Program-made: the position numbers and the translations under genes
Assembly (NCBI GenBank): GCA_029959365.1
Contig: JASCOA010000001.1
Span: 1 to 64,000, forward strand
Origin: Microbacteriaceae bacterium PS02343
Lineage (GTDB): Bacteria > Actinomycetota > Actinomycetes > Actinomycetales > Microbacteriaceae
Direction of reading: 5' to 3'
Length of the DNA: 64,000 bases
Notes under the pieces: model-generated
The model's database searches: none
Seen by the model: only the letters and a program-made list of their open reading frames with translations
Told to the model about the DNA's origin: nothing
Shown: piece by piece, positions 1 to 64,000 of the stretch
How the letters are laid out: each line of letters starts with the position of its first letter
Numbering within the stretch: the stretch's first letter is position 1

Positions 1-4
1 ACCC

Positions 5-1699
5 CTACGGCGACGGCCTCGCGGCCGGCCGCGTGATCGCCGCGATCTGGGCGTTCTTCGCCTCGGGCGCCCGGATCGAGGACTTCTCGCCGGGCCCGGC
101 GAGCCGCACCGCGGCGCAGGCGAACAGCAGCGGCAGCCCGAGCCAGAACAGCAGCGTCGAGGGCAGCATGGCCTCGCTCAGCACGCGCTGATCCCCGAGG
201 GCCACGGCCCAGAAGTGGATCCAGCCGGCGAGCATCGCGAAGACGGTGGCGAACCCGAGGCTGCGGCTGCGCACCGAGTGCTGACGGGTGAACGCCAGCG
301 AGAGCGCCACGAGGATCCCCGCGAACTGCAGGCCCGGCACGATGAGCGGCACCGCGAAGAGCAGCGGGCTCGAGGTGGCGACCGGGGTCCAGCGCGGATC
401 CTGCACGGGCTCGCCGTCGCCCACCGGCAGCATGGTGCTGCCGCGCCGCTGCTGCACCGGCTGCGAGAGCGCGGCGAGGCCGCGGTCGGCGACGGCCACC
501 ATCCGCTCCGGGTGGGTCGCCTGGAAGCGGATGAGGTCGTCCACCCCGATCCCGGCGAAGGCCGGGTCGGCGAGCACGGCGCCGGCCTGCACGTCGGTGA
601 TCCAGCGCCCGCTCGCCTCGATCGCCCGCTCGGGCAGGCCGAACCACTCGACGTCGGCGGCCGGGTCGGGGCTGCTCGGCAGGATGGTGCCGAAGATCGT
701 GGCGTAGACCGCATCCGCTCGCACGCGCTCGAGCGACGTGCCCGCCTGGGCGACCGCCACGGCGATGAGCGCGAGGGCGGCGAGCAGCGAGGGCACCCTG
801 CTGGCGAGCGTGCGCGCGAGCTCGCGGCCCCGATCGCCGCGCAGCGCGCGGCCGCTCTCGCGGGAGCGGCGCTCCTCGGCGTCGCGCATCCAGGGCAGCA
901 GCACGAGTCCGGCGACGAAGCCGGGCAGGAACGCCAGCAGCGCGGGCGAGGTCGCCAGCGCCGCCGCGCCGAGCAGCACCCCGAGCACGGTCGCGGCGAT
1001 GCCCCGCGGCGGCACGTCGAGCGTCGTCACCCGGTCGGCCCAGCCGCCCCAGAGGATCAGCAGCGCGACGACGCCGGCGAGCACCGCGAGCAGCACGGTG
1101 CCATCGAGGTCGGCCGAGACGAGGAAGTCGGCGAAGACGCCGTCGAGCAGCACGATGCCGAAGAGGGCGGCCACCACGAGCCGGAACGGCACCGCACCGG
1201 GCAGGTAGCGGATGAGCGCCACCGTCAGCAGGCCCAGCACGACCGCGAGCAGCACGCCCAGCAGCCGCACGTCGAGCACCCCTCCGCCCAGCAGCCGGGC
1301 GAGCGCGACGAGCAGGTGGTACGGCGAGAACGGCCAGAGCGGGGATTCCGGGCAGGCGGCGCCGGTCCAGTCGGCGGGCGACCAGATCGGGAAGACGGCG
1401 CCGGCGGCGTCCGCGGTGAACGGGCGCTCGTTCGCGAGTCCGGCCGAGCAGAGCAGGCGGAAGCCGTCGCCCGCATCCGCCATGCCGACCGCTGAGGGCA
1501 CGAAGAGGCGCAGCAGCGCGAGACCGGTCAGCACCGCGCCGCCGAGCACCGCCGCGACCCAGATGCGCGGCCGGCGCTCCGAGCGGCCCGGGCCGAGCAG
1601 CGCGAAGGCCGCGGTGATGCGCTCGACGGCGACGATGCGGCGACGGGTGCTCTGACGCTGCTCGTGCTTCGCCCTGCGGCGGGGCTCAGGCTGCGACAT
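5..1699 (-). CDS. polytopic membrane protein of the exosortase operon, function unknown
   Basis: I do not recognise a named family. After a basic N-terminus of about 45 residues come many hydrophobic segments (roughly ten or more), a long first extracytoplasmic loop containing ADAGDGFR and two Cys, and a large polar loop around residues 320-430. This layout recalls GT-C glycosyltransferases or flippase-like proteins, but I see no decisive catalytic motif. It is the last gene of the minus-strand unit with the GT2 and the exosortase and overlaps the lipoprotein stop by 14 nt. An upstream ATG at 1705 is possible; the ATG at 1699 has GGTGG six nt before it. The ORF is complete (stop TAG at 5-7). 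Confidence 0.75.
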   Translation of the reverse strand: MSQPEPRRRAKHEQRQSTRRRIVAVERITAAFALLGPGRSERRPRIWVAAVLGGAVLTGLALLRLFVPSAVGMADAGDGFRLLCSAGLANERPFTADAAGAVFPIWSPADWTGAACPESPLWPFSPYHLLVALARLLGGGVLDVRLLGVLLAVVLGLLTVALIRYLPGAVPFRLVVAALFGIVLLDGVFADFLVSADLDGTVLLAVLAGVVALLILWGGWADRVTTLDVPPRGIAATVLGVLLGAAALATSPALLAFLPGFVAGLVLLPWMRDAEERRSRESGRALRGDRGRELARTLASRVPSLLAALALIAVAVAQAGTSLERVRADAVYATIFGTILPSSPDPAADVEWFGLPERAIEASGRWITDVQAGAVLADPAFAGIGVDDLIRFQATHPERMVAVADRGLAALSQPVQQRRGSTMLPVGDGEPVQDPRWTPVATSSPLLFAVPLIVPGLQFAGILVALSLAFTRQHSVRSRSLGFATVFAMLAGWIHFWAVALGDQRVLSEAMLPSTLLFWLGLPLLFACAAVRLAGPGEKSSIRAPEAKNAQIAAITRPAARPSP

Positions 1700-2495
1700 C
1701 GGCATCCACCGAGACGCAGCGGAGGGTGAGGTTGCCGTTGGCCTCCTGGCGCAGCACGCCGGCGACGCCGCTCGAGGCGCGCAGGCCGAGCCCGATCCAC
1801 TCCTGCACGGTGGCCGCGCAGTCGCGGATCGCCAGGCCCGTGTCGGGCGCGGCCTCCTGGCGCAGCCAGTGGTTCACGTCGCGGTACTGGTGCGGCTGAT
1901 CGCAGCGCACGTCGACGGTGTCCTCGGGGCCGCTCAGCAGCGGGTCGGCGAGCGGGCCGTCGGGGGCGTAGCAGCGGGTGAGCGCATCCGCTCGTGCGGC
2001 GTCCGCCGCGGCCCCGGCGAGCGAGGCGGTGTGCACGAGCGGATCGAAGGCGCCCGCCTCGTCGGCGACCGTCACGAGGTCGCAGCGCACCCATCGCGCG
2101 CCGTCCTGCCACTCGTCCTCGGTGGGCAGCCACGGCACGGTCCAGACGCCGTAGAGGGCCTGCCGCGCATGCGCGGCGAGGTAGCCGCGCACCATGCCGG
2201 GCGGGCACGCCTCCGCCGCGATCGCCTCGCGCTCGCCGAGCACGGGGTAGGCGTCGCGATCGGCGTCGAGCTCGCCGACGAAGTAGGTCTCGGCGCTGTG
2301 CTCGGCGGTGCAGTCGACGACGGTCGAGCCGTCCTCGAGCACGGCGAACTGCTCGGGTCGGTCGATCAGCCGGCAGTCGCCGATGGCGGGCGCGGCCGTC
2401 GGCTCGACGGGGTCGGGAGCGGGCGTGCAGGCGGCGAGGGTCGCTGCGAGCAGGGTCCCGACCGCCAGCAGCATCCCCACCCGGCGACGGTTCAG
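1686..2495 (-). CDS. septum-formation-like lipoprotein
   Basis: This is a secreted lipoprotein of about 269 residues. A basic start (NRRR), a hydrophobic stretch and the lipobox LAAC with Cys23 mark a lipoprotein signal. The mature part has two repeats of the pattern V-x-C-x2-x-H with acidic neighbours (VDCTAEHSAE and VRCDQPHQ), typical of the septum-formation (PF13845-like) domain of actinobacteria, whose biochemical role is unknown. Start choice: a CTG at 2495 lies 5 nt after GAGGAG and overlaps the exosortase stop as CTGA, which keeps the NRRR signal charge. A GTG at 2480 or ATG at 2474 is the alternative. It sits between exosortase and the polytopic protein, so a cell-envelope role linked to sorting is inferred. 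Confidence 0.7.
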   Translation of the reverse strand: MNRRRVGMLLAVGTLLAATLAACTPAPDPVEPTAAPAIGDCRLIDRPEQFAVLEDGSTVVDCTAEHSAETYFVGELDADRDAYPVLGEREAIAAEACPPGMVRGYLAAHARQALYGVWTVPWLPTEDEWQDGARWVRCDLVTVADEAGAFDPLVHTASLAGAAADAARADALTRCYAPDGPLADPLLSGPEDTVDVRCDQPHQYRDVNHWLRQEAAPDTGLAIRDCAATVQEWIGLGLRASSGVAGVLRQEANGNLTLRCVSVDADVAA

Positions 2496-3106
2496 CGGGA
2501 CTCCTCGGCGGCGGCGGCCCGCTCCCCGCGGATCGAGGCGATCCAGCGGCGCGGGGGCTGGAGGCGCCCGGTCGACGAGACGACCAGCAGCAGCACGATG
2601 GCGAGCGCCGACGCGAGGATGACGAGCACCGAACCGACGTAGTAGTGCATGATGTCGAACCCGACCTCGCCCCAGAGCTGCCAGGCGGCGGCGATGAGGA
2701 TGAAGCGCACCGTGTTCGCGCCGACCGCGACGGCCAGGGCGAGCAGGCCGCCGAGCAGGGTCCAGTCGGCCCGCTTGCGGCCGAGCAGCACGAGCACGCC
2801 GGTGAACACGAGGATCGGGCCGATGAGCACGAGCGAGGTGCAGACCGGCGTGATCAGGAAGCCGTGGATCGCATCCGTGCCGATGCCGGTCCAGACGAGG
2901 TGGCCGATCGAGCTCGTCGAACCGCTCGTGAAGACGTCGAGCACCGTGGCGACCATCTGCGCCTCCAGGGTGATGGCCGCGTCGGAGAACAGCGCGAGCG
3001 CTGCGGCCGCCGCGACCAGCAGCCCGGCGCCGAGCAGACGGCCGGGCCGGTTGATGCCCTTGGACGCGACCCTGCGGCCGCGCACGTTCTCGATCGTCGC
3101 GCTCAT
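2492..3106 (-). CDS. exosortase/archaeosortase family transpeptidase
   Basis: This is a 204-residue integral membrane protein with the exosortase catalytic triad in order: Cys89 (TPVCTSL), Arg134 (GANTVRF) and His154 (DIMHYY), each next to a membrane helix. Exosortases cleave C-terminal sorting signals of exported proteins and are thought to transfer them to an envelope acceptor, often a glycan. It is short for the family but similar in size to archaeosortase-like members. Its ATG overlaps the stop of the upstream glycosyltransferase (ATGA), which implies coupled translation. The likely substrate is the choice-of-anchor G protein encoded 1.7 kb upstream. I see the triad directly; substrate and acceptor are inferred. 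Confidence 0.88.
   Translation of the reverse strand: MSATIENVRGRRVASKGINRPGRLLGAGLLVAAAAALALFSDAAITLEAQMVATVLDVFTSGSTSSIGHLVWTGIGTDAIHGFLITPVCTSLVLIGPILVFTGVLVLLGRKRADWTLLGGLLALAVAVGANTVRFILIAAAWQLWGEVGFDIMHYYVGSVLVILASALAIVLLLVVSSTGRLQPPRRWIASIRGERAAAAEESR
2501..2506 (-). promoter_or_regulatory. ribosome binding site GAGGAG favouring a CTG start
   Basis: On the minus strand GAGGAG is followed by 5 nt and then CTG, whose last two bases begin the TGA stop of the exosortase. Spacing to the next standard start (GTG at 2480) would be about 20 nt, too long for normal initiation, so this site decides the start of the lipoprotein. Confidence 0.5.
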
Positions 3107-4464
3107 GTCTCCCTCGCCACCAGTCCCGTGCTGCCGACCTCGGCGTTGCGCCGGGTCTTCGACCAGTTCTCGTTGCCGCGCACGAGCCGCACGAGGGCCC
3201 GCACCACGCAGATGTAGTTCTGGTACATGTAGAACCAGTAGCCGAGCCCCCACTTGGCGCTGCGCAGCCAGCTGATGCCCGGTGTCGCATCGCGCCGGTA
3301 GATGAGCACCCAGAAGGCGAACGGCAGGATGCCGGTGAGCAGCACGAGCGGCAGCAGCCACCACGCCGAGACGAAGAACTCGACGATGCCGCCCTGGTTG
3401 ATCGCGCCGGCCGCGGTCATCGCGATGAACGCCGCGGGCCACAGGATCAGGCCGGCCAGCTGCACGAACGGGATGAGCAGGAAGTACGTGGCCTCGAGCG
3501 CGCCGGCGTTGGTGAAGTGCTGCGAGCGGAAGATCTGCGGCAGGTAGCGCGCGCACTGCATGCCGCCCTGGCACCAGCGCACGCGCTGGGTGAGCAGCCG
3601 ACGCGTCGAGGGCAGCGCCTCCTGCTCGACGTAGGTGTCGTGCATGTAGGTGTTGCGGTAGCCGGCGAGGGCCACGTGCAGACCCAGCTCGTAGTCCTCG
3701 AGCAGCGAGCCGTGCCAGGGCTGGCCCGACATCTCGGCGACCTGGTCGAGGGCGGAGAGGCGGCTGAACTGGCCGTTGCCGCCGAGGCCCACCGAGATGG
3801 TGCGCAGCCGCAGGCACTGCATGGCGGCGATGGTGGTGCGGAACTCGATGTCCTGCATGCGCACCAGGTAACGGCCCCAGGCCTGCTTGAGCTTGGGCGC
3901 GCCGCCGTGGATCGGCTCGCGCTCCTCGCGGTTGCTCATCCAGACCGCAGCCTGCGCGGCGCCGACCTCGGGGTCGGCGAAGGCGTTGGCCCCTGAGGCC
4001 TGCTGCAGGGCGTTCGGAGCGAGGCGGCCGTCGGCGTCGACCACGGCGACGATGACCTTGCTGCGGTCGGTCGTGCGCGGCAGCCAGAGGCTCAGGGCCC
4101 GGTAGGCCGCGTTGAGCGCGGCGCCCTTGCCCTGTCGGGCCTCGGGACGGCGCCGCTGCACGAGGTGGACGAACGGATCGGAGGCGGCGGCCGCCTGCAC
4201 GATGGCCGCGGTCGTGTCCTCGCTGTCGTCGTCGATGACCCAGAGGTGCAGCGAGGGGAAGTCGGTGCGCAGCCGCTGGATCGTGCCGCCGATGACGACC
4301 TCCTCGTCACGGCAGGGCACGAGCACGTGCCACTCGAAGGCGGAGGGGTCGCCCTCCGGGTCCTTCTTGCGCAGCAGGAAGGGCACGACGATGAGCAGCA
4401 CGTAGGCCAGGAAGACCACGAGCAGCACGAAGGCGAGCGCCTGGGCGGATTCACTGGCGGGCAT
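3103..4464 (-). CDS. GT2 family membrane glycosyltransferase (processive type)
   Basis: This 453-residue protein has an N-terminal membrane helix (about residues 8-30), a GT-A catalytic domain and three or four C-terminal helices (about 322-420). Visible GT2 signatures are DDD at 78-80, the metal-binding VDADG at 142-146, LLEDYE around 255-259 and QRVRW at 293-297. The last is the Q-x2-RW motif of processive synthases such as cellulose and hyaluronan synthases. It precedes the exosortase with a 4-nt overlap. Glycosyltransferases accompany exosortases in several known systems, so it may build the glycan to which sorted protein is attached (inference). The sugar donor cannot be told from sequence. 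Confidence 0.88.
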   Translation of the reverse strand: MPASESAQALAFVLLVVFLAYVLLIVVPFLLRKKDPEGDPSAFEWHVLVPCRDEEVVIGGTIQRLRTDFPSLHLWVIDDDSEDTTAAIVQAAAASDPFVHLVQRRRPEARQGKGAALNAAYRALSLWLPRTTDRSKVIVAVVDADGRLAPNALQQASGANAFADPEVGAAQAAVWMSNREEREPIHGGAPKLKQAWGRYLVRMQDIEFRTTIAAMQCLRLRTISVGLGGNGQFSRLSALDQVAEMSGQPWHGSLLEDYELGLHVALAGYRNTYMHDTYVEQEALPSTRRLLTQRVRWCQGGMQCARYLPQIFRSQHFTNAGALEATYFLLIPFVQLAGLILWPAAFIAMTAAGAINQGGIVEFFVSAWWLLPLVLLTGILPFAFWVLIYRRDATPGISWLRSAKWGLGYWFYMYQNYICVVRALVRLVRGNENWSKTRRNAEVGSTGLVARET

Positions 4465-4508
4465 GGCGGGCGCTCCCAGGGGGAGTGCTCATCCGCCAGA
4501 GTGCGCTG

Positions 4509-4534
4509 CGGAACGGGCTCCCGACCCCGTTCCG
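4509..4534. terminator. hairpin, 9-bp stem
   Basis: Arms CGGAACGGG (4509-4517) and CCCGTTCCG (4526-4534) are perfectly complementary around an 8-nt loop. It stands between the 4546-4575 hairpin and the GT2 gene and could be part of a double terminator or leader structure. Confidence 0.45.
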
Positions 4535-4545
4535 GAACGCCGCGA

Positions 4546-4575
4546 AGACCGCGGTGCCGGTGGGCACCGCGGTCT
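4546..4575 (-). terminator. strong hairpin terminator, 13-bp perfect stem
   Basis: Arms AGACCGCGGTGCC (4546-4558) and GGCACCGCGGTCT (4563-4575) pair perfectly around the loop GGTG. It lies 25 nt past the stop of the LAATG microprotein and before the GT2 gene. It probably ends the anchor-protein transcript and separates it from the glycosyltransferase-exosortase operon. There is no U-tract, as is common in high-GC actinobacteria. Confidence 0.7.
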
Positions 4576-4599
4576 CCGCGTGACGTGCTGACTGCTGGT

Positions 4600-4785
4600 T
4601 CACGCTCGGCGCGGACCCTGTTGGAGCGGTGCCCGTCGGCGGTCCTGGGCCCGGACGGCGTACCTCACGAGGAGGTAGCCGACCACGACGGCCACGATGG
4701 CGAGCACGAAGATCCAGCCGAAGGGGAGGACGACGCCGGTGGCGGCGAGGGCACTCGCGAAGGATGCCGACCGTCCGGTGTACAT
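4600..4785 (-). CDS. 61-residue membrane microprotein with LAATG sortase-like motif
   Basis: The protein is little more than a sorting signal: a 12-residue N-terminus, LAATG at residues 13-17, one hydrophobic helix (about 18-40) and a strongly basic tail (RYAVRAQDRRR). This matches the C-terminal signal of class E sortase substrates (LAxTG, helix, positive tail). There is no preceding signal peptide or ectodomain. The positive-inside rule predicts N-out topology, which would expose LAATG outside. It starts 11 nt after the stop of the choice-of-anchor G gene with AGGAG 5 nt before its ATG, so the two are co-translated. A class E sortase is encoded at 15257-15964. It could instead be a simple membrane anchor peptide with a chance motif. 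Confidence 0.7.
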   Translation of the reverse strand: MYTGRSASFASALAATGVVLPFGWIFVLAIVAVVVGYLLVRYAVRAQDRRRAPLQQGPRRA

Positions 4786-4796
4786 GGGGACTCCTC

Positions 4797-6194
4797 TCAG
4801 GCCGTGGCGGTGGCGAGCGCGGGGCTCGCAGTGCGACGGCGGTTGACCAGGAACCAGGCGCCGCCGCCGAGGGCGATGGCACCGACGATGAGCATGCCCG
4901 CGATGCTGGCGATCGGCACACCGCTGATGCCGGCGTTCGGGCCGACGGTGGCGTTGGCCAGCGCGACGGTGGCGAGCGAGCCGTCGGCACCGAGGCCGAT
5001 CGTCAGGGCGTTCTGCGTGAAGCTGCCGTCCGGGTTGGTGATCTTGTTGTTGACCTTCAGCTGGGCCAGCGACGAGACGACCGGGGCGAGCTCGGCGAGC
5101 ACGGTGTCGAGCAGCGGGTCGATCGAGTTGGTGACGATGCTGTTCAGCGAGGTGGTGAGCGCCTGGATCACGTTGGTGACCGGGGTGAGCCCCCCGAGGA
5201 CGCCGCCGATCAGGCCGCCGAGGTTCAAGCCCAGCACGTTGAGCTGGGTGAGATCGAGACCCGCGACCTGGCCCTGCGTCAGGCCGCCGATGGTGCCGTT
5301 GAGGGTGCTGATCGCGCCGTCGACGATCGACGTGACCTCGGCGACGATCGCCTGCGGCAGGTACTGCAGCAGGTCGGTGCCGGGAGCCAGGTCGTTGAGG
5401 CTGTCCACGCCGGCCGCGGCGAGCAGGTCGTCGAGCGTGATGACGACCGCGCCGTTCGCGTCGATCGGGCTGGCCACGCCGAGCGCTCCGAGCACCGGGG
5501 CGAGCAGGGTGTTCACCTGGCCGAGCAGCTGCTGCAGCTCGGGGCCGGTGACGCTGATGTTGAGGCCGGCGATGTCGTACTGGCCGGTAGCGCCGCCGGT
5601 GGGGTCGCCCGGGTCCTCGCCGTTGCTGCCCTGCACGGCGCTGGCCGCGAGGGCGCTGACGCCGATGCTGAGGTTCAGCGCGTCACCGAGGCCCAGGGCC
5701 GAGGTGCCGACGTTGATGGTGGCGGCCTGACCGGCCGAGGGGCTGCCGATGTTGCCCGCGGTGACGGTGTCGACGCCCACGAGGCTCGGTGCGCTGCTGA
5801 CGGTGCCGGCGAAGGCGGTGGAGCCGCCGTTGCTGGCCGCCTGCGCGTACTGGCCGACCGCGCCGAGGCGGATGATGCCGTTGTCGCCGAGCAGCGGGAT
5901 GTTGCCCGAGGTGAGCGTCAGCGCGCTGAGCACGGTCGCGTCGAGCGGCGTGTTCTCGGTGACCGTCGTCGTGCCGTCGGGGTTCACCGCGACGGCGCCG
6001 GCGAGCTCGAGGATGTCGTCGATCGGCTGGCCGCCGAGCGTCACGTCGACGAGCTGGCCCTGCGCCTGCGAGACGACGGGGCCGGTGGTGGCCGCCGAGG
6101 CGGCGGAGGGTGCGAGCAGCACGGCAGCGGTGCCGAGAGCGACGGCCGCGGCGGAGCCGCCGAACCGCTTGCGCGAGAAGGGTGCGAGAGACAT
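4797..6194 (-). CDS. choice-of-anchor G-like secreted surface protein
   Basis: This is a 465-residue exported protein. Residues 1-35 form a signal peptide (basic start, hydrophobic core, ASA before ATT). The body is low-complexity, rich in Gly, Ala, Leu, Val and Asn, with the LTQGQ/LNVLGLNLGGL style of the actinobacterial 'choice-of-anchor G' family. The C-terminus is a sorting-type tail: a helix at about 428-450 followed by NRRR and a short Ala/Thr end, with no LPxTG or LAxTG motif. This fits an exosortase substrate. It is first in a two-gene unit with the LAATG microprotein; AAAGGA stands about 8 nt before the ATG. The family name is from general resemblance, and the sorting route is inferred. 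Confidence 0.75.
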   Translation of the reverse strand: MSLAPFSRKRFGGSAAAVALGTAAVLLAPSAASAATTGPVVSQAQGQLVDVTLGGQPIDDILELAGAVAVNPDGTTTVTENTPLDATVLSALTLTSGNIPLLGDNGIIRLGAVGQYAQAASNGGSTAFAGTVSSAPSLVGVDTVTAGNIGSPSAGQAATINVGTSALGLGDALNLSIGVSALAASAVQGSNGEDPGDPTGGATGQYDIAGLNISVTGPELQQLLGQVNTLLAPVLGALGVASPIDANGAVVITLDDLLAAAGVDSLNDLAPGTDLLQYLPQAIVAEVTSIVDGAISTLNGTIGGLTQGQVAGLDLTQLNVLGLNLGGLIGGVLGGLTPVTNVIQALTTSLNSIVTNSIDPLLDTVLAELAPVVSSLAQLKVNNKITNPDGSFTQNALTIGLGADGSLATVALANATVGPNAGISGVPIASIAGMLIVGAIALGGGAWFLVNRRRTASPALATATA

Positions 6195-6352
6195 GGCTGG
6201 GATCCTTTGGTTTCGAGGCAGACAGATACGTCCTCGAGAGCGTCTGCTCCCCAGCCAATGCGTCCCGAGTTGAACGTGAGCATTCCACGCGTCTCAAGAT
6301 CAGCGCAAGTGTGTTTCCCTCATCTTGACCCGAAAGGGGGGTAGGGACTGCG

Positions 6353-6931
6353 TCAACCTTGCGCCAGCAGTGCCACCCACGCCCCGACGAGCATCGCCGG
6401 GGCGTACGGGATCCGGCTGCGCAGCGTCGCCCGGCGCGCGAGCAGCAGCACGAGCCCGGCGACCGCACCCGCGATGAAGCCGGCGAGCACGCCCACGAAC
6501 CAGGTCTGCCATCCGCTCGCGCCGAGCACTGTGCCGAGCGCGAGCGCGAGCTTGACGTCGCCCATGCCCATCGCCCGGCGGGTCAGCAGCGCGGGCGCGA
6601 GGTAGACCGCGAACATCGCGACCGCGCCGAGCACCGCGCCGACGATGCGCAGCGGCTGCGCCTCGATCACGGCGGATGCGGATGCGGTCGTCAGCAGCAC
6701 GAGCGCGAGCGGCAGCACGAGCCGGTTGGGCACGATGCGCCAGCGCAGGTCGATCGCGGCGAGCAGCGGTGTGGCGGGGGCGAGCGGCAGAAGTGGGACG
6801 ATCGTCCAAGTCGCGCCGAATCTCGCCGCGACCAGCGCGATCAGACCGGCGGCCGCGAGCGCCATGGTGGCCCAGGCGCCCATGCCCCAGGCCCGGAGCC
6901 AGGGGGTTCGGGGCGGCGCGGGAGAGTCCAT
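6353..6931 (-). CDS. prepilin peptidase of the Tad pilus (A24 family)
   Basis: This 192-residue polytopic aspartic protease carries the two active-site motifs of family A24: AAIDLRWR with its Asp at the end of an early helix, and MGMGDVK with the GxGD Asp. It lacks the N-terminal methyltransferase region of type IV pilin peptidases, as expected for TadV/CpaA. It would cleave the Flp leader just before the conserved Glu-rich processing site of the pilin encoded divergently at 7111. The ATG is 7 nt after a TAAGCT -10 element, so the message is probably leaderless. Confidence 0.88.
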   Translation of the reverse strand: MDSPAPPRTPWLRAWGMGAWATMALAAAGLIALVAARFGATWTIVPLLPLAPATPLLAAIDLRWRIVPNRLVLPLALVLLTTASASAVIEAQPLRIVGAVLGAVAMFAVYLAPALLTRRAMGMGDVKLALALGTVLGASGWQTWFVGVLAGFIAGAVAGLVLLLARRATLRSRIPYAPAMLVGAWVALLAQG

Positions 6932-6938
6932 GCGCGCA

Positions 6939-6944
6939 AGCTTA
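6939..6944 (-). promoter_or_regulatory. -10 element TAAGCT, leaderless prepilin peptidase transcript
   Basis: TAAGCT on the minus strand ends 7 nt before the ATG at 6931, so the predicted start of transcription coincides with the start codon. No Shine-Dalgarno is present. Confidence 0.55.
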
Positions 6945-7007
6945 GAAGTCGAGCCCCTCTCGACTTCTCGGGCCGGCGCCCCATAATGGGGGGCTAGACG
7001 GCAACAC

Positions 7008-7022
7008 TTGAGCGGGGCTCAA
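7008..7022. promoter_or_regulatory. inverted repeat TTGAGC-GGG-GCTCAA upstream of flp
   Basis: Perfect 6-bp arms flank a 3-bp centre, about 90 bp before the flp start and about 75 bp from the divergent peptidase start. The AT-rich AAATTATG follows. This is a candidate operator for pilus expression; the regulator is unknown. Confidence 0.4.
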
Positions 7023-7032
7023 ATTATGCCGT

Positions 7033-7076
7033 CGAGGGTCCCTTGCCCTCGCCGCTCCTCCGTTCGGGTGAGGAGC
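7033..7076 (+). promoter_or_regulatory. structured leader of flp: two hairpins
   Basis: Hairpin 1 has arms CGAGGG (7033-7038) and CCCTCG (7046-7051). Hairpin 2 has arms GCTCCTC (7054-7060) and GAGGAGC (7070-7076). They lie 35-78 nt before the flp ATG and may stabilise the pilin mRNA or control its translation. It does not match any riboswitch class I know. Confidence 0.4.
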
Positions 7077-7110
7077 ACTCACGCATCATTTCGGGAAGTC
7101 GGGACACACC

Positions 7111-7323
7111 ATGCTTGCTCTCTACACGCGCATCTCCACCGAGCTCCGCTCGCGGCTCAGCCGCGACGAGGAGGGGGCTACGGCTGTCGAGTACGGACTC
7201 ATCGTTGGCGTTATTGCGGTCGCTCTGATCGCCGCGCTCGCTGTTCTCGGACCGCAGATCGGCACCCTGTTCGGCAACGTCACCGACAGCATCAGCCCGG
7301 CGGGAGTGGTCACTGCCCCGTAA
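7111..7323 (+). CDS. flp: Flp/Fap-type pilin
   Basis: This is a 70-residue major pilin. A basic leader of about 20 residues ends in the processing region DEEGATAVEYGLIVG, with the hydrophobic assembly helix directly after it, the hallmark of Flp pilins. After cleavage by the prepilin peptidase it polymerises into thin adhesive Tad pili. Codon use is clearly less GC-biased than in neighbours (GTT, ATT, GCT are frequent). It has its own structured leader and is followed by a strong hairpin, which fits a separate abundant transcript. Confidence 0.92.
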   Translation: MLALYTRISTELRSRLSRDEEGATAVEYGLIVGVIAVALIAALAVLGPQIGTLFGNVTDSISPAGVVTAP

Positions 7324-7341
7324 GGCAGCTGACTTCTAGCA

Positions 7342-7371
7342 ACGGACGCCGGACCTTCCCCCGGCGTCCGT
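7342..7371 (+). terminator. hairpin between flp and tadE, 11-bp perfect stem
   Basis: Arms ACGGACGCCGG (7342-7352) and CCGGCGTCCGT (7361-7371) pair around the 8-nt loop ACCTTCCC. It begins 19 nt after the flp stop. It is probably a partial terminator or 3' stabiliser that keeps pilin mRNA in excess over the assembly genes. Confidence 0.7.
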
Positions 7372-7402
7372 CCGCCATCTCTCGCGAGGGGGTGAGTCGC
7401 TG

Positions 7403-7834
7403 ATGCGACTCCGACGCGCACGGCTCCGATCGGGTTCGGAGGAGGGCGCTGCAGCCGTCGAGTTCGCGCTCGTCGTGCCGCTGCTGCTGACCCTGCTCTT
7501 CGGCATCATCGAGTTCGGTTTCGCCTACAACGCCCAGATCCTCGTCACGAACGCGGCCCGCGAGGCCGCCCGCGAAGTCGCGGTGAACGACTCCGCGACG
7601 CAGAGCAGCGTCGATGCGGTGGCCGAGGCGGCGGTCGCCGCCGTCGATTCCCAATTCACCGGGTTCACCGTCACGGTCTCCCCCGCGCTCGACGGTTCGA
7701 CCACGACACCGGCCTGCACGCCCGGCAGCCGCATCACCGTGACCGCCGCGGCCCAGCGCCCGCTGCTCTCCGGCTTCCTACCGCTCGAGCCCTTCTCGCT
7801 CACCGGGAAGGCGACGCGACTGTGCGCCGGGTGA
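7403..7834 (+). CDS. TadE-family minor pseudopilin
   Basis: This 143-residue protein has a basic N-terminus, the TadE signature EEGAAAVEFALVVPLLLTLL with the hydrophobic pilin-like helix, and a small ectodomain with Cys residues near 105 and 140. TadE-like proteins are processed by the same peptidase as Flp and take part in pilus assembly. GAGGGGG lies before the ATG. The next gene begins inside its 3' end (12-13 nt overlap). Confidence 0.88.
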   Translation: MRLRRARLRSGSEEGAAAVEFALVVPLLLTLLFGIIEFGFAYNAQILVTNAAREAAREVAVNDSATQSSVDAVAEAAVAAVDSQFTGFTVTVSPALDGSTTTPACTPGSRITVTAAAQRPLLSGFLPLEPFSLTGKATRLCAG

Positions 7835-9135
7835 CTCGCAGGCTGCTCCGCGAGCAGCAAGGGGCCTCGACGGTCATCGTCTCGCTCTGCATGACCGCAC
7901 TCCTGATCCTCGTCGCACTCGTCGTCGACATCGGGGCGACCGCGGCGCGCAAAGCGCAATTGCAGGACGCGGCCGACGCAGCTGCCCTCACGATCGCCCA
8001 GCGTTGCTTCGACGACTGGGATGCGAAGGTGCAGAGCTCGACGAATGACCTCGTCGGCTGCGATGCAACCGTGCTCGCGAGCGCCAAGATCGAAGCGATC
8101 GCGGTCGCGAACGACCACTTCGGCAACGGTGCTGATCCGCTCGCACTGAGCTTCCCGGAGGCGCCGTCGCTCAACTCGGTGGCTCTCGCCGTGACGAGTT
8201 CGCAGGATGCGCTGTTCTCCTTCACCACGGGCACCGACGAGTTCGGCATCGCCGTTGACGCGGTCGCCGAGTGGCAGCTGCCCGCGATCGCCGTGCCCCT
8301 GGCCCTGAACTCCTGTGTGCTCGACCCGACCACGCCGGAACAGGTCGCCTTCGTGGGAAGCGGCATCTACGACGGTGTCGGCACGCTGCTCGACGCCGTG
8401 CTGAAGGTGCTCGACACCCTCAGCGATCTGGGCAACCTCCCCGACTTCCTCGATGGGGTGCTCGCCTGCGGCACCAATGTCGCAGCCGGCGGATGGCTGA
8501 CCAATAGCGGCACCGAGAACTGCGAGTACGCGCCCAACCTCTTCACCACGCTCGGCGCAGTGCTCAACCGACTGTTGCCTGTCGATCGCGGCTGCATCGA
8601 CGCGCTCGACGGCGCGCTCGGCAAACGCATCATCGTTCCCGTCTACAACAATTCGACCTTCGGGCTGCTGGGCCAGCTGGCCGGTCAGGCCGAGCCGCTC
8701 GGCTATGCGGAGATCCTGCTGACCGGTTACGAGTTCGAGACAGCGCTCGGCAGCGTGCTCAGCGGCCGCCAGAGCGACCATCTCGGCGCGGACACTCCAG
8801 GCTGCCGGGATCGCCTCTCGTCGCTGCTGAACCTCGGCACCTCAGGCGCTGTCGGGCTCACCAATGCAGCCATCGATGCCATCGATCTGCTCGTCAGCCA
8901 GGTCGCCGCTGGCCTCGCAGGCCTGATCCGTCCCGTGCTCCTGCTGCTGAAGGCGGCGATGGCCCTTACCGGCGGCGTCACGGACGGCGTGCTCATACCA
9001 GTGCTCGATGCCACGCTCGGCGTCGTGACGAGTCTGCTCGGCCTCTGCCAGGGCGTGCAGGGGTACGTCCTCAACCCCCTCATGACCGAGGAGGAGGCCA
9101 CCGCGGCCCTCACTCCGTACCGCCTGGTCGCGTAG
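7822..9135 (+). CDS. TadG-like secreted pilus-associated protein
   Basis: This 437-residue protein begins with the Tad helix motif QQGASTVIVSLCMTAL followed by VDIGATAARKAQLQDAADAAAL, the classic start of TadG/Rv3660-type proteins. The long C-terminal half is rich in Leu, Gly and Val with several amphipathic helices and about ten Cys residues, with no clear known domain. It starts at GTG 7822 (GGGAAGG 10 nt upstream); GTG 7831, overlapping the TadE stop as GTGA, is the alternative. Its codon use is less GC-biased than that of downstream tad genes. Confidence 0.8.
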   Translation: MRRVTRRLLREQQGASTVIVSLCMTALLILVALVVDIGATAARKAQLQDAADAAALTIAQRCFDDWDAKVQSSTNDLVGCDATVLASAKIEAIAVANDHFGNGADPLALSFPEAPSLNSVALAVTSSQDALFSFTTGTDEFGIAVDAVAEWQLPAIAVPLALNSCVLDPTTPEQVAFVGSGIYDGVGTLLDAVLKVLDTLSDLGNLPDFLDGVLACGTNVAAGGWLTNSGTENCEYAPNLFTTLGAVLNRLLPVDRGCIDALDGALGKRIIVPVYNNSTFGLLGQLAGQAEPLGYAEILLTGYEFETALGSVLSGRQSDHLGADTPGCRDRLSSLLNLGTSGAVGLTNAAIDAIDLLVSQVAAGLAGLIRPVLLLLKAAMALTGGVTDGVLIPVLDATLGVVTSLLGLCQGVQGYVLNPLMTEEEATAALTPYRLVA

Positions 9136-9216
9136 GCCCGCCCGAACTAGAAGTACCCGCATCCGCTGCCGGCGAATCCAGCCGTACGACCCCGAGAAAC
9201 CGAGAGAACGCGCCCC

Positions 9217-9930
9217 GTGAGAACCCGCATCATCGCCCTCGTCATCGCCGCCGTGCTCGCCATCGTGGGCGGCGTCACGCTGGTCACCTACGTGCGCAGC
9301 GCCGACCAGCGGGCGGCCGGCGACGCCGAGCTCGTCGATGTGCTGGTGGTGCAGCAGGAGGTTCCGGCCGGCACCGCCGCGGCGCAGCTGGCGCTCGTGA
9401 CCTCGGTGGACCGGATCCCCGAGGCCTTCCTCGCCGAGGGCGCCCTGACCAGCCTCGATCAGCTCGAGGAGCTGCAGGGGCAGGTGACCAGCGCCGCGCT
9501 CGTGCCCGGCGAGCAGGTGATCGCGGCGCGACTCGCCAGCCCGGGCGACTTCGTCGGCGGCGGCGGCTCGATCCCCGTGCCCGAGGGCCTGCAGGAGATC
9601 TCGTTGTCGCTCGACGCGCAGCGGGTGCTCGGCGGGCGGCTCGCGGCAGGTGAATACGTCGGCGTGCTCGTGACCGTGCCCGAGACGCAGGACAGCCCCG
9701 CGCAGACGTTCCTGCGCTACGACCAGCTGCTCGTCACCGCCGTGGGCGGCGCCTTCGCCGAGGACGGCTCGGCCAGCGGCGCCGTGACCGTGACCCTCGC
9801 GGTGGAGCGCGACGAGGCGCAGGCGATCGTCTTCGCCCAGGAGACCGCGACGCTCTGGCTGAGCAAGCAGGCCGAGGGCCTCGAGAGCACCGGCGGCGCG
9901 CCCGCCACCCGCACGGACCTGATCCCATGA
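9217..9930 (+). CDS. cpaB: Flp pilus assembly protein CpaB/RcpC
   Basis: This 237-residue protein has an N-terminal membrane helix and an SAF-type domain. VVQQEVPAGTAA and VPGEQVIAARLA match the two halves of the CpaB/SAF fold, followed by the periplasmic RcpC-like domain (LDAQRVLGGRLAAGEYVGVLVT). CpaB stabilises the Tad secretion channel or cell-wall passage. The GTG start is used. The 3' end overlaps the next gene by 4 nt (ATGA), so the rest of the operon is translationally coupled. Confidence 0.85.
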   Translation: MRTRIIALVIAAVLAIVGGVTLVTYVRSADQRAAGDAELVDVLVVQQEVPAGTAAAQLALVTSVDRIPEAFLAEGALTSLDQLEELQGQVTSAALVPGEQVIAARLASPGDFVGGGGSIPVPEGLQEISLSLDAQRVLGGRLAAGEYVGVLVTVPETQDSPAQTFLRYDQLLVTAVGGAFAEDGSASGAVTVTLAVERDEAQAIVFAQETATLWLSKQAEGLESTGGAPATRTDLIP

Positions 9931-11084
9931 GCCGCATCGTCCTCGTCGGCCCCGACGTGACGCTCGAGCACCAGGCACGCCTGCTGCTCGGCGACCAGGT
10001 GCAGTCGATCCCGCCCGGCGCGCCGGAGGCGGTGCTCGCGCGGCTGCTGAAGCTCACCACCTGGCCGCAGCTGATCGTGTTCGGCAGCTACGTCACCGAC
10101 GAGCAGAGCCGGGCACTCGCCCAGACCCTGCGGCGCAGCGTGCCGACCCTCGCGGTCTCCACCGTCGAGCCGACGCTGCCCGCCGAGCTCATCGCCGCGG
10201 GCATCTCGCACGCCCTGCCGGCGAGCGCCGAGCTCGAGGACATCGACGCGCTCATCGTCACCGCCGGCGAGCGCGCCGCCCGCGAGGCCTCGCTCATGGG
10301 CGCCCCGCGCGAGCTGAAGGACCGCGGCCAGGTCGTCGTCGTCACGGCGCCGAAGGGCGGCGTCGGCAAGACGACCATCGCCACCAATGTGGCGACGGTG
10401 CTGGCGGCCGTGCATCCGCATCGCGTCGTGCTCGTCGACCTCGATCTGCAGTTCGGCGACGTCGCCGAGGCGCTCGCGCTGCAGCCGCTGCGCACCATCG
10501 ACGAGGCCGTCGGACCCGCCGCCGCGCGCGACCTGCTGCTCGTCAAGCACGCCCTGACGACGCATCCGAGCGGACTGCTCGTGCTCGCCGCCCCGCTCTC
10601 CCCCGCCGGCGCCGACGGCATCACCGCCCACGAGATCAGCCTGCTGCTGCGCCAGCTCGCCCACGAGTACGCGGCCGTCGTGGTCGACACCTCCCCCGGC
10701 CTCAGCGAGCACACCCTCGGCGCGATCGAGGAGGCGGATGCGGTGATCTCGGTCACCAGCCCCGACATCACGAGCGTGCGCGGCCTGGTCAAGGAGCTCG
10801 AGGTGCTCGCGGAGCTCGACCTGCTGCCCGCGCAGCACCACGTGGTGCTCAACCTCAGCGAGCGCCGCGCGGCCCGCAAGCGCGAGATCGAGCAGGTGCT
10901 CGGGCGCCCGATCACGCACGAGGTGCCGCGCACCGGCGCCGTCGGGCGCTCGACCAACCGAGGGGTGCCCGTCGTCGCCGACACTCCTCGCGACCGCGCC
11001 TCCGCCAAGCTGCGCGAGCTCGGCCGCCAGATCGCCGACCACGCCGACCCCGCCCGCCGCTCCAAGCCCAAGAAGGTGCGCTGA
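9927..11084 (+). CDS. TadZ/CpaE pilus-localising ATPase
   Basis: This 385-residue protein has an N-terminal receiver-like domain (about 1-120) without an obvious phosphoacceptor Asp. A ParA/MinD-type ATPase follows with the deviant Walker A APKGGVGKTT near residue 145 and VDLDLQFGD behind it. TadZ/CpaE proteins position the Tad machine at a cell pole or membrane site. Overlaps of 4 nt upstream and 1 nt downstream place it firmly in the operon. Confidence 0.87.
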   Translation: MSRIVLVGPDVTLEHQARLLLGDQVQSIPPGAPEAVLARLLKLTTWPQLIVFGSYVTDEQSRALAQTLRRSVPTLAVSTVEPTLPAELIAAGISHALPASAELEDIDALIVTAGERAAREASLMGAPRELKDRGQVVVVTAPKGGVGKTTIATNVATVLAAVHPHRVVLVDLDLQFGDVAEALALQPLRTIDEAVGPAAARDLLLVKHALTTHPSGLLVLAAPLSPAGADGITAHEISLLLRQLAHEYAAVVVDTSPGLSEHTLGAIEEADAVISVTSPDITSVRGLVKELEVLAELDLLPAQHHVVLNLSERRAARKREIEQVLGRPITHEVPRTGAVGRSTNRGVPVVADTPRDRASAKLRELGRQIADHADPARRSKPKKVR

Positions 11085-13498
11085 TGCCCAGTCTCTCCGA
11101 GCGCCTGCAGGCCGCCCGCAACCGCCGGGCCCAGGCCGAGCGACCCATCGACCCCTCCGTCGTCGCGGCGCAGCCGGTCGGCACCGGCGCCGTGCGACCG
11201 CCCCGTGGCCGCCGCGCCTCGGCCGCCGAGCCGGATGCCCTGCCCACCTCGCCCGTCGAGGCCCGGTTCACCGGACCGCTCGCGACGGCGCCGAGCCCCC
11301 CGACCGCGGAGCCGTCGTTCGAGCAGCTGCTCGCCGAGCCGGAGGCCGTCGCCGAGGCGGAGGCCGTCGCCGAGGCGGAGGCCGTCGCCGAGGCCGCGCC
11401 GGCCTCGCCCGAACCCGCGGTGCTCGTCGAGCCGGACCTCCTGGCCGAGCCCGAGTCGGCGGGCGCCGCGGCCCCGATCGTGCAGGACCTCGACCCCGAG
11501 ACCGATCGGGCTGCGACCGGGATCGGCGAGCTCGGGGCCGACGACGAGACCGTCGCCGAGGATGACGAAGCAGACGACGAGCCTGCTGCCCCGGAAGCCA
11601 CCGAGGACGAGCAGCCGAACGACGCGCAGGTCGAGGAGGCGACCGGATCGGAGGCCGATGCGGCTCCCGAGGCCGAGCCCGACGACGAGGACGCGCTCGA
11701 CACGGCACCGGACGGGGACATCGTGGCGGAGGACGCTGCGGAGGACGAGACAGCAGCCGAGGCCCCCGACGAGGAGGCCGACGCGTTCGATCCGCTCGCC
11801 GCGCCGCTCGACGCGGAGGACCCGCCGGCCGGAACCGCCGGCGACGACCCCGCCGCCGACGGCGCCGAACCCGCCTGGACCCCCGAGTGGGACTCCGCAG
11901 AGGGCCCCGGCTGGGGCTCCGCCGCCGAGCCCGAGCCGAGCTGGCTCGCGGAGGCGCGGGAGGAGGCGAGCGCGACCGCTCCCGCATCCGCTGCGCCGAT
12001 GGACGGCCAGCCGTCCTGGACCGCCGACCCCGAGTTCGAGCGCATCCTCGCCGGCCACGACGCCACCGAGCTCGTCGACCCGGCGCTCGTGAGCCCGCAG
12101 CCGGTGCAGCCCGTCGTGCTGCCCGCATCCGCCCCGTCGACGCCGCCCGTGGAGGATCTCTACGACGGCGCGGCCCTGGCCGTGATCCCGCGCAGCGACG
12201 ACGGCGGGGGCGACGAGGTGCAGCGGGTGCGCGAGGAGGCGAGCGACCTCTTCGCCGAGCGCATCGGCACCCGGCTGAACGACCCGAGCCTCAGCGAGGG
12301 CGACCTCGACACGATGGCGCGCCGCGAGCTGGCCTCGATCATCGACGAGCGCGGGCAGACCCTCAGCGAACGGGAGCGCTTCGCGCTGATCCAGGAACTC
12401 GCCGACGAGGTGCTCGGGCTCGGTCCGATCGAGCCGCTGCTCGACGACGAGAGCGTCAGCGAGGTCATGGTCAACGGCCACGACCACATCTACGTGGAGC
12501 GCCGCGGGCGCATCCAGCGGGTGCCCACGAGCTTCCGCTCCGAGGAGCGGCTGCGCCGGGTGATCGAGCGGATCGTGACCCGGGTCGGGCGGCGCATCGA
12601 CGAGTCCTCCCCGCTCGTCGACGCCCGCCTGGCCGACGGCTCGCGCGTGAACGCGGTGATCCCTCCGCTCGCCATCGGCGGCTCCTCGCTGACGATCCGC
12701 AAGTTCGCGGCCGAGCCGCTGCGGGCCCGCGACCTGGTGAGCCTCGGCACGGTGAGCGACGACATGGTGCAGCTGCTCATCGCCTGCGTGCGCGCCCGCC
12801 TCAACGTGATCGTCTCCGGCGGCACCGGCACGGGCAAGACGACGCTGCTCAACGTGCTGTCGTCGTTCATCCCGCACGACGAGCGCATCATCACGATCGA
12901 GGACGCGGCCGAGCTGCAGCTGCAGCAGGAGCACGTGGTGCGGCTCGAGAGCCGGCCCGCGAACCTCGAGGGCCGCGGCGAGGTCACGATCCGCGACCTC
13001 GTGCGCAACGCCCTGCGCATGCGGCCCGACCGCATCGTCGTCGGCGAGAGCCGCGGCGGCGAGAGCCTCGACATGCTGCAGGCTATGAGCACGGGCCACG
13101 ACGGCTCCCTCACGACCCTGCACGCCAACTCGCCGCGCGACGCGATCGCCCGCCTCGAGACCCTCGTGATGATGGCCGGCATGGACCTGCCGCACCGCGC
13201 GATCCGCGAGCAGATCGCCAGCGCGGTCGACGTGATCATCCAGGTCACCCGGCTGCGCGACGGCACCCGGCGGGTCACGCACGTGAGCGAGATCCTCGGC
13301 ATGGAGAACGACATCGTCACGCTGCAGGACGTCTACCGCTTCGACTTCGGCGCCGGCGTCGACCACTCCGGCCGGTTCCTCGGCAAGGCGCAGCCGACCG
13401 GCATCCGCCCCCGCTTCCTCACCCGCTTCGACGAGCTCGGCGTGCCCTTCGACGCCTCGCTCTTCACGACGGCGGCCGACCGGGCGGACTGGGCATGA
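11084..13498 (+). CDS. tadA: TadA/CpaF secretion ATPase with long acidic N-terminal extension
   Basis: The catalytic core begins near residue 378: the N-terminal CpaF domain (LGPIEPLLDDESVSEVMVNG), Walker A SGGTGTGKTT near 580, an Asp/His box region, and Walker B RMRPDRIVVGE near 645. It powers Flp pilus assembly as a hexamer. At 804 residues it is nearly twice the usual TadA length. The extra about 360 residues are acidic and low-complexity (Glu, Asp, Ala, Pro), including three copies of an 18-bp repeat encoding EAVAEA, and are probably disordered. The core looks fully active. It overlaps tadB by 4 nt. Confidence 0.92.
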   Translation: MPSLSERLQAARNRRAQAERPIDPSVVAAQPVGTGAVRPPRGRRASAAEPDALPTSPVEARFTGPLATAPSPPTAEPSFEQLLAEPEAVAEAEAVAEAEAVAEAAPASPEPAVLVEPDLLAEPESAGAAAPIVQDLDPETDRAATGIGELGADDETVAEDDEADDEPAAPEATEDEQPNDAQVEEATGSEADAAPEAEPDDEDALDTAPDGDIVAEDAAEDETAAEAPDEEADAFDPLAAPLDAEDPPAGTAGDDPAADGAEPAWTPEWDSAEGPGWGSAAEPEPSWLAEAREEASATAPASAAPMDGQPSWTADPEFERILAGHDATELVDPALVSPQPVQPVVLPASAPSTPPVEDLYDGAALAVIPRSDDGGGDEVQRVREEASDLFAERIGTRLNDPSLSEGDLDTMARRELASIIDERGQTLSERERFALIQELADEVLGLGPIEPLLDDESVSEVMVNGHDHIYVERRGRIQRVPTSFRSEERLRRVIERIVTRVGRRIDESSPLVDARLADGSRVNAVIPPLAIGGSSLTIRKFAAEPLRARDLVSLGTVSDDMVQLLIACVRARLNVIVSGGTGTGKTTLLNVLSSFIPHDERIITIEDAAELQLQQEHVVRLESRPANLEGRGEVTIRDLVRNALRMRPDRIVVGESRGGESLDMLQAMSTGHDGSLTTLHANSPRDAIARLETLVMMAGMDLPHRAIREQIASAVDVIIQVTRLRDGTRRVTHVSEILGMENDIVTLQDVYRFDFGAGVDHSGRFLGKAQPTGIRPRFLTRFDELGVPFDASLFTTAADRADWA
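11342..11395 (+). repeat. 18-bp tandem repeat, three copies, in tadA
   Basis: GAGGCCGTCGCCGAGGCG occurs at 11342-11359 and 11360-11377, and at 11378-11395 with one change at the end. It encodes EAVAEA units in the acidic extension. Copy number may vary between strains without breaking the frame. Confidence 0.8.
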
Positions 13499-14409
13499 CG
13501 CCCCTGGTGCTCGGTGTCTTCGCGGTCTTCGCGGGCGTCGCCATCGCGCTGCTGCTGGGGTTCTCCTCGCCGAAGGCGCAGGAGAGCGCGTCGCTCGCGG
13601 AGTGGACCCGGCAGGCCACCGAGCGGGCGGATGCGGCCGTGCGCAGCCGCAACGCGGGCTTCGTCGAGAAGCTCGACCTGGCCGGCTGGAAGCAGAGCGC
13701 GGGCACCGTCGTGCTGGGCGCCATCCTCGCCGCCGCCGCGGCCGCCGTGGTCGGCCTGATCATGGCGCTCGCCTCGCCCTCGCTGCTCTCCTGGCTGCTC
13801 ATCCTGCTGCTGCCGGCGTTCGCCCTGCTCATCGGCCGGGTACTGCTCGACCGCCGCATCGAGCAGCGCCGCACCGCCTTCGCCGAGCAGCTCGAGGGCA
13901 CCCTGCAGCTCATCGCCAGCGGGCTGCGCGCCGGGCACAGCCTGCAGCGCTCGCTCGTCTCGGTGTCGCAGGACAGCTCCTCCCCCACCGCCGAGGAGTT
14001 CGCCCGGGTCGTCAACGAGCACCGCCTCGGCCGCGACATCGGCGACGCCATGCTCGCGACGGCGGGGCGGATGAGGAGCGAGGACCTCACCTGGACCGCC
14101 CAGGCGTTCGCGATCCACCGCGAGGTCGGCGGCAACCTCAGCGAGGTGCTCGACCACATCGCCGACACCATCCGCGAGCGGCAGCAGATCCGCCGCCAGG
14201 TCTCGACGCTCAGCAGCGAGGGGCGCATGTCGGCGGTCGTGCTCATGGTGCTGCCCGTCGCGATCGCGCTGATCCTCACCGTGATCAGCCCGAACTACCT
14301 CTCCACCTTCTTCACCTCGGCGATCGGACTGCTCATGCTGCTCGTCTCGCTCGTGCTCTTCGCCGTCGGCGGCCTCTGGCTGCGCTCCATCGTGCGGATC
14401 AAGTTCTGA
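13495..14409 (+). CDS. tadB: TadB inner-membrane platform protein
   Basis: This 304-residue T2SSF-domain protein has an N-terminal helix, a helix pair near residues 75-115, the conserved cytoplasmic segment QLEGTLQLIASGLRAGHSLQRSL and C-terminal helices. With TadC it forms the inner-membrane platform driven by TadA. ATG 13495 overlaps the tadA stop as ATGA; the frame is also open far upstream, but that part is antisense-like shadow. Confidence 0.88.
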   Translation: MTPLVLGVFAVFAGVAIALLLGFSSPKAQESASLAEWTRQATERADAAVRSRNAGFVEKLDLAGWKQSAGTVVLGAILAAAAAAVVGLIMALASPSLLSWLLILLLPAFALLIGRVLLDRRIEQRRTAFAEQLEGTLQLIASGLRAGHSLQRSLVSVSQDSSSPTAEEFARVVNEHRLGRDIGDAMLATAGRMRSEDLTWTAQAFAIHREVGGNLSEVLDHIADTIRERQQIRRQVSTLSSEGRMSAVVLMVLPVAIALILTVISPNYLSTFFTSAIGLLMLLVSLVLFAVGGLWLRSIVRIKF

Positions 14410-15248
14410 TGGGCGCCGTGCTGCCGTTCGTCGGCCCCGCGCTGCTCGCCCTCGCACTGCCGTTCCTCGTGCTCGCGGTCATGCCCGCGCGCAAGCCGGT
14501 CTGGGGCGTGCCCGCCGCGCGCGCCCAGGTCGACCGGCCGCCGCCCCCCTTCGCCACGAAGTCGATGGTCAAGCGCCTCGAGCGCAACCTGCAGCTCGCC
14601 GGCCTCACCCGGGTCTGGTCGCTGCGCACGCTCGTGCTGCTCAAGCTCGCCGGCGGCGCGGGAGGCCTGCTGCTCGGCCTCGCGCTCTTCGCCGCGCGCC
14701 CCGGCGCGGTCATGGTGCTCATCGCCATCGTGCTCGCCGTCGTCGGTTACTTCGCGCCCGACCTCATCGTGCAGGGGCGCGCCAAGGAGCGGCAGGACCG
14801 CATCCAGCTCGAGCTCGCCGACACCCTCGACCAGGTGCTCATCTCGGTCGAGGCCGGCCTTGGTCTCGAGACGGCGATCGACCGCGCGGGGCGGCACGGC
14901 AAGGGTCCGCTCGCCGCGGAGCTCTCGCGCACGGTGCAGGACATGCGGCTGGGCGCCAGCCGCCGTGAGGCCTACGCGGCTCTGGCGGCGCGCAGCCAGG
15001 TCGTCGACCTGCAGCGCTTCGCGCGCGCCATCATGCAGGCGGACGCCTACGGCGTCTCGATCGGCCAGGTCGTGCGCACCCAGGCCCGCGATCTGCGGCT
15101 CAAGCGCCGCCAGCGGGCCGAGGAGCGGGCCGCGAAGGTGCCGGTGCGGGTGCTGTTCCCGCTGATGTTCTGCATCCTGCCGGTGCTGTTCATCGTCGTG
15201 CTGGGGCCCGCGGTGTCGAACCTCATGGCGGTGTTCGGGGCGCAGTAG
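14409..15248 (+). CDS. tadC: TadC inner-membrane platform protein
   Basis: This 279-residue T2SSF-domain partner of TadB shows the family motif LADTLDQVLISVEAGLGLETAI and a C-terminal hydrophobic hairpin (VRVLFPLMFCILPVLFIVVL). It overlaps tadB by one base (TGATG). It is the last gene of the tad operon and converges on the sortase gene with only 8 nt between the stops. Confidence 0.88.
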   Translation: MGAVLPFVGPALLALALPFLVLAVMPARKPVWGVPAARAQVDRPPPPFATKSMVKRLERNLQLAGLTRVWSLRTLVLLKLAGGAGGLLLGLALFAARPGAVMVLIAIVLAVVGYFAPDLIVQGRAKERQDRIQLELADTLDQVLISVEAGLGLETAIDRAGRHGKGPLAAELSRTVQDMRLGASRREAYAALAARSQVVDLQRFARAIMQADAYGVSIGQVVRTQARDLRLKRRQRAEERAAKVPVRVLFPLMFCILPVLFIVVLGPAVSNLMAVFGAQ

Positions 15249-15256
15249 CGCGGCGC

Positions 15257-15964
15257 TCAGGCCGCCAGCAGCGCCGAGATCTCGGCGGGCATGCCCTGGC
15301 CGGTGTTCGGCGACCAGGTGTCGAGCACGCCGTAGGCGATGATGCGCTCGGAGGTCGACATGCGCGGGTTGCAGCTGGTGAGCGTGATGTAGCGGTCGCC
15401 GGGGCTCTCGCTGCCGGACTGCGGGGTCGCGTCGAGCACGCCGACACCGCTCGGCAGCACGTACTCGGTGTTGCGGTAGCGGTAGACGTAGAACGCCTCG
15501 GGCGTCTCGATGACGATCGGGTCGCCGATCTGCAGCGCGCTGATCTCGCTGAACGGGCCGCTGTGGGTCTCGCGGTGCGCGGCCACGGCGAAGTTGCCGA
15601 CCTGGCCGGGCAGCTGGGTCGACGGGTAGTGCCCGACGTTGATGTCCTCGCGGTCGAGGATGCGCGACTCGCTGACCCCCTCGCCGATGCTGCGCTGCCA
15701 GCCGGCGCCGAAGCGCGGCACGTGCATCGTCGCGAAGACCTGGAACTCGGCGGGCTGCGCGGTGATCGGCGGCTCGCCGAGCTGCGGAGCAGCGGATGCG
15801 ACCGCGGCGAGCGCCGCGTTCGGCGCTGCGGCAGCCGCGGCGACCACCGGGGAGTCGGGCGCATCCGCTCGCCCGTCCGCCGGCGGGGCGACGGCGCAGC
15901 CGGCGAGCAGCACGGCCCCGAGCAGCACGGCGCCCGCCCCGATGCCGCGCCCCCTGATGTCCAC
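15257..15964 (-). CDS. class E sortase with lipobox-like N-terminus
   Basis: This is a 235-residue cysteine transpeptidase. Catalytic residues are His130 (VAAHRET), Cys198 (TLTSCNP) and Arg207 (TSERII), the class E arrangement. Class E sortases recognise LAxTG-type signals and attach proteins to the wall. The N-terminus carries LLAGC (Cys23) like a lipobox, followed by an Ala/Pro-rich linker, where a plain membrane anchor would be usual. GTG 15964 lies 6 nt after TAGCCT, so it is probably leaderless. The only LAxTG-like protein I see in the window is the 61-residue microprotein at 4600-4785; other substrates are presumably elsewhere. Confidence 0.87.
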   Translation of the reverse strand: MDIRGRGIGAGAVLLGAVLLAGCAVAPPADGRADAPDSPVVAAAAAAPNAALAAVASAAPQLGEPPITAQPAEFQVFATMHVPRFGAGWQRSIGEGVSESRILDREDINVGHYPSTQLPGQVGNFAVAAHRETHSGPFSEISALQIGDPIVIETPEAFYVYRYRNTEYVLPSGVGVLDATPQSGSESPGDRYITLTSCNPRMSTSERIIAYGVLDTWSPNTGQGMPAEISALLAA

Positions 15965-15970
15965 GGGTCG

Positions 15971-15976
15971 AGGCTA
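15971..15976 (-). promoter_or_regulatory. -10 element TAGCCT, leaderless sortase transcript
   Basis: TAGCCT on the minus strand ends 6 nt before the GTG start of the sortase, and no Shine-Dalgarno is present. Confidence 0.5.
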
Positions 15977-16037
15977 CCCGGGGCGGCCCCGCTTGTCAGG
16001 AGCGGATGCCCGCCTCACGGCCACCCCGCATGCGTGA

Positions 16038-16652
16038 TCAGGTGGCCGGGCGCAGGTGCGCGGGCAGGTTCTCGATCGCGGCCTCGCGCACGGCGGCGGG
16101 CCAGCGGGCGCCGACCCGGGCGAGCAGCGCGGCGGTGGGCTCCGGGGCGCGGCGAGCGGTCTCGTGCAGCAGTCGCACGAGCGCCTCCTGGATGATCGGG
16201 CTGCGCTCGCGGGCGAGCCGCTCGACCAGGGCCAGCGGGGTGTCGGACTCGCCGTGCTTGACGAGCGCGAGGCCCGCCAGGGCGGCGGCCCGGCGCACCC
16301 AGACGACGTCGCTCTTGGCGAGGGCGAAGAGCGGGCCGGGTGAGCGGCCGACATGGTGCTCCCCGACGACGTGCTCGGCGCACCCGTCCACGAGGTCCGC
16401 GCCCTCGAGCAGCTCGGCCTGCAGCCAGGCGAGGAAGCGCTCGTACTCCTCGGCGCGCTGCGCGGCGTCGCCGCGGCGGAAGCGGCCCTCGAGCACGAGC
16501 ACGGCGATGCGGCGGCGCCAGCGGTCGCCGGTCCAGGCCCAGGTCTCGAGCTCGCCCTCGTCGATATCGGCGAACTCGCGGGCGATCCGGCGCGCGGCGC
16601 CGAGGTCGTCGCCGGCCGAACCGACCGCGTCGTCGATGCCCCGCGGGGTCAT
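16038..16652 (-). CDS. HEAT-like/AlkD-type helical repeat protein
   Basis: This 204-residue soluble, fully helical protein is rich in Arg, Ala and Glu. The stretch SDVVWVRRAAALAGLALVKHG resembles the core repeat of the DNA alkylation repair (AlkD, HEAT-like) family, and further repeats follow (PIIQEALVRLLHE, WPAAVREAAIENLP). It is slightly shorter than classic AlkD proteins. A role in sensing or excising alkylated bases is possible but unproven. It lies 13 nt downstream of the codirectional neighbour stop region of the AEC carrier, with its own ATG. Confidence 0.55.
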   Translation of the reverse strand: MTPRGIDDAVGSAGDDLGAARRIAREFADIDEGELETWAWTGDRWRRRIAVLVLEGRFRRGDAAQRAEEYERFLAWLQAELLEGADLVDGCAEHVVGEHHVGRSPGPLFALAKSDVVWVRRAAALAGLALVKHGESDTPLALVERLARERSPIIQEALVRLLHETARRAPEPTAALLARVGARWPAAVREAAIENLPAHLRPAT

Positions 16653-16665
16653 GCGCGCACCGCGC

Positions 16666-17607
16666 TCAGTGCCCGCCGAGCCACAGCGCCACGAGCAGCA
16701 GCACCGGCAGCGACACCACCGTCGTCACCAGCACCGTGTCGCGGGCCACGACGAGCCCGGCGTTGTAGCGGGCCGCGTAGTTGTAGACGTTCTGCGCGCT
16801 CGGCAGCGCCGACATCGTCACCACCGCGAAGAGCTGCTGATCGCGCAGGCCGAAGACGAAGTACGCCAGCACCCAGGTGAGGGCGGGCATGAAGAAGGCC
16901 TTGAGGAAGCTCGCGATGGCCACGTCCTTGCGCCCGGAGCCGGCGCGCAGCGGCTTCGAGCCGCGCAGCGACATGCCGAACGCCATGAGCACGAGCGGGA
17001 TCGCCGAGCCGCCGATGAGCGTGAACGGCTGCAGGATCGGGGTGATCACCTCGGTCGGGATCCGGTCGTAGAACACCGCCAGCAGCACGCCGAGCACCGA
17101 GGCGATGATGATCGGGTTGCCGAAGGGGCGCGCGAGGTTGCGCAGGCCGCGGCCGCCCTTGGGGTTCGTGGCGAGGTCGAGGATCGTCAGCACGATCGGG
17201 GTGCCGATCACGAGCTGGAACAGCAGCACCGGCGCCACGTACTGCGCATCGCCGATCACGTAGATCGCCACCGGCAGGCCGATGTTGTTCGAGTTGACGT
17301 AACCGGCGGCCATCGCCCCGACCGTGGTCTCGACGAGGCGCCGCTTGAGCAGGAAGACGGCGATGAGCGCGTAGAGGATGCAGGTCGTCAGCGCGCCGAT
17401 CACCGCGATGAGCAGGAACGACGAGAACACGACCCTGAGGTCGGCCTGCGCCATGGTGACGAAGAGCAGCGCCGGCGTGGAGACGAAGAAGGCGACCCGG
17501 TTCATGACGAACTGGGCGTGGTCGCCGGCGATGCCGGTGCGGGCGACGATGTAGCCGACCAGGATGATCGTGCCGATGATCGCGAAGCCCGTGAGCACGC
17601 CGATCAT
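16666..17607 (-). CDS. AEC-family auxin efflux carrier-like transporter
   Basis: This 313-residue polytopic membrane protein has two inverted five-helix halves. Landmarks are NSNNIGLPVA in the first half and SALPSAQNVYNYA near the end, typical of the PF03547 auxin efflux/malonate carrier family. It probably exports or imports a small organic acid; the substrate is not readable. It starts at ATG 17607 with GGGAGC upstream. It is divergent from a LysE-type exporter, and a GACATC-T-GATGTC palindrome lies between the two starts. Confidence 0.87.
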   Translation of the reverse strand: MIGVLTGFAIIGTIILVGYIVARTGIAGDHAQFVMNRVAFFVSTPALLFVTMAQADLRVVFSSFLLIAVIGALTTCILYALIAVFLLKRRLVETTVGAMAAGYVNSNNIGLPVAIYVIGDAQYVAPVLLFQLVIGTPIVLTILDLATNPKGGRGLRNLARPFGNPIIIASVLGVLLAVFYDRIPTEVITPILQPFTLIGGSAIPLVLMAFGMSLRGSKPLRAGSGRKDVAIASFLKAFFMPALTWVLAYFVFGLRDQQLFAVVTMSALPSAQNVYNYAARYNAGLVVARDTVLVTTVVSLPVLLLVALWLGGH

Positions 17608-17631
17608 GCAGTGCTCCCTGGGCTGTTCTCG

Positions 17632-17644
17632 GACATCTGATGTC
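17632..17644. promoter_or_regulatory. palindrome GACATC-T-GATGTC between divergent transporters
   Basis: A perfect 6+1+6 inverted repeat sits in the 88-bp gap between the AEC carrier and LysE genes, about 39 bp before the LysE -10 element. It is a candidate shared operator. Confidence 0.4.
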
Positions 17645-17682
17645 GAGCCTACTCCGGCGCCCGCAGCGGTCGAGCGGATGCG

Positions 17683-17688
17683 TAGCAT
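17683..17688 (+). promoter_or_regulatory. -10 element TAGCAT, leaderless LysE transcript
   Basis: TAGCAT ends 7 nt before ATG 17696. An AGCGGATGC motif (17673-17681) abuts it directly upstream. Confidence 0.5.
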
Positions 17689-17695
17689 CGCCCCC

Positions 17696-18334
17696 ATGAC
17701 CATCACCCAGGCGCTGCTGGGCTTCGCCGTCGTCGCGGCCCTGCTCACGATCATGCCGGGCATCGACTCGGCGCTCGTGATGCGCTCGGCCCTCACCCGC
17801 AGCCGCCGGGTCGCCGTCGCCACCGGCATGGGCATCTGCTGCGGCGCCTTCGTCTGGGGCGCGGCGGCGGCGGTCGGAGCCGCGGCGCTGCTGGCCGCGA
17901 GCGAGCTGGCGTACCGCATCCTCACCCTCGCCGGCGCCGCCTACATGGCCTACCTCGGCGGCATGATGCTGTGGCGCACGCTGCGCCGCGGTGCCGCGGA
18001 GCAGCCCGAGCTGCCGGACGCGCCGCGCTCGGACGGCTTCTGGCGCGCCTGGACGACCGGCGCCGCCACGAACCTGCTCAATCCGAAGGTGGGCGTGTTC
18101 TACATCGCCACGATCCCGCAGTTCATCCCCGCGGGCTCGGTGCCGGTCGTGATGGGGCTGCTGCTGGCCGCCGTGCACGTGGCGCTGACGGTCGTGTGGT
18201 TCGCGCTGCTCATCGGTGCGGCGGGGCTGTTCCGCCGCTGGCTCTCGAAGCCCTCGGTGACGGCCTGGATCGACCGGGTCACCGGCGTCGTGCTCATCGG
18301 CTTCGGGCTCAAGCTGGCGCTCGAGCGGCACTGA
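17696..18334 (+). CDS. LysE/RhtB-family amino-acid exporter
   Basis: This 212-residue protein has about six membrane helices. MPGIDSALVMRSAL near the start and TNLLNPKVGVFYIATIPQF in the middle are the LysE/RhtB signatures. Members export amino acids such as lysine, threonine or homoserine lactones. The transcript is probably leaderless. It converges on the lysozyme gene with 6 nt between the stops. Confidence 0.88.
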   Translation: MTITQALLGFAVVAALLTIMPGIDSALVMRSALTRSRRVAVATGMGICCGAFVWGAAAAVGAAALLAASELAYRILTLAGAAYMAYLGGMMLWRTLRRGAAEQPELPDAPRSDGFWRAWTTGAATNLLNPKVGVFYIATIPQFIPAGSVPVVMGLLLAAVHVALTVVWFALLIGAAGLFRRWLSKPSVTAWIDRVTGVVLIGFGLKLALERH

Positions 18335-18340
18335 ATCCGC

Positions 18341-19069
18341 TCACTCCCCCAGCAGCTCCTGCAGCCGCTCCGGTCCCCCGGCCAGCACGTTCATGTCGAT
18401 GAAGGGCTCGACGCCGTCGTAGCCGGGCAGCCGGTCGCGGTTGGAGTACTGCCAGATCGTCCAGTCGCGATCATCGGGCAGCGTCGGCGGCAGCACGACG
18501 TCGCGGATCCAGATCGGGTTCGCCGGGTAGCGGTCCCGCACGTAGCGCTCGTACGCCTCGGCGGTCGTGTAGAGGATCGGCGGCGACCCGTAGTGCTGCT
18601 CGAGCCCGGCGAGCAGCGGATCGACGATGCCCCGCACCAGCTCGGCATCGGGCGGGGAGGCGAAGTGCTCGCCGTAGAACTCGAGGTCGACCGTGATCGG
18701 CAGCGCGCCCTCCACCACCGGCACCGTCGCGATCACGTTGGCCAGCTGCTCCTCGGCCGAAGCCTCGAAGGTGACGAAGTGGTACGCGCCGACCGCGAGC
18801 GAGGTCGCCCGCGCCTCCGCCCAGTTGTCGGCGAAGCGCTCGTCCACGAAGCCGCGGCCCTCGGTGGCCTTGATCACGGCGAAGTCCAGATCCTCCGCCG
18901 CCAGCACGGGCCAGTCGATCGCCCCCTGGTAGGCCGAGACGTCGACACCGCGCACCGCGTAGCCCGCCGCGGGCAGCCGGTTCGGCCAGAGCACGCCGCC
19001 GGCGATCAGGCCGGCGGTTGCGGCGATCGCGACGACCCCGACGGCGGGGATGACGAGGCGTCTTCTCAT
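18341..19069 (-). CDS. GH25 lysozyme-like muramidase, membrane-anchored
   Basis: This 242-residue protein begins with a basic N-terminus and one hydrophobic segment (signal or anchor, about 5-27). A GH25 (Cpl-1/Acm-type) domain follows: GVDVSAYQG, FAVIKATEG, VGAYHF, ITVDLEFYG with the catalytic acids, and IWQYSNRD. It hydrolyses the MurNAc-GlcNAc bond of peptidoglycan. The short N-terminus and single domain suggest a housekeeping autolysin. ATG 19069 was chosen because longer starts add a charged, non-homologous stretch. Confidence 0.9.
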   Translation of the reverse strand: MRRRLVIPAVGVVAIAATAGLIAGGVLWPNRLPAAGYAVRGVDVSAYQGAIDWPVLAAEDLDFAVIKATEGRGFVDERFADNWAEARATSLAVGAYHFVTFEASAEEQLANVIATVPVVEGALPITVDLEFYGEHFASPPDAELVRGIVDPLLAGLEQHYGSPPILYTTAEAYERYVRDRYPANPIWIRDVVLPPTLPDDRDWTIWQYSNRDRLPGYDGVEPFIDMNVLAGGPERLQELLGE

Positions 19070-19124
19070 GTCATCACGCTCGCATCCGCTTCGGCACCGC
19101 GTCGTCATCCGGCAGAGTGGGAGC

Positions 19125-19146
19125 AGCGGATGCACGCTCATCCGCT
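19125..19146. repeat. inverted pair of the AGCGGATG motif
   Basis: AGCGGATG (19125-19132) and CATCCGCT (19139-19146) form an 8-bp hairpin with a 6-nt loop in the lysozyme/nitroreductase divergent gap. A further GCATCCGCT lies at 19082-19090. Confidence 0.7.
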
Positions 19147-19208
19147 CGTCGCGTCGCCATCGCCGCCGCCGCACCCCCTCACCGAACCCCACCCCTCCGG
19201 AGGAAGCC

Positions 19209-19802
19209 ATGACCATCGTCAGCGACCGCCGCGCCGAGACCGCGACGCCCATCATCGACCTGCTCGCCGATCGCTGGAGCCCGCGCTCCTACGACCCGGC
19301 CGGCGAGGTGAGCGACGAGCAGCTCGACGCGCTGCTCGAGGCCGCTCGCTGGGCGCCCTCGGGCTCGAACAACCAGCCGCGCCGCTTCGTCGTCGCCCGT
19401 CGCGGCACCGAGGACTTCGACCGCATCGTCGCGCGCCTCTCGAGCGGCAACCGCACCTGGGCGCAGCACGCCGCCGTGCTCGTGGTCGCGGTGGCCGAAC
19501 TGCGGGACGCCGACGGCAAGGTGTTCCCCTCCGCCGTCTACGACACCGGCCAGTCGATCGCCCACCTCAGCGTGCAGGCCCATGTGCTCGACCTGCACAC
19601 CCACCAGATGGGCGGCATCGACGGGGCGGGCATCGCCGAGGACTTCGGCATCCCCGCCCGCTTCGCGGTGCAGACCGTCACCGCGATCGGCACCCTCGCG
19701 CCGGAGGCCGTCGCGGTCGACCCGGCGTTCCGCGATCGCGACGCCGCTCCCCGCTCGCGCAAGCCGCTCTCGGAGCTGGTGAACCCCGCCGACTGGAGCT
19801 GA
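19209..19802 (+). CDS. nitroreductase family flavoprotein
   Basis: This 197-residue protein shows the nitroreductase fold motifs: RWSPRSYDP at the start, ARWAPSGSNNQPRRFVV for FMN binding, and GQSIAHLSVQAH. Such enzymes reduce nitro groups, quinones or act as malonic-semialdehyde-type reductases with NAD(P)H. GGAGGA stands 5 nt before ATG 19209. A DtxR-like box lies downstream, before the next gene. Confidence 0.87.
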   Translation: MTIVSDRRAETATPIIDLLADRWSPRSYDPAGEVSDEQLDALLEAARWAPSGSNNQPRRFVVARRGTEDFDRIVARLSSGNRTWAQHAAVLVVAVAELRDADGKVFPSAVYDTGQSIAHLSVQAHVLDLHTHQMGGIDGAGIAEDFGIPARFAVQTVTAIGTLAPEAVAVDPAFRDRDAAPRSRKPLSELVNPADWS

Positions 19803-19860
19803 ACCCCGCTTCGAATCGCAGCGGCGACGACGGCGACCGTCCGGAGGCTGCCGCGCGGGC

Positions 19861-19883
19861 TGAGGTGAGGCTAAGCTCACCTC
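19861..19883. promoter_or_regulatory. candidate DtxR/IdeR iron box upstream of the ECF operon
   Basis: TGAGGTGAGGCTAAGCTCA (19861-19879) matches the DtxR/IdeR consensus TTAGGTTAGGCTAACCTAA at 15 of 19 positions. The site is embedded in a larger repeat with perfect 8-bp arms GAGGTGAG and CTCACCTC (19862-19883). It lies 52 nt before the GTG of the ECF ATPase. It could alternatively be a short terminator for the nitroreductase. Confidence 0.55.
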
Positions 19884-19934
19884 GACCCCGAGCGGGGCCC
19901 CGGCCCCGCGCATCCGCTCGTCCGACGGAGCCCC

Positions 19935-21764
19935 GTGACCGCCCCTGCCCCGCTGCTGCGCGTGCGCGACGTGGCGATCGTGCACGACGAGGCGACGCGG
20001 GCGACGCCGTCATCGGTCTCCTTCGCGGTGCGCCCGGGCGAGGCGGTGCTGCTGCTGGGACCGAGCGGATGCGGCAAATCGACGCTCGCGCTCGCCCTGA
20101 ACGGCCTGGTGCCCCGCTCCGTGCCCGCCGAGGTGCGCGGATCGATCGAGGTCGACGGCCTGCGCGCGGGCATCGACTCCGTGGCCCGCCTGAGCACGCG
20201 CGTGGCGATGGTGCAGCAGGACCCCGACGCGCAGATCGTGACCGGCAGCGTGCTCGACGAGGTCGCCTTCGGGCCCGAGAACCTGCTGCTGCCCGTCGAG
20301 GAGGTGCTGCGGCGCTCGGAGGACGCGCTGCGCCGAGTGGGGCTCTGGGCGCGACGCGACGACGACCCCGCGGTGCTCTCGGGGGGCGGGCGCCAGCGCC
20401 TCGCGATCGCCGCGGCGCTCGCGATGGGCTCGCCGCTGCTCGTGCTCGACGAGCCGACCGCCAACCTCGACCCGCAGGGCGCGGAGCAGGTCTACGCCGC
20501 CCTCGCCGAGGTCGTCGCGACCGGCGACCGGGCGATCGTGCTCGTGGAGCACGACCTCGACGCGGCCATCGGGCTCGCCGGTCGCGCCGTGGTGCTCGAC
20601 CGCCTCGGCGCGGTCGTCGCCGAGGGGCCCGTCGACCTGCTGCGCGATCGCGCGGAGGAGCTGCTCGCGCTCGGCATCTGGCTGCCCACCGCCACGCTCG
20701 CGGCACTGCGGCTGCGCGGCGCGGGGGTGGGCTTCGAGCGGCTGCCGCTCACCGCGGCGGAGCTGCGGGAGGCGTTGGCGGCGCATCCGGAGCCGATCGC
20801 CGTGGCCCTCCCGGACGCGCGGTCGTTCCCGCCGGCAGGCGGCTCCGCGTCCCCCGATGCGCGGTCGTCCCCGCCTCGCGCGGTCGTTCCGCGGGCCGAT
20901 CCAGGCCGGAACGACAGCGCCGGCGAGGCTGGCGGCGGGACCGCATCCGCTCCTCCGCTCGTCGTGGCGCGCGACCTGCGCATCAGCCGCCGGCGCGCAC
21001 CGGTGCTGCACGGCGTCGACCTGTCGATCGCGGCCGGCTCGTTCACCGCGATCGTCGGCGCGAACGGCGCCGGCAAGACCACCCTGCTGCAGGCGCTCTG
21101 CGGGGTGCTGCGGCCGCCGAAGGGCTCGGTGAGCATCGACGGCGTCGACGTCGGCCGAGCGGATGCGCGCCTGCTCGGCCGCCGCGTCGGCTTCGTCTTC
21201 CAGAACCCCGAGCACCAGTTCGTCACCAGCACCGTGCTCGACGAGGTGGCGCACGAGCTGCGCCGTCAGGGGCTCGAGCCCGACGAGGTCGAGCGCCGGG
21301 CGCGCGCGACCCTGCGGCGCTTCGGGCTGGAGCACCGGGCCGAGGCGCATCCCTTCCTGCTCTCCGGCGGGCAGAAGCGCCGGCTGTCGGTGGCCGCGGC
21401 GCTCGTGGCCGGCGCCGAGCTCCTGGCGCTCGACGAGCCGACCTTCGGGCAGGACCGGGAGCGCGCGGAGGAGCTGCTGGCCCTGCTGAGCGACCTCAAC
21501 GCGGCCGGCACGACCGTGCTCGTCGTCACCCACGACCTGCAGCTCGTCGCCGAGCACGCGAGCGACGTGATCGTGCTCGGCGAGGGACGGCTGCTCGCGC
21601 ACGGGCCGGTCGGCGCGGTGCTCGCGGACGACGCGCTGCTCGAGCGCTCCGGCCTGCGCCCGCCACCGCTGCACGCGGCGCTGCGCGACGTGCCGGGGCA
21701 CCCCGAGCTCGCGACCGTGACCCGTTTCGCCGAGCTCCCGAGCTCCGGCGGGAGGGCCGATTGA
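19935..21764 (+). CDS. fused double-ATPase of an ECF transporter (YkoD/CbiO type)
   Basis: This 609-residue protein has two ABC domains in one chain: Walker A GPSGCGKST near residue 40 with LLVLDEPTANLDP, and GANGAGKTT near 377 with LLALDEPTFGQD. The first signature is SGGGRQR, the second SGGQKRR. Tandem ATPases of this type energise Energy-Coupling Factor vitamin transporters such as YkoEDC. The linker (about residues 290-340) contains an odd Pro/Arg/Ser-rich repeat. The GTG start is used; the stop overlaps the ecfT start by one base. Confidence 0.88.
   Translation: MTAPAPLLRVRDVAIVHDEATRATPSSVSFAVRPGEAVLLLGPSGCGKSTLALALNGLVPRSVPAEVRGSIEVDGLRAGIDSVARLSTRVAMVQQDPDAQIVTGSVLDEVAFGPENLLLPVEEVLRRSEDALRRVGLWARRDDDPAVLSGGGRQRLAIAAALAMGSPLLVLDEPTANLDPQGAEQVYAALAEVVATGDRAIVLVEHDLDAAIGLAGRAVVLDRLGAVVAEGPVDLLRDRAEELLALGIWLPTATLAALRLRGAGVGFERLPLTAAELREALAAHPEPIAVALPDARSFPPAGGSASPDARSSPPRAVVPRADPGRNDSAGEAGGGTASAPPLVVARDLRISRRRAPVLHGVDLSIAAGSFTAIVGANGAGKTTLLQALCGVLRPPKGSVSIDGVDVGRADARLLGRRVGFVFQNPEHQFVTSTVLDEVAHELRRQGLEPDEVERRARATLRRFGLEHRAEAHPFLLSGGQKRRLSVAAALVAGAELLALDEPTFGQDRERAEELLALLSDLNAAGTTVLVVTHDLQLVAEHASDVIVLGEGRLLAHGPVGAVLADDALLERSGLRPPPLHAALRDVPGHPELATVTRFAELPSSGGRAD
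20821..20915. repeat. short repeats in the inter-domain linker of the ECF ATPase
   Basis: GGTCGTTCC at 20821 and 20882, the variant GGTCGTCCC at 20863, and an inverted copy GGAACGAC at 20908 cluster in 95 bp encoding the linker. This may be a small repetitive element inserted in frame. Confidence 0.45.
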
Positions 21765-22627
21765 TGGCAGAGCACGTCGGTCGCACGGACGCGCGGCGAC
21801 GAGCAGCGCTACCGAGCGCCTCACGAACGAGCAGCTCGGGCAGCAGCCCGAGCAGTGCCCGCCGCAGCGCCCCGCTCGAGCGCCTCAACCCGCTCACCAA
21901 GGCCGCCGGGCCCCTGCCCGCCACGGTGATGCTGGTGCTCGTGCGCGATCTCGCGACGCCGGCCGCGTTCATCGCGCTGGCCCTGCTGCTCCTGCTGCTC
22001 GGCGCCCGGCTCGACCGCCGCAACCTGCTCTTCCTCGCACTCGTGCCCGCGATCGTGCTGACCACCGGCACGAGCCTGTCGCTCTGGGCCGATCCCGCCC
22101 GCTTCGAGGAGACCGCGGCGCTGCTGCGGATCGGCGGATGGACGCTGCACGCCGGCGCCCTCGAGACCGGCTTCGCGACGGGGCTGCGCCTCGGCGCGAT
22201 CACCGCGCTCGCGCTGCTCTCGGGCCTCACCACCTCGGGCCCGGACGTCGCCCGCTCGATGGTGCAGCAGCTGCGCCTGCCCTACCGGATCGGCTACACC
22301 GCTCTCGCCGCCTTCCGCTTCCTGCCGCGCTTCGGCCACGAGCTCGAGGTGATCCGGCAGGCGCACCGAGTGCGCGGCGCGCACGCCGGCCGCGGGCCGT
22401 TCGCCGCGATCGCCCGCTGGCTGGGCACGATCGTGCCGCTGCTCGCCGGCGCGATCCGGCACGGCGAGCGGGTCGCGATGGCGATGGACGCGAGGGCTTT
22501 CGGCGCGCATCCGACCCGCACCGAGCGCCATGTGCTGCGCTGGCGCGCGGTCGACACCGCCGCGGTGCTCGGCTTCTGGGCGGTCTCGGCCGCCCTCTTC
22601 CTGACCGTGCCGGCGCTCGCCGGCTGA
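21764..22627 (+). CDS. ECF transporter transmembrane component EcfT
   Basis: This 287-residue protein has a Ser/Arg-rich N-terminus of about 45 residues and then four or five helices. The C-terminal motif AMDARAFG corresponds to the Ala-Arg-Gly coupling-helix motif of EcfT. It couples ATP hydrolysis to the substrate-binding S component. ATG 21764 overlaps the ATPase stop (TGATG). Confidence 0.87.
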   Translation: MAEHVGRTDARRRAALPSASRTSSSGSSPSSARRSAPLERLNPLTKAAGPLPATVMLVLVRDLATPAAFIALALLLLLLGARLDRRNLLFLALVPAIVLTTGTSLSLWADPARFEETAALLRIGGWTLHAGALETGFATGLRLGAITALALLSGLTTSGPDVARSMVQQLRLPYRIGYTALAAFRFLPRFGHELEVIRQAHRVRGAHAGRGPFAAIARWLGTIVPLLAGAIRHGERVAMAMDARAFGAHPTRTERHVLRWRAVDTAAVLGFWAVSAALFLTVPALAG

Positions 22628-22664
22628 CCGCATCCGCTGCACCCCTGACCACCCGGAGGATCCG

Positions 22665-23252
22665 ATGAAGAACGCCCCCACCGCCTACCTGATCACCTGC
22701 GCGGTGATCGGCGTCGCCGGCGCCGTACTGCTGGCGCCCGCCAACTGGCTCTCGACCGCGGTGTTCGCGGCGGCGCCGTTCGCGGCCGTCGCGATCGCCG
22801 GCCTCTGGCTGCTGCCGGCCGTCATCGCGATGCGGCTGCTGCAGCGCCCCGGCGCCGGCCTGCTCGTCGGGCTCATCAGCGGCCTCGTGATCATGCCGTT
22901 CTCGGGCTACGGGTACGCGAGCATCGCCACGAACCTGTGGTGGGCCTTCTTCGCCGAGCTCGCCTTCCTGCTCGTGGGCTACCAGCGCTGGTGGACCTGG
23001 CTGCACTACGCCGGCGCGGCGATCCTCGGCATCGTCTACCCGCTGCTCGCCTGGGTGTCCTTCGACCTCGGCTCGCTGTCGACGCCTGCGCTGATCGGCT
23101 TCTTCGCGCTCACGCTCGCGAGCGTGCTGGCCGCCACGGCCGTCGGCATCCTCATCGCCGACCGGCTCGCCAAGGCCGGCGTCGCCCGCGGCGTGCGCCC
23201 GAAGCGCCGCTGGGGCGTGCCCGCCGGCGACGGGCCCGCGGGCCAGCACTGA
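22665..23252 (+). CDS. ECF transporter substrate-specific component, YkoE-like
   Basis: This 195-residue protein has about six helices of the YkoE type (PSGYGYASIATNLWW-like middle, conserved Trp cluster WWTWLHYAG). YkoE proteins bind the thiamine precursor HMP or thiamine. I find no TPP riboswitch upstream, and an iron-box-like site is present instead, so the substrate deserves caution. GGAGGA stands just before the ATG. The gene is convergent with the next one with only 1 nt between the stops. Confidence 0.8.
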   Translation: MKNAPTAYLITCAVIGVAGAVLLAPANWLSTAVFAAAPFAAVAIAGLWLLPAVIAMRLLQRPGAGLLVGLISGLVIMPFSGYGYASIATNLWWAFFAELAFLLVGYQRWWTWLHYAGAAILGIVYPLLAWVSFDLGSLSTPALIGFFALTLASVLAATAVGILIADRLAKAGVARGVRPKRRWGVPAGDGPAGQH

Positions 23253-23253
23253 G

Positions 23254-23997
23254 CTACGAGCGGATGCGCGCCAGCCAGTCCGCGAAGGACTCCGGCAGGA
23301 TGCGCGCCTCCGCCCCCGGCAGCAGCGTGCCGTCGGCGAGCGCCCGCCCGAACGCCCCGGGGAACGGGATCTCGAGGATCGGACCGCGCCGTCTGGTCGC
23401 GGTGGCGTAGGCCCGGGCCATCTCGACGACCCGCTCCTCGCGGGGCCCGGCGATCTCGATCGCGTCGCGCAGCGGTTCGCCGAGCGCGAGGTCGACGAGC
23501 ACCGTGGCGAGGTCGCGGGAGGAGACCGGCTGCGCGCGCGTCCGCGGGATCAGCGCCACCGGGCCGACGGCGCCGCGCCGCAGCATCTGCGCCGCGAACT
23601 CGTGGAACTGCGTGGCGCGCGCAATCGTCCAGGGCATCGGCCCGCTGCGCACGATCCGCTCCTGCGCCGCCTTGCCCGCGTAGTAGCCGTGCGGGGCGGC
23701 ATCGGCGCCGACGATGGAGAGGGCGACGTGGTGCCGCACCCCCGCATCCGCTCCAGCCCGCAGCAGGGCGCCGCTGGTGGTCGAGAAGAAGTCGACGGCG
23801 CGCTTCGCCGAGATCGTGTCGACGCCGATCGCGTCGATCACGGCGTCGACGCCGCGCAGGTCAAGCCCGGTGCCGGTCGCGAGGTCGACGCCGGCCCGGC
23901 GGCTGAGCACCCGGGCCTCGTGGCCCAGCTCGCGGATGCGCGCCACGATGGGCGCTCCGATCGTGCCGGTGCCCCCGGCGACGGCGATGACGGTCAT
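23254..23997 (-). CDS. NmrA-like NAD(P)-binding oxidoreductase
   Basis: This 247-residue atypical short-chain dehydrogenase has a dinucleotide motif GGTGTIG at the start and the NmrA-type pattern HVALSIVGAD and YYAGKAAQE with the Tyr-x3-Lys pair. The C-terminal substrate region is variable. Members act as NAD(P)H sensors or reduce quinone- or flavonoid-like compounds. No partner gene is visible in the immediate context. Confidence 0.85.
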   Translation of the reverse strand: MTVIAVAGGTGTIGAPIVARIRELGHEARVLSRRAGVDLATGTGLDLRGVDAVIDAIGVDTISAKRAVDFFSTTSGALLRAGADAGVRHHVALSIVGADAAPHGYYAGKAAQERIVRSGPMPWTIARATQFHEFAAQMLRRGAVGPVALIPRTRAQPVSSRDLATVLVDLALGEPLRDAIEIAGPREERVVEMARAYATATRRRGPILEIPFPGAFGRALADGTLLPGAEARILPESFADWLARIRS

Positions 23998-24122
23998 GCA
24001 GCGATCATCCCGCGTACGGCGGATTCACGCACGGAAAGCGCTTGCGCACACCCTGCACCCCGCCCGAGCGCAGGCTTTCGGAGAAGTCGCGGAGGCCTGC
24101 CGATTCCTCGCCGTCGCGGGGT

Positions 24123-24159
24123 TACGCTGCCCTGATACCGCAGTGAGGGACGTGCGGTA
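24123..24159 (+). promoter_or_regulatory. promoter and leader hairpin of the 318-residue protein
   Basis: A -10-like TACGCT (24123-24128) is followed by a hairpin with arms TACCGCA (24136-24142) and TGCGGTA (24153-24159) directly before GGAAGG and ATG 24172. The hairpin could limit ribosome access. Confidence 0.4.
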
Positions 24160-24171
24160 GGAAGGCATCCG

Positions 24172-25128
24172 ATGAGCACTACGACCCCCATCGTCGCGGC
24201 ACTGCGACCCGCCCTGACGACCTCGGAGCGAGCCCACCTGCTCGCGCTCGCCGAGCTTCGCCTGATCGACGTCGCCGCCGCGCGCAGCGCCCTGAGCAGC
24301 CCGGAGTCGACCGAGGGCGCAGCGCTGCTCGACCCCGAGCGCACCGAGGCGGGTATCGCCGAGGCCGCGCTGCGGATCAGCGTGCGCAACCACATGGCCG
24401 GTCTCAAGGAGGTCTTCCTGCTCGCGCGCACCGCGCTCATCGAGCGCGCGGCGCTCGAGCGCGGCCGTCGCGTGCGGCTCGCCGGCGAGACCGTGAACCT
24501 CGGCGCGCTGCTGCTCGCCCACGAGCGGGTGCTGGCGCGCCACACCCAGCGCATCGGCGACCTCATGGGCCGCCTCAACCTCTCCCCCGCCGCCGGCGAG
24601 CTGCCCACCGCCGCGCGCGACCGCATCGGCGCCCTCCTCGGCTTCGCGAAGGCGGATGCGAGCGCCCGCGACGCGCTGACCGCTCGCGACCACCTCGTCG
24701 AGCTGGCGCACCTGCACGCCGGCACCGCATCGAGCCTCGCCCGCGTGCGCGGCGAGATCGCCGCGCTCGGCACCGACGTCGCCGTCGGCGAGGCCCCCAT
24801 CGACCTCGCCGCCGCGGCAGCCGACGCGCTCGGCGCGGGCCTCGCGCTCGAGGCCTCGGGCGGCGAGCCGCTGCCGCAGGCCGAGCGCTCCTGGACCATC
24901 GGCGCCCGCGTCATCACCGCCCTCCGCGAGGTCGGCGAGTCCCTGCCGGGCCTGCGCATCCCCTCCGATGTCGACGACGCGGCCGATGCGGCTGCGCAGG
25001 ACGCCGCGGAGTCGGTCGCGATCGACGAGGTGCGCCAGCACCGCGAGCTGCTCAACGCCCTGGGCCTGCAGCTCGCCGACGCCTCGCTCGAGCTCGACGA
25101 GGCCATCGAGGCGCTGCTCGAACGCTGA
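24172..25128 (+). CDS. helical cytoplasmic protein, function unknown
   Basis: I do not recognise this 318-residue protein. It is rich in Ala, Leu, Arg and Glu, has no signal peptide or membrane segment, and is predicted almost wholly helical with heptad-like stretches. Strong GC bias at third codon positions supports coding. GGAAGG precedes the ATG. It stands alone between an NmrA-type gene and a flavoprotein, 59 nt before the latter, with which it may be cotranscribed. Confidence 0.75.
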   Translation: MSTTTPIVAALRPALTTSERAHLLALAELRLIDVAAARSALSSPESTEGAALLDPERTEAGIAEAALRISVRNHMAGLKEVFLLARTALIERAALERGRRVRLAGETVNLGALLLAHERVLARHTQRIGDLMGRLNLSPAAGELPTAARDRIGALLGFAKADASARDALTARDHLVELAHLHAGTASSLARVRGEIAALGTDVAVGEAPIDLAAAAADALGAGLALEASGGEPLPQAERSWTIGARVITALREVGESLPGLRIPSDVDDAADAAAQDAAESVAIDEVRQHRELLNALGLQLADASLELDEAIEALLER

Positions 25129-25187
25129 GCCGCCGCGCGGGCTGTGAACCGGGGCTGGCCGAGCAGGGCAGCGCCGAGGATCGATGC

Positions 25188-26150
25188 ATGAGCGATCAGC
25201 GCATCACCGTCGTCGGAGCGGGCCTCGCGGGCCTCGCCGCAGCCCGGGCGCTCGTGGACGCCGGTGCTGCGGTGCGCGTGCTCGACCGGGGCCGGGTGCC
25301 GGGCGGCCGCCTCGCGAGCCGCCGCATCGACGAGCGCCCGGTCGATCTCGGCGCCTCGTACCTGACGGCGCCCGAGGGCTCCCGCTTCGCCGCGATCGTC
25401 GACGACTGGGTCGCGCGCGGCCTCGCCCGGCCCTGGACCGACGCGTTCCGGGTGGCGGACGACGAGCGGATGCACGGGTCGTCCACCGGCCCGATCCGCT
25501 ACGCCGCTCCCGCCGGCCTGCGCTCGCTGGCCGTCGACCTCGCCGCGGGTCTGGACGTGCGCCAGCAGGCTGCGGTCGCCCGTGTCACCGCCGACGGCGT
25601 CGAGCTCGACGACGACGAGCTGCTCGCGAGCGACGCCGTGGTGCTGGCCATGCCGGACCCGCAGGCGCGACGGCGACTCGAGCCGGGGCATCCGCTGCTC
25701 GAGGTGCTGCAGCGGCCCGAGGACTGGGAACCCGTCATCGCCGTCGCGCTGCGCTGGCCCGAACGGGCCTGGCCGAGCGATCTGCACGGCGTCTTCGTGA
25801 ACGACTCCCCCACCGTCGGCTTCATCGCCGATGACGGCGACCGCCGCGGCGACGGCGCGCCCGTGCTCGTGGCGCATACGACGCCGACCCTCGCCCGGCG
25901 GCACCTCGACGACCCCGACGCGGTGGTGCCCGAGGTGGTCGGGGCCGTGCGCCGCATCCTCGGCATCGCGGTCGAGCCGGTTTCGACCTACGCGCACCGC
26001 TGGACCTTCGCGCGGCCGGCCGCGGCGCACGACGAGCCCTTCGCGCTCGACGGCGGGGTCGGGGTGGCCGGCGACGGCTGGGGCGGCAAGGCATCGGCCG
26101 GCGCCGCGTGGACCTCCGGCGATGCGCTCGGCAGGGCGCTGAGCGCCTGA
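25188..26150 (+). CDS. FAD-dependent amine oxidase-like protein (renalase-like)
   Basis: This 320-residue protein has a Rossmann FAD motif GAGLAGLAAA at the N-terminus, the downstream RVPGGRLASR and DLGASYLT of the amine oxidase/renalase family, and a C-terminal GDGWGGKASAGAAWTSG FAD-closing motif. Bacterial renalase-like enzymes oxidise isomeric dihydro-NAD(P) forms; the substrate here is unproven. A long hairpin follows the stop. Confidence 0.83.
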   Translation: MSDQRITVVGAGLAGLAAARALVDAGAAVRVLDRGRVPGGRLASRRIDERPVDLGASYLTAPEGSRFAAIVDDWVARGLARPWTDAFRVADDERMHGSSTGPIRYAAPAGLRSLAVDLAAGLDVRQQAAVARVTADGVELDDDELLASDAVVLAMPDPQARRRLEPGHPLLEVLQRPEDWEPVIAVALRWPERAWPSDLHGVFVNDSPTVGFIADDGDRRGDGAPVLVAHTTPTLARRHLDDPDAVVPEVVGAVRRILGIAVEPVSTYAHRWTFARPAAAHDEPFALDGGVGVAGDGWGGKASAGAAWTSGDALGRALSA

Positions 26151-26156
26151 TCGAGC

Positions 26157-26196
26157 GGGACGAGCGGATGCGTTCGGGTCGCGATCCGCTCGTCCC
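26157..26196. terminator. bidirectional hairpin terminator, 13-bp stem containing AGCGGAT
   Basis: Arms GGGACGAGCGGAT (26157-26169) and ATCCGCTCGTCCC (26184-26196) are perfect. It lies between the convergent flavoprotein and dimethylargininase genes, 6 and 18 nt from their stops. The arms are built on the window-wide 9-mer motif. Confidence 0.75.
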
Positions 26197-26214
26197 TCCC
26201 CCGGTCCCCCGGTC

Positions 26215-27060
26215 TCAGTCGCGCAGCTCCAAGGTGCAGCACTTCACGCTGCCGCCGCCCTTGAGCAGCTCGTCCAGCTCGATCGGCACCGGCGCGAAGC
26301 CGCGCTCGCGCAGCTGCTCGGCGTAGCCGGTCGCGGCGGCGGGGTGGAAGACGTGCAGCCCGTCGCTGAAGGCGTTGAGGGCGAAGAGCGCCGCCTGCTC
26401 GGGCGCGACGCGGATCGCGGTCGGGTAGAGCCGCTCGAGCACGGCCCGGGACTCGTCGTCGAAGGCCTCGGGCAGGTAGGCGATCTCGCCGTGCACGTCG
26501 TCGAGCACCGTCAGCGCGGTGTCGAGGTGGTAGTAGCGCGGGTCGATGAGCCGCAGCGAGACGACCTCGAGGCCCGTCGCCGCGGCGAGCTCGGCGTGCG
26601 CCCGCGGGTCGGTGCGGAAGCCGTGGCCGGCGAGCACCCGGTCGCGCAGGGTCAGCAGGTCGCCCTCCCCCTCGTTGACCTCCTGCGCGACGACGACGCG
26701 GGCGCCGGTCTCGCGCTGCCAGGCCTCGTGCAGGGCCGACTCGCCCATCCGCTCGGCGTGGGCGAAGCGCGCCGTGTAGAAGACGCCGCCCGCGCTCGTG
26801 CCGCCGTTGGCCGCGTAGACCATGTCGGGCAGATCCTCGCCGGGCTCGAGCAGGTGCACCTCGTGGCCGGCGGCGCGGTAGGCGCTCACGAGCCCCTGCC
26901 ACTGCGCGACGGCGCGGTCGGTGTCGACGGGCACCGAGGCGTCCATCCAGGCGTTGATCTCGTAGTCGACGACGAAGCCGGTCGGCGGCACCATCAGGAT
27001 CGTGCGCGGGCGCGCTGCGCGCTGCGTCGTCGGTCGAGCGGATGCGTCGGTGAGGGTCAT
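26215..27060 (-). CDS. ddaH: dimethylargininase (DDAH) / amidinotransferase-fold hydrolase
   Basis: This 281-residue protein contains MVPPTGFVVDYEINAWM, PDMVYAANGG, NEGEGDLL, the catalytic His in YHLDTALTVLD and the terminal Cys in KGGGSVKCCTLEL. The order matches dimethylarginine dimethylaminohydrolase, which makes citrulline and dimethylamine. It could feed arginine/ornithine catabolism. It is divergent from an Lrp-type regulator with a double inverted repeat between them, so control by that regulator is likely. The aminotransferase often paired with it is not next to it here. Confidence 0.87.
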   Translation of the reverse strand: MTLTDASARPTTQRAARPRTILMVPPTGFVVDYEINAWMDASVPVDTDRAVAQWQGLVSAYRAAGHEVHLLEPGEDLPDMVYAANGGTSAGGVFYTARFAHAERMGESALHEAWQRETGARVVVAQEVNEGEGDLLTLRDRVLAGHGFRTDPRAHAELAAATGLEVVSLRLIDPRYYHLDTALTVLDDVHGEIAYLPEAFDDESRAVLERLYPTAIRVAPEQAALFALNAFSDGLHVFHPAAATGYAEQLRERGFAPVPIELDELLKGGGSVKCCTLELRD

Positions 27061-27093
27061 GCCTCCAGCCTGCGCGCATTCTTCCGCCGCATG

Positions 27094-27138
27094 GTCTCGT
27101 CTGACGCAGGATTCCTGCGCTGATTTCGATTACGAGAC
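27094..27138. promoter_or_regulatory. nested inverted repeats, candidate Lrp operator
   Basis: An outer pair GTCTCGT (27094-27100) and ACGAGAC (27132-27138) encloses an inner palindrome CGCAGGA-T-TCCTGCG (27105-27119). Both are perfect. The outer right arm ends 1 nt before the regulator's -10 element, so binding would affect both divergent genes. Confidence 0.6.
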
Positions 27139-27139
27139 G

Positions 27140-27145
27140 TATCGT
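27140..27145 (+). promoter_or_regulatory. -10 element TATCGT, leaderless lrp transcript
   Basis: TATCGT ends 6 nt before ATG 27152 and overlaps the edge of the nested operator, which fits autorepression. Confidence 0.55.
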
Positions 27146-27151
27146 TGCGTC

Positions 27152-27583
27152 ATGGACGAACTGGACCGCCGCATCCTCGATCACCTGCGCGAGGACGCCC
27201 GCACGAGCTTCGACGCCATCGGCGCGGCGATCGGGCTGTCGGCCAGCGCCGTGAAGCGCCGGGTGGACCGGATGAAGGCGAGCGGCGTCATCCGCCGCTT
27301 CACCGTCGACGTCGACCCGGCGGTCGACGAGCACGCGACCGAGGCCTACGTGGAGCTGTTCTGCCGCGGCACGGTCTCGCCCTCGGAGCTCAAGCGGGCG
27401 CTCGCCGGGATCCCGGAAGTCGTCGACGCGGGCACGATCACGGGGGAGGCGGACGCGATCGTGCGCATCCGCTCGCGCGACGTGCCGAGCCTCGAGCAGG
27501 CGCTCGAGCGCATCCGGCTCACCCCGAACGTGGAGCGCACCCGCAGCGCGGTGCTGCTCTCGCGGCTCGTCGAGCGCGGCTGA
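27152..27583 (+). CDS. Lrp/AsnC family regulator
   Basis: This 143-residue protein has an N-terminal winged helix (DELDRRILDHLREDARTS, then AIGLSASAVKRRVDRMKASG) and a C-terminal RAM ligand-binding domain (VDAGTITGEADAIVRI). Such proteins respond to amino acids. It is divergent from ddaH with nested palindromes between them, so it probably controls ddaH in response to arginine-type ligands (inference). Confidence 0.88.
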   Translation: MDELDRRILDHLREDARTSFDAIGAAIGLSASAVKRRVDRMKASGVIRRFTVDVDPAVDEHATEAYVELFCRGTVSPSELKRALAGIPEVVDAGTITGEADAIVRIRSRDVPSLEQALERIRLTPNVERTRSAVLLSRLVERG

Positions 27584-27646
27584 CCGGCTCCGCTCAGCGT
27601 GCCCACCGCCGGGGGAGTGGCACCCGAGCGGCGCTCCGGCGGCGGA

Positions 27647-28063
27647 TCAGGAGGCCGGCCGGACCTGCATCATCGTGCCGCGGTTGCGGATGATCTCGAC
27701 GCGGTCGGGGTGCCGCAGGTACCGCTGCTCGAAGCGCCGCTCGATGCGGGTGCCGACCGTCCAGGGCAGCAGCTCGAGGGTCACCGGCACGCCCTCGCCG
27801 TCGTGGAGCAGGAGCCCGGTGGGCTCGTCGAGCACCGCTTGCGCCCAGGGCGCCGCGAGCCCGCCCGGCCCGCGCACGATCAGCCGGCCGCCGTCGAGCA
27901 CCGTCCAGAGATCGACGCAGAGCGCCTGCGCGCAGTCGCCGAGCGTGAAGCGGACCGAATCCGCGGCAGCGGCCGCGGACGCGACCTCCGCCCACGCGGG
28001 GGTGCGCTCGATGGTCGGGCGCGGGTCGTGGGCGAGCAGGCCGTCCGGCAGGGCGAGCGTCAT
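27647..28063 (-). CDS. conserved-looking hypothetical protein, 138 residues
   Basis: I do not recognise the family. The sequence is soluble, with no signal peptide, two Cys residues in the LGDCAQALCVDLW stretch and an Arg-rich C-terminus. ATG 28063 is preceded by GAGGAG at 6 nt, which is better than the upstream start of the longer frame. It is divergent from the PRISE-type reductase, with a strong palindrome between the two, and may be its functional partner. Confidence 0.65.
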   Translation of the reverse strand: MTLALPDGLLAHDPRPTIERTPAWAEVASAAAAADSVRFTLGDCAQALCVDLWTVLDGGRLIVRGPGGLAAPWAQAVLDEPTGLLLHDGEGVPVTLELLPWTVGTRIERRFEQRYLRHPDRVEIIRNRGTMMQVRPAS

Positions 28064-28116
28064 GGTGAGCTCCTCGATCGAAGTGGTCGGGTGGGCACCT
28101 GGCGGCATCGCGCGAG

Positions 28117-28137
28117 CGATGCGGGGATCCCGCATCG
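28117..28137. promoter_or_regulatory. palindrome CGATGCGGG-GAT-CCCGCATCG in a divergent gap
   Basis: Perfect 9-bp arms surround a 3-bp centre in the 210-bp gap between the 138-residue protein and the PRISE reductase. The size fits a TetR- or MarR-type dimer site; no such regulator is adjacent. Confidence 0.55.
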
Positions 28138-28273
28138 GTCAAGACGCGGCGGCACTCTTCGGACAACGCGCGCGGCGCTCGAGCGATTCCGTCCGGAACC
28201 GGCAAGCGCCTGGGAATCGTCGAGGGGCGCATCTCGGCGGAATACCGGCCGCCCCGCCGTCCTTGCCCCGAGG

Positions 28274-29371
28274 ATGACCACGAACGCGAACACGCCCGCC
28301 GACGCACCGAGGACCGCGCTCGTCGTCGGCGCCTCGGGCATCACCGGCTCGGCCCTCGTCGACCTCCTCAGCAGGGAGGGATGGGAGGTGCTCGCGCTCT
28401 CCCGCCGCGCCGTCGACACGGGGAGCGTGCGCGGCATCGCCGCCGACCTGCGCGACGCGGCGAGCCTGCGGGCCGCCCTCGCCGACGAGCGCCCGACGCA
28501 CGTGTTCTTCACCGCGTGGCAGCGTCAGGCCACGGAGGCCGAGAACATCGCGGTCAACGGTGCGATGGTGCGCGATCTGCTCGCGGCGCTCGACCACGCG
28601 CCCCTGCAGCACGCGGCCCTGGTCACCGGGCTCAAGCACTACCTCGGCCCGTTCGAGGCCTACGCGGCTGGCGAGATGCCCGACACGCCGTTCCGCGAGG
28701 AGTCGCCGCGTCTCGACACCCCGAACTTCTACTACGCCCAGGAGGACGAGCTCTTCGCGGCGGCCGCTCGCCAGCGGTTCACCTGGTCGGTGCACCGCTC
28801 GCACACCGTGATCGGTCACGCCGTCGGCAATGCCATGAACATGGGGCTGACCATCGCCGTCCAGGCGACCCTGGCGAAGCACCTGGGCGTGCCGTTCGCC
28901 TTCCCCGGCAGCGCGGAGCAGTGGAACGGGCTGACCGACATGACCGATGCGGGCGTGCTCGCCGAGCAGATGGTGTGGGCGGCGACCCGGCCGGGCGGTC
29001 GGGACGAGGCGTTCAACATCGTCAACGGCGACGTCTTCCGCTGGCGGTGGATGTGGCCCCGTCTCGGCGAACTGCTCGGCGTGCCCGCGGACCAGGTCGT
29101 CGGCTTCGAGGGCGAGGTGCGCCCCCTGGAACAGCAGATGGAGCAGCACGCGCGGCACTGGCCTGCCATCGCGGCCGAGTACGACCTGGTCGAATCCGAC
29201 ATCACGCGGCTCGCTTCGTGGTGGCACACCGACGCCGACCTCGGCCGCCGGATGGAGGTCGTCACCGACATGGGCAAGAGCCGTGCCGCGGGCTTCCTCG
29301 GCTACCGGCGCACCGATCAGGCGTTCTCCGACCTCTTCGACCGCTACCGCGCCGACCGGCTCATCCCCTGA
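28274..29371 (+). CDS. PRISE-type short-chain reductase
   Basis: This 365-residue protein has an N-terminal VVGASGITGSALV dinucleotide motif and the PRISE (progesterone 5-beta-reductase/iridoid synthase-like) signatures VTGLKHYLGPFEAY, FYYAQEDELF with Tyr, and WSVHRSHTVIGHAVGN. Members reduce activated C=C bonds of enones with NADPH. The bacterial substrate is unknown. ATG 28274 follows GAGG directly; the longer open frame upstream has no support. Confidence 0.87.
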   Translation: MTTNANTPADAPRTALVVGASGITGSALVDLLSREGWEVLALSRRAVDTGSVRGIAADLRDAASLRAALADERPTHVFFTAWQRQATEAENIAVNGAMVRDLLAALDHAPLQHAALVTGLKHYLGPFEAYAAGEMPDTPFREESPRLDTPNFYYAQEDELFAAAARQRFTWSVHRSHTVIGHAVGNAMNMGLTIAVQATLAKHLGVPFAFPGSAEQWNGLTDMTDAGVLAEQMVWAATRPGGRDEAFNIVNGDVFRWRWMWPRLGELLGVPADQVVGFEGEVRPLEQQMEQHARHWPAIAAEYDLVESDITRLASWWHTDADLGRRMEVVTDMGKSRAAGFLGYRRTDQAFSDLFDRYRADRLIP

Positions 29372-29402
29372 GGCCCCGCGACGGGACGGGGTCGCCCGCC
29401 GC

Positions 29403-29408
29403 TACGCT
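29403..29408 (+). promoter_or_regulatory. -10 element TACGCT, leaderless GT-A transcript
   Basis: TACGCT ends 6 nt before ATG 29415; no ribosome site is present. Confidence 0.55.
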
Positions 29409-29414
29409 GACCCC

Positions 29415-30077
29415 ATGAACGAGGCCACCGTCGTCCTGCCCTGGCGGCCAGCCCCCTCCCGCATCCCCGCCTTCGAGCGGGTGACCGCCTGGTACGCCGA
29501 GCAGTTGCCCGAGCTGCGGGTCACGACGGTCGACACCGACGACCAGCCCTTCGTGCTCGCCGCCTGCCGCAATCGGGCCATGCGCGACGCCGCGCCCGGC
29601 TCGGTCGTGATCATCGGCGACGCCGACACCCTGCCCGAGCCCGAGCCGCTGCGCGCGGCGATCGCGGCGGCGCGCACGAGCGGGCGCGTGCACCTGCCCT
29701 ACGACGAGTACCGCTGGCTCGGCGCCGAGGGCTCCGCGCAGTTCGCGGAGGGCTCGGCGCTGATCGACTGCTCCTTCGAGCTCGTGCGCGGCGCGTGCTC
29801 GGGCGTCTACGTGGCCACGCCCGAGACCTGGGCGGCGCACGGCGGCCAGGACGAGCGCTTCCGCGGCTGGGGCTTCGAGGACGCGGCCTGGTACCTCGCG
29901 CACGAGACGCTGCTGGGGGAGCCGCCGGTGCGGCATCCGGGCCGGGTCTACGCCCTGCACCACGTCGCCGAGCAGCGCGCGGGCGTGCAGTACGACGCGA
30001 ACGCCGAGCGGATGGAGCGCTACCGCGCCGCCGCCGGCGACCCCGCCGCGATGGCCCGCCTGGTCGGCGCCTCCTAG
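29415..30077 (+). CDS. GT-A fold glycosyltransferase-like protein
   Basis: This 220-residue protein contains IIGDADTLPEPEPLR with the DxD metal site and GWGFEDAAWYLAHE, the W-G-x-E-D acceptor motif of galactosyltransferase C-terminal-like enzymes. It is small, lacks membrane segments and resembles predicted glycosyltransferases that are also seen in phages. The donor and acceptor are unknown. It converges on qorB with a hairpin between the stops. Confidence 0.78.
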   Translation: MNEATVVLPWRPAPSRIPAFERVTAWYAEQLPELRVTTVDTDDQPFVLAACRNRAMRDAAPGSVVIIGDADTLPEPEPLRAAIAAARTSGRVHLPYDEYRWLGAEGSAQFAEGSALIDCSFELVRGACSGVYVATPETWAAHGGQDERFRGWGFEDAAWYLAHETLLGEPPVRHPGRVYALHHVAEQRAGVQYDANAERMERYRAAAGDPAAMARLVGAS

Positions 30078-30096
30078 CGCGCCGAGCGGCTCGAGG

Positions 30097-30128
30097 CCGC
30101 CGGAGCCCGGTTCACCGAGCCCCGGCGG
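30097..30128. terminator. hairpin between convergent genes
   Basis: Arms CCGCCGG (30097-30103) and CCGGCGG (30122-30128) are perfect, with an 18-nt loop containing a smaller GGT-TC-ACC pairing. A probable terminator for the GT-A and/or qorB transcripts. Confidence 0.45.
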
Positions 30129-30135
30129 GATCCGA

Positions 30136-30993
30136 TCAGGCGAGCGCCGAGCGCAGCCCCTCGACGAACGGCGTGGTCGGACGGCCGATGAGCCGCGACA
30201 GCGTGCCGTCGACGCCGGCGAGCACGCCCTCGCGGATGCCGGTGTCGAGGCCGGCGACGAAGCCCGCGGTGCCGGCGTCGAGCCCGGCGGCCTCCAGCGC
30301 CGCGACGTGCTCCTCGGTGCTCAGGCGGGCGTAGACGACCTCGCGGCCGAGCACCTCGGCGGCAGCCGCGGCGATGTCGTCGTAGCTCAGCTCGACGTCG
30401 CCGCCGAACTCGTAGACCTGGCCGAGGTGGCCGTCCTCAAGCAGCACGACGGCGGCGCCGTCGGCGAGGTCCGCACGGGTCACGGCGGCCACGAGGCCGT
30501 CGCCGACGGAGGCCGCGATCACGCCGCTGTCCGCCGCGCGCTGCACGTCGGCGACGTAGTTCTCGACGTACCAGTTGTTGCGCACGATCACCGCGGGCAG
30601 CCCGCTCGCGGCGATCGCCTCCTCCGTGGCCCGGTGCTCGGCGCCGAGCGCCCAGTCGAAGGTCGTCGCCTTGGGCGCGCTCGTGTAAACGAGCTTGGCG
30701 ACACCGGCGGCCACGGCGGCGTCGATGACGTTCCGGTGGCCGGCGAGGCGCTTGCCGGGCTCGGAGCCCGAGACGAGCAGCACGGTGTCGACGCCGTCGA
30801 GTGCCGCGGCGATCGTGTCGGGTCGTTCGTAGTCCAGCTCGGCGGTGCGCACGCCGCGCTCAGCGAGCGGGGCGAGCTTGGCCGTGTCGCGAGCGGTCGC
30901 GACGATCGACTCGGCGGGGGCGCCGCGGCGCAGCAGCGCGTCGACGACGAGCGATCCGAGGTGTCCGCTGGCGGCGGTGACGAGGATGGTCAT
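30136..30993 (-). CDS. QorB-like NAD(P)H quinone oxidoreductase
   Basis: This 285-residue atypical SDR starts with the dinucleotide motif TAASGHLGSLV and contains YTSAPKATTFDWALGAEHRATEEAIAASGL in the QOR2/NmrA style. QorB enzymes reduce quinones with NADPH. It is divergent from an HxlR-type regulator with a Cys close to its N-terminus, a pairing known for quinone and electrophile stress. ATG 30993 has GGAAGG upstream. Confidence 0.85.
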   Translation of the reverse strand: MTILVTAASGHLGSLVVDALLRRGAPAESIVATARDTAKLAPLAERGVRTAELDYERPDTIAAALDGVDTVLLVSGSEPGKRLAGHRNVIDAAVAAGVAKLVYTSAPKATTFDWALGAEHRATEEAIAASGLPAVIVRNNWYVENYVADVQRAADSGVIAASVGDGLVAAVTRADLADGAAVVLLEDGHLGQVYEFGGDVELSYDDIAAAAAEVLGREVVYARLSTEEHVAALEAAGLDAGTAGFVAGLDTGIREGVLAGVDGTLSRLIGRPTTPFVEGLRSALA

Positions 30994-31075
30994 GGTGGTT
31001 CCTTCCGGTGGGCTTCGTCCGGTTGAACGGTCCTCCCGCGAGCAGCATTCCTTCGGTGGGGTACCCACTTTCCGG

Positions 31076-31081
31076 TAAGCT
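31076..31081 (+). promoter_or_regulatory. -10 element TAAGCT, leaderless HxlR transcript
   Basis: TAAGCT ends 6 nt before GTG 31088. The preceding GGTACCCACTTTCCGG (31060-31075) includes a GGTACC palindrome and is a candidate operator of the qorB/HxlR pair. Confidence 0.5.
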
Positions 31082-31087
31082 GCTCAC

Positions 31088-31477
31088 GTGAACGTCACTC
31101 TTGAGCAGATGCGGGCCGAATCGGCCGGTGCCTTCGAGCCGAACTGCCCCTCGCGCACCGTGCTCGACCACGTCATGAGCAAGTGGGGCGTGCTCGTGCT
31201 GGTGGCGCTGACCGACGGCACGGCGCGCTGGGGCGCCCTGCGACGCAACGTCGAGGGCATCAGCGACAAGATGCTCGCCTCGACGCTGCGCACGCTCGAG
31301 GCCGATGGCCTCGTCGAGCGCACGGCGTACCCGGAGGTGCCGCCGCGGGTCGAATACGCGCTCACGCCGATGGGAGAGCAGCTGATGGAGCGGATGATGC
31401 CGCTCATGCAGTGGGTGCTCGCGAACGCCGACGCCATGGTCGGCGCCGGCAGGGCTCAGCCGGCCAGCGCCTCGTAG
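31088..31477 (+). CDS. HxlR-family redox-type regulator (QorR-like)
   Basis: This 129-residue winged-helix protein matches the DUF24/HxlR family: NCPSRTVLDHVMSKWGVLVLVAL, then LRRNVEGISDKMLASTLRTLEADGLVERT. The Cys near residue 20 matches the redox-sensitive Cys of QorR/HypR/YodB. It is divergent from qorB, which it probably represses until oxidation. GTG start, leaderless. Its last 22 bp overlap the convergent glycosyltransferase. Confidence 0.88.
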   Translation: MNVTLEQMRAESAGAFEPNCPSRTVLDHVMSKWGVLVLVALTDGTARWGALRRNVEGISDKMLASTLRTLEADGLVERTAYPEVPPRVEYALTPMGEQLMERMMPLMQWVLANADAMVGAGRAQPASAS

Positions 31478-32748
31478 GCGACGACCGGACCGGGGCGCAT
31501 CCGCTGCTCCTCGGCCACCCGGTCCAGCGCGGCCCGGCGGTCCGCCGGCAGCTGGCGCACGGCGTCGATCGCCGTGGCGAGCTCGGCCGGCGTCGCCGCG
31601 TTCGGATCGACGGATGCGCCGAAGCCCACCCGCTCGATCGCCGCGGCTCCCGCGAACTGGTCGGTCGAGAAGGGCAGCACGACGAGCGGCACCCCCGAGC
31701 CGATCGACTCGGTCACCGAGTTGTTGCCGCCGTGGGTCACCGCGAGCGCAGCATCGCGCAGCAGGCGCACCTGCGGCAGGAACGAGCGCACGAGCCAGCC
31801 CTCGGGCACGGGACCCAGCGCCTCGGCCTCGGTCGCGCCCGTGGCGATCGCCGCGCGCAGCCCGAGCGAGCGCAGCGCCTCGGCGACCCGGGCGAGCACG
31901 TCGTCGCGCACCGAGAGGAAGCTGCCGAAGCTCACGTACACGTAGGGCTCGCCGGCGGCGATCCAGGCCTCGACCTCGGCGTCCGCCGGCTCCTCGCGCC
32001 GCGTCGAGCCGAGGAAGGCGCTGCGGGGCAGCGGGCGGCCGTCGCCCTCGGCGAGCGCCGCCGGGTAGTTGAAGAGCACCGTGCCGCCGTGCGAGCCGAA
32101 GGCGTCGCCGATCTCGGCGACCGACGCGTCGAGCTCGCGGGCGGCGGTGTTCCACTGCGCCGTGAAGCGGGCGGAGACCTCGGTGCAGAGCGCGCGCAGC
32201 TCGGCGAGCTCGCCCGCATCCGCTCGGATCGCGGACGGCCAGGACGCGGGGGAGCCGTACACCTCGTCGCCGACCGGCAGGGCGCTCGGGTGACCGAGCA
32301 CGACGTCGGCGTAGGGGATGCCGGCGGTCTGCAGCGCGAGCCGGGCGCTGAATGCGAGGTGGTCGACGAGGATCGTGGTCGGCGCGGTGCGCTCGACGAC
32401 CTCGAGGGTGGCGCGGGCACGGCCGACCGGGTCCCACATGAGGTCGGTGAGGCGCTCGCGCGCCTGGTAGGTCAGGGTCGGCACCATGCCGTGCCGGGTG
32501 GCCTCGAAGAAGCCCTCGAGCGAGGCTCGCTCCTCGGCCTGCTGCTCGGCGGAGCGCATGACGCCGCCGTTCGAGCCGCGGCCGAGCGGCAGGTCGACGC
32601 GGCGCAGGCCGAAGCCCTGCACGATCGAGTCCGTCGCGGGCCCCGTCGCCACGACCACGTCGTCACCGGCGTCGCGCCAGGCGGTGGCGAGGGTGGCGAG
32701 CGGCAGCAGGTGTGAGGCGTAGTCGGGGCTGATGACGAGCAGGCTCAT
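31456..32748 (-). CDS. UGT/macrolide-type glycosyltransferase (GT1)
   Basis: This 430-residue GT-B enzyme has the N-terminal ISPDYASHLLPLATLATAW, a central acceptor domain, and the C-terminal donor motif VTHGGNNSVTESIGSGVPLVVLPFSTDQ of natural-product glycosyltransferases. It would transfer a nucleotide-activated sugar to a lipid or small molecule. ATG 32748 overlaps the upstream HEAT-GT stop (ATGA), so they are coupled. The 3' end overlaps the HxlR gene by 22 nt. Confidence 0.87.
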   Translation of the reverse strand: MSLLVISPDYASHLLPLATLATAWRDAGDDVVVATGPATDSIVQGFGLRRVDLPLGRGSNGGVMRSAEQQAEERASLEGFFEATRHGMVPTLTYQARERLTDLMWDPVGRARATLEVVERTAPTTILVDHLAFSARLALQTAGIPYADVVLGHPSALPVGDEVYGSPASWPSAIRADAGELAELRALCTEVSARFTAQWNTAARELDASVAEIGDAFGSHGGTVLFNYPAALAEGDGRPLPRSAFLGSTRREEPADAEVEAWIAAGEPYVYVSFGSFLSVRDDVLARVAEALRSLGLRAAIATGATEAEALGPVPEGWLVRSFLPQVRLLRDAALAVTHGGNNSVTESIGSGVPLVVLPFSTDQFAGAAAIERVGFGASVDPNAATPAELATAIDAVRQLPADRRAALDRVAEEQRMRPGPVVAYEALAG

Positions 32749-34865
32749 CGGGCGGCCTCCGCGGTGTCGAGCAGCGCGGCCTCGTCGTCGGCGACGCCGG
32801 CGTAGACGGGGCCGAGCGCGGTGGCCATCGCCTGGATCGTGAAGTGGTCGGCCACCATGGCTCGCGCCCGCTCGGCGCGACCGGGGGCGTCCTCCGCGGC
32901 GAGCTCCAGGCCGCGGACGATCGCCTCGCCGAGGGCCGTCTGGTCCCAGGTGGCGGTGAGCAGGCCGGTCTCGCCGTGCTCGACGTAGGTGGCCGGACCG
33001 CCGCTGTTCGGCCCGACGACGAGCAGGCCCGCCGCCATGGCCTCGAGCAGGGCCAGGCCGAACTCCTCCTTGAGGCTCGCGCACACGTAGAGGCCGTTCG
33101 GGGCGAGCAGCTCGGGCACGCCGTGCTTGGCGGCGGCGAGCCAGCGCGCGGCCACGTCGTTGCTGCGGTGGCCGGCCAGCAGCAGCCCCGCATCCGCTCG
33201 CGCTCCGGGGTCGACGACGGCGTCGATCGCGTCGAGCTGCTCCCGTTCGTCGAGGGACGGATGCTCGAGGTCGCCGCCGATGACCAGCAGGTTCGCGCGC
33301 TGCCGCAGCTCCGTGGTGGCCCAGGCGTTCACGAGCGTCGCCATGCCCTTGACGCGGTGCAGGCGGCCGAGGGTCACGATGACGGGCAGGCCGCGGCGCT
33401 CCGCGGGCAGCTGCTCGAGCACGCCGCGCAGCTGCGCGAAGGCCTCGTGCTCGGCGCCGTCGGCGGCCTCGGCGACCGCTCGCTCGATGAGCTCGAGGTC
33501 GACGCCCTCGGCGACGATCGTGTGCCGCTCGGGATGCGCGGCGATGTCGATGCCGACGAGCGATCGCATGTCCTCGGCGAGGGCCGGGCGCGGGAAGAGC
33601 ACGGTGTGGGCGGCGTTCGCCGCGATGCGCTGCACGAGGTCGGCGCGGAACCAGTAGTGCTCGCGCAGGTCGATCCCGCCGAAGGTCTCGCGGGTGAGGG
33701 CGCCCGAGCGGTCGAGCGACTCGATCACCGAGTGCGGGTCGGGGGCGACCGTGAAGACGACGGGGATGCCGAGCTCGCGGGCGACGTCCGCGGCGGCGAG
33801 GCTGCCCACATCCGCCATCCGCAGGTGCAGCAGGTCGATGCGGCCGGCGGCGCGCAGGATGCGGCGGATGCCCCGTCGGGCGGTGACCCGCAGCGGCCAG
33901 GCCGCTGCCGAGGGCACGGGGCCCGCGGCGAGCGGGATGTGGCCGTAGAGGTGGCCCTCGCCGCCGGGTGCGGCGTCGAGGTCGCCCACGGCCTGCTCGA
34001 TCGAGCCGCGGGAGATGGTGATCACCCGGCGCACGTCGGTGCGCGGGTCGGCCACGAGCGCGTCGCCGAGGCGCACCAGCAGGGTTGCGATGCCGCCGTT
34101 GTCGCCGGCGCCGGCCGCGGTGAGCGCGGGATCGATGTCGGCGTGCAGGAACAGCTGGGCGACGGTGAGGCCGGCGCCGCGCTCGGGGCGATCGCTCGAG
34201 GCCTGCTGGTCGACGAGCGCGAGCCTCGCGGCATCGCCGACGGGTCCGGTCTCCTGGGCGAAGGGCGCGACGGAGGCACCGGCGCGCTGGCCGAGCGCGG
34301 CGACCGCGGCGGCGCGCACCTCGGGCTCCTCCTGGGCCGAGCGGGCGATCTCGAGCAGGGGGCGGACGGCGATCGACTGCCGCACCAGCCCCAGGGTCTC
34401 GACGAGACGGGTGCGCTCGCCCACCGAGACGGTGCCCGGCAGCGCCGACTCGATCGCCACGGCGAGCGTCTCGCCGAGCGCGGTCGACCACACCTCGAGC
34501 GTGCTCTGCGCGAGCATGCCGCTGAAGCCGCCGGCCGCGGTCATGGCGACCAGCCGGCCGATGGCGTCGTAGCGCGGCAGCGTGCGGCTGAGCGCCCAGG
34601 CGGCGTGCTCGCGGATGAAGGCGCGCTCGTCGGATAGCGCCGCGGTGAGCGTCGCGGAGGCCTGCTCGTCGTATCCGCTGGCGAGCGCGTGCACGGCGGC
34701 GATGGCGGTCACCTGATCGTCACCGGCGATCGCCGCGGCGAGGATGCGGATGGTGCGCGGCCCCGGTTCGCGGGCGGCCTCGAACGCGAGCTCGTCCGCG
34801 AGGTGCAGGGCGTCGATGATGCGCGGTGCGCTGCGGACGGCGTCCAGCGCGGTCTGGATTCCCAT
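32745..34865 (-). CDS. HEAT-repeat / GT4 glycosyltransferase fusion
   Basis: This 706-residue protein has about 210 N-terminal residues of HEAT-like helical repeats (VTAIAAVHALASG, AFIREHAAWALSR, PEVRAAAVAALGQ). A full GT-B glycosyltransferase follows: the N-half around 225-440, the nucleotide-binding half with VTLGRLHRVKGMATLVNAW, and the E-x7-E motif EEFGLALLE. I know of no common family with this order. The repeats may bind a protein or membrane partner or a scaffolding complex. GAAGGC stands 5 nt before the ATG. It is upstream of the UGT with a 4-nt overlap and divergent from the pyruvyltransferase-like gene. Confidence 0.83.
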   Translation of the reverse strand: MGIQTALDAVRSAPRIIDALHLADELAFEAAREPGPRTIRILAAAIAGDDQVTAIAAVHALASGYDEQASATLTAALSDERAFIREHAAWALSRTLPRYDAIGRLVAMTAAGGFSGMLAQSTLEVWSTALGETLAVAIESALPGTVSVGERTRLVETLGLVRQSIAVRPLLEIARSAQEEPEVRAAAVAALGQRAGASVAPFAQETGPVGDAARLALVDQQASSDRPERGAGLTVAQLFLHADIDPALTAAGAGDNGGIATLLVRLGDALVADPRTDVRRVITISRGSIEQAVGDLDAAPGGEGHLYGHIPLAAGPVPSAAAWPLRVTARRGIRRILRAAGRIDLLHLRMADVGSLAAADVARELGIPVVFTVAPDPHSVIESLDRSGALTRETFGGIDLREHYWFRADLVQRIAANAAHTVLFPRPALAEDMRSLVGIDIAAHPERHTIVAEGVDLELIERAVAEAADGAEHEAFAQLRGVLEQLPAERRGLPVIVTLGRLHRVKGMATLVNAWATTELRQRANLLVIGGDLEHPSLDEREQLDAIDAVVDPGARADAGLLLAGHRSNDVAARWLAAAKHGVPELLAPNGLYVCASLKEEFGLALLEAMAAGLLVVGPNSGGPATYVEHGETGLLTATWDQTALGEAIVRGLELAAEDAPGRAERARAMVADHFTIQAMATALGPVYAGVADDEAALLDTAEAAR

Positions 34866-34987
34866 GGGAGCCTTCCGAACAGAGCTGGCCGCACTGCGCG
34901 GCCGCTGGCATCGTATTCGGAGCCCTTGAACGGACCGTACGCTGAGGGGCTCGCTCGCAGCATCCCGTCATCTGGAAGGCAACACCC

Positions 34988-36169
34988 ATGCACGTACTGG
35001 TCATCGGCGACGTCGGCGTCATCGACGGCATGATGCACATCGGCGACGAGGCGATGTTCGAGGCCGCGGTCGCCGAGCTGCGCGACCGCGGGCTCGACGC
35101 GGTCGGCGTCTCCTCGGTGCCCGAGGAGTCGGCGGAGCGCTACGGCATCCGCTGCGTGCCGCGCCTCGGTTTCGCCGGGCTCGACCGTGAGGCCTCCGCG
35201 GCCCGCGCCGAGCAGCTGATCGCTGCGGCCCATGGCGCGCAGCAGCTGCCCGACGACGACGTCGCGCTGCCCGCCCTGGAGGCGCTGCGCACCGCGACCG
35301 GCCTGCTCAACGCCGGCGGTGGCAACCTCGCCAGCCGCTGGCACGCGCACGTCTTCGAGCGCTCGACGCTGGCCTCGATGGCCGCCGCGCTCGGCGTGCC
35401 CGTCGTCGTGAGCGGCCAGACCTTCGGCCCCGACCTCGATGCAGCGGATGCGGAGCTCGTCGCCGGCATGGTGCGCACCGCCGCGATCGCCTCCGTGCGC
35501 GAGACCGCCTCGCTGGAGCTGGCCCGCGGATGGCGCGACGACGTGCGCCTCGTCGTCGACGACGCGTCCTTCCTCGACGCGGGAGCCGTCGACGACGGCA
35601 CCCTGCTCGTGAGCCTCTCCGGCTGGTTCGACCACCGCCCGGCGGAGGTCGTCGAGGCCGCGATCGCGCGCGCCGTCGACCATGCGGCATCCATCACCGG
35701 CGCGACCGTGCGCTTCCACGCCCACTTCGGCCCCCTCGACGACCCGGCGCCCACGCGGGGCGACGCCGCGCTGCACGAGCGGCTGCGCGCCCGGCTCACC
35801 GTGCCCAGCGAGGTGCTGCCCACCGGCTCGTCGCGCGACGGGGTGCGCCTCGCCCGCGGTGCCCGCATGCTCGTCACCGGCCGCTACCACCCGGCCGTCT
35901 TCGCCGCCCCGGCCGGCGTGCCCGTGCTGGCCCTCGCGGTCGACGAGTACACCCGCATCAAGCTCACCGGCGCGCTCGGCCACTGGGGCGCCCGACCGCC
36001 CGTGCCGATCGACGAGCTCGACGCCGTGGGCGCCGCGACCATCGAGACGCTGCACGAGGGCCGCGAGCTCGTGCGGGCGGCGGCCGCCGAACGCGAGCCG
36101 GCGCACCGCGCCGCGGCGAGCGCCTGGTGGGACGACGTGGCGGCGGTGTTCCGGGGCGTCGCCGACTGA
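34988..36169 (+). CDS. polysaccharide pyruvyltransferase-like protein
   Basis: This 393-residue protein shows the PF04230 pattern: HIGDEAMFEAAV near the start, LLNAGGGNLASRWHAHVFER, VVSGQTFGP, SVRETASLELARG, and the C-terminal TGRYHPAVFAAPAGVPVLALAVDEYTRIK block. Such enzymes add a pyruvyl ketal to cell-surface sugars or belong to the CsaB/WcaK/AmsJ group. It is divergent from the HEAT-GT gene, 122 bp apart, and forms a small glycan cluster with it and the UGT. GGAAGG precedes the ATG. Confidence 0.84.
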   Translation: MHVLVIGDVGVIDGMMHIGDEAMFEAAVAELRDRGLDAVGVSSVPEESAERYGIRCVPRLGFAGLDREASAARAEQLIAAAHGAQQLPDDDVALPALEALRTATGLLNAGGGNLASRWHAHVFERSTLASMAAALGVPVVVSGQTFGPDLDAADAELVAGMVRTAAIASVRETASLELARGWRDDVRLVVDDASFLDAGAVDDGTLLVSLSGWFDHRPAEVVEAAIARAVDHAASITGATVRFHAHFGPLDDPAPTRGDAALHERLRARLTVPSEVLPTGSSRDGVRLARGARMLVTGRYHPAVFAAPAGVPVLALAVDEYTRIKLTGALGHWGARPPVPIDELDAVGAATIETLHEGRELVRAAAAEREPAHRAAASAWWDDVAAVFRGVAD

Positions 36170-36244
36170 GGTACCGTCCAGGCACCGTCCACGGCGCTCC
36201 CACGGGCAGTCCATAGCGTCGGCGCGACGGATGGGGGGCCGGAC

Positions 36245-36898
36245 GTGACCGCTGCGCAGGGCGACTGGGTCGCGTTCCCGGCGGTGCCCCCTCGCGCCAA
36301 GGAGGCCCAGGCACCGGAGCGGCGCAGCCGATGGCGCTTCGTGGGCTGGTACCTCGGCGCTGCGTTCTGCGCCGCGGGTGTCTCGGCGCTCGTCGCCCTG
36401 ACCACGGGCATCGAGCTGACGCGCCTGCACCTGAGCGTCGGCGCCGGGATCGTGCTGCTCGCCGTGTGGCTCGTGCTGCGTCGTCAGCCGGACCCGACCC
36501 GGCGCATCCGCTCGGACGGCTCCGCCTGGACGGTCGGCGACCGCGAGGCCGCAGGAGACGACGTGCGGCGGGTCGCCCAGGTCGAGGTGCCGCGGCGGGG
36601 CGGTGAGCCCGAGCTCTGGTTGCGCTTCGGCGTCGATCGCCATCTCGACGGCATCGTGCTGCTGCGCGCCGAGGGACGACCGGTGCTCGACGCGGCGCAG
36701 CGCGACGCACTGCTCGCGCTGCTCGAGCGCGCGCCCGTCGAGCTGCCGCCCGCGATGAACGACCCCTACGACCCGAAGGGCCGTTTCAGCTACCTCGACC
36801 GCCCGAACCACCTCGACCGCGATGCCGCGCTCGAGCTCGTGCGCGAACCGCCGGTCCGTGGCCTCGGCCGGCGGCCCGACCAGCGTGCAGGGGGCTGA
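36245..36898 (+). CDS. two-helix membrane protein, tandem paralogue 1
   Basis: This 217-residue protein has two membrane helices (about 31-53 and 60-80) and a soluble C-terminal domain with RIRSDGSAWTV, LLALLERAPVELPP and DPYDPKGRFSYLDRP. I do not recognise the family. The next gene repeats these motifs in the same order, so they are duplicates. It starts at GTG 36245 with GGGG upstream. The gap from the pyruvyltransferase gene is 75 bp. Confidence 0.7.
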   Translation: MTAAQGDWVAFPAVPPRAKEAQAPERRSRWRFVGWYLGAAFCAAGVSALVALTTGIELTRLHLSVGAGIVLLAVWLVLRRQPDPTRRIRSDGSAWTVGDREAAGDDVRRVAQVEVPRRGGEPELWLRFGVDRHLDGIVLLRAEGRPVLDAAQRDALLALLERAPVELPPAMNDPYDPKGRFSYLDRPNHLDRDAALELVREPPVRGLGRRPDQRAGG

Positions 36899-36902
36899 GC
36901 GG

Positions 36903-37574
36903 ATGCGCCAGGCCGAGGACGGGTGGGTCGCGCTGCCGCGGCAGGGGTTCTGGGGGCGGCTCGTGTCGCTTGGCGGAGATACGCGGGCATCGTTCCTGCT
37001 CCTGACCATGCCGCTGCTCCTGCAGGCCGTGCTCTACGGCGTCCGCGCGGTGACCGAGCCGTCGTTCTGGTGGACGCTGATCTCGTCGATCCTCGCTGCG
37101 ATGCTCGTCGGAACGGTCGTCGCGGCGTTCGTCGTGCAGCCGACCATCTCCATCCGCTCGGACGGCACCGCCTGGCGTCGTCGACGCCGCGAGCGCTCCC
37201 CGCAGGAGCTCGACCGGGCGCTCCAGTACCTGCGCGACGGGCGCGAGCAGCTGTGGCTCGCGGTGATCGCCGGCAAGCGCATCGGCTTCACGGTGCCCGT
37301 GCCCGGCCGCGTCGAGCCGGGACTCGACGAGCACCAGCTCGCCGCGGTGATCGCCCTGCTCGAGCGCGCGCCGATCGAGCTGCCGCCGAAGAAGCAGGAC
37401 CCGTGGGACCCGAAGGGGCGGTTCGCGCACCTCGAGCGCCAGGGGTACCTCGAGTCGGCGGACGCGGTCGAGCTGCTGCGCGACCCGCCGGCCGTCGGCA
37501 TCGCCCCGAACGCCGACCAGCGCAAGGAGCCGCGCAAGGGAGGCGTCGACCGCTACCCGTGGTCCGAGGGCTGA
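36903..37574 (+). CDS. two-helix membrane protein, tandem paralogue 2
   Basis: This 223-residue protein is a paralogue of the gene just before it: two helices (about 30-48 and 55-78), then SIRSDGTAW, VIALLERAPIELPP and DPWDPKGRFAHLERQ. The ATG lies inside an AGCGGATGC motif (36898-36906) that also carries the stop region of the first copy, 4 nt away. The role is unknown. The last 22 bp overlap the convergent ABC ATPase gene. Confidence 0.72.
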   Translation: MRQAEDGWVALPRQGFWGRLVSLGGDTRASFLLLTMPLLLQAVLYGVRAVTEPSFWWTLISSILAAMLVGTVVAAFVVQPTISIRSDGTAWRRRRRERSPQELDRALQYLRDGREQLWLAVIAGKRIGFTVPVPGRVEPGLDEHQLAAVIALLERAPIELPPKKQDPWDPKGRFAHLERQGYLESADAVELLRDPPAVGIAPNADQRKEPRKGGVDRYPWSEG

Positions 37575-38269
37575 GCGACCGGCCTCGATCTCGAGTCCTC
37601 GACGAGCGCGCCATCGGCGATGCGCAGCACCCGGTCGGCCGACTCCTGGGTCGCCGCATCGTGGGTCGCGATGAGCGCGGTAGCCGACTCCGCGCGCACC
37701 ACGCTGCGGATCAGCTCCATGATCGACGCCCCCGTCGCGGCGTCCAGCTGACCGGTCGGCTCGTCGGCGATCAGGAGACGTGGCGAGTTCGCGAGCGCAC
37801 GCGCGATGGCGACCCGCTGCTGCTGCCCGCCGGAGAGCTCGTCGGGCAGCGAACGGCCCCGTCCGTCGAGACCCACGAGATCGAGCAGATGAGCGACCCG
37901 CTCCTCACGGCGCCGAGGCTGCTCCCTGCGCAGTCGCAGGGGCAGACCGACGTTCTCGGCGACCGACAGGTGGGGCAGCAGACCGAAGGTCTGGAAGACG
38001 AAGGCCATCGCCTCGCGGCGCAATCGGGTGCGCGCCGCGTCGTCGAGCCCCGTGACCGGCCGGCCGTCGAGCAGCACGGTGCCCGAGGTGGGCACGTCGA
38101 GACCGCTCACGCAGTGCAGCAGGGTCGTCTTCCCCGAGCCGGAACGGCCGACCAGCGCGACGATCTCGCCCTGCGGAATCGTGAAGGAGGTCGCCCGCAG
38201 GGCGTGCACGTCCCCGGCGGGGGTGGGGAAGGTGCGGGTCAGGTCCCGCACGACGAGCGCGTCGGTCAC
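37553..38269 (-). CDS. MacB/LolD-type ABC ATPase
   Basis: This 238-residue ATPase has Walker [10 protein letters not shown], signature [12 protein letters not shown], Walker [13 protein letters not shown] and the H-loop ATHD. It belongs to the mechanotransmission-type group that partners FtsX-fold permeases. It is last in a four-gene operon. GTG 38269 overlaps the stop of the preceding ATPase (GTGA). Two ATPases of this type in one operon suggest a heteromeric exporter or lipoprotein/peptide extruder. Confidence 0.88.
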
Positions 38270-39207
38270 GGGGTGCCCTCCTCGTTCTCAGGCCGCGGTT
38301 GCTGGGGCCAGACGCCGATGTGATCGCGCTCGACGGTGAGCCGCACGCGCTCGCCGAGGTCCATGGCCCTGCGGTACTCCTCGGGCAGCTGCAGGCGGCC
38401 CACCCGGTCGAGCACCGCGAACTCCTCCTCGGTCAGCGCGCCGGCGCCGTGCTGATCGCGATCGCGGCTGCGCAGGGTCTCCGAGGAGATCCGGCCGTCG
38501 CGGATGGCGACCGTGCGCCGCACCTGACCGGCGATCGCGGCGTCGTGGGTCACGATCACGACCGTGCAGCCGAGACGCTCGTTGACGGCGCGCAGCGCCG
38601 CCAGCACGCCCGCGCCGGTGCGCGCATCGAGCTGTCCGGTGGGTTCGTCCGCCAGCAGCACCCGCGGCGCGTTGGCGAGCGCGACGGCGATCGAGAGGCG
38701 CTGCTGCTCGCCGCCGGAGAGCTGCGCCGGCCGCCGGTCGCCGCGGTCGTCGAGGCCCAGCTCGTGCAGCAGTTCGGCGATGCGACGGCTCCGCTCGCGC
38801 CGCCCCGTGCCGATGAGGGCCAGCGGCAGGGCGATGTTCTCGGATGCGGTGAGGTCGGCGAGCAGGTTGCGCGACGACTGCTGACGCACCGTGCCGACCG
38901 TGGTGCGCCGGTACCGCACGAGCTCGGCGCCGCGCAGCGCCGTGAGGTCGTGCCCGGCGAGCCGGGCGCTGCCCGCCGTCGGGGCGTCGAGGCCGGAGAG
39001 GATGCCGAGCAGCGTCGACTTGCCGGAGCCCGAGGCGCCGACGATGGCGAGCATCTCGCCCTCGTCGACGCGCAGGTCGAGACCCTGCAGCGCCTGCACC
39101 TCGACGCCGCCGCCGCGGTAGACGCGGACGAGGCTGTCGCAGGTGATGACCGCGGGCGGCTCCGAGCGCGCCGCATCGCCTCGGGTCGTCGTGCTGTCGA
39201 GCGTCAT
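38266..39207 (-). CDS. ABC ATPase with AbrB-like C-terminal tail
   Basis: This 313-residue protein has an ABC domain (about residues 20-240) with Walker A GASGSGKST, LSGGEQQRLSIA and [11 protein letters not shown]. About 70 further residues follow; LTEEEFAVLDRVGRLQLPEEYRRAMDLG plus RVRLTVERDHIGVWP closely resembles the swapped-hairpin AbrB/SpoVT fold (D-x2-GR-x-x-LP, then an R-x-L-x-V strand). It may add DNA, dimer or regulatory contacts. ATG overlaps the permease stop. Confidence 0.85.
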   Translation of the reverse strand: MTLDSTTTRGDAARSEPPAVITCDSLVRVYRGGGVEVQALQGLDLRVDEGEMLAIVGASGSGKSTLLGILSGLDAPTAGSARLAGHDLTALRGAELVRYRRTTVGTVRQQSSRNLLADLTASENIALPLALIGTGRRERSRRIAELLHELGLDDRGDRRPAQLSGGEQQRLSIAVALANAPRVLLADEPTGQLDARTGAGVLAALRAVNERLGCTVVIVTHDAAIAGQVRRTVAIRDGRISSETLRSRDRDQHGAGALTEEEFAVLDRVGRLQLPEEYRRAMDLGERVRLTVERDHIGVWPQQPRPENEEGTP

Positions 39208-41912
39208 GTTCCCTCTCCGGTCCTCAGGATGTCGGCGGCGGCGGCGCGGCGCGAGAGCGGAGCGTCCGTCATGATGCCGAGCGCGAGCACGAGCACGGCG
39301 ACGGCCGCCGCGCACGCGGGCAGCCAGGCCGGCACGATCGGCGTCGCCGTCGCCCCGACGAGCTGGTCGAGCGCGAACGCCGGCTCGGCCGCGACGAGCA
39401 CGACCGTGGCCGCGAGGCAGCCGCCCAGCACGCCTCCGACGACGAGCGGCACCAGCTCTCCCGCCGCCAGGGCGAGCCCCGAGCGCCGAGGCGCGCCGAA
39501 CGCGCCGAGCAGCGCCATCGCCCGCCCTCGCCGCCGCGCGCCCAGCGCCGCCGCGACGAGCACCACCAGGCTGGCGAGGGCGACGCTCGCCAGGAGCGCC
39601 TCCTGCAGGGACGCGGGCGCGCGGGTGACCCGCGCGGCCCCGCGGGGGCGCCCCCCCACCTCCGCGCGCCGCGTGACGGCGCCGCGGGCGGCGCCGACCG
39701 CGGCGAGCGCGTCGGCGACCAGCGGCGGAGCGCCCACGGCCAGCACGGTCGACGCCACGGCGCTCTCCTCCGCGGCGTCCCGGCCCTCCTCGGCCGCCAC
39801 GGCCTCGAGCAGCGCCGCGCGATCGACGATGCCGGTGGGGCCGTCCGCGAAGCCGGGCGCGGTGACCGCACCCGCGACGACGCGGATCGGCAGCCTCGTG
39901 CCGCCGACCTCGACGGTCGCACCGGTCGTGGTCTCCTCCACGCCGAGGAACGCGCCGAGGCGGGCGTCGACGGCGACGGCGAGCGAGTCGGGGGAGTCGG
40001 GGGAGTCGGGGGCCGACGCGCCGAGCAGCCGGAGGCCATCGCTCGTCGCCGCCGGCACGACCCCGTCCGGCATGGCCGCGACCAGCGCCGGATAGGCGGC
40101 GTCCACGGCGAGCAGCGCGATGGGCAGCGATCCGGTGGGTCCGCGGACCTCGACGCGATCCAGCTCGGCGACCGCGGCGGCGGTCAGACCGCTCCGCTCC
40201 AGCGACGCCGCGAGCGACGCCGCGTCCTCCGCGCCGTCGATGCGGACGTCGGCGCCGACGGTGCGCCACGACGCGTCCTGCTGGCCCACGGCGGCGCTGT
40301 GGAGCAGCACGACCGAGCTCAGCGCCGTCGCCGTGGCGAGCACGACGGCGGCCAGTGCCAGCGGCGAGCGTCCGTCGCGGATCGCTCCGCTCGCGAGCAG
40401 CACCCCGGCACCGCGCCCGCGCGCAGCGAGCCGGGCGGCCGGATGGCGCAGGACGGCGGTGGCCGGAGCGACGGCGACGGCGAGCACCGCGGCGCAGAGC
40501 ACCGGGGCGAGGACCGCGAGCGGGTCGATGCCGTCGGGCCCCGGCGCGCCGCCGGAGCGCAGCGCGACCAGCGCTGCGCCTGCGGCGACCACCAGCACGG
40601 CGCCGGCCGCCATGCCCGCCGCTCGGAGCCTGGCGGCGGGCGGGAGGGGCAGCAGCGGGAGCACGGTCGCGAGCACCGGGGCGAGGGCGATGATCGCGAC
40701 AGCGGCGACCAGCAGAGCGGATGCGGTCACCGCGACGCCGAGCCCCACCGCGACGGCGGCGGCGAGGGCGGCGCCGAGGAGCGTCACGAGCGCGGATTCG
40801 GCGGCGGCATGCGTCGCGAGCAGCCCGATGGAGGCGCCCCGCGCGCGCAGGAGCAGGACCTCGCCAGCCCGCCGACGGGCTAGGGCCGCGCCGCACAGGA
40901 CGGCGACGAGCACGGCGGCGCCGACCGGCCCGGCCGCGATCGACGACAGCTGCGCCGAGGCCGCTGCGACCGTGCCCGGCAAGTCGGCCATCGCACGGTC
41001 GTAGCCGGAGGTCGCGACGACCGGGAACGGCACCCGGTCGCTGATCGGTGCGCTCGACGTCTCCAGCGCGTCGATCGCCGCCTCGACGGCCTGCGAACGC
41101 TCCAGGTCGAAGCGCTCGGGGTCGAAGACGGTCCTGACCGTGCCGGAAGCGCCGAGCATGATCGGGGCGATCCGGTCGAAGGCGACCGCATCGGCGAGCA
41201 CCGTGAGGCCGGCCCTCGACGAACCGTCCCGGCGCGTCGACGGCTCCTCCCAGAGTCCCGGCAGATCAGTCCACTCGATGCCCTCGGGGTCGCTCGGCTC
41301 CGCGGTCCCGACGATCTCGACGACCAGGTCGCGGTCGACGCCTCCGTCCACGACGAGCTCGTCGCCGAGGGCGAGGCCGAGGCGCTCGGCTCCCGTCGCC
41401 GAGGCCATGACGCGCACGGGTCCGGCCGAGGACCCTTCGTCGACGGCGGGCGGCGCACCGGTCCGCATCTCGAGCGAGGGCAGCGTGGACGGGTCGAGCA
41501 CGCCGATCCGCACCACGACCTCGCCGTCCGGCGAGCTCGCCACGAGCTCCGGTCCGATCACGCCGATGCTGGTGCCCCGGGCGACCTCGCGCAGCTCGGA
41601 CGGCAGGCGACCCGGCAGCTCCGCGGCGTAGATCAGCAGACGCTCGGCGGTCGTGCCGGCGCCGGAGGGGTCGCCGACGGGCGATCGCACCAGCAGATCC
41701 GCATCCCGGCCCGCTGCGGCCACCGCCTCGCGTGCGGCGCCGTCCAGCGTCTGCCCGATCCGGTGCGGAGCCCAGATCGCGAGGCCGCACGCGACGGCGG
41801 CGAGCAGCACGAGCGCGAGCAGCGCGATGAGGTCGCCCCGAGCCCGCCGGGCGGCGATCGGGAGCGCCGATGCGACGGCGCGCAGCCCGCGAGCACGACG
41901 GTCCCCGGCCAT
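39204..41912 (-). CDS. FtsX-like ABC permease 2
   Basis: This 902-residue permease has one N-terminal helix, a large ectodomain, a central helix bundle, a second ectodomain and three C-terminal helices ending with ADILRTGEGT. The two-domain layout matches duplicated FtsX/MacB-type permeases of actinobacteria. A 9-bp tandem repeat (39985-40011) gives SPDSPDS in an external loop. The ATG at 41912 shares a base with the upstream permease stop (TGATG). Confidence 0.87.
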   Translation of the reverse strand: MAGDRRARGLRAVASALPIAARRARGDLIALLALVLLAAVACGLAIWAPHRIGQTLDGAAREAVAAAGRDADLLVRSPVGDPSGAGTTAERLLIYAAELPGRLPSELREVARGTSIGVIGPELVASSPDGEVVVRIGVLDPSTLPSLEMRTGAPPAVDEGSSAGPVRVMASATGAERLGLALGDELVVDGGVDRDLVVEIVGTAEPSDPEGIEWTDLPGLWEEPSTRRDGSSRAGLTVLADAVAFDRIAPIMLGASGTVRTVFDPERFDLERSQAVEAAIDALETSSAPISDRVPFPVVATSGYDRAMADLPGTVAAASAQLSSIAAGPVGAAVLVAVLCGAALARRRAGEVLLLRARGASIGLLATHAAAESALVTLLGAALAAAVAVGLGVAVTASALLVAAVAIIALAPVLATVLPLLPLPPAARLRAAGMAAGAVLVVAAGAALVALRSGGAPGPDGIDPLAVLAPVLCAAVLAVAVAPATAVLRHPAARLAARGRGAGVLLASGAIRDGRSPLALAAVVLATATALSSVVLLHSAAVGQQDASWRTVGADVRIDGAEDAASLAASLERSGLTAAAVAELDRVEVRGPTGSLPIALLAVDAAYPALVAAMPDGVVPAATSDGLRLLGASAPDSPDSPDSLAVAVDARLGAFLGVEETTTGATVEVGGTRLPIRVVAGAVTAPGFADGPTGIVDRAALLEAVAAEEGRDAAEESAVASTVLAVGAPPLVADALAAVGAARGAVTRRAEVGGRPRGAARVTRAPASLQEALLASVALASLVVLVAAALGARRRGRAMALLGAFGAPRRSGLALAAGELVPLVVGGVLGGCLAATVVLVAAEPAFALDQLVGATATPIVPAWLPACAAAVAVLVLALGIMTDAPLSRRAAAADILRTGEGT
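39985..40011. repeat. 9-bp tandem repeat, three copies
   Basis: GAGTCGGGG repeats three times in the permease 2 gene. It encodes a Pro-Asp-Ser repeat in a predicted external loop and is prone to slippage in whole codons. Confidence 0.75.
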
Positions 41913-44900
41913 CAGTCGGCTCCCGCCCGCAGCAGGTCCGCGAGGACGAGGGAGCGCTGCGCCGCGGCCAGGGCGAGCGAGACGAGCGCGAGCGCCGCGA
42001 GCAGGGCGGCCGGCACGAGCACGAGCGCCTGCCAGGGCACGACGAGCGCGGTCGGCGAGGCCCGCTCCGCTGCGGACGCGTTCGCCGCCAGCGGCTCGAG
42101 GGCCGCGCGGCCGGCGAGGAGGCCGATGGCGGTTCCGGCGATGGCGACGAGCCCGGCCTCGGCGGCCTGGATCCCCAGCGCCGCGCGCCGCGACAGGCCG
42201 ATCGCGCGCAACTGCGCCGACTGCAGCCGGCGCGACCGCGTCGCGGCCGAGGTGCTCGCAGCGAGGCCCGCCACGGCGAGCAGCAGTCCGGCGCAGACGA
42301 CGAGCGCGGAGCCGGCTGGTACGACGGCGCGCAGGGGCGCCTCCTCCATCCGCCGGCTCAGCGTCGCCGCGTCGATGGAGCCGGCGGTCGCCCGCGCCTG
42401 CCACGACTCGTCGACGAGGGCGCCGTACGCCGCCGCCTCCACGAGCCCGTGCACGAGGGCGCGACCGTCGACGACGATCGACGAGCGATCCCGGGCGGTG
42501 GAGGGGAGCCCGATCGCCAGGGCCTCGAGGTCGGTCGCGCTGGCCGCGCCGGGAACCCGGTCGAGGTCGCCGACGACGACGCGCAGCGAGACATCGGCCC
42601 CCGCGAGGTAGCCGGTGAGCGCCGACCCCGGCGACGCGTCGAGCTCGTCCGCGAGCGAGACGGGCACCACGGCGCGGATCGGCGCCCCGGGGCTCCAGCC
42701 GGCTGCGCCCACGACGACGGGTGCGGCGCCGAGCCGCACGGACGCCTCGATCCGCACGCCATCCTGCGAGCCCGCCACCGAGGGCGGGTCGGCGGGGTCC
42801 GGTCCGAAGCCGCTCCAGCTCCCGGTCATCGCCATCGGCACCGCCGCGTCATCCGCGTCGCCGACGACGGCCATGACGCCGTCGACCGAGACCGCGAGCG
42901 GCGCGATGCGATCGGACTCCTGCCCCCGCAGCCGCGCGGTCATCGCGACGAGGCGCAGCGGACCTCCCCCGACCGGCATGGCCCCGGGCGCGGAGTCGAG
43001 CTCGACGGGTCCGGCGCCGGCCACGAGGTCGCCGAGCGGCAGCGTCGTCACGGCCCCGCTCCCGTCCTGCAGCGCGACCGCGATCTCCGCACCGGTGCCG
43101 GCCGGTGCATCGAGCTCCGCGCGCAGCCGCAGCGCGACGGACCCCTCCGGCAGCGAGGGGCCGGCATCCACGGGGTCCGACGCGGGGAGCGCTTCGCGGA
43201 TGACCGCGCCTCCGACGGCGCGCACCGCTTCCGTCCCGCCGCTCAGCAGCTCGCGAGCCGCCGCATCCAGCCCCAGGATCTGCACCGCGGTGCCCGCGGC
43301 GGCGTCCTCGGACTGCCCGCCCGTCTGGTCGGCGCGGGAGACGATCATCTGCCGGCGCAGCACCGGCGCCCCGGCGCCCTCGGGGGCGAGTACTCGTGCC
43401 GGGGCGCCGACGGCCAGCACCGCCTGGTCCCGGGCCGAGCGCAGCTCGGTCGCGCTCGTGCCGAGGGCGATGAACGAGGCCCCGACCGTGAGCGCGACGA
43501 GCGCGATGCCGCCGAGCCGACCGGCGCCCCGGGCCGCCGACCATCCGACCAGCGGTGCCACCGGGCCGCGCGCTCGCGCGCCGAGTCGGGCGAGCAGGGG
43601 CGCGCCCGCTCGGACGGCGATCACGCCCAGCAGCGTCACCGCGGCGAGCACCGCTGCCGGGGTCAGTGCCGAGAGCACGTCGCCGTCCGGCGCCGAACCC
43701 GATTGCGACCGCCAGAGCAGCAGCGCTGCGAGCGCGATCACCGCCGTGCCGCCGACGACTGCCGGGACGGCGGATGCGGCCGTAGCCCCCGCCCCACGCG
43801 CGCCGACCGGCAGGCAGATGAGGACCGCGAGCCCCGTCGCGAGCGCGAGCGCGACCAGGTGCTCCGGCCCGCCCGGCAGCATCCGCTGCGGCAGCCCGGC
43901 CGCGTTCAGGGGCGGCGTCGCGACGACCGCCGCGTACAGCAGCGCCCCGCCCCACGGGGCGAGCAGTGCGACCGGTGCGGCGAGCACCAGCACGTCGAGC
44001 AGCACCGGCGCCGCGCGCTGCGGTCGCGAGGCGCCGCGACGACGCAGCGCGTCGCGCTCGGCGTCGCGGGCGTCGCGCACCAGCTGGGCGACGGCGGCGA
44101 TCGAGGCGGCGATGACGGCGAGGAGCGTCAAGGCCACGGCGAGCGCGGCGGTGCGCGCAGCGGCGAGCCCGGCGTCGATCTCGCCGAGCGCATCCGGGAT
44201 GCCCGTGTCGACGAACAGGGACCCGTCGGGGTGGGGCACCGCGGCCGCGATGGCGGTCTCCGCATCGGCCGCCGCATCGCGCAGCGCCGCGAGCCCGGCC
44301 ACGTCCGTGCCGGCGAAGGATGGCCGCCCCGACACGACCAGCTGGGCCGCTCGCCGCTGGGCCGCGTCGATGCCGCCGGGAGCCGTGATCAGCGGTCCGA
44401 CGGCGTGCACCGGCTCGAAGTAGTTCGTGCGCGGGCGCGGGAACTCCTGTGCGTCGCCGGCGCCGCCGAGCGGGTCGCCCGCCCAGAAGGCGCCGGAACG
44501 GGTGTCCGCACGGTAGAGGCCGTCGATCCGCAGCCGTACCGGTGACCGCCCGTCGGCGAGCGCCGAGGCGTCGCCGAGCACCAGCTCGTCCCCGACCGCG
44601 AGCCCGAGCGACCGAGCGGCGCTCTGCGGCAGCGCGATGCCCGGTGGGGTCGACGGCCATGCGCCGTCGAGCAGCTCCGCCTCGGCGGAGGGATCGTCGA
44701 ACTCGACGAGCGTCGTGTACAGGCCCTCCGCGGTGGTCGTCCACTCGGTGACCGCCCAGGCCGAGCTCGTCCACCGCGCGCTCGAACCGTAGGCGTCCGC
44801 CGTGGCCCGGTCCACGGTGCTGCGCGTCGCGGCGACGGGGCTCGGCGGGTTCACGACGCGCACGGTGACCTCGACCCGGTCGGCAGGCAGCGAGGAGAGC

Positions 44901-44989
44901 GCGTCGCGCACGCCGGCGCGCCCGGTCGAGTCGACCAGCAGCAGCGAGCCGCAGAGCACCGACCCCGCCAGCACGGCGACGCCGAGCAC
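41912..44989 (-). CDS. FtsX-like ABC permease 1, start unresolved
   Basis: This protein of at least 1025 residues has the same architecture as permease 2. The first helix follows GTG 44989 immediately, but codons upstream still read sensibly (SLRCWAGALALRRWRTRGSLLAL), so the true N-terminus lies further upstream. No ATG, GTG or TTG exists there in this frame, only CTG at 45028 and 45055. The ATG at 45089 with a perfect GGAGGG 7 nt before it is in another frame. A 1-2 bp indel (real or sequencing error) between about 45060 and 45085 would join them. Confidence 0.8.
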   Translation of the reverse strand: MLGVAVLAGSVLCGSLLLVDSTGRAGVRDALSSLPADRVEVTVRVVNPPSPVAATRSTVDRATADAYGSSARWTSSAWAVTEWTTTAEGLYTTLVEFDDPSAEAELLDGAWPSTPPGIALPQSAARSLGLAVGDELVLGDASALADGRSPVRLRIDGLYRADTRSGAFWAGDPLGGAGDAQEFPRPRTNYFEPVHAVGPLITAPGGIDAAQRRAAQLVVSGRPSFAGTDVAGLAALRDAAADAETAIAAAVPHPDGSLFVDTGIPDALGEIDAGLAAARTAALAVALTLLAVIAASIAAVAQLVRDARDAERDALRRRGASRPQRAAPVLLDVLVLAAPVALLAPWGGALLYAAVVATPPLNAAGLPQRMLPGGPEHLVALALATGLAVLICLPVGARGAGATAASAVPAVVGGTAVIALAALLLWRSQSGSAPDGDVLSALTPAAVLAAVTLLGVIAVRAGAPLLARLGARARGPVAPLVGWSAARGAGRLGGIALVALTVGASFIALGTSATELRSARDQAVLAVGAPARVLAPEGAGAPVLRRQMIVSRADQTGGQSEDAAAGTAVQILGLDAAARELLSGGTEAVRAVGGAVIREALPASDPVDAGPSLPEGSVALRLRAELDAPAGTGAEIAVALQDGSGAVTTLPLGDLVAGAGPVELDSAPGAMPVGGGPLRLVAMTARLRGQESDRIAPLAVSVDGVMAVVGDADDAAVPMAMTGSWSGFGPDPADPPSVAGSQDGVRIEASVRLGAAPVVVGAAGWSPGAPIRAVVPVSLADELDASPGSALTGYLAGADVSLRVVVGDLDRVPGAASATDLEALAIGLPSTARDRSSIVVDGRALVHGLVEAAAYGALVDESWQARATAGSIDAATLSRRMEEAPLRAVVPAGSALVVCAGLLLAVAGLAASTSAATRSRRLQSAQLRAIGLSRRAALGIQAAEAGLVAIAGTAIGLLAGRAALEPLAANASAAERASPTALVVPWQALVLVPAALLAALALVSLALAAAQRSLVLADLLRAGAD

Positions 44990-45096
44990 GAGCGCGAGCA
45001 GCGAGCCCCGCGTGCGCCACCGGCGCAGCGCGAGCGCCCCGGCCCAGCAACGCAGCGATCCCGACGCCTGAACGACCGTGCACCTCCATTGGCGAG

Positions 45097-45102
45097 CCCT
45101 CC
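45097..45102 (-). promoter_or_regulatory. ribosome binding site GGAGGG before an out-of-frame ATG
   Basis: On the minus strand GGAGGG is followed by 7 nt and ATG 45089. That ATG is out of frame with permease 1 and would run into a long shadow ORF. It marks the likely real start of the permease before a frame break. Confidence 0.5.
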
Positions 45103-45243
45103 GGCGCCGCCCGGCGCGAGCGCGGCTCCGGGCGGGTCGTGATCCTCGGACACTAGACCCATCGGCGCGCCGCCGGCGCGGTTCGCGCGGATACCGGCCA
45201 GCGCGCGCCGCACCGCACCCTCCCGTCCGCGCGCCCGGAACGT

Positions 45244-45249
45244 TACGGT
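45244..45249 (+). promoter_or_regulatory. -10 element TACGGT, leaderless small membrane protein
   Basis: TACGGT ends 6 nt before ATG 45256; there is no Shine-Dalgarno. Confidence 0.5.
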
Positions 45250-45255
45250 GACGGC

Positions 45256-45579
45256 ATGAGGAAGCCGACGAATCCCGCCTATCTCGGCGTCGCCGTCGCC
45301 TTCGCCGCCGCCGGCCTCGTCTTCTGGCTCAGCGGCAACAGCGTCGGCATCGCCTTCCTGCCGATCGGCGTCACCTTCTTCATCCTCGCCTTCCAGGAGC
45401 CCAAGCCGAAGGCCGGCGGGGGTCGCGCGTCCTCCGACGGCGGCGCCCCGACGGCCGGTACGGCCTCCGATGGCGGCGGCGGACGAGCGGATGGCGGCGG
45501 CAGCCCCGATCCGTCCCCGTCGCCCAGCAGCAGCGACGGCGGCTCCTCGGACGGTGGCGGAGGCGGCGGAGGCGACTGA
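45256..45579 (+). CDS. small membrane protein with Gly/Ser-rich tail
   Basis: This 107-residue protein has two hydrophobic segments (about 9-24 and 30-45) and a tail of about 55 residues almost only Gly, Ser, Asp, Pro and Ala, ending in a run of Gly. The N-terminal half resembles small actinobacterial membrane proteins without assigned role. The tail is probably disordered and cytoplasmic or external. It stands alone between the ABC operon and the PAP2 gene. Confidence 0.65.
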   Translation: MRKPTNPAYLGVAVAFAAAGLVFWLSGNSVGIAFLPIGVTFFILAFQEPKPKAGGGRASSDGGAPTAGTASDGGGGRADGGGSPDPSPSPSSSDGGSSDGGGGGGGD

Positions 45580-45696
45580 GCCCTCCGCTGCGTCGAACCG
45601 ACAGCCCGCTCGCACCGACTCGTCAGCCGAGCCGCGGTACCGTCGTCACCCGCCGCTCGACCTCCCGCTCGAGCCCGATCCGCCGAGGAGGCGACC

Positions 45697-46506
45697 GTGA
45701 CCGCTGCGCTCGACGTGCGCCCCGGCGCGTTCGGCGTGCGCCTCGTGATCGCGGCCGCGGCGACGCTCGGCTTCGTGGCGGTCTACGCCACGGCGGTGCT
45801 CACCGCGCGCGGCCAGCAGATCGATCAGCTGCTGCTCGAGGCCGCCGACTACGGCCGCCCGGCGCTGCTCGCCCTCGTCTCGGTGCCCGCGCTCGTCGTC
45901 GCCTGCCTCGCGGTGGCGCTCATCGGCGTCGTCTCGCGCCGCCCGCGCGCCGGCATCGCGGCGGCCGGGCTCATCGTGGTCGGCAACGTGCTCGGGCAGG
46001 CGCTCAAGTACGAGGTGCTCATCCGCCCCGAGCTCGACAACGCCGCGGCGAACACCCTGCCCAGCGGGCACATGATCGCCTTCGCCTCCGTCGGCACGGC
46101 GCTGCTCATCGCGCTGCCCCCGCGGCTGCGGGGCCTCGCCGCGCCCCTCGTCGCGGCGCTGCTCGGCGTGGTCGCCTGGCAGCTGCTGCACGCCGGATGG
46201 CACCGACCGAGCGACATCGTCGCCTCGCTGCTGCTCGTCACCGCCGTCGCAGCGCTCGCGGCGCTGCTCGCCGAGCGCCCGCGCACGCCGCGGCACGGCC
46301 GGCGGGGGGAGGCGCTGCTCGGGACGCTCGGCGCGGTCGCGCTCGTGCTGGCGGCCGGCGCGTTCATCGCCTCGCAGGTGACCGAGGCGACGATCACCGA
46401 GCGCCTGCCGCTGCTCGCGGCCGACCTCATGCTGATCGGCGCGGCCCTGGCCTGCGTCGCCCTGGTGCTGCGCTGCGCGGTGCCGCTGCGGCCCGCGGGC
46501 CGCTGA
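45697..46506 (+). CDS. PAP2-family membrane phosphatase
   Basis: This 269-residue polytopic protein has LKYEVLIRP (a K-x5-RP form of motif 1), LPSGHMIAFAS (motif 2) and GWHRPSDIVAS (motif 3) in the right order, the phosphatidic acid phosphatase type 2 set. The active site faces outward. It may act on undecaprenyl pyrophosphate or phosphatidic acid. GTG 45697 follows GAGGAGG at 5 nt. Confidence 0.86.
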   Translation: MTAALDVRPGAFGVRLVIAAAATLGFVAVYATAVLTARGQQIDQLLLEAADYGRPALLALVSVPALVVACLAVALIGVVSRRPRAGIAAAGLIVVGNVLGQALKYEVLIRPELDNAAANTLPSGHMIAFASVGTALLIALPPRLRGLAAPLVAALLGVVAWQLLHAGWHRPSDIVASLLLVTAVAALAALLAERPRTPRHGRRGEALLGTLGAVALVLAAGAFIASQVTEATITERLPLLAADLMLIGAALACVALVLRCAVPLRPAGR

Positions 46507-46539
46507 GCCCTGATCCGCTCGGTGGCAGGCCGCCCGGCC

Positions 46540-47598
46540 TCAGACCGCCGAGACGTTCAGCAGCGACTTGACCGCGCGGCGCTCGTGCATGGCGAGGTAC
46601 GCCTCGGCGACCTCGTCGAGCGGCAGCTCGAGATCGAAGACGGCGCCCGGCTGCAGCCGGCCGTCGAGCACCTCGGGCAGCAGCTCCTCCACGTAGTTGC
46701 GCACCGGCGCGACGCCGCCGGCGATGTTCACGTTGCTGCCGAAGAGCTCGGCGATGGGCAGCTCGGCGCCGCCCTTGGGCACGCCCACGTAGCCCACCTG
46801 ACCGCCGGGACGGGCCGAGCGGATGGCCTGCTCCATCGATTCCTTGGTGCCCACGCACTCGAGCACGCTGGCGGGGCCGATCCCGTCGAAGAGCTCCTTG
46901 ACCGCGGCGATGCCGTCCTCGCCGCGCAGCTCGACCACGTCGGTGGCGCCGAACCGCTTCGCGATGGCCTGGCGGGCCGGGTTGCGGCTCATGATGACGA
47001 TGCGCTCGGCACCGAGGCGAGCGGAGGCGAGCACGCCGCAGAGCCCGACGGCACCGTCGCCGACGACCACGACGGTCGAGCCCTTCGTCACGCCGGCCGA
47101 GACGGCGGCGTGGTGGCCCGTGCCCATGACGTCGCTGAGGGTGAGCAGGTGCGGTACGAGGGCCGGGTCGACCGGGCCGGGCACGACGGCGAGGGTGCCG
47201 TCGGCGTGCGGCACGCGCACGCGCTCGCCCTGGCCGCCGTCGGCGAGGTGGCCCTGGCGGTCGTCGGCGCCCCACCAGCCGCCGTCGAGGCAGCTGGTGC
47301 TCACGCCGTTGCGGCAGTTCGCGCAGGTCATGTCGCAGTCGTAGAAGGGGGCGATCACGAAGTCGCCGATGGCGACCTTCGACACGTCGTCGCCGACCGC
47401 CTCGACGACGCCGACGAACTCGTGCCCGATGCGCTTCGGCTCGGGCGCGTTGCCGACGCCGCGGTAGGGCCAGAGGTCGGAGCCGCAGACGCAGGCCGCC
47501 ACGACCCGCACGATCGCATCGCGACCGGTGCTCAGCACCGGGTCGGCCACCTCCTCGAGTCGGACGTCGCCTTCACCGTGGATCACCGTTGCACGCAT
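46540..47598 (-). CDS. zinc-dependent alcohol dehydrogenase
   Basis: This 352-residue medium-chain dehydrogenase has catalytic zinc ligands CGSD and GHEFVGVVEAVG, a structural Cys cluster CDMTCANCRNGVSTSC, and a Rossmann motif VGDGAVGLCG. It is close in style to threonine/sorbitol or broad-range alcohol dehydrogenases. It is divergent from an acyl-CoA ligase; both have leaderless promoters and share a gap with a TCCGACA palindrome, so a common aliphatic alcohol/acid pathway is possible. Confidence 0.87.
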   Translation of the reverse strand: MRATVIHGEGDVRLEEVADPVLSTGRDAIVRVVAACVCGSDLWPYRGVGNAPEPKRIGHEFVGVVEAVGDDVSKVAIGDFVIAPFYDCDMTCANCRNGVSTSCLDGGWWGADDRQGHLADGGQGERVRVPHADGTLAVVPGPVDPALVPHLLTLSDVMGTGHHAAVSAGVTKGSTVVVVGDGAVGLCGVLASARLGAERIVIMSRNPARQAIAKRFGATDVVELRGEDGIAAVKELFDGIGPASVLECVGTKESMEQAIRSARPGGQVGYVGVPKGGAELPIAELFGSNVNIAGGVAPVRNYVEELLPEVLDGRLQPGAVFDLELPLDEVAEAYLAMHERRAVKSLLNVSAV

Positions 47599-47604
47599 GC
47601 TCCG

Positions 47605-47610
47605 AGCCTA
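47605..47610 (-). promoter_or_regulatory. -10 element TAGGCT, leaderless ADH transcript
   Basis: On the minus strand TAGGCT ends 6 nt before ATG 47598. Confidence 0.5.
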
Positions 47611-47676
47611 CGACCGAGCGGATGAGCGCCCGCCGACCGCGGTCCGCGTGCGTGCTGCGCGCGGATGTTGGAGGAA

Positions 47677-47692
47677 TCCGACAACTGTCGGA
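47677..47692. promoter_or_regulatory. palindrome TCCGACA-AC-TGTCGGA at the acyl-CoA ligase promoter
   Basis: A perfect 7+2+7 palindrome is centred 22 bp before the -10 element TAGGCT (47707), so it covers the -35 region of the acyl-CoA ligase promoter. The size fits a TetR-type fatty-acid regulator (inference). Confidence 0.55.
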
Positions 47693-47706
47693 ACGCATCC
47701 GCTCAG

Positions 47707-47712
47707 TAGGCT
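47707..47712 (+). promoter_or_regulatory. -10 element TAGGCT, leaderless acyl-CoA ligase transcript
   Basis: TAGGCT ends 7 nt before GTG 47720. An AGCGGATGC-family site (47695-47703) lies just upstream. Confidence 0.5.
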
Positions 47713-47719
47713 GTCGATC

Positions 47720-49399
47720 GTGACCATCCGCGACGAACGCCCTTGGATCAGCAGCTACGCCGACGGAGTGCCGGAGGATCTGCCTGAGCAGACCGGCACG
47801 CTCGTCGACCTCATCGCCGAGTCGGTGCGCGACTACCCGAAGGCCACGGCCCTCGAGTTCTTCGCCGCCGAGACGAGCTACGCCGAGCTCGGCGAGCAGA
47901 TCGAGCGCGCGGCCGAGGGCCTGCGCCGCCAGGGCGTGGGCAAGGGCGACACGGTCGCGATCGTGCTGCCGAACTGCCCGCAGCACGTCGTCGCGTTCTA
48001 CGCGGCGCTGCGCCTCGGCGCGATCGTGGTCGAGCACAACCCGCTCTACACGCCGCGCGAGCTGCGCCACCAGTTCGAGGATCACGGCGCGAAGACCGTG
48101 ATCGCCTGGGACAAGACGGTCGCCACGCTGCAGGACTTCCCGAAGGACGTGCGGCCCGACACGATCGTCGCGGTCGACCTGCCGAGCGCGATGGGGCGCA
48201 AGACCCGCATCCTGCTGAACCTGCCGATCAAGAAGGCCCGCGAGAGCAAGGCCGCGCTGACCGTGCCGACCAAGGGCGCGCTCGCCTGGAAGGACCTGCT
48301 CGGCCACGGCCGCCTGTCGACCGACCACGAGGGCCCGGCGCACGAGGACATCGCGCTGATCCAGTACACCTCCGGCACCACCGGCTCGCCGAAGGGCGCC
48401 GTGCTCACGCACCGCAACCTCGTGGCCAACGCCGCCCAGTCGCGCGCCTGGGTGCCCACGATCACGCGCGGCGACTGCACCGTCTACGCCGTGCTGCCGC
48501 TCTTCCACGCCTACGGCCTCACCCTCTGCCTCACCTTCGCGATGAGCATGGGCGCGCGCCTGGTGCTCTTCCCCCGCTTCGACCCCGACCTGGTGCTGCC
48601 GGTCGTCAAGAAGCACCCGCCGACCTTCTTCCCCGCCGTGCCGCCGATCTACGACCGGCTCACGAAGGCGGCCAAGGCCAAGGGCGTCTCGCTCGAGGGC
48701 ATCGAGATCGCGATCTCGGGCGCCATGCCGCTCTACTCGGCCATCGTCGACCCGTGGGAGGAGGAGACGAAGGGCTTCCTCGTCGAGGGCTACGGCCTCA
48801 GCGAGACGAGCCCCGTGATCTCCGCCAACCCGGTCGCCGGCAACCGCAGGGCCGGCACGATCGGCCTGCCGCTGCCCGGCACCGAGGTGCGCATCGTCGA
48901 CCCCGAGGACCCGACGGTCGTGCGCTCGCTCGGCGACGAGGGCGAGCTCGTGGTGCGCGGCCCGCAGGTCTTCGCCGGCTACTGGCGCAAGCCCGACGAG
49001 TCCGCCGCCGTGTTCGCGGACGGCTGGTTCCGCACCGGCGACATCGCGACGATCGACGACGACGGCTTCATCCGCATCGTCGACCGCATCAAGGAGCTCA
49101 TCATCACGGGCGGCTTCAACGTGGCCCCCAGCGAGGTCGAGGACGTGCTGCGCCGGTTCCCCGGCGTCGCCGACGCGGCGATCGTCGGGCTGCCCGACGA
49201 GCACTCGGGCGAGCAGGTCGTCGCCGCCGTCGTCGTCGAGGACGGAGCGGAGGTGGACCCCGAGGCCCTGCGCGCCTTCGCCCGCAGCGAGATGGCCGCC
49301 TACAAGGCGCCTCGGCGCATCGAGTTCGTCGACGAGCTGCCGCGCAGCCTCATCGGCAAGGTGCTCCGTCGGCAGGTGCGGGAGCGGCTCCAGGCCTGA
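47720..49399 (+). CDS. long-chain fatty acid-CoA ligase
   Basis: This 559-residue ANL-superfamily enzyme has AMP-binding motifs YTSGTTGSPKGAVLTH, GYGLSETSPV, DGWFRTGD and the C-terminal lysine loop RSLIGKVLRR. It activates fatty acids as acyl-AMP and then acyl-CoA. GTG 47720 is the leaderless start and follows a palindrome likely to be the operator. Length and motif order are those of FadD-type ligases. Confidence 0.89.
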   Translation: MTIRDERPWISSYADGVPEDLPEQTGTLVDLIAESVRDYPKATALEFFAAETSYAELGEQIERAAEGLRRQGVGKGDTVAIVLPNCPQHVVAFYAALRLGAIVVEHNPLYTPRELRHQFEDHGAKTVIAWDKTVATLQDFPKDVRPDTIVAVDLPSAMGRKTRILLNLPIKKARESKAALTVPTKGALAWKDLLGHGRLSTDHEGPAHEDIALIQYTSGTTGSPKGAVLTHRNLVANAAQSRAWVPTITRGDCTVYAVLPLFHAYGLTLCLTFAMSMGARLVLFPRFDPDLVLPVVKKHPPTFFPAVPPIYDRLTKAAKAKGVSLEGIEIAISGAMPLYSAIVDPWEEETKGFLVEGYGLSETSPVISANPVAGNRRAGTIGLPLPGTEVRIVDPEDPTVVRSLGDEGELVVRGPQVFAGYWRKPDESAAVFADGWFRTGDIATIDDDGFIRIVDRIKELIITGGFNVAPSEVEDVLRRFPGVADAAIVGLPDEHSGEQVVAAVVVEDGAEVDPEALRAFARSEMAAYKAPRRIEFVDELPRSLIGKVLRRQVRERLQA

Positions 49400-49607
49400 C
49401 CGTCGGGCGGGCCTGGAGCGTCGGTCACCGGATCCATACGGTTCTCGGAGCCGGAAAGCTGTACGCGGCCTGGGTGCAGGGGTCAGAATGGTCGTGCTCC
49501 AGCTGCCGTGTCACCCTCACGGCGTCCCGAAGCCCCGGAGGCCACCCCATCGTGCGATACCCCGCGCCGTGCTCGACTCCCATCCGCTCCTCGCAGGCGG
49601 CCCGCTG

Positions 49608-49835
49608 ATGGCGCGCCGCGACGCCGAGCAGCCCCGCCGCCGCTCCTCCTGGACCGGTGCCGCCGTCGAGGAGCGGCCCGCGCTGATCGGCCGTCTGCGC
49701 CGCCTGCTGCCGGAGCGCGGCGAGGCGCCGACCGGCCCGACGCTGGCCGAGCGGCGCGACACCGAGCGCCGCATCGCCTCGGGCGAGATCCCGGTGCAGC
49801 GGCCCGCTGCGGCCGACGAGCGCGCCTCGGACTGA
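49608..49835 (+). CDS. small basic hypothetical protein
   Basis: This 75-residue Arg/Glu/Pro-rich protein has a strong GC bias at third codon positions throughout, which supports coding. I see no membrane segment, domain or good ribosome site. The gap 49400-49607 before it shows only a weak TGACCG/CGGTCA repeat that may end the acyl-CoA ligase message. Confidence 0.45.
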   Translation: MARRDAEQPRRRSSWTGAAVEERPALIGRLRRLLPERGEAPTGPTLAERRDTERRIASGEIPVQRPAAADERASD

Positions 49836-49839
49836 CGGA

Positions 49840-49845
49840 TACGCT
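49840..49845 (+). promoter_or_regulatory. -10 element TACGCT, leaderless transcript
   Basis: TACGCT ends 6 nt before GTG 49852. It overlaps the first bases after the stop of the small upstream ORF. Confidence 0.5.
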
Positions 49846-49851
49846 GGTCGG

Positions 49852-50322
49852 GTGTTCGACGACCGCAGCATCCCCCTCACCGCCGACGCCGACGACCGCC
49901 AGGTCTACGCGGCGAGCGCCGCGATCGACCTGCGCGCCGAGACCGCTCGCACCGCCTCGATGGGCGACCAGGCGCCCGCCGAGCTCTGGCGCGCCGTCTT
50001 CGCGCTGCCGCGCTGGGTGTTCATCGCCCGCACGCTCGAGAACGGCACCCGCCAGCCGCTCGCGGTCATCGACGACGAGCACCGCCCGATGATGCTGGCC
50101 TTCACCTCCGCCGCCCGGGCGCACGCCGCCGCCGAGCGCCGCGGCGCGCTCGACGAGACCACCGAGGTCGTCGGTCTGCCGCCGATCGCCGTGGTTGAGG
50201 GCTTCGAGCAGTACGCCAAGTCGGGCGTCTACGGCATCGTCTTCGACGAGGGATCGACCGGCTTCTCACTGCCCCTCAAGCAGCTGCCGTCGCTGCACGC
50301 CGCGGTGGGCGCCCCGGCGTAG
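49852..50322 (+). CDS. hypothetical protein, possibly SseB-like
   Basis: This 156-residue soluble protein contains ELWRAVFALPRWVFIART, LAVIDDEHRPMMLAFTSAARA and YGIVFDEGSTGFSLPL, reminiscent of the SseB N-terminal domain found in many actinobacterial proteins of unknown role. GTG start; the transcript is probably leaderless. A 9-bp hairpin follows the stop. Confidence 0.6.
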   Translation: MFDDRSIPLTADADDRQVYAASAAIDLRAETARTASMGDQAPAELWRAVFALPRWVFIARTLENGTRQPLAVIDDEHRPMMLAFTSAARAHAAAERRGALDETTEVVGLPPIAVVEGFEQYAKSGVYGIVFDEGSTGFSLPLKQLPSLHAAVGAPA

Positions 50323-50333
50323 GCTGAAGCACG

Positions 50334-50355
50334 CTCGTCGACGCCTGTCGACGAG
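50334..50355 (+). terminator. hairpin CTCGTCGAC-GCCT-GTCGACGAG
   Basis: Perfect 9-bp arms (50334-50342, 50347-50355) lie 11 nt after the stop of the SseB-like gene and 83 nt before the next alcohol dehydrogenase. Probably a terminator; an operator role is possible. Confidence 0.6.
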
Positions 50356-50437
50356 AGTCCGGTCCGCCGCGCGAACCCTGCACGGCCCTCCGACTCGTCC
50401 CCGCACCGGGCCGATCGCCCGGAGGAAGCGTGCACCC

Positions 50438-51463
50438 ATGAAGGCACTCCAGTACCGCGCCATCGGCGGCCGTCCCGAGCTCGTCGAGATCGACAAGCCC
50501 GTCCCCGCACCCGGCCAGGTGCTCCTCAAGGTCACGGCCGCAGGCGCGTGCCACTCCGACGAGTTCATCATGGGCGCGTCGGCCGAGGACTACTACTTCA
50601 AGCCCCTGCCACTGACCCTCGGCCACGAGGTCGCCGGCACCGTCGAGCAGCTCGGCGACGGCGTCACGGGTCTCGAGCTCGGCGAGAGCGTCATCGTCTA
50701 CGGCCCGTGGGGCTGCGGCCGCTGCTACGCCTGCGCCAGCGGCGAGGAGCAGAACTGCGAGCAGGGCATGCGCGCGCCCGGCATCTTCAGCGACGGCGGC
50801 ATGGCCGAGTACATGCTCGTCGACGACGCGCGCCACCTGGTCTCGATCGGCGAGCTCGACCCCGTCGCCAACGTGTCGCTGACGGATGCGGCGCTCACCC
50901 CGTACCGCGCCATCAAGTCGGCGCTGCCGAGGCTCACCCCCGGCACGACCGCCGTGGTCATCGGCTCCGGCGGCCTCGGCCACGTGGCCATCCAGCTGCT
51001 CAAGGCGCTCACCGTCAGCACGGTCGTCGTGCTCGACGTCGCCGAGGACAAGCTCGAGTTCGCCCGCTCCGTCGGCGCCGACCACGCCTTCCTCTCCAAC
51101 CCCGACGCCATCCAGTCGGTGAAGGACATCACCCGCGGCCTCGGCGCCGACGCCGTGTTCGACTTCGTGGGCATCCAGCCGACCGCCGACCTCGCCGCGG
51201 GGCTCATCCGCACGGCCGGCTCGATCGTCGTCGTCGGCGTCGCGAAGGGCGCCGTGCCGATCGGGCAGACCACCGTGCCGCTCGACGTCAACGGCCGCGC
51301 GATCAACTGGGGCTCGCGCACCGAGCTCATGGAGGTCGTCGAGCTCGCCAAGCGCGGCGCGATCAGCATCCACACCGAGCGCTACACCCTCGACGAGGCC
51401 ACGCAGGCCTACGACAACCTGCACGCCGGCAAGGTGCGCGGCCGCGCCATCATCGTGCCGTAG
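50438..51463 (+). CDS. NAD-dependent zinc alcohol dehydrogenase
   Basis: This 341-residue enzyme has ACHSDEF for the catalytic zinc, GHEVAGTVEQLG, the Cys cluster CGRCYACASGEEQNC and the Rossmann IGSGGLGHVAIQ. It belongs to the bacterial AdhA/AdhP-like group acting on primary alcohols. GGAGGA stands 12 nt before ATG 50438. A 10-bp hairpin ends the transcript. Confidence 0.9.
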   Translation: MKALQYRAIGGRPELVEIDKPVPAPGQVLLKVTAAGACHSDEFIMGASAEDYYFKPLPLTLGHEVAGTVEQLGDGVTGLELGESVIVYGPWGCGRCYACASGEEQNCEQGMRAPGIFSDGGMAEYMLVDDARHLVSIGELDPVANVSLTDAALTPYRAIKSALPRLTPGTTAVVIGSGGLGHVAIQLLKALTVSTVVVLDVAEDKLEFARSVGADHAFLSNPDAIQSVKDITRGLGADAVFDFVGIQPTADLAAGLIRTAGSIVVVGVAKGAVPIGQTTVPLDVNGRAINWGSRTELMEVVELAKRGAISIHTERYTLDEATQAYDNLHAGKVRGRAIIVP

Positions 51464-51475
51464 TCCGAGGTCGCC

Positions 51476-51515
51476 AGGACGGCCCGGTCCCGCGTTCGCG
51501 GCGCTGGGCCGTCCT
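51476..51515 (+). terminator. hairpin terminator, 10-bp perfect stem
   Basis: Arms AGGACGGCCC (51476-51485) and GGGCCGTCCT (51506-51515) follow the alcohol dehydrogenase stop by 12 nt. The loop contains a further CGCG-TT-CGCG pairing. Confidence 0.65.
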
Positions 51516-51593
51516 GCGCGGTGAAGGGATGCGGGGCGCACGCCTGCAGCGGAACCGGGCTCGGGCGCATCCGCTCGGTGGCAGGATCGCGGC

Positions 51594-53435
51594 ATGAGCA
51601 TGATGGGGCCGGGCCCGAAGTCCCGGGTAGGCAGCATGGACTCCGATGCGCAGCGCGCCCGCAACGCCGAGGCGCCGCGGATCCCGCAGCTCGGGCACCG
51701 CATCGCCGAGCTCTTCCGGCCGCACCGCCTGGCGCTCGCCGGCATCATCGTGCTCGTGCTCGCAGGCGCGGGCCTGGCCGTGGTGCCGCCGCTGCTCACC
51801 GAGACGGTCTTCGACCAGGCGCTGTTCCCCGCCGAGGGCGGCCCGGTGCTCGGCCTGCTGCTCGAGCTCGTGCTGCTCATGATCGCGATCTACGTGGTCA
51901 CCGGTCTGCTGAGCGTGGCGCAGACCGCGCTCACCTCTCGCGTGGGCAACAAGGTCATGGGCGGCCTGCGGGTCTCGCTGTTCCAGCGGCTGCAGTCGCT
52001 CGAGCTCGGCTTCTTCACGCGTACCAAGACGGGCGTGATCCAGTCGCGGCTGCAGAACGACGTCGGCGGTGTCGCGAGCGTGCTCACCAACACCGTCTCG
52101 AGCGTCATCGGCAACGTCGTGACGGTGATCGCCTCGCTCGTCGCGATGCTGCTGCTCAGCTGGCAGCTCACGCTCATCGCGGTGATCGTGACGCCCATCC
52201 TCGCCCTCGCGCAGCGTCGTGTCGGCCAGGTGCGCGCCCGCATCGCCACCCGCACGCAGGAGTCGCTGTCGGAGATGACCGCGATCACGCAGGAGTCACT
52301 GAGCGTCTCGGGCGTGCTGCTCGCCAAGAGCTTCAACCGGCAGCAGGCCGAGACCGATCGCTACAGCGAGGCCAACGACCGCCAGGTGTCGCTACAGGTG
52401 CAGCAGGCGATGAGCGGCCAGTGGTTCTTCGCGATCGTCACGATCTTCCTCTCGGCGATCCCCGCGATCGTCTACCTCGTCTCCGGCTACCTGGTCACCG
52501 GCGGCACCGCCGACATCAGCGCCGGCACCATCGTGGCCTTCACGACCGTGCAGGCGCGGCTGCTCTTCCCGCTGCTCGGCCTCATGCGGGTCGCGCTCGA
52601 CCTGCAGACCTCGGGCGCCCTGTTCGCCCGCATCTTCGAGTACCTCGACCTGCGGCCCGCGATCGAGCAGCGAGCGGATGCGGCGAGCCTGCCCGAGGAC
52701 GGCCCGCTCGGCGTGCGCCTCGAGCAGGTCGCGTTCCGCTACCCCGGGCCGGGCGACGACGTGCTGCACGGCATCGACCTCGCGGTCGAGCCCGGCACCT
52801 TCGCCGCGTTCGTCGGCCCCTCCGGCGCCGGAAAGTCGACGATCGCCTCGCTGATCCCGCGCTTCTGGGACGTCACCGGGGGCCGCGTCGTCATCGGCGA
52901 CGCGGACGTGCGCGACCTGCGCCAGGAGTCGCTCATCGGCGCGATCGGCATCGTGAGCCAGGAGACCTACCTGTTCCACGCGACCATCGCCGAGAACCTG
53001 CGCTACGCGAAACCGGATGCGACCGACGCGGAGCTCGAGGCCGCGGCGCGGGCGGCCAGCATCCACGACACCATCGCGGCGTTCCCGGAGGGCTACGGCA
53101 CCGTGGTGGGCGAGCGCGGCTACCGGCTCTCCGGCGGCGAGCAGCAGCGCGTGGCGATCGCCCGGGTGCTGCTCAAGGACCCGCGCATCCTCGTGCTCGA
53201 CGAGGCCACGAGCGCGCTCGACAGCGTCAGCGAGCGCGTCGTGCAGGCCGCGCTCGACACCGCGGCCCACGGCCGCACGACCATCGCCATCGCGCACCGG
53301 CTCTCGACGGTCCAGCACGCCGACGCGATCTTCGTCGTCGAGCGCGGCCGCATCGTGGAGCGCGGCACGCACGAGCAGCTGCTCGCGGCCGGCGGGCTCT
53401 ACGCCCGCCTGCACCACGAGCAGGCTCAGGCGTAG
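51594..53435 (+). CDS. ABC exporter half-transporter (MsbA/LmrA type)
   Basis: This 613-residue protein has six membrane helices (about 43-330), then an ABC domain with Walker A GPSGAGKST, signature LSGGEQQRVAIA, Walker B LVLDEATSALD and H-loop IAHRLST. It acts as a homodimer or pairs with another half to export drugs, lipids or peptides. ATG 51594 has CAGGA upstream. The stop is 1 nt from the convergent DUF2945 stop. Confidence 0.9.
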   Translation: MSMMGPGPKSRVGSMDSDAQRARNAEAPRIPQLGHRIAELFRPHRLALAGIIVLVLAGAGLAVVPPLLTETVFDQALFPAEGGPVLGLLLELVLLMIAIYVVTGLLSVAQTALTSRVGNKVMGGLRVSLFQRLQSLELGFFTRTKTGVIQSRLQNDVGGVASVLTNTVSSVIGNVVTVIASLVAMLLLSWQLTLIAVIVTPILALAQRRVGQVRARIATRTQESLSEMTAITQESLSVSGVLLAKSFNRQQAETDRYSEANDRQVSLQVQQAMSGQWFFAIVTIFLSAIPAIVYLVSGYLVTGGTADISAGTIVAFTTVQARLLFPLLGLMRVALDLQTSGALFARIFEYLDLRPAIEQRADAASLPEDGPLGVRLEQVAFRYPGPGDDVLHGIDLAVEPGTFAAFVGPSGAGKSTIASLIPRFWDVTGGRVVIGDADVRDLRQESLIGAIGIVSQETYLFHATIAENLRYAKPDATDAELEAAARAASIHDTIAAFPEGYGTVVGERGYRLSGGEQQRVAIARVLLKDPRILVLDEATSALDSVSERVVQAALDTAAHGRTTIAIAHRLSTVQHADAIFVVERGRIVERGTHEQLLAAGGLYARLHHEQAQA

Positions 53436-53436
53436 C

Positions 53437-53649
53437 TCAGTCCTGCAGCCTGCGCAGCGACGACGGCTTGTGCGCCGCGTGCGCGCCGGTCTTCTCCGAC
53501 TCGACGACGAGCATCGGCTCGTCGTCGCTCGCGGTGAAGTCGTTACCCTCCAGCGAGAAGTCCTTCGTCTTCCGCTCGACCACCTTGCCCTGCGTCCGTC
53601 CCTGCGGCGTGCCCCAGGACACCCGATCGCCCACGCTGATGCTGCTCAT
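53437..53649 (-). CDS. DUF2945-type small protein
   Basis: This 70-residue protein contains GDRVSWGTPQGRTQGKVVERKTKDF and ends with PSSLRRL. The pattern fits DUF2945 (a Tudor-like fold) proteins found next to stress genes. The role is unknown. ATG 53649 has GGGG nearby. Its neighbour is convergent, so it is transcribed alone. Confidence 0.8.
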   Translation of the reverse strand: MSSISVGDRVSWGTPQGRTQGKVVERKTKDFSLEGNDFTASDDEPMLVVESEKTGAHAAHKPSSLRRLQD

Positions 53650-53782
53650 CGCCCCAGTGGAAGCGCGCACGCTGCGTCCGAGCGGGGGAGCGGATGCACG
53701 CGCGCCGTGAGCGGGCCGCCTGGCGACCGCGGGCGACGCACACTGCTGAGGCACCCATCCGCTCGTCCAGGAGACCACAGCC

Positions 53783-53878
53783 ATGCCCGACGCCCTGCTT
53801 CCCCAGCCCTCGCGCCCGTTCGAGGACACCCTCACGCAGCCGATCGACATGAGTGAGCTGCTCGCCGCACGCGACTGA
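53783..53878 (+). CDS. 31-residue candidate microprotein
   Basis: A short ORF with AGGAGA 8 nt before its ATG encodes MPDALLPQPSRPF followed by an acidic half and LLAARD. Third positions are almost all G or C, which supports translation. There is no hydrophobic segment. It lies between DUF2945 and an alcohol dehydrogenase, 7 nt before the convergent ADH stop. Function unknown; a chance ORF remains possible. Confidence 0.4.
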   Translation: MPDALLPQPSRPFEDTLTQPIDMSELLAARD

Positions 53879-53885
53879 CGCGCGC

Positions 53886-54989
53886 TCAACGCGGGCGCAC
53901 CCCGATGCGCACGTGCCCGCCGCCCGCCGCGGCGACCAGCGCGTCGTCGAGGTCCTCCAGCGGCTCCGTCGCCCCGACGAGCTCGGCGAGCGGGTACCGC
54001 ATCACGGCATCGTGCGCGAAGGCGATCGCCGCGGCGAGGTGCTGCGGCGCGTAGTTGTGCACCCCGGTGAGGGTGACGAGTCCGCGCACGATCCGCTCCG
54101 GGTCGACGGCCACGCTCGGTCCCGGCGAGACGCTGCCGATGAGCACGACCGCGCCGCCGAGATCGATCGCGGCGACGGCCGCTGCGACCGCCCGGGAGGC
54201 CCCGGAGGCCTCGAACCAGAGCTCCGGCGCCTCGAAGCCGAGCGCCTCGAGGGCCTCGCTGAGCTCGGCGACGCCCGTGCCGACGGCGTCCGCGGCGCCG
54301 AAGCGCAGCGACAGGCGACAACGGTCCTCGCTCGGGTCGACGACGACGACGGTCGCACCGGCGTCGCTCGCCATCGCGGCGAGCGTCAGACCGATGAGCC
54401 CGGCACCGCTGATCACGACCGCGCGACCGCGCAGGTGCGGGTGGGTGCGTCGCGCGGCATCGAGCGCCGCGGCGGCCGTCGCCGTGCCGCAGCTCAGCGG
54501 CGCGAGCACCTCGGCCGGCAGCTCGTCGCCGACCCGCGCTATGGCGGTGCCGGCCAGGAGGTGGGCGTGGGTGGCGAAGCCGCCGCCCAGCTGCCAGCGC
54601 GGCTCGGTGCGCTCGTGCCCGTACTTGCGCAGCCGCCGGCACTTCTGCGGCAGCCCGCCCCGGCAGCGGTCGCAGTCGGCGCAGGCGGCGAAGATCGACC
54701 AGACGACGCGGTCGCCGACCGCGACCTGCGCGCCGTCGAGCGCCGTCGGCGCCTCCGGGCCGAGCGCGACGACGCGGCCGACCTGCTCGTGGCCGAGCAC
54801 GGTCGGCACCGGGGTGGCTCGGTCGCCGCGGGTGGTGTGCACGTCGGAGCCGCAGATCGTGGCGAGCTCGATCTCGACGAGCACCTCGCCGGCGGCGAGC
54901 TCGACCGCGGCGACGGCCATGGGCTCGTGGGGTGCGCCGTCGCCGCGCCAGAGCATCGCGGTCGCGTCCACGTTCATCCGCTCGTTCAT
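53886..54989 (-). CDS. zinc alcohol dehydrogenase, phosphonate-catabolism-like
   Basis: This 367-residue medium-chain dehydrogenase has ICGSDVHT, GHEQVGRVVALG, the Cys cluster CADCDRCRGGLPQKC and LRKYGHE, then SGAGLIGLTLAAM. The GLPQKC/LRKYGHE block resembles the dehydrogenases named after phosphonate catabolism, but no phosphonate genes are near. ATG 54989 has GGAAGG 7 nt upstream; ATG 54977 is an alternative. It follows the EamA transporter by 26 nt on the same strand, so the two may import and oxidise one compound. Confidence 0.83.
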   Translation of the reverse strand: MNERMNVDATAMLWRGDGAPHEPMAVAAVELAAGEVLVEIELATICGSDVHTTRGDRATPVPTVLGHEQVGRVVALGPEAPTALDGAQVAVGDRVVWSIFAACADCDRCRGGLPQKCRRLRKYGHERTEPRWQLGGGFATHAHLLAGTAIARVGDELPAEVLAPLSCGTATAAAALDAARRTHPHLRGRAVVISGAGLIGLTLAAMASDAGATVVVVDPSEDRCRLSLRFGAADAVGTGVAELSEALEALGFEAPELWFEASGASRAVAAAVAAIDLGGAVVLIGSVSPGPSVAVDPERIVRGLVTLTGVHNYAPQHLAAAIAFAHDAVMRYPLAELVGATEPLEDLDDALVAAAGGGHVRIGVRPR

Positions 54990-55015
54990 CGACAGCCCTT
55001 CCGATCGCTCATCGC

Positions 55016-55879
55016 TCAACCGCCCAGCGCCACGAGCAGGACGCCGCTCGCCACGATCACCGCAGCCGCGACGCGCGCCCACGGGCGCCCCTCCGCCAGC
55101 ACGAAGCCGCCCCAGAGGCTCACCAGCACCACGCTGACCTCGCGCATCGGCGCGACGAGCGACACCGGCGCGATCTGCACCGCCGTGAGCACGAGGATGT
55201 ACGACAGCGGCGAGAGCGCCCCGAAGGCGAGGATGCGCGGCCAGTGATCGCGCAGGATCGGCGCGAACGACGCTCGCCGGCGCCACGAGATCGCCAGGTA
55301 GAGCACGACCTCGACCGCGGTGGTGCCGACCATCATGGCGACGGGCTGGATGCCCCACTCGCGCACCGAGAACGAGTCCCAGATCGTGTAGGTCGCGATG
55401 CCGACACCGGTCAGCACGCCCCAGATCACTCCGGCGCCGAGCCCCTTGGCGCCGGGTCGGCGGCCGATGAAGCCGACCGCGACGACGCCGAGGATCACGA
55501 TCGCGATGCCGAGCAGCGCGGTGCCGCTGGGCAGTTCGGCGAAGAGCAGGATCGCGCCGATCACGCTGAGCACCGGGCCGCTGCCGCGCGCCGTCGCGTA
55601 GACCGTCGAGAGGTCGGCGCGGGCGTAGCCGCCCTGCAGCACGAGCATGTAGGCGATGTGCAGCACGCCCGAGACGCCGATGCCGAGCGCGAAGGAGCCG
55701 AGGTCGGCCGCGCCGATGCCGCCCGTGAAGGGCACCACGGGCAGCCAGATGAGCGTGGCGGCGATGGCGGCCCAGAGCAGGAAGGGCGCGCCGAGCCTGC
55801 TGACGCCGTGCGCGAGCACGTTCCAGCCGGCGTGGGCGACGGCGGCGCCGAGGACGAGGAGGAGGGCGAGGGGTGACAT
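55016..55879 (-). CDS. EamA/DMT-family transporter
   Basis: This 287-residue protein has ten predicted helices in two EamA repeats (GAAVAHAGWNVLAHG near the start and GVLTGVGIATYTIWDSFSV in the second half). Members move amino acids or metabolites. Its start is 9 nt after TAGCGT, a nearly leaderless arrangement. It is first in a two-gene unit with the alcohol dehydrogenase. Confidence 0.87.
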   Translation of the reverse strand: MSPLALLLVLGAAVAHAGWNVLAHGVSRLGAPFLLWAAIAATLIWLPVVPFTGGIGAADLGSFALGIGVSGVLHIAYMLVLQGGYARADLSTVYATARGSGPVLSVIGAILLFAELPSGTALLGIAIVILGVVAVGFIGRRPGAKGLGAGVIWGVLTGVGIATYTIWDSFSVREWGIQPVAMMVGTTAVEVVLYLAISWRRRASFAPILRDHWPRILAFGALSPLSYILVLTAVQIAPVSLVAPMREVSVVLVSLWGGFVLAEGRPWARVAAAVIVASGVLLVALGG

Positions 55880-55955
55880 GCGCCGCCGACGCTAGGCCCC
55901 GCGCGTGAACGCCGAGTTGCCCGCATCTGTCGGCGCGTCGCGCCTCGCGCCGGGA

Positions 55956-55999
55956 GATGCGGGCGACGCGGCGAGCGGATGCGGGCGACTCGGCGAGCG
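55956..55999. repeat. 22-bp tandem repeat, two copies, with AGCGGATGC motifs
   Basis: GATGCGGGCGACGCGGCGAG plus CG is repeated directly with one change, and a third partial copy follows at 56000. Two AGCGGATGC motifs (55974, 55996) sit at the unit borders. The 55880-56063 gap otherwise holds only the clpB terminator. Confidence 0.7.
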
Positions 56000-56024
56000 G
56001 ATGCGCCTGCCGCGCACGCGGAAC

Positions 56025-56051
56025 GGCCGCCGCCCCCGAGGGGCGACGGCC
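56025..56051 (-). terminator. hairpin terminator of clpB
   Basis: GGCCG-c-CGCCCC (56025-56036) pairs with GGGGCG-a-CGGCC (56040-56051) with a single mismatch and a CGA loop, 12 nt after the clpB stop on the minus strand. Confidence 0.65.
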
Positions 56052-56063
56052 ATGCGTCGCGGA

Positions 56064-58220
56064 CTACTCCGCGGCGCTCGCGACGAGCAGCCCCGCACCC
56101 GACGGGTCGAGCTCGACCCGCACCGTGTCGCCGTCGCGCACCGTGCCGCTCAGCAGCGCGTTGGCGAGCCGGTCGTCGATCTGCTGCTGCATGAGGCGGC
56201 GCAGCGGGCGGGCGCCGTACGCGGGGTCGTAGCCGTGCTCGGCCAGCCAGCGCCGCGCATCCGGCGTCACCGCCAGCTCGAGGCGGCGGCCCTGCAGGCG
56301 CCGACCGAGACGGTCGATGTAGAGCTCGACGATCTGGCCGAGGTCGTCGATGCTCAGCGCGCTGAAGACCACGATGTCGTCGAGCCGGTTGAGGAACTCG
56401 GGCTTGAACGAGTCGCGCACCACCGACAGCACCGACGCCTCGCGCTGCTCCGAGGTGAGCCCCGGCTCGATGAGGAACTGGCTGCCGAGGTTCGAGGTGA
56501 GCACCAGGATCGTGTTGCGGAAGTCGACCGTGCGGCCCTGGCCGTCGGTGAGGCGGCCGTCGTCGAGCACCTGCAGCAGCGTGTCGAAGACCTCGGGGTG
56601 CGCCTTCTCGACCTCGTCGAGCAGGATCACCGAGTACGGGCGACGGCGCACGGCCTCGGTCAGCTGGCCGCCCTGCTCGTAGCCGACGTAGCCGGGCGGG
56701 GCGCCGATGAGCCGGGCCACCGAGTGCTTCTCGCCGTACTCGCTCATGTCGATGCGCACCATGGCGCGCTCGTCGTCGAAGAGGAACTCGGCGAGCGCCT
56801 TGGCCAGCTCGGTCTTGCCGACGCCCGTGGGCCCGAGGAACAGGAACGAGCCGGTGGGCCGGTCGGGGTCGGCGATGCCGGCCCGCGAGCGGCGCACGGC
56901 CTCGGCGACCGAGCGCACGGCGCGCTTCTGGCCGATGAGCCGGCGCCCCAGCTCGCCCTCCAGGTTCAGCAGCTTCTCGGTCTCGCCCTGGGTGAGGCGG
57001 TCGACCGGGATGCCGGTCCAGGCGGCCACGACGGCGGCGATGTCCTCGTCGGTGACCTGCTCGTTCACCATCCGCTCGCCCGGGTCGGTGCCGGCGCGCT
57101 CGGCCTCGGCCAGCTCGCGCTCGACCACGGGGATCTCGCCGTAGAGCAGCCGCGACGCGGTCTCGAGGTCGCCCTCGCGCTGGGCGCGCTCGGCCCGCAT
57201 GCGCAGGTCGTCGAGGATGCCCTTGAGGTCGCCGACGCGGTTGAGGGAGGCGCGCTCGGCCTCCCAGCGCTGCTGCAGCACGCCGAGCTCGGACTGCTTC
57301 GCGGCGAGGTCCTCGCGCAGCTTGGCGAGCCGGGCCTGCGAGGCGTCGTCCTTCTCGCGCTTGAGCGCGAGCTCCTCGAGCAGCAGCCGGTCGACCTGAC
57401 GCTTGAGCACGTCGATCTCGACGGGCGCCGAGTCGATCTCCATGCGCAGCCGGCTGCCGGCCTCGTCGATGAGGTCGATGGCCTTGTCGGGCAGCTGGCG
57501 GCCGGTGATGAAGCGGTGGGAGAGGGATGCGGCGGCCACGAGCGCCGTGTCGGCGATCGCGACCTTGTGGTGGGCCTCGTAGCGCTCCTTGAGTCCGCGC
57601 AGGATCGCCACGGTGTCCTCGACGCTGGGCTCGCCCACGTAGACCTGCTGGAAGCGGCGCTCGAGCGCGGCGTCCTTCTCGATGTACTCGCGGTACTCGT
57701 CGAGGGTGGTGGCGCCGATGAGGCGCAGCTCGCCGCGGGCGAGCATCGGCTTGAGCATGTTGGCCGCCGCGACGGAGCCCTCGCCGCCGCCGGCGCCCAT
57801 GAGCGTGTGCAGCTCGTCGATGAAGGTGATGACCTGCCCGTCGGACTTGTCGATCTCCTTGAGCACGTCCTTCAGCCGCTCCTCGAACTCGCCGCGGTAC
57901 TTCGCGCCGGCCACGAGGGCCGCGAGGTCGAGGCTGATGAGCCGCTTGTCCTTGAGCGAGTCGGCGACGTCGCCCGCGACGATGCGCTGGGCGAGGCCCT
58001 CCACTACGGCGGTCTTGCCGACGCCGGGCTCGCCGATCAGCACGGGGTTGTTCTTGGTGCGCCGGGTGAGCACCTGGCTGATGCGGCGGATCTCCGCGTC
58101 GCGCCCGATCACCGGGTCGAGCTTGCCCGAGCGGGCGATCGCGGTCAGGTCGACGCCGTACTTCTCCAGGGCGGACTTCTGCTTCTCCTGCGTGGAGGGG
58201 GCACCCTGCAGATTGGCCAT
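56064..58220 (-). CDS. clpB: ClpB-type disaggregase lacking the N-domain
   Basis: This 718-residue AAA+ protein has two nucleotide domains: Walker A GEPGVGKT near residue 65 with [21 protein letters not shown], the coiled-coil middle domain (about 260-380), and the second Walker A GPTGVGKT near 470 with [15 protein letters not shown]. It starts just before NBD1 ([11 protein letters not shown]), so the about 145-residue Clp N-domain of full-length ClpB is missing. ATG 58220 has AGGAGG at 5 nt; ATG 58223 is adjacent. It is controlled by a HAIR element. Middle-domain presence argues for ClpB rather than ClpC/A. Confidence 0.9.
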
Positions 58221-58225
58221 CATGT

Positions 58226-58231
58226 CCTCCT
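58226..58231 (-). promoter_or_regulatory. ribosome binding site AGGAGG of clpB
   Basis: AGGAGG is 5 nt before ATG 58220 and only 2 nt before ATG 58223, so it favours the second ATG. Confidence 0.6.
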
Positions 58232-58235
58232 CGAA

Positions 58236-58263
58236 AGACTTGAGTTGTGGTGACTCAAGTCTA
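58236..58263 (-). promoter_or_regulatory. HAIR element (HspR operator) and -10 of clpB
   Basis: CTTGAGT-N7-ACTCAAG, the exact HspR-associated inverted repeat consensus, lies within 10-bp perfect arms (58236-58245 and 58253-58262). A -10 element TAGACT (58258-58263) overlaps one arm, so HspR would block RNA polymerase until heat or misfolded protein titrates its partner DnaK. The hspR gene is not in this window. Confidence 0.9.
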
Positions 58264-58320
58264 CGAACGGACGAGCGGATGCGCTACGAGCGGATGCACG
58301 CCCACGGCGAACGCGCGGTC

Positions 58321-60819
58321 TCAGCCCTCGCGCATCCGCTTCGTCGTCTTCGCGGTCGCCGGCGCGGTCCACGGGTCCTCGGGCCACGGATGCTTCGGGT
58401 AGCGACCGCGCATCTGCGCTCGCACGTCGCGGTACGGCCCGTTCCAGAAGGAGGAGAGGTCGTCGGTGACGGCGAGCGGCGCCCGGCCGGGGGAGAGCAG
58501 GTGGAAGAGCACCGGCACCCGGCCCTGCACGAGGCGCGGGGTCTCGGCGAGGCCGAAGAGCTCCTGCAGCTTCACCGCGACGACGGGTGGGCCGTCGGCG
58601 TCCGGCGGGTAGGCGATGCGCACCCGCGAACCCGAGGGCACGGCGAGGTGCTCGGGCGCGAGCTCGTCGAGGCGGGCGGCCTCGGGCCAGGGCAGCAGGC
58701 GGCGCAGCGCGCTCGTCACGTCGATGCGCCGCAGCGACGAGTCCGGGCGCAGCGCCGCGAGGTCCGGGGCGAGCACCTCGAGCAGCGCCTCGTCCGCGAT
58801 GTCCGGCCACGGGGCGCCGAGCTCGCGGTGCAGCAGGGCGAGGCGGGCGCGCAGCGCGGTGGCCGCCTCCGTCCAGTGCAGCGCGTCGAGGCCCAGCTCG
58901 CGCAGGTGCGCGGCGAAGGCGGGGCCGACGTCGTCGCGCTGCACTGCCACCGGGGTGCTCGCGAGCACGATCGCGCCGAGGCGGCGCTGCTCGCGCACGC
59001 GCACCCGGCCGTCGTCGATGCGCGCCTCGCGGGCGGTCAGCAGCGCGCCGAGCCGCAGCGCATCCGCTTCGGCCAAGGGGGCGGCGAGCCGGATCACGGC
59101 GCCCGTGCCGTCGGCCGCGCGGCCCTCGGCGCGCTGCACCTCGCGCACGGCGAGCCACTCCACGCCGGTCAAGCCGCTGCCCTCGGGCAGCGCGGCGCGG
59201 GTGCCGCTCGCGAGCAGGTAGCTGCGGGAGCCCTCGGCGGTGCGCCGGGCGATCCAGGCGGGTCGGGCGAGGGCGGTGACGATGCCGGTCGCGTCGGCCG
59301 AGGATGCGGATACGCCGCCCGAGGGGATCAGCTGCGCCAGCCGCCGGCTCTCGGCGCGCCACCGCTGCGCATCGGGCGCGCTGCCGTCGCGCAGCTGGCG
59401 CAGCAGCCGGGGCAGGTCGGCGCCGCTGTCGCGCGCATCGCCGGCGAGCGCGGCGACGACCTCGGCGACCGCGCGACGGTCGAGCCCCTCCTCGGCGCCG
59501 GCCATCAGCGCGCGGGCCTCGCGCACACCGACGGGCATGCGGGCGACCCGGGCGCCGAGCGCGGTCGTGCGGCCCTCGGAGTCGATCAGGGCGAGCTCGC
59601 GCAGCGCGGCGACGGCGCGCTCCATGGCGGCCGCGGGCGGCGTTGTGAGCAGCCGCAGGCCGTCGCCGGCGGGCGTGCCCCAGGCGGCCAGCAGCAGCGC
59701 GGTGTCGGTGAGGTCGGCCGAGGCGATCTCGGGGCTGCCGCTCTTCGGGAACGCCGCCTGCTCCGCCTCGGTGAACAGCCGCACGGCGCGACCGGGGCCC
59801 TGACGGGCGGCGCGACCGGCGCGCTGCTCGAGGCTGGCGCGCGAGGCGCTCACGGTCACGAGGCCGGTCATGTCGCGGGCGGCGTCGCGGCGGTTCTCGC
59901 GGGCGAGGCCGGCGTCGATCACGAGCCGCACGCCCGGCACGGTCAACGAGCTCTCGGCGAGCGAGGTGGTCACGACGATGCGCGCGGGCTCGCCGGGGCC
60001 GCGCCCCGCGGTGGCCCGGTCCTGCTGCGCGGCGGGCAGCCGGCCGTGCAGCGGCAGCGCCTCGATGGAGGTCTGCTCGCGGATGCGGCGCACCACCTCG
60101 TCGACGTCACGGGCCGTGGGCACGAAGACCAGCGCATCCGCTCGCTCCCGCGCCTGCTCGGCGACGGCCGTTCGAGCGACATGGTCGAGGAACTCGCGCT
60201 GCATCCCGCGCGGCCCGATGCGCGCCACCGGGGCGGGCAGGTGCTCGACGACGAGCGGATGCAGCGCCGCCGGCACGTCGACGACCGGCGCACCGCCCAG
60301 CAGCTCGGCGACGGCGGCGGCGTCGAGGGTCGCGGACATGGCGACGAGCAGCAGGTCGTCCCGCAGCTCGCGCACCTCCGCGAGCATGCCGAGCAGCAGA
60401 TCGCCCTCGACGGAGCGCTCGTGCACCTCGTCGAGCAGCACGGCGTCGACGCCCTCGAGCGCCGGGTCGCTCAGCAGCCTGCGCAGCAGCACGCCGGGCG
60501 TGACGGCTTCGAGGCGGGTGGCGCCGGAGACCGTGCGCTCGCCGCGCACCGTGAAGCCGACCGGCCCGCCGAGCGCGCTGCCGTCGAGGGCGGCGATCCG
60601 CCGCGCTGCGGCGCGCACCGCGACCCGGCGCGGCTGGGTGAGCAGCACCCGGCCCGCCACGAGATTCGCGACCAGCGGCGGCACGAAGGTGGTCTTGCCG
60701 GTGCCGGGCGGCGCGGTGACGACCATCGCGCCCTGCGCCGCGGCGGCCTCGAGCTCGGCGCGCGAGCCGGCGACGGGCAGACCCTCGCCGATGCGGTCGA
60801 GGTCGAAGGCGTGGGGCAC
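58321..60819 (-). CDS. hrpB: HrpB-type DEAH/DExH ATP-dependent helicase
   Basis: This 832-residue helicase has Walker [10 protein letters not shown] near residue 37, LLDEVHERS for motif II (DEVH), [10 protein letters not shown] for motif [15 protein letters not shown] and [12 protein letters not shown] for motif VI, then the HrpB C-terminal region. HrpB helicases are widespread and of uncertain RNA/DNA substrate. GTG 60819 lies 6 nt after TAGGAT, so it is probably leaderless. Confidence 0.89.
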
Positions 60820-60825
60820 CCGCCG

Positions 60826-60831
60826 ATCCTA
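60826..60831 (-). promoter_or_regulatory. -10 element TAGGAT, leaderless hrpB transcript
   Basis: TAGGAT on the minus strand ends 6 nt before GTG 60819. An AGCGGATGC motif (60834-60842) abuts it on the upstream side. Confidence 0.55.
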
Positions 60832-60930
60832 CGAGCGGATGCGCGGTCCGAGGCGGCCGAGCAACGCGAGCTCAAACCCCGCTCGGGCCCCGAGCTGCCG
60901 ACGGCGTCCGCGGATGCTCCCGCTCCGGAC

Positions 60931-62562
60931 CTATCGCCGTGCGGGGATCCGCAGCGTGAACGCGGTTCCCGCGCCGGGTGCGCTGTGGACGGCGATGGCG
61001 CCGTGATGCGCGTCGACGATGGTCTTGACGATCGCGAGGCCGACGCCGATGCCCTGCACGGAGTTCGAACGGGCTCCGCGGGCCCGGTAGAAGCGATCGA
61101 ACGCCCGCCGCTGCTCCTCGTCGCTCATGCCGACCCCGGAGTCGACGACGGAGACGACGATCTCGTCGGCGTCGACCGACGCGCTCAGCGTGACGGTTCC
61201 TCCCGAGGGGGTGAACTTGATCGCGTTGGTCAGCAGGTTCTCGACGGCTTGCGCGAATCGCTGCCCATCGGCCTCGACGGGCAGCGCCTCGGGCAGCGCC
61301 GCGACGAGGTCGACGCCGGCGCCGGTGGCGATGACCCTTAGCGAATCGGCCGAGGCTCGGAGCACGGGCCTGAGGTCGATGGGCTCGAGGCGCACCTCGA
61401 AATGCTTGTCCGCCGCGGAGAGCAGCTGCGCGACGCGGTCGAGCAGCTTCTCGGTGTTCCGGGTGATCGTGGCGAGCGCTCGGTCGACGCCCAGCGCCTC
61501 CGCCTCGTCGCCGAGCTCGTCGGTGACGTACTCGGTGTACCCCATGATCGACGTCAACGGGGTGCGCAGCTCGTGCGACACCGTGGCGAGGAACTGCTCG
61601 CGCACCTCGACCGCCTCGGCGAGCTCGGTCACCTCGTACCCGGCGATGACGGTGCCGAGCAGCACCCCGTCGGAGCGGAACACCTGCCGGGAGGTCAGCA
61701 TGATCGCGATCATGCTGCCGGGTTCTCCCAGCCACTCCAGCTCGTTGGTCACGGTGTCGCCGCGCAGCGCACGCGGCACGACCCGCTCGTGCGGAGGGAT
61801 GGGGGTGCTCTTGTCCGCGGCGAGCACTCGCTGGCTGGCGACGCCGCCGGCCTCGAGGTCCAGACCGCCTCGTCGGGCCCACGCCGCAGCCGCGGCGTTG
61901 GAGACCGTCAGGCGGCCCTCCGCGTCGTAGAACGCGACGGCGCCGGTCACGGTGTCGAGCAGCGAGCGCAGCAGCAGTTCGCCGTCCTGGGACTTCGCCA
62001 GGGCGGCAGCCACCTCGCGACGGCTGCGGTTCACCGCATCCTGACCGCGACGATAGCTGTTCGCCCCCAGGTGGATGCCGATCGAGATGCCGGTGGCCAG
62101 CAACGGCAACGCGAGCAGGTTCACCAGGGCGAGGCCGGATGAGACCGGGGCGGCGCCGACGACGAACGGCAGCGCGGCGATGAGCACGCTGCCGCCGAGC
62201 ACGATCGACAGCCAGGGCCACCGGAACCGGTAGGCGATCCACGCGAACGGGAACAGGCAGAGGAAGCCGATGGTCGGCAGGTACGGCAGCAGCGCCGTGC
62301 GCACGCCGGCGAGGGCGAGGATGTCGAGCACCGGCACCACGAGCACCCAGCGCGAAGCCGTCCACCGCTCACGGGGCAGCAGGAACAGCAGCGAGGCGAT
62401 GATCGTGATGCCCACGCCGGCCCAGAGGAATCCGCTCTGCTCCACCGGCACGGTGACGGCCACGGCCGCGCTGAAGAACAGCACGCTCAGGAGGAACGGC
62501 AGCTGCAGGCGCACGAACAGCTGACCCGTCCGCAGGGGAGACCACAGCGACGGTTCCGACAT
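60931..62562 (-). CDS. orphan membrane sensor histidine kinase
   Basis: This 543-residue protein has about six membrane helices in the first 165 residues, a PAS-like domain (about 195-310), a HisKA phosphoacceptor His330 in [12 protein letters not shown], an N box NLLTNAIKF and G boxes DSGVGMS and [10 protein letters not shown]. No response regulator is adjacent, so its partner is elsewhere. GGAGGG precedes ATG 62562. Confidence 0.88.
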
Positions 62563-62641
62563 GCCTCACAGCCCTCCGTCGCGATAGCCGGCCGCGGAAC
62601 CCGCGTCACCGACGCGACGACGCATCCGCGGCCTTCTCACA

Positions 62642-62929
62642 CTACCCAGCGGATGCGACGGAGCTCTCGTCGACAGGCGACGTTGACTCGAACGGGGGTC
62701 GGCCGTGCGGGTTCGTCCGCCTCCGCTCGATCGCAGCCTGCATCTTTGGGCGAGCCGGAGGGGCGAGTTCGCGCGGACGGTCGGAGTCGTCAGCGTCGAC
62801 GATCACTGCGATGCGGCGGCCGTGGAGCGAGAGGCAGATGGCCTCATCTCTGCCGGATACGACTGAAAGTCGTTCTTCCGTCGGAATCGAGCCGATCGGC
62901 CCGTTTCCGCCGCTGCCTACCGGGCGCGG
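62642..62929 (-). pseudogene. Phd/YefM-like antitoxin remnant without a start codon
   Basis: In the gap between lsr2 and the kinase, an open minus-strand frame ending at TAG 62642-62644 reads EERLSVVSGRDEAICLSLHG, then RRIAVIVDADDSDRPRELA and a polar tail. The LHGRRIAVIVDADD core resembles the hydrophobic core of prevent-host-death antitoxins. No ATG, GTG or TTG is in frame before the motif, and the frame runs into lsr2. The upper limit given is arbitrary. It is best read as a truncated remnant; a chance open frame cannot be ruled out. Confidence 0.4.
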
Positions 62930-63243
62930 TAGCGCTCGAGCAGTTCAGCCGACAGGCGCCCGCGCGACGGCACGTCGATGCCCTGCTCGACGAGCCATGC
63001 TCGCGCGGCGGACTGCTCGCCGGTCGGCGCCGATGAGGTCGCGGTTCCGCGGCCGGCACGGCCGGTCTCACGCGCAGCACCGATGAAGGGCTCGAGCGCT
63101 TCGCGGAGATCTGCGGCCGTGTCCGGGGCGAGGTCGATCTCGTAGGCGTTGCCCTCGAGCGCGAACGTCACGGTCACGGCGTCGTCGCCGAGCTCGGCGC
63201 CGGTCAGGTCGTCGATGACGATGGTGGAGGTTCGCTTGGCCAT
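62917..63243 (-). CDS. lsr2: Lsr2 nucleoid-associated protein
   Basis: This 108-residue protein has the Lsr2 N-terminal dimerisation domain (TIVIDDLTGAELGDDAVTVTF, then YEIDLAPDTAADLREAL) and the C-terminal AT-hook-like DNA-binding region AARAWLVEQG with SRGRLSAELLERY. It silences AT-rich or foreign DNA. ATG 63243 lies 6 nt after TAGGGT, so it is probably leaderless. Confidence 0.93.
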   Translation of the reverse strand: MAKRTSTIVIDDLTGAELGDDAVTVTFALEGNAYEIDLAPDTAADLREALEPFIGAARETGRAGRGTATSSAPTGEQSAARAWLVEQGIDVPSRGRLSAELLERYRAR

Positions 63244-63249
63244 ACGCCG

Positions 63250-63255
63250 ACCCTA
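63250..63255 (-). promoter_or_regulatory. -10 element TAGGGT, leaderless lsr2 transcript
   Basis: TAGGGT on the minus strand ends 6 nt before ATG 63243. Confidence 0.55.
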
Positions 63256-63319
63256 GCGAGCCGGCCCCACGAGCAAGTCCCAGCCAACGGGCTCGCTCTT
63301 CCGCCAGACGCCTCGCCGC

Positions 63320-63325
63320 TAAGTT
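63320..63325 (+). promoter_or_regulatory. -10 element TAAGTT, leaderless transcript
   Basis: TAAGTT ends 6 nt before GTG 63332, the start of the 3'-truncated membrane protein. Confidence 0.5.
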
Positions 63326-63331
63326 CGTGCT

Positions 63332-64000
63332 GTGACCATGGGGAGCGGCGCTACTGCGGGAGACAACACTCAGCGGGATGAGCGAGCACGGCTTGAACGA
63401 GCTGCTTTCAGCCGGCAGGGCACCGACGAAGATCGCGCAGCCCTTGCCGCATTCGACGCCCGCCAGCACCCGGCTCCCCTGCAACGGGCCGAGATACCCG
63501 CCAACGAGAGCTCAGCGGAACGGCGATCCACCGAGACGGACAATGCATCCGCTCCCGAGCTTCGAGCACTGAAGTCACGCAGATTCGGGCTGGGCGTCGC
63601 AGCAGGCCTTGGGATCCTGGTCACAGCAGCCTCCGCACTCGTGCTGACGCAGCCTTGGCGAGCGGACCCGTTCGAGCGCTTCATCGCTACCGATGCCGTT
63701 CCCGCCGACCTGGCTCGGGCCGTGGCCAGCTTCTACCAGTTTGAATCGGACCCCGGAGCTGTCGTCGCAGCCGGCCCTGCCCTGCTCTACCGCGCCGACG
63801 ACCTCGCCGTAGCCGCCTACATCGAACTCGATCTCGAATCAGGAACACAAAGCGTCTGCATGACGTCGATGCAGTTCATCAGCCCTGGCGCAAGCCAGGT
63901 CGACGGCGGGCGAGAGTGCACGCCCCGCGACGAGTTCGAAACCGACGGCATGACCATCGGCCTCTCGAGCAGAATCGAGGCCACAGTCGACGAGCCCCAG
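63332..64000 (+). CDS. single-pass membrane protein, 3' end outside the window
   Basis: This partial gene runs open from GTG 63332 to the end of the window (223 codons). The first 90 residues are polar and charged, one hydrophobic helix follows (about 94-112, FGLGVAAGLGILVTAASALVL), then an ectodomain begins with PFERFIATDAVPADLARAVASFYQFES. I do not recognise the family. Codon use is less GC-biased than most neighbours (many GCA, CTT, TCA codons), unlike adjacent genes. ATG 63338 is an alternative start. It is divergent from lsr2. Confidence 0.7.
   Translation, partial: MTMGSGATAGDNTQRDERARLERAAFSRQGTDEDRAALAAFDARQHPAPLQRAEIPANESSAERRSTETDNASAPELRALKSRRFGLGVAAGLGILVTAASALVLTQPWRADPFERFIATDAVPADLARAVASFYQFESDPGAVVAAGPALLYRADDLAVAAYIELDLESGTQSVCMTSMQFISPGASQVDGGRECTPRDEFETDGMTIGLSSRIEATVDEPQ

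Follow-up and report, generated by a model that had tools for sequence, protein, structure and literature searches.

An actinobacterial exosortase locus combining one surface-protein cargo with a processive glycosyltransferase and an LAxTG mini-protein

Results

The window (the whole 64,000-nucleotide stretch analysed here) comes from a microbacterial actinobacterium related to Arenivirga. At its start lies what is, judging from the sequence, a minus-strand operon of this Arenivirga-type genome, encoding an exosortase, a GT2 glycosyltransferase, a secreted choice-of-anchor G (anchor-G) cargo, a Septum_form lipoprotein and a WsfD-like polytopic protein. The features are as follows.

1 to 110, plus strand: 3' part of wecB (UDP-GlcNAc 2-epimerase), which converges on the operon; contig C34, from the same genome, carries the remainder
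5 to 1705, minus strand: WsfD-like polytopic hexose transferase (NF051875, 147.6 bits, cut-off 80)
1686 to 2495, minus strand: Septum_form-domain lipoprotein (PF13845, 58.5 bits), with the lipobox LAATLAAC in the translation; start at 2495 (TTG) or 2474 (ATG)
2492 to 3106, minus strand: exosortase of 204 aa, nearest XrtS (TIGR04178, NF033767), with Cys89, Arg134 and His154
3103 to 4464, minus strand: processive-type GT2 glycosyltransferase (NF053846, 630 bits, cut-off 520), with DxD, ED and QRVRW
4600 to 4785, minus strand: mini-protein of 61 aa, with Met-Tyr, a Gly/Ser-rich stretch, LAATG, one TM helix and an Arg-rich C-terminus
4797 to 6194, minus strand: cargo, a choice-of-anchor G surface protein (NF033766, 119.7 bits) with a signal peptide and the tail GVPIAS-TM-NRRR
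4800 to 4937, minus strand: sorting signal at the cargo C-terminus, NAGISGVPIAS followed by TM and NRRR (alignment A9)

The five identifications made in the original prediction all stand: the exosortase carries its three residues exactly where they had been placed and exceeds the TIGR04178 cut-off (32.5 bits, cut-off 23), the processive-type GT2, the septum-formation-like lipoprotein and the polytopic protein match the models listed above, and the secreted protein with a helix and an NRRR tail has a signal peptide and matches NF033766 (cut-off 45) over profile positions 2–190 of 283. The core genes had also been said to overlap at start and stop, which is true of the GT2 and exosortase genes (4 nt) and of the lipoprotein and WsfD genes but not of the cargo and GT2 genes, which are 332 nt apart, and this gap holds the 61-aa gene that had been overlooked. 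The lipoprotein and WsfD genes, included as members of a locus running from 2492 to 6194, lie mostly outside that interval; they are adjacent here but are found at just 8 of the 58 exosortase loci, and we rejected them as core parts. The family name of the WsfD-like protein suggests a role in outer-leaflet glycan decoration. Along the Arenivirga flava locus (L079), contig C34 aligns up to position 5114 and the window from position 5002, which places the two side by side. A scan of the operon for promoters and terminators returned nothing informative.

The gene identities, the catalytic residues, the cargo motif, the single cargo per XrtS genome, the co-occurrence of GT2, mini-protein and exosortase, the pairing of mini-protein and GT2 outside exosortase loci and the linkage of GT2 to wecB were all established by comparison, on a scale of hundreds of genomes. 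We picked 80 actinobacterial loci by their GT2, 58 with an intact exosortase and 22 without an intact one, and checked the bias of this selection by two draws independent of the GT, one from the family and one from the class. Since the gene set recurs across Actinomycetia, a chance arrangement is excluded, and existing family models cover all of its parts but one, the window's mini-protein.

Among the XrtP, XrtR and XrtS models, the exosortase fits XrtS best (143.8 bits, 144.3 in the genome search) and falls just under its cut-off of 145, as does a relative of the same genus (142.3); the Lentzea relatives belong to XrtP (272 bits) and that of G063 to XrtR (188 bits). C89, R134 and H154 are invariant among intact relatives, and Cys, Arg and His together with Asn131 are kept in 66/69; the other three, from the Microbacterium oxydans group, lack Cys and His and are also without the mini-protein and a recognisable cargo. 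An AlphaFold2 model (pLDDT 91) is helical, with a polytopic membrane fold, and neither a fold comparison against the PDB nor a sequence search gave an informative match.

The cargo, whose structure model is poor (pLDDT 53), is the only anchor-G match in the source genome, and its tail is the only strong match there to alignment A9 (48.6 bits). Genomes with XrtS hold one tail match each (41.9–58.6 bits), the next best scoring about 25 or less; in one XrtR-type genome (G087), unlinked proteins also bear the motif (LPVINP, LPVINA, TPVIAP). Anchor-G is not the defining partner, since unrelated cargos take its place elsewhere. These have only the tail motif in common, P-[VILM]-x-[DNSGAE]-(P) ahead of TM-RRR, and its Pro is constant across 17 tails (alignment A9) that belong to several unrelated types of cargo. 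In exosortase genomes the anchor-G tail reads SVGPNAG-xxVPxxS-TM-RRR; in two exosortase-free genomes (G007 and G152) it reads LAHTG-TM-RRR, and further exosortase-free tails, readable for part of the short loci, have LAYTG, LAFTG or LALTG.

The GT2, in which Q293, R294, R296 and W297 are invariant (alignment A4), adjoins every clear exosortase in both GT-independent draws (8/8 in the family; 8/8 in the class, plus the window's own). This constancy and the single cargo per XrtS genome uphold the predicted pairing of a dedicated exosortase with a GT2 and one surface protein. That the GT2 makes the acceptor of the exosortase, as had also been proposed, is not supported in that form, since making the acceptor is not its sole purpose: the same GT2 family is found without any exosortase in 17 Streptomyces loci, which indicates that its product has another use, and in G098 and G100. 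The GT2s show weak similarity to PgaC. In 51/58 and 17/19 loci, a wecB gene is found no more than 6 kb from the GT2, and wecB (TIGR00236) is present as a single copy in each of 8 genomes, the source genome included. Because the GT2 is almost always accompanied by wecB, a ManNAc glycan is implied, and from this gene linkage we infer that the GT2 glycan contains ManNAc.

After the GT2, the most constant partner of the exosortase is the mini-protein, of the form MY-Gly-LAxTG-TM-Arg. In the window its gene starts 11 nt past the cargo stop, with GAGGAG upstream of the start. Mini-proteins stand beside 57/58 intact exosortases and 1/22 of the other GT-selected loci (Fisher 4.7e-17, uncorrected for shared ancestry), and beside every clear exosortase of the GT-independent draws (8/8 and 9/9). 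A chance ORF was rejected, given the same placement across genera, profile matches in the genomes G060 (E 2e-11) and G063 (E 1e-8), neither of which belonged to the training set, and pN below pS (0.21/0.36 between the window and A. flava; Lentzea median 0.12/0.28). Also rejected was a protein specific to exosortases: of the 14 mini-proteins from exosortase-free genomes, 13 adjoin another QxxRW-type GT2, resembling PgaC/IcaA or NodC, and one (in G442) stands alone. On this basis, the primary partner of the mini-protein is probably the GT2.

The window's mini-protein (ALAATG...RAQDRRR) has the LAXTG motif, TM helix and basic tail of a class E sortase substrate. It scores far below the cut-off of NF058583 (LAXTG_small_WW; 20.5 bits, cut-off 65), when its Lentzea and Actinokineospora counterparts exceed it (94 and 86 bits) and also exceed that of NF058582 (LAVTG sortase-dependent). 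The motif [LIVG]A.TG is present in 56 of 62 distinct mini-proteins, the Thr is lost in about 5 of them, and two (MSG...) lack Tyr2, which weakens the Tyr as a glycan site. Sortases are encoded in 185/200 related genomes, with three copies in the source genome, and a search of the 58 exosortase loci for a sortase gene gave one match only (L129). A sortase step is weakened both by the Thr losses and by the lack of a sortase gene belonging to the locus.

Discussion

Our main reading, to which we give a probability of about 0.5, is that of an exosortase module dedicated to a single substrate and added to a module for glycan synthesis, made of the GT2 and the mini-protein. The cargo would be exported via its signal peptide, after which its C-terminal TM-RRR tail would keep it in the membrane. 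By analogy with the exosortase/archaeosortase and sortase families, from which the cleavage and transfer steps are drawn, Cys89, with Arg134 and His154, would cut near GVPIAS, forming a thioester with the cargo, which would be handed to a surface acceptor rather than remain membrane-spanning. The acceptor-glycan and mini-protein steps follow gene linkage only: the acceptor would most likely be a ManNAc-containing glycan or its carrier, which the processive GT2 would produce using UDP-ManNAc from WecB and WsfD would decorate, and the LAxTG mini-protein would work with the GT2, most likely as a peptide bound to the membrane or wall, on which the glycan is held or started; a class E-type sortase, carried by such genomes, might fix this peptide to peptidoglycan. 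A more specific version, which we regard as rather improbable, makes the roughly 60-residue mini-protein a peptide anchor for polysaccharide: the GT2 polymer would sit on or near its outer N-terminus, a class E sortase would join its LAxT end to peptidoglycan, and the exosortase would, in some lineages, couple one surface protein to this scaffold.

Among known systems, the closest are XrtP, XrtR and XrtS (NF012139, NF012138, NF033767) with choice-of-anchor G (NF033766): the catalytic residues are the same, the GT2 fits the “XrtP-associated” model and the cargo fits anchor-G, whereas the mini-protein partner, the cargo-tail motif and the wecB linkage are absent from the listed family definitions. 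Likewise, the PEP-CTERM/EpsH system of diderms has a Cys-Arg-His membrane transpeptidase-like enzyme, tripartite C-terminal signals and linkage to polysaccharide genes (PMC1569441), whereas the present locus has a monoderm host, a compact exosortase, usually one cargo and an LAxTG mini-protein; its cargo signal, VPxxx(P), is without a PEP motif and falls outside PEP-CTERM. Class E sortase anchoring offers a parallel for the mini-protein, SrtE being specific for LAXTG (PMC5148588), but the mini-protein has almost no mature domain and no signal peptide, its Thr is not strictly conserved and the locus is without a sortase; the listed description of NF058583 gives neither function nor partner.

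As a matter of comparison, the processive GT2s PgaC/IcaA of poly-GlcNAc synthases have a small membrane partner, PgaD/IcaD; the mini-protein is a different small protein, with a single TM and LAxTG, and the wecB linkage suggests ManNAc rather than GlcNAc. That the mini-protein might similarly act as an accessory subunit to the GT2 synthase, serving polymer synthesis or export and neither cleaved nor linked, is a serious possibility, if short of probable: mini-proteins adjoin processive GT2s with or without an exosortase, those GT2s resemble PgaC/IcaA or NodC, and the LAxTG Thr is not strictly kept. However, the layout of motif, TM and Arg is that of a sorting signal and exceeds the NF058582 cut-off in Lentzea and Actinokineospora; a subunit consisting of little more than a TM would not be expected to have a conserved N-terminal Met-Tyr-Gly-rich outer peptide, and in Streptomyces GT2s from this family manage without a mini-protein.

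The acceptor could also be a phospholipid, the GT2, wecB and the mini-protein making an unrelated, merely co-regulated polysaccharide, which we consider somewhat unlikely. Archaeosortases belong to the same TIGR04178 superfamily, and cargo tails such as VPVAGP and VPMVDP resemble the VPXXXP-CTERM signal of ArtB (compared by model name), although the present locus differs in its linkage to GT2 and wecB. The precedent for a lipid acceptor is ArtA, for which C-terminal cutting and transfer chemistry have been proposed, with archaetidylethanolamine as the proposed lipid, and whose Haloferax volcanii substrates are lipid-anchored at the processed C-terminus (PMC7157517). Consistent with this, GT2 and wecB exist without an exosortase, and disruption of epsH, itself in an EPS locus, left exopolysaccharide production unaffected (PMC1569441). 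Yet the presence of GT2 and mini-protein at all clear exosortase loci of the GT-independent draws is tighter than co-regulation requires, and no PssA/PssD-type lipid-head-group genes were noticed on reading through the listed neighbours.

That the exosortase would only trim the cargo, releasing it into the medium or capsule without transfer, accords with the literature covered, where no acceptor has been demonstrated for any bacterial exosortase, but is improbable in our view, since the sortase signal borne by anchor-G where the exosortase is absent suggests that the cargo is meant to stay on the cell. Least likely of all is the mini-protein as cargo acceptor, the exosortase joining the cargo to its free outer N-terminus before a class E sortase links the LAxT end to peptidoglycan: the N-out topology given by the positive-inside rule, the flexible Gly-rich N-terminus, the LAxTG signal, the widespread sortases and the constant neighbourhood of the exosortase would fit, but mini-proteins adjoining GT2s in exosortase-free genomes make cargo acceptance no general job, the Thr is missing in some exosortase loci, and we know of no precedent.

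We found no study of actinobacterial XrtP, XrtR or XrtS in the open-access literature searched, and to our knowledge no acceptor is known for bacterial exosortases. In this regard, the locus offers a minimal set of one exosortase, one cargo, one GT2, one mini-protein and wecB, carried by culturable organisms (Arenivirga flava, Compostimonas suwonensis, Curtobacterium and Microbacterium), which means that mass spectrometry on one protein could be used to look for the acceptor. If the mini-protein were indeed a peptide anchor for polysaccharide, this would constitute a new way for a monoderm cell to retain both polysaccharide and protein, and a bacterial exosortase would have a defined acceptor. 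The recurrent pairing of an LAxTG mini-protein with a processive GT2, with or without an exosortase, is a separate clue to the assembly or anchoring of actinobacterial surface glycans.

Organization of the exosortase locus

The exosortase lies within a minus-strand operon (window positions 5-6194) transcribed in the order cargo, mini-protein, GT2, exosortase, lipoprotein, and WsfD-like protein, whose parts are members of already catalogued families. Past the cargo gene, the operon is flanked by a Tad/Flp-pilus-type locus (6353-11084).

Features of the operon and of the neighboring Tad/Flp-type locus (the latter's genes named by eye)
4797-6194, minus: cargo, choice-of-anchor G surface protein (NF033766, 119.7 bits, cut-off 45)
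4600-4785, minus: mini-protein; start 11 nt past the cargo stop, GAGGAG ahead of the start
3103-4464, minus: GT2, processive-type glycosyltransferase (NF053846, 630 bits, cut-off 520)
2492-3106, minus: exosortase (TIGR04178, 32.5 bits, cut-off 23)
1686-2495, minus: Septum_form lipoprotein (PF13845)
5-1705, minus: WsfD-like polytopic protein (NF051875, 147.6 bits, cut-off 80)
6353-6931, minus: prepilin peptidase-like protein
7111-7323, plus: Flp-type pilin
7403-9135, plus: TadE-like proteins
9217-11084, plus: CpaB/CpaE-like proteins

The GT2 and exosortase genes overlap by 4 nt. In the family scan, the XrtS model gave the exosortase 143.8 bits, about 1 bit short of its cut-off of 145, and the enzyme is most aptly classed as an exosortase close to XrtS. 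The first ~110 bases of the window are the 3' part of wecB, the remainder of which lies on another contig, C34; the two contig ends abut in the Arenivirga flava locus.

Distribution of the module

In a draw of 200 genomes of the family, made without selection for the GT2, exosortases were found in 8, plus one weak match; choice-of-anchor G domains occurred in 74 and sortases in 185. A GT2 adjoins the exosortase in all 8 genomes, six of these GT2s scoring above the NF053846 cut-off and two at 262-268 bits, and two further genomes (G098 and G100) encode a GT2 above the cut-off without an exosortase. Among 385 genomes drawn from the class, likewise not selected by GT2, 11 carry an exosortase (nine strong, two weak), and the strong ones other than the window's share their locus with a GT2 and a mini-protein in 8/8 cases; no LAxTG mini-protein was found at the two weak loci, L261 (genome G232) and L262 (G239). 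These two encode a more distant exosortase type and an only weakly similar GT2; in G232, the more distant GT2 is accompanied by wecB and a PIG-L-like (LmbE) gene.

A search with a GT2 alignment collected 80 loci from Microbacterium, Curtobacterium, Arthrobacter, Psychromicrobium, Leifsonia, Occultella, Lentzea, Actinokineospora, Kutzneria, Amycolatopsis, Kitasatospora, Streptomyces, and others. The exosortase is intact in 58, degenerate (no Cys, His replaced by Leu) in 3 and not detected in 19, and the mini-protein is present in 57/58, 0/3, and 1/19 of these, respectively (association with an intact exosortase: Fisher 4.7e-17, a statistic that ignores the relatedness of loci). Seventeen Streptomyces loci have GT2 and wecB with neither exosortase nor mini-protein. 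The degenerate exosortases (L153, L154, and L155, at about 11400-11900, from the Microbacterium oxydans group) miss the catalytic Cys region; their loci keep GT2 and wecB and lack mini-protein and recognizable cargo, the entire module having decayed naturally. The WsfD and lipoprotein genes, present in 8 of the 58 exosortase loci, are regional extras.

Mini-protein, GT2, and their putative product

The 62 distinct mini-proteins (45-74 aa) have one transmembrane (TM) helix and an Arg/Lys-rich end, with a Tyr at one of positions 2-4 in 60 and [LIVG]AxTG in 56. NF058583, an NCBI model for one subgroup that states no function, gives 94 bits in Lentzea (cut-off 65) and 20.5 bits, below cut-off, for the window mini-protein. 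In exosortase-free genomes, 13 of the 14 mini-proteins examined directly adjoin a GT2 resembling PgaC/IcaA or NodC (QxxRW in 5/5 checked), which indicates that the constant partner of the mini-protein is a processive-type GT2; as these mini-proteins fall into roughly six lineages, the independent events are fewer than 13. The sole exception is an LAMTG mini-protein of genome G442 (L279:6776-6949), without adjacent GT2 or exosortase. Mini-proteins also occur at two NF053846-type GT2 loci without detectable exosortase, in G098 (L086/L209) and Amycolatopsis kentuckyensis (L208). The exosortase is thus an addition in one large subset of GT2/mini-protein loci. In the open-access literature, we found no description of the near-constant mini-protein, of its general pairing with processive-type GT2s, or of the cargo signal presented below; descriptions elsewhere are possible.

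As for the sugar, 51/58 exosortase loci and 17/19 others have wecB no more than 6 kb from the GT2. Each of the eight family genomes with an exosortase has a single wecB copy, which is next to the locus in six of them and, judging by contig ends, in the window genome as well. Since WecB produces UDP-ManNAc, an economical guess from this linkage is that the GT2 product would contain ManNAc. SGNH/acyltransferase-3-like membrane proteins, identified by eye, adjoin the GT2 in L084 (genome G063), L086, and L162, which points to possible acylation of the glycan in certain lineages. At the G098 locus (L086), the acyltransferase is accompanied by Ig-like repeat proteins of very large size.

As the mini-protein carries a sortase-type signal and SrtE recognizes LAXTG (PMC5148588), it may hold the glycan. 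Alternatively, it may be a synthase subunit, a reading kept alive by the occasional loss of Thr from LAxTG.

Sorting signal and proposed transfer of the cargo

Where an exosortase is present, anchor-G proteins end in SVGPNAG-xxVPxxS-TM-RRR; those of the exosortase-free genomes G007 and G152 end in LAHTG-TM-RRR, and four more exosortase-free ones have LAYTG, LAFTG, MAFTG, or LALTG endings. At the exosortase loci, cargos of unrelated types have a common Pro-[VILM]-x-[small]-(Pro) motif ahead of TM-RRR (VPIASI, VPVAGP, VPMVDP, SPVIDP, APIADP, IPMASG, GPMISP, and TPLVAP). A cargo-tail profile has exactly one strong match per XrtS genome tested (window genome G000, 48.6 bits; Arenivirga flava G072, 41.9; G053, 58.6; G060, 55.8; G101, 56.1), the next-best reaching about 25 bits or less, mainly over the TM part. 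In the XrtR-type genome G087, no cargo was seen within the exosortase locus, and the profile matches unlinked Ig-like surface proteins (L285, L295, and L302) with the tails LPVINPAIAGG...RRRMA, LPVINAAIAGG...RRRMA, and TPVIAPVIGAG...RRKRA; the motif is thus predictive beyond the loci that built the profile. One match per XrtS genome against several in G087 indicates that substrate number differs between branches, the XrtR-type exosortase of G087 probably having several substrates.

By family analogy, the cargo would be exported and then tethered by its C-terminus, Cys89 of the exosortase cutting the tail before the cargo is transferred. The archaeal counterpart has a Cys active site, and its thioester is proposed to be resolved by the amine of a lipid (PMC7157517). 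Here, gene linkage points to the product of the GT2 and mini-protein as the putative acceptor, but the acceptor may instead be a lipid.
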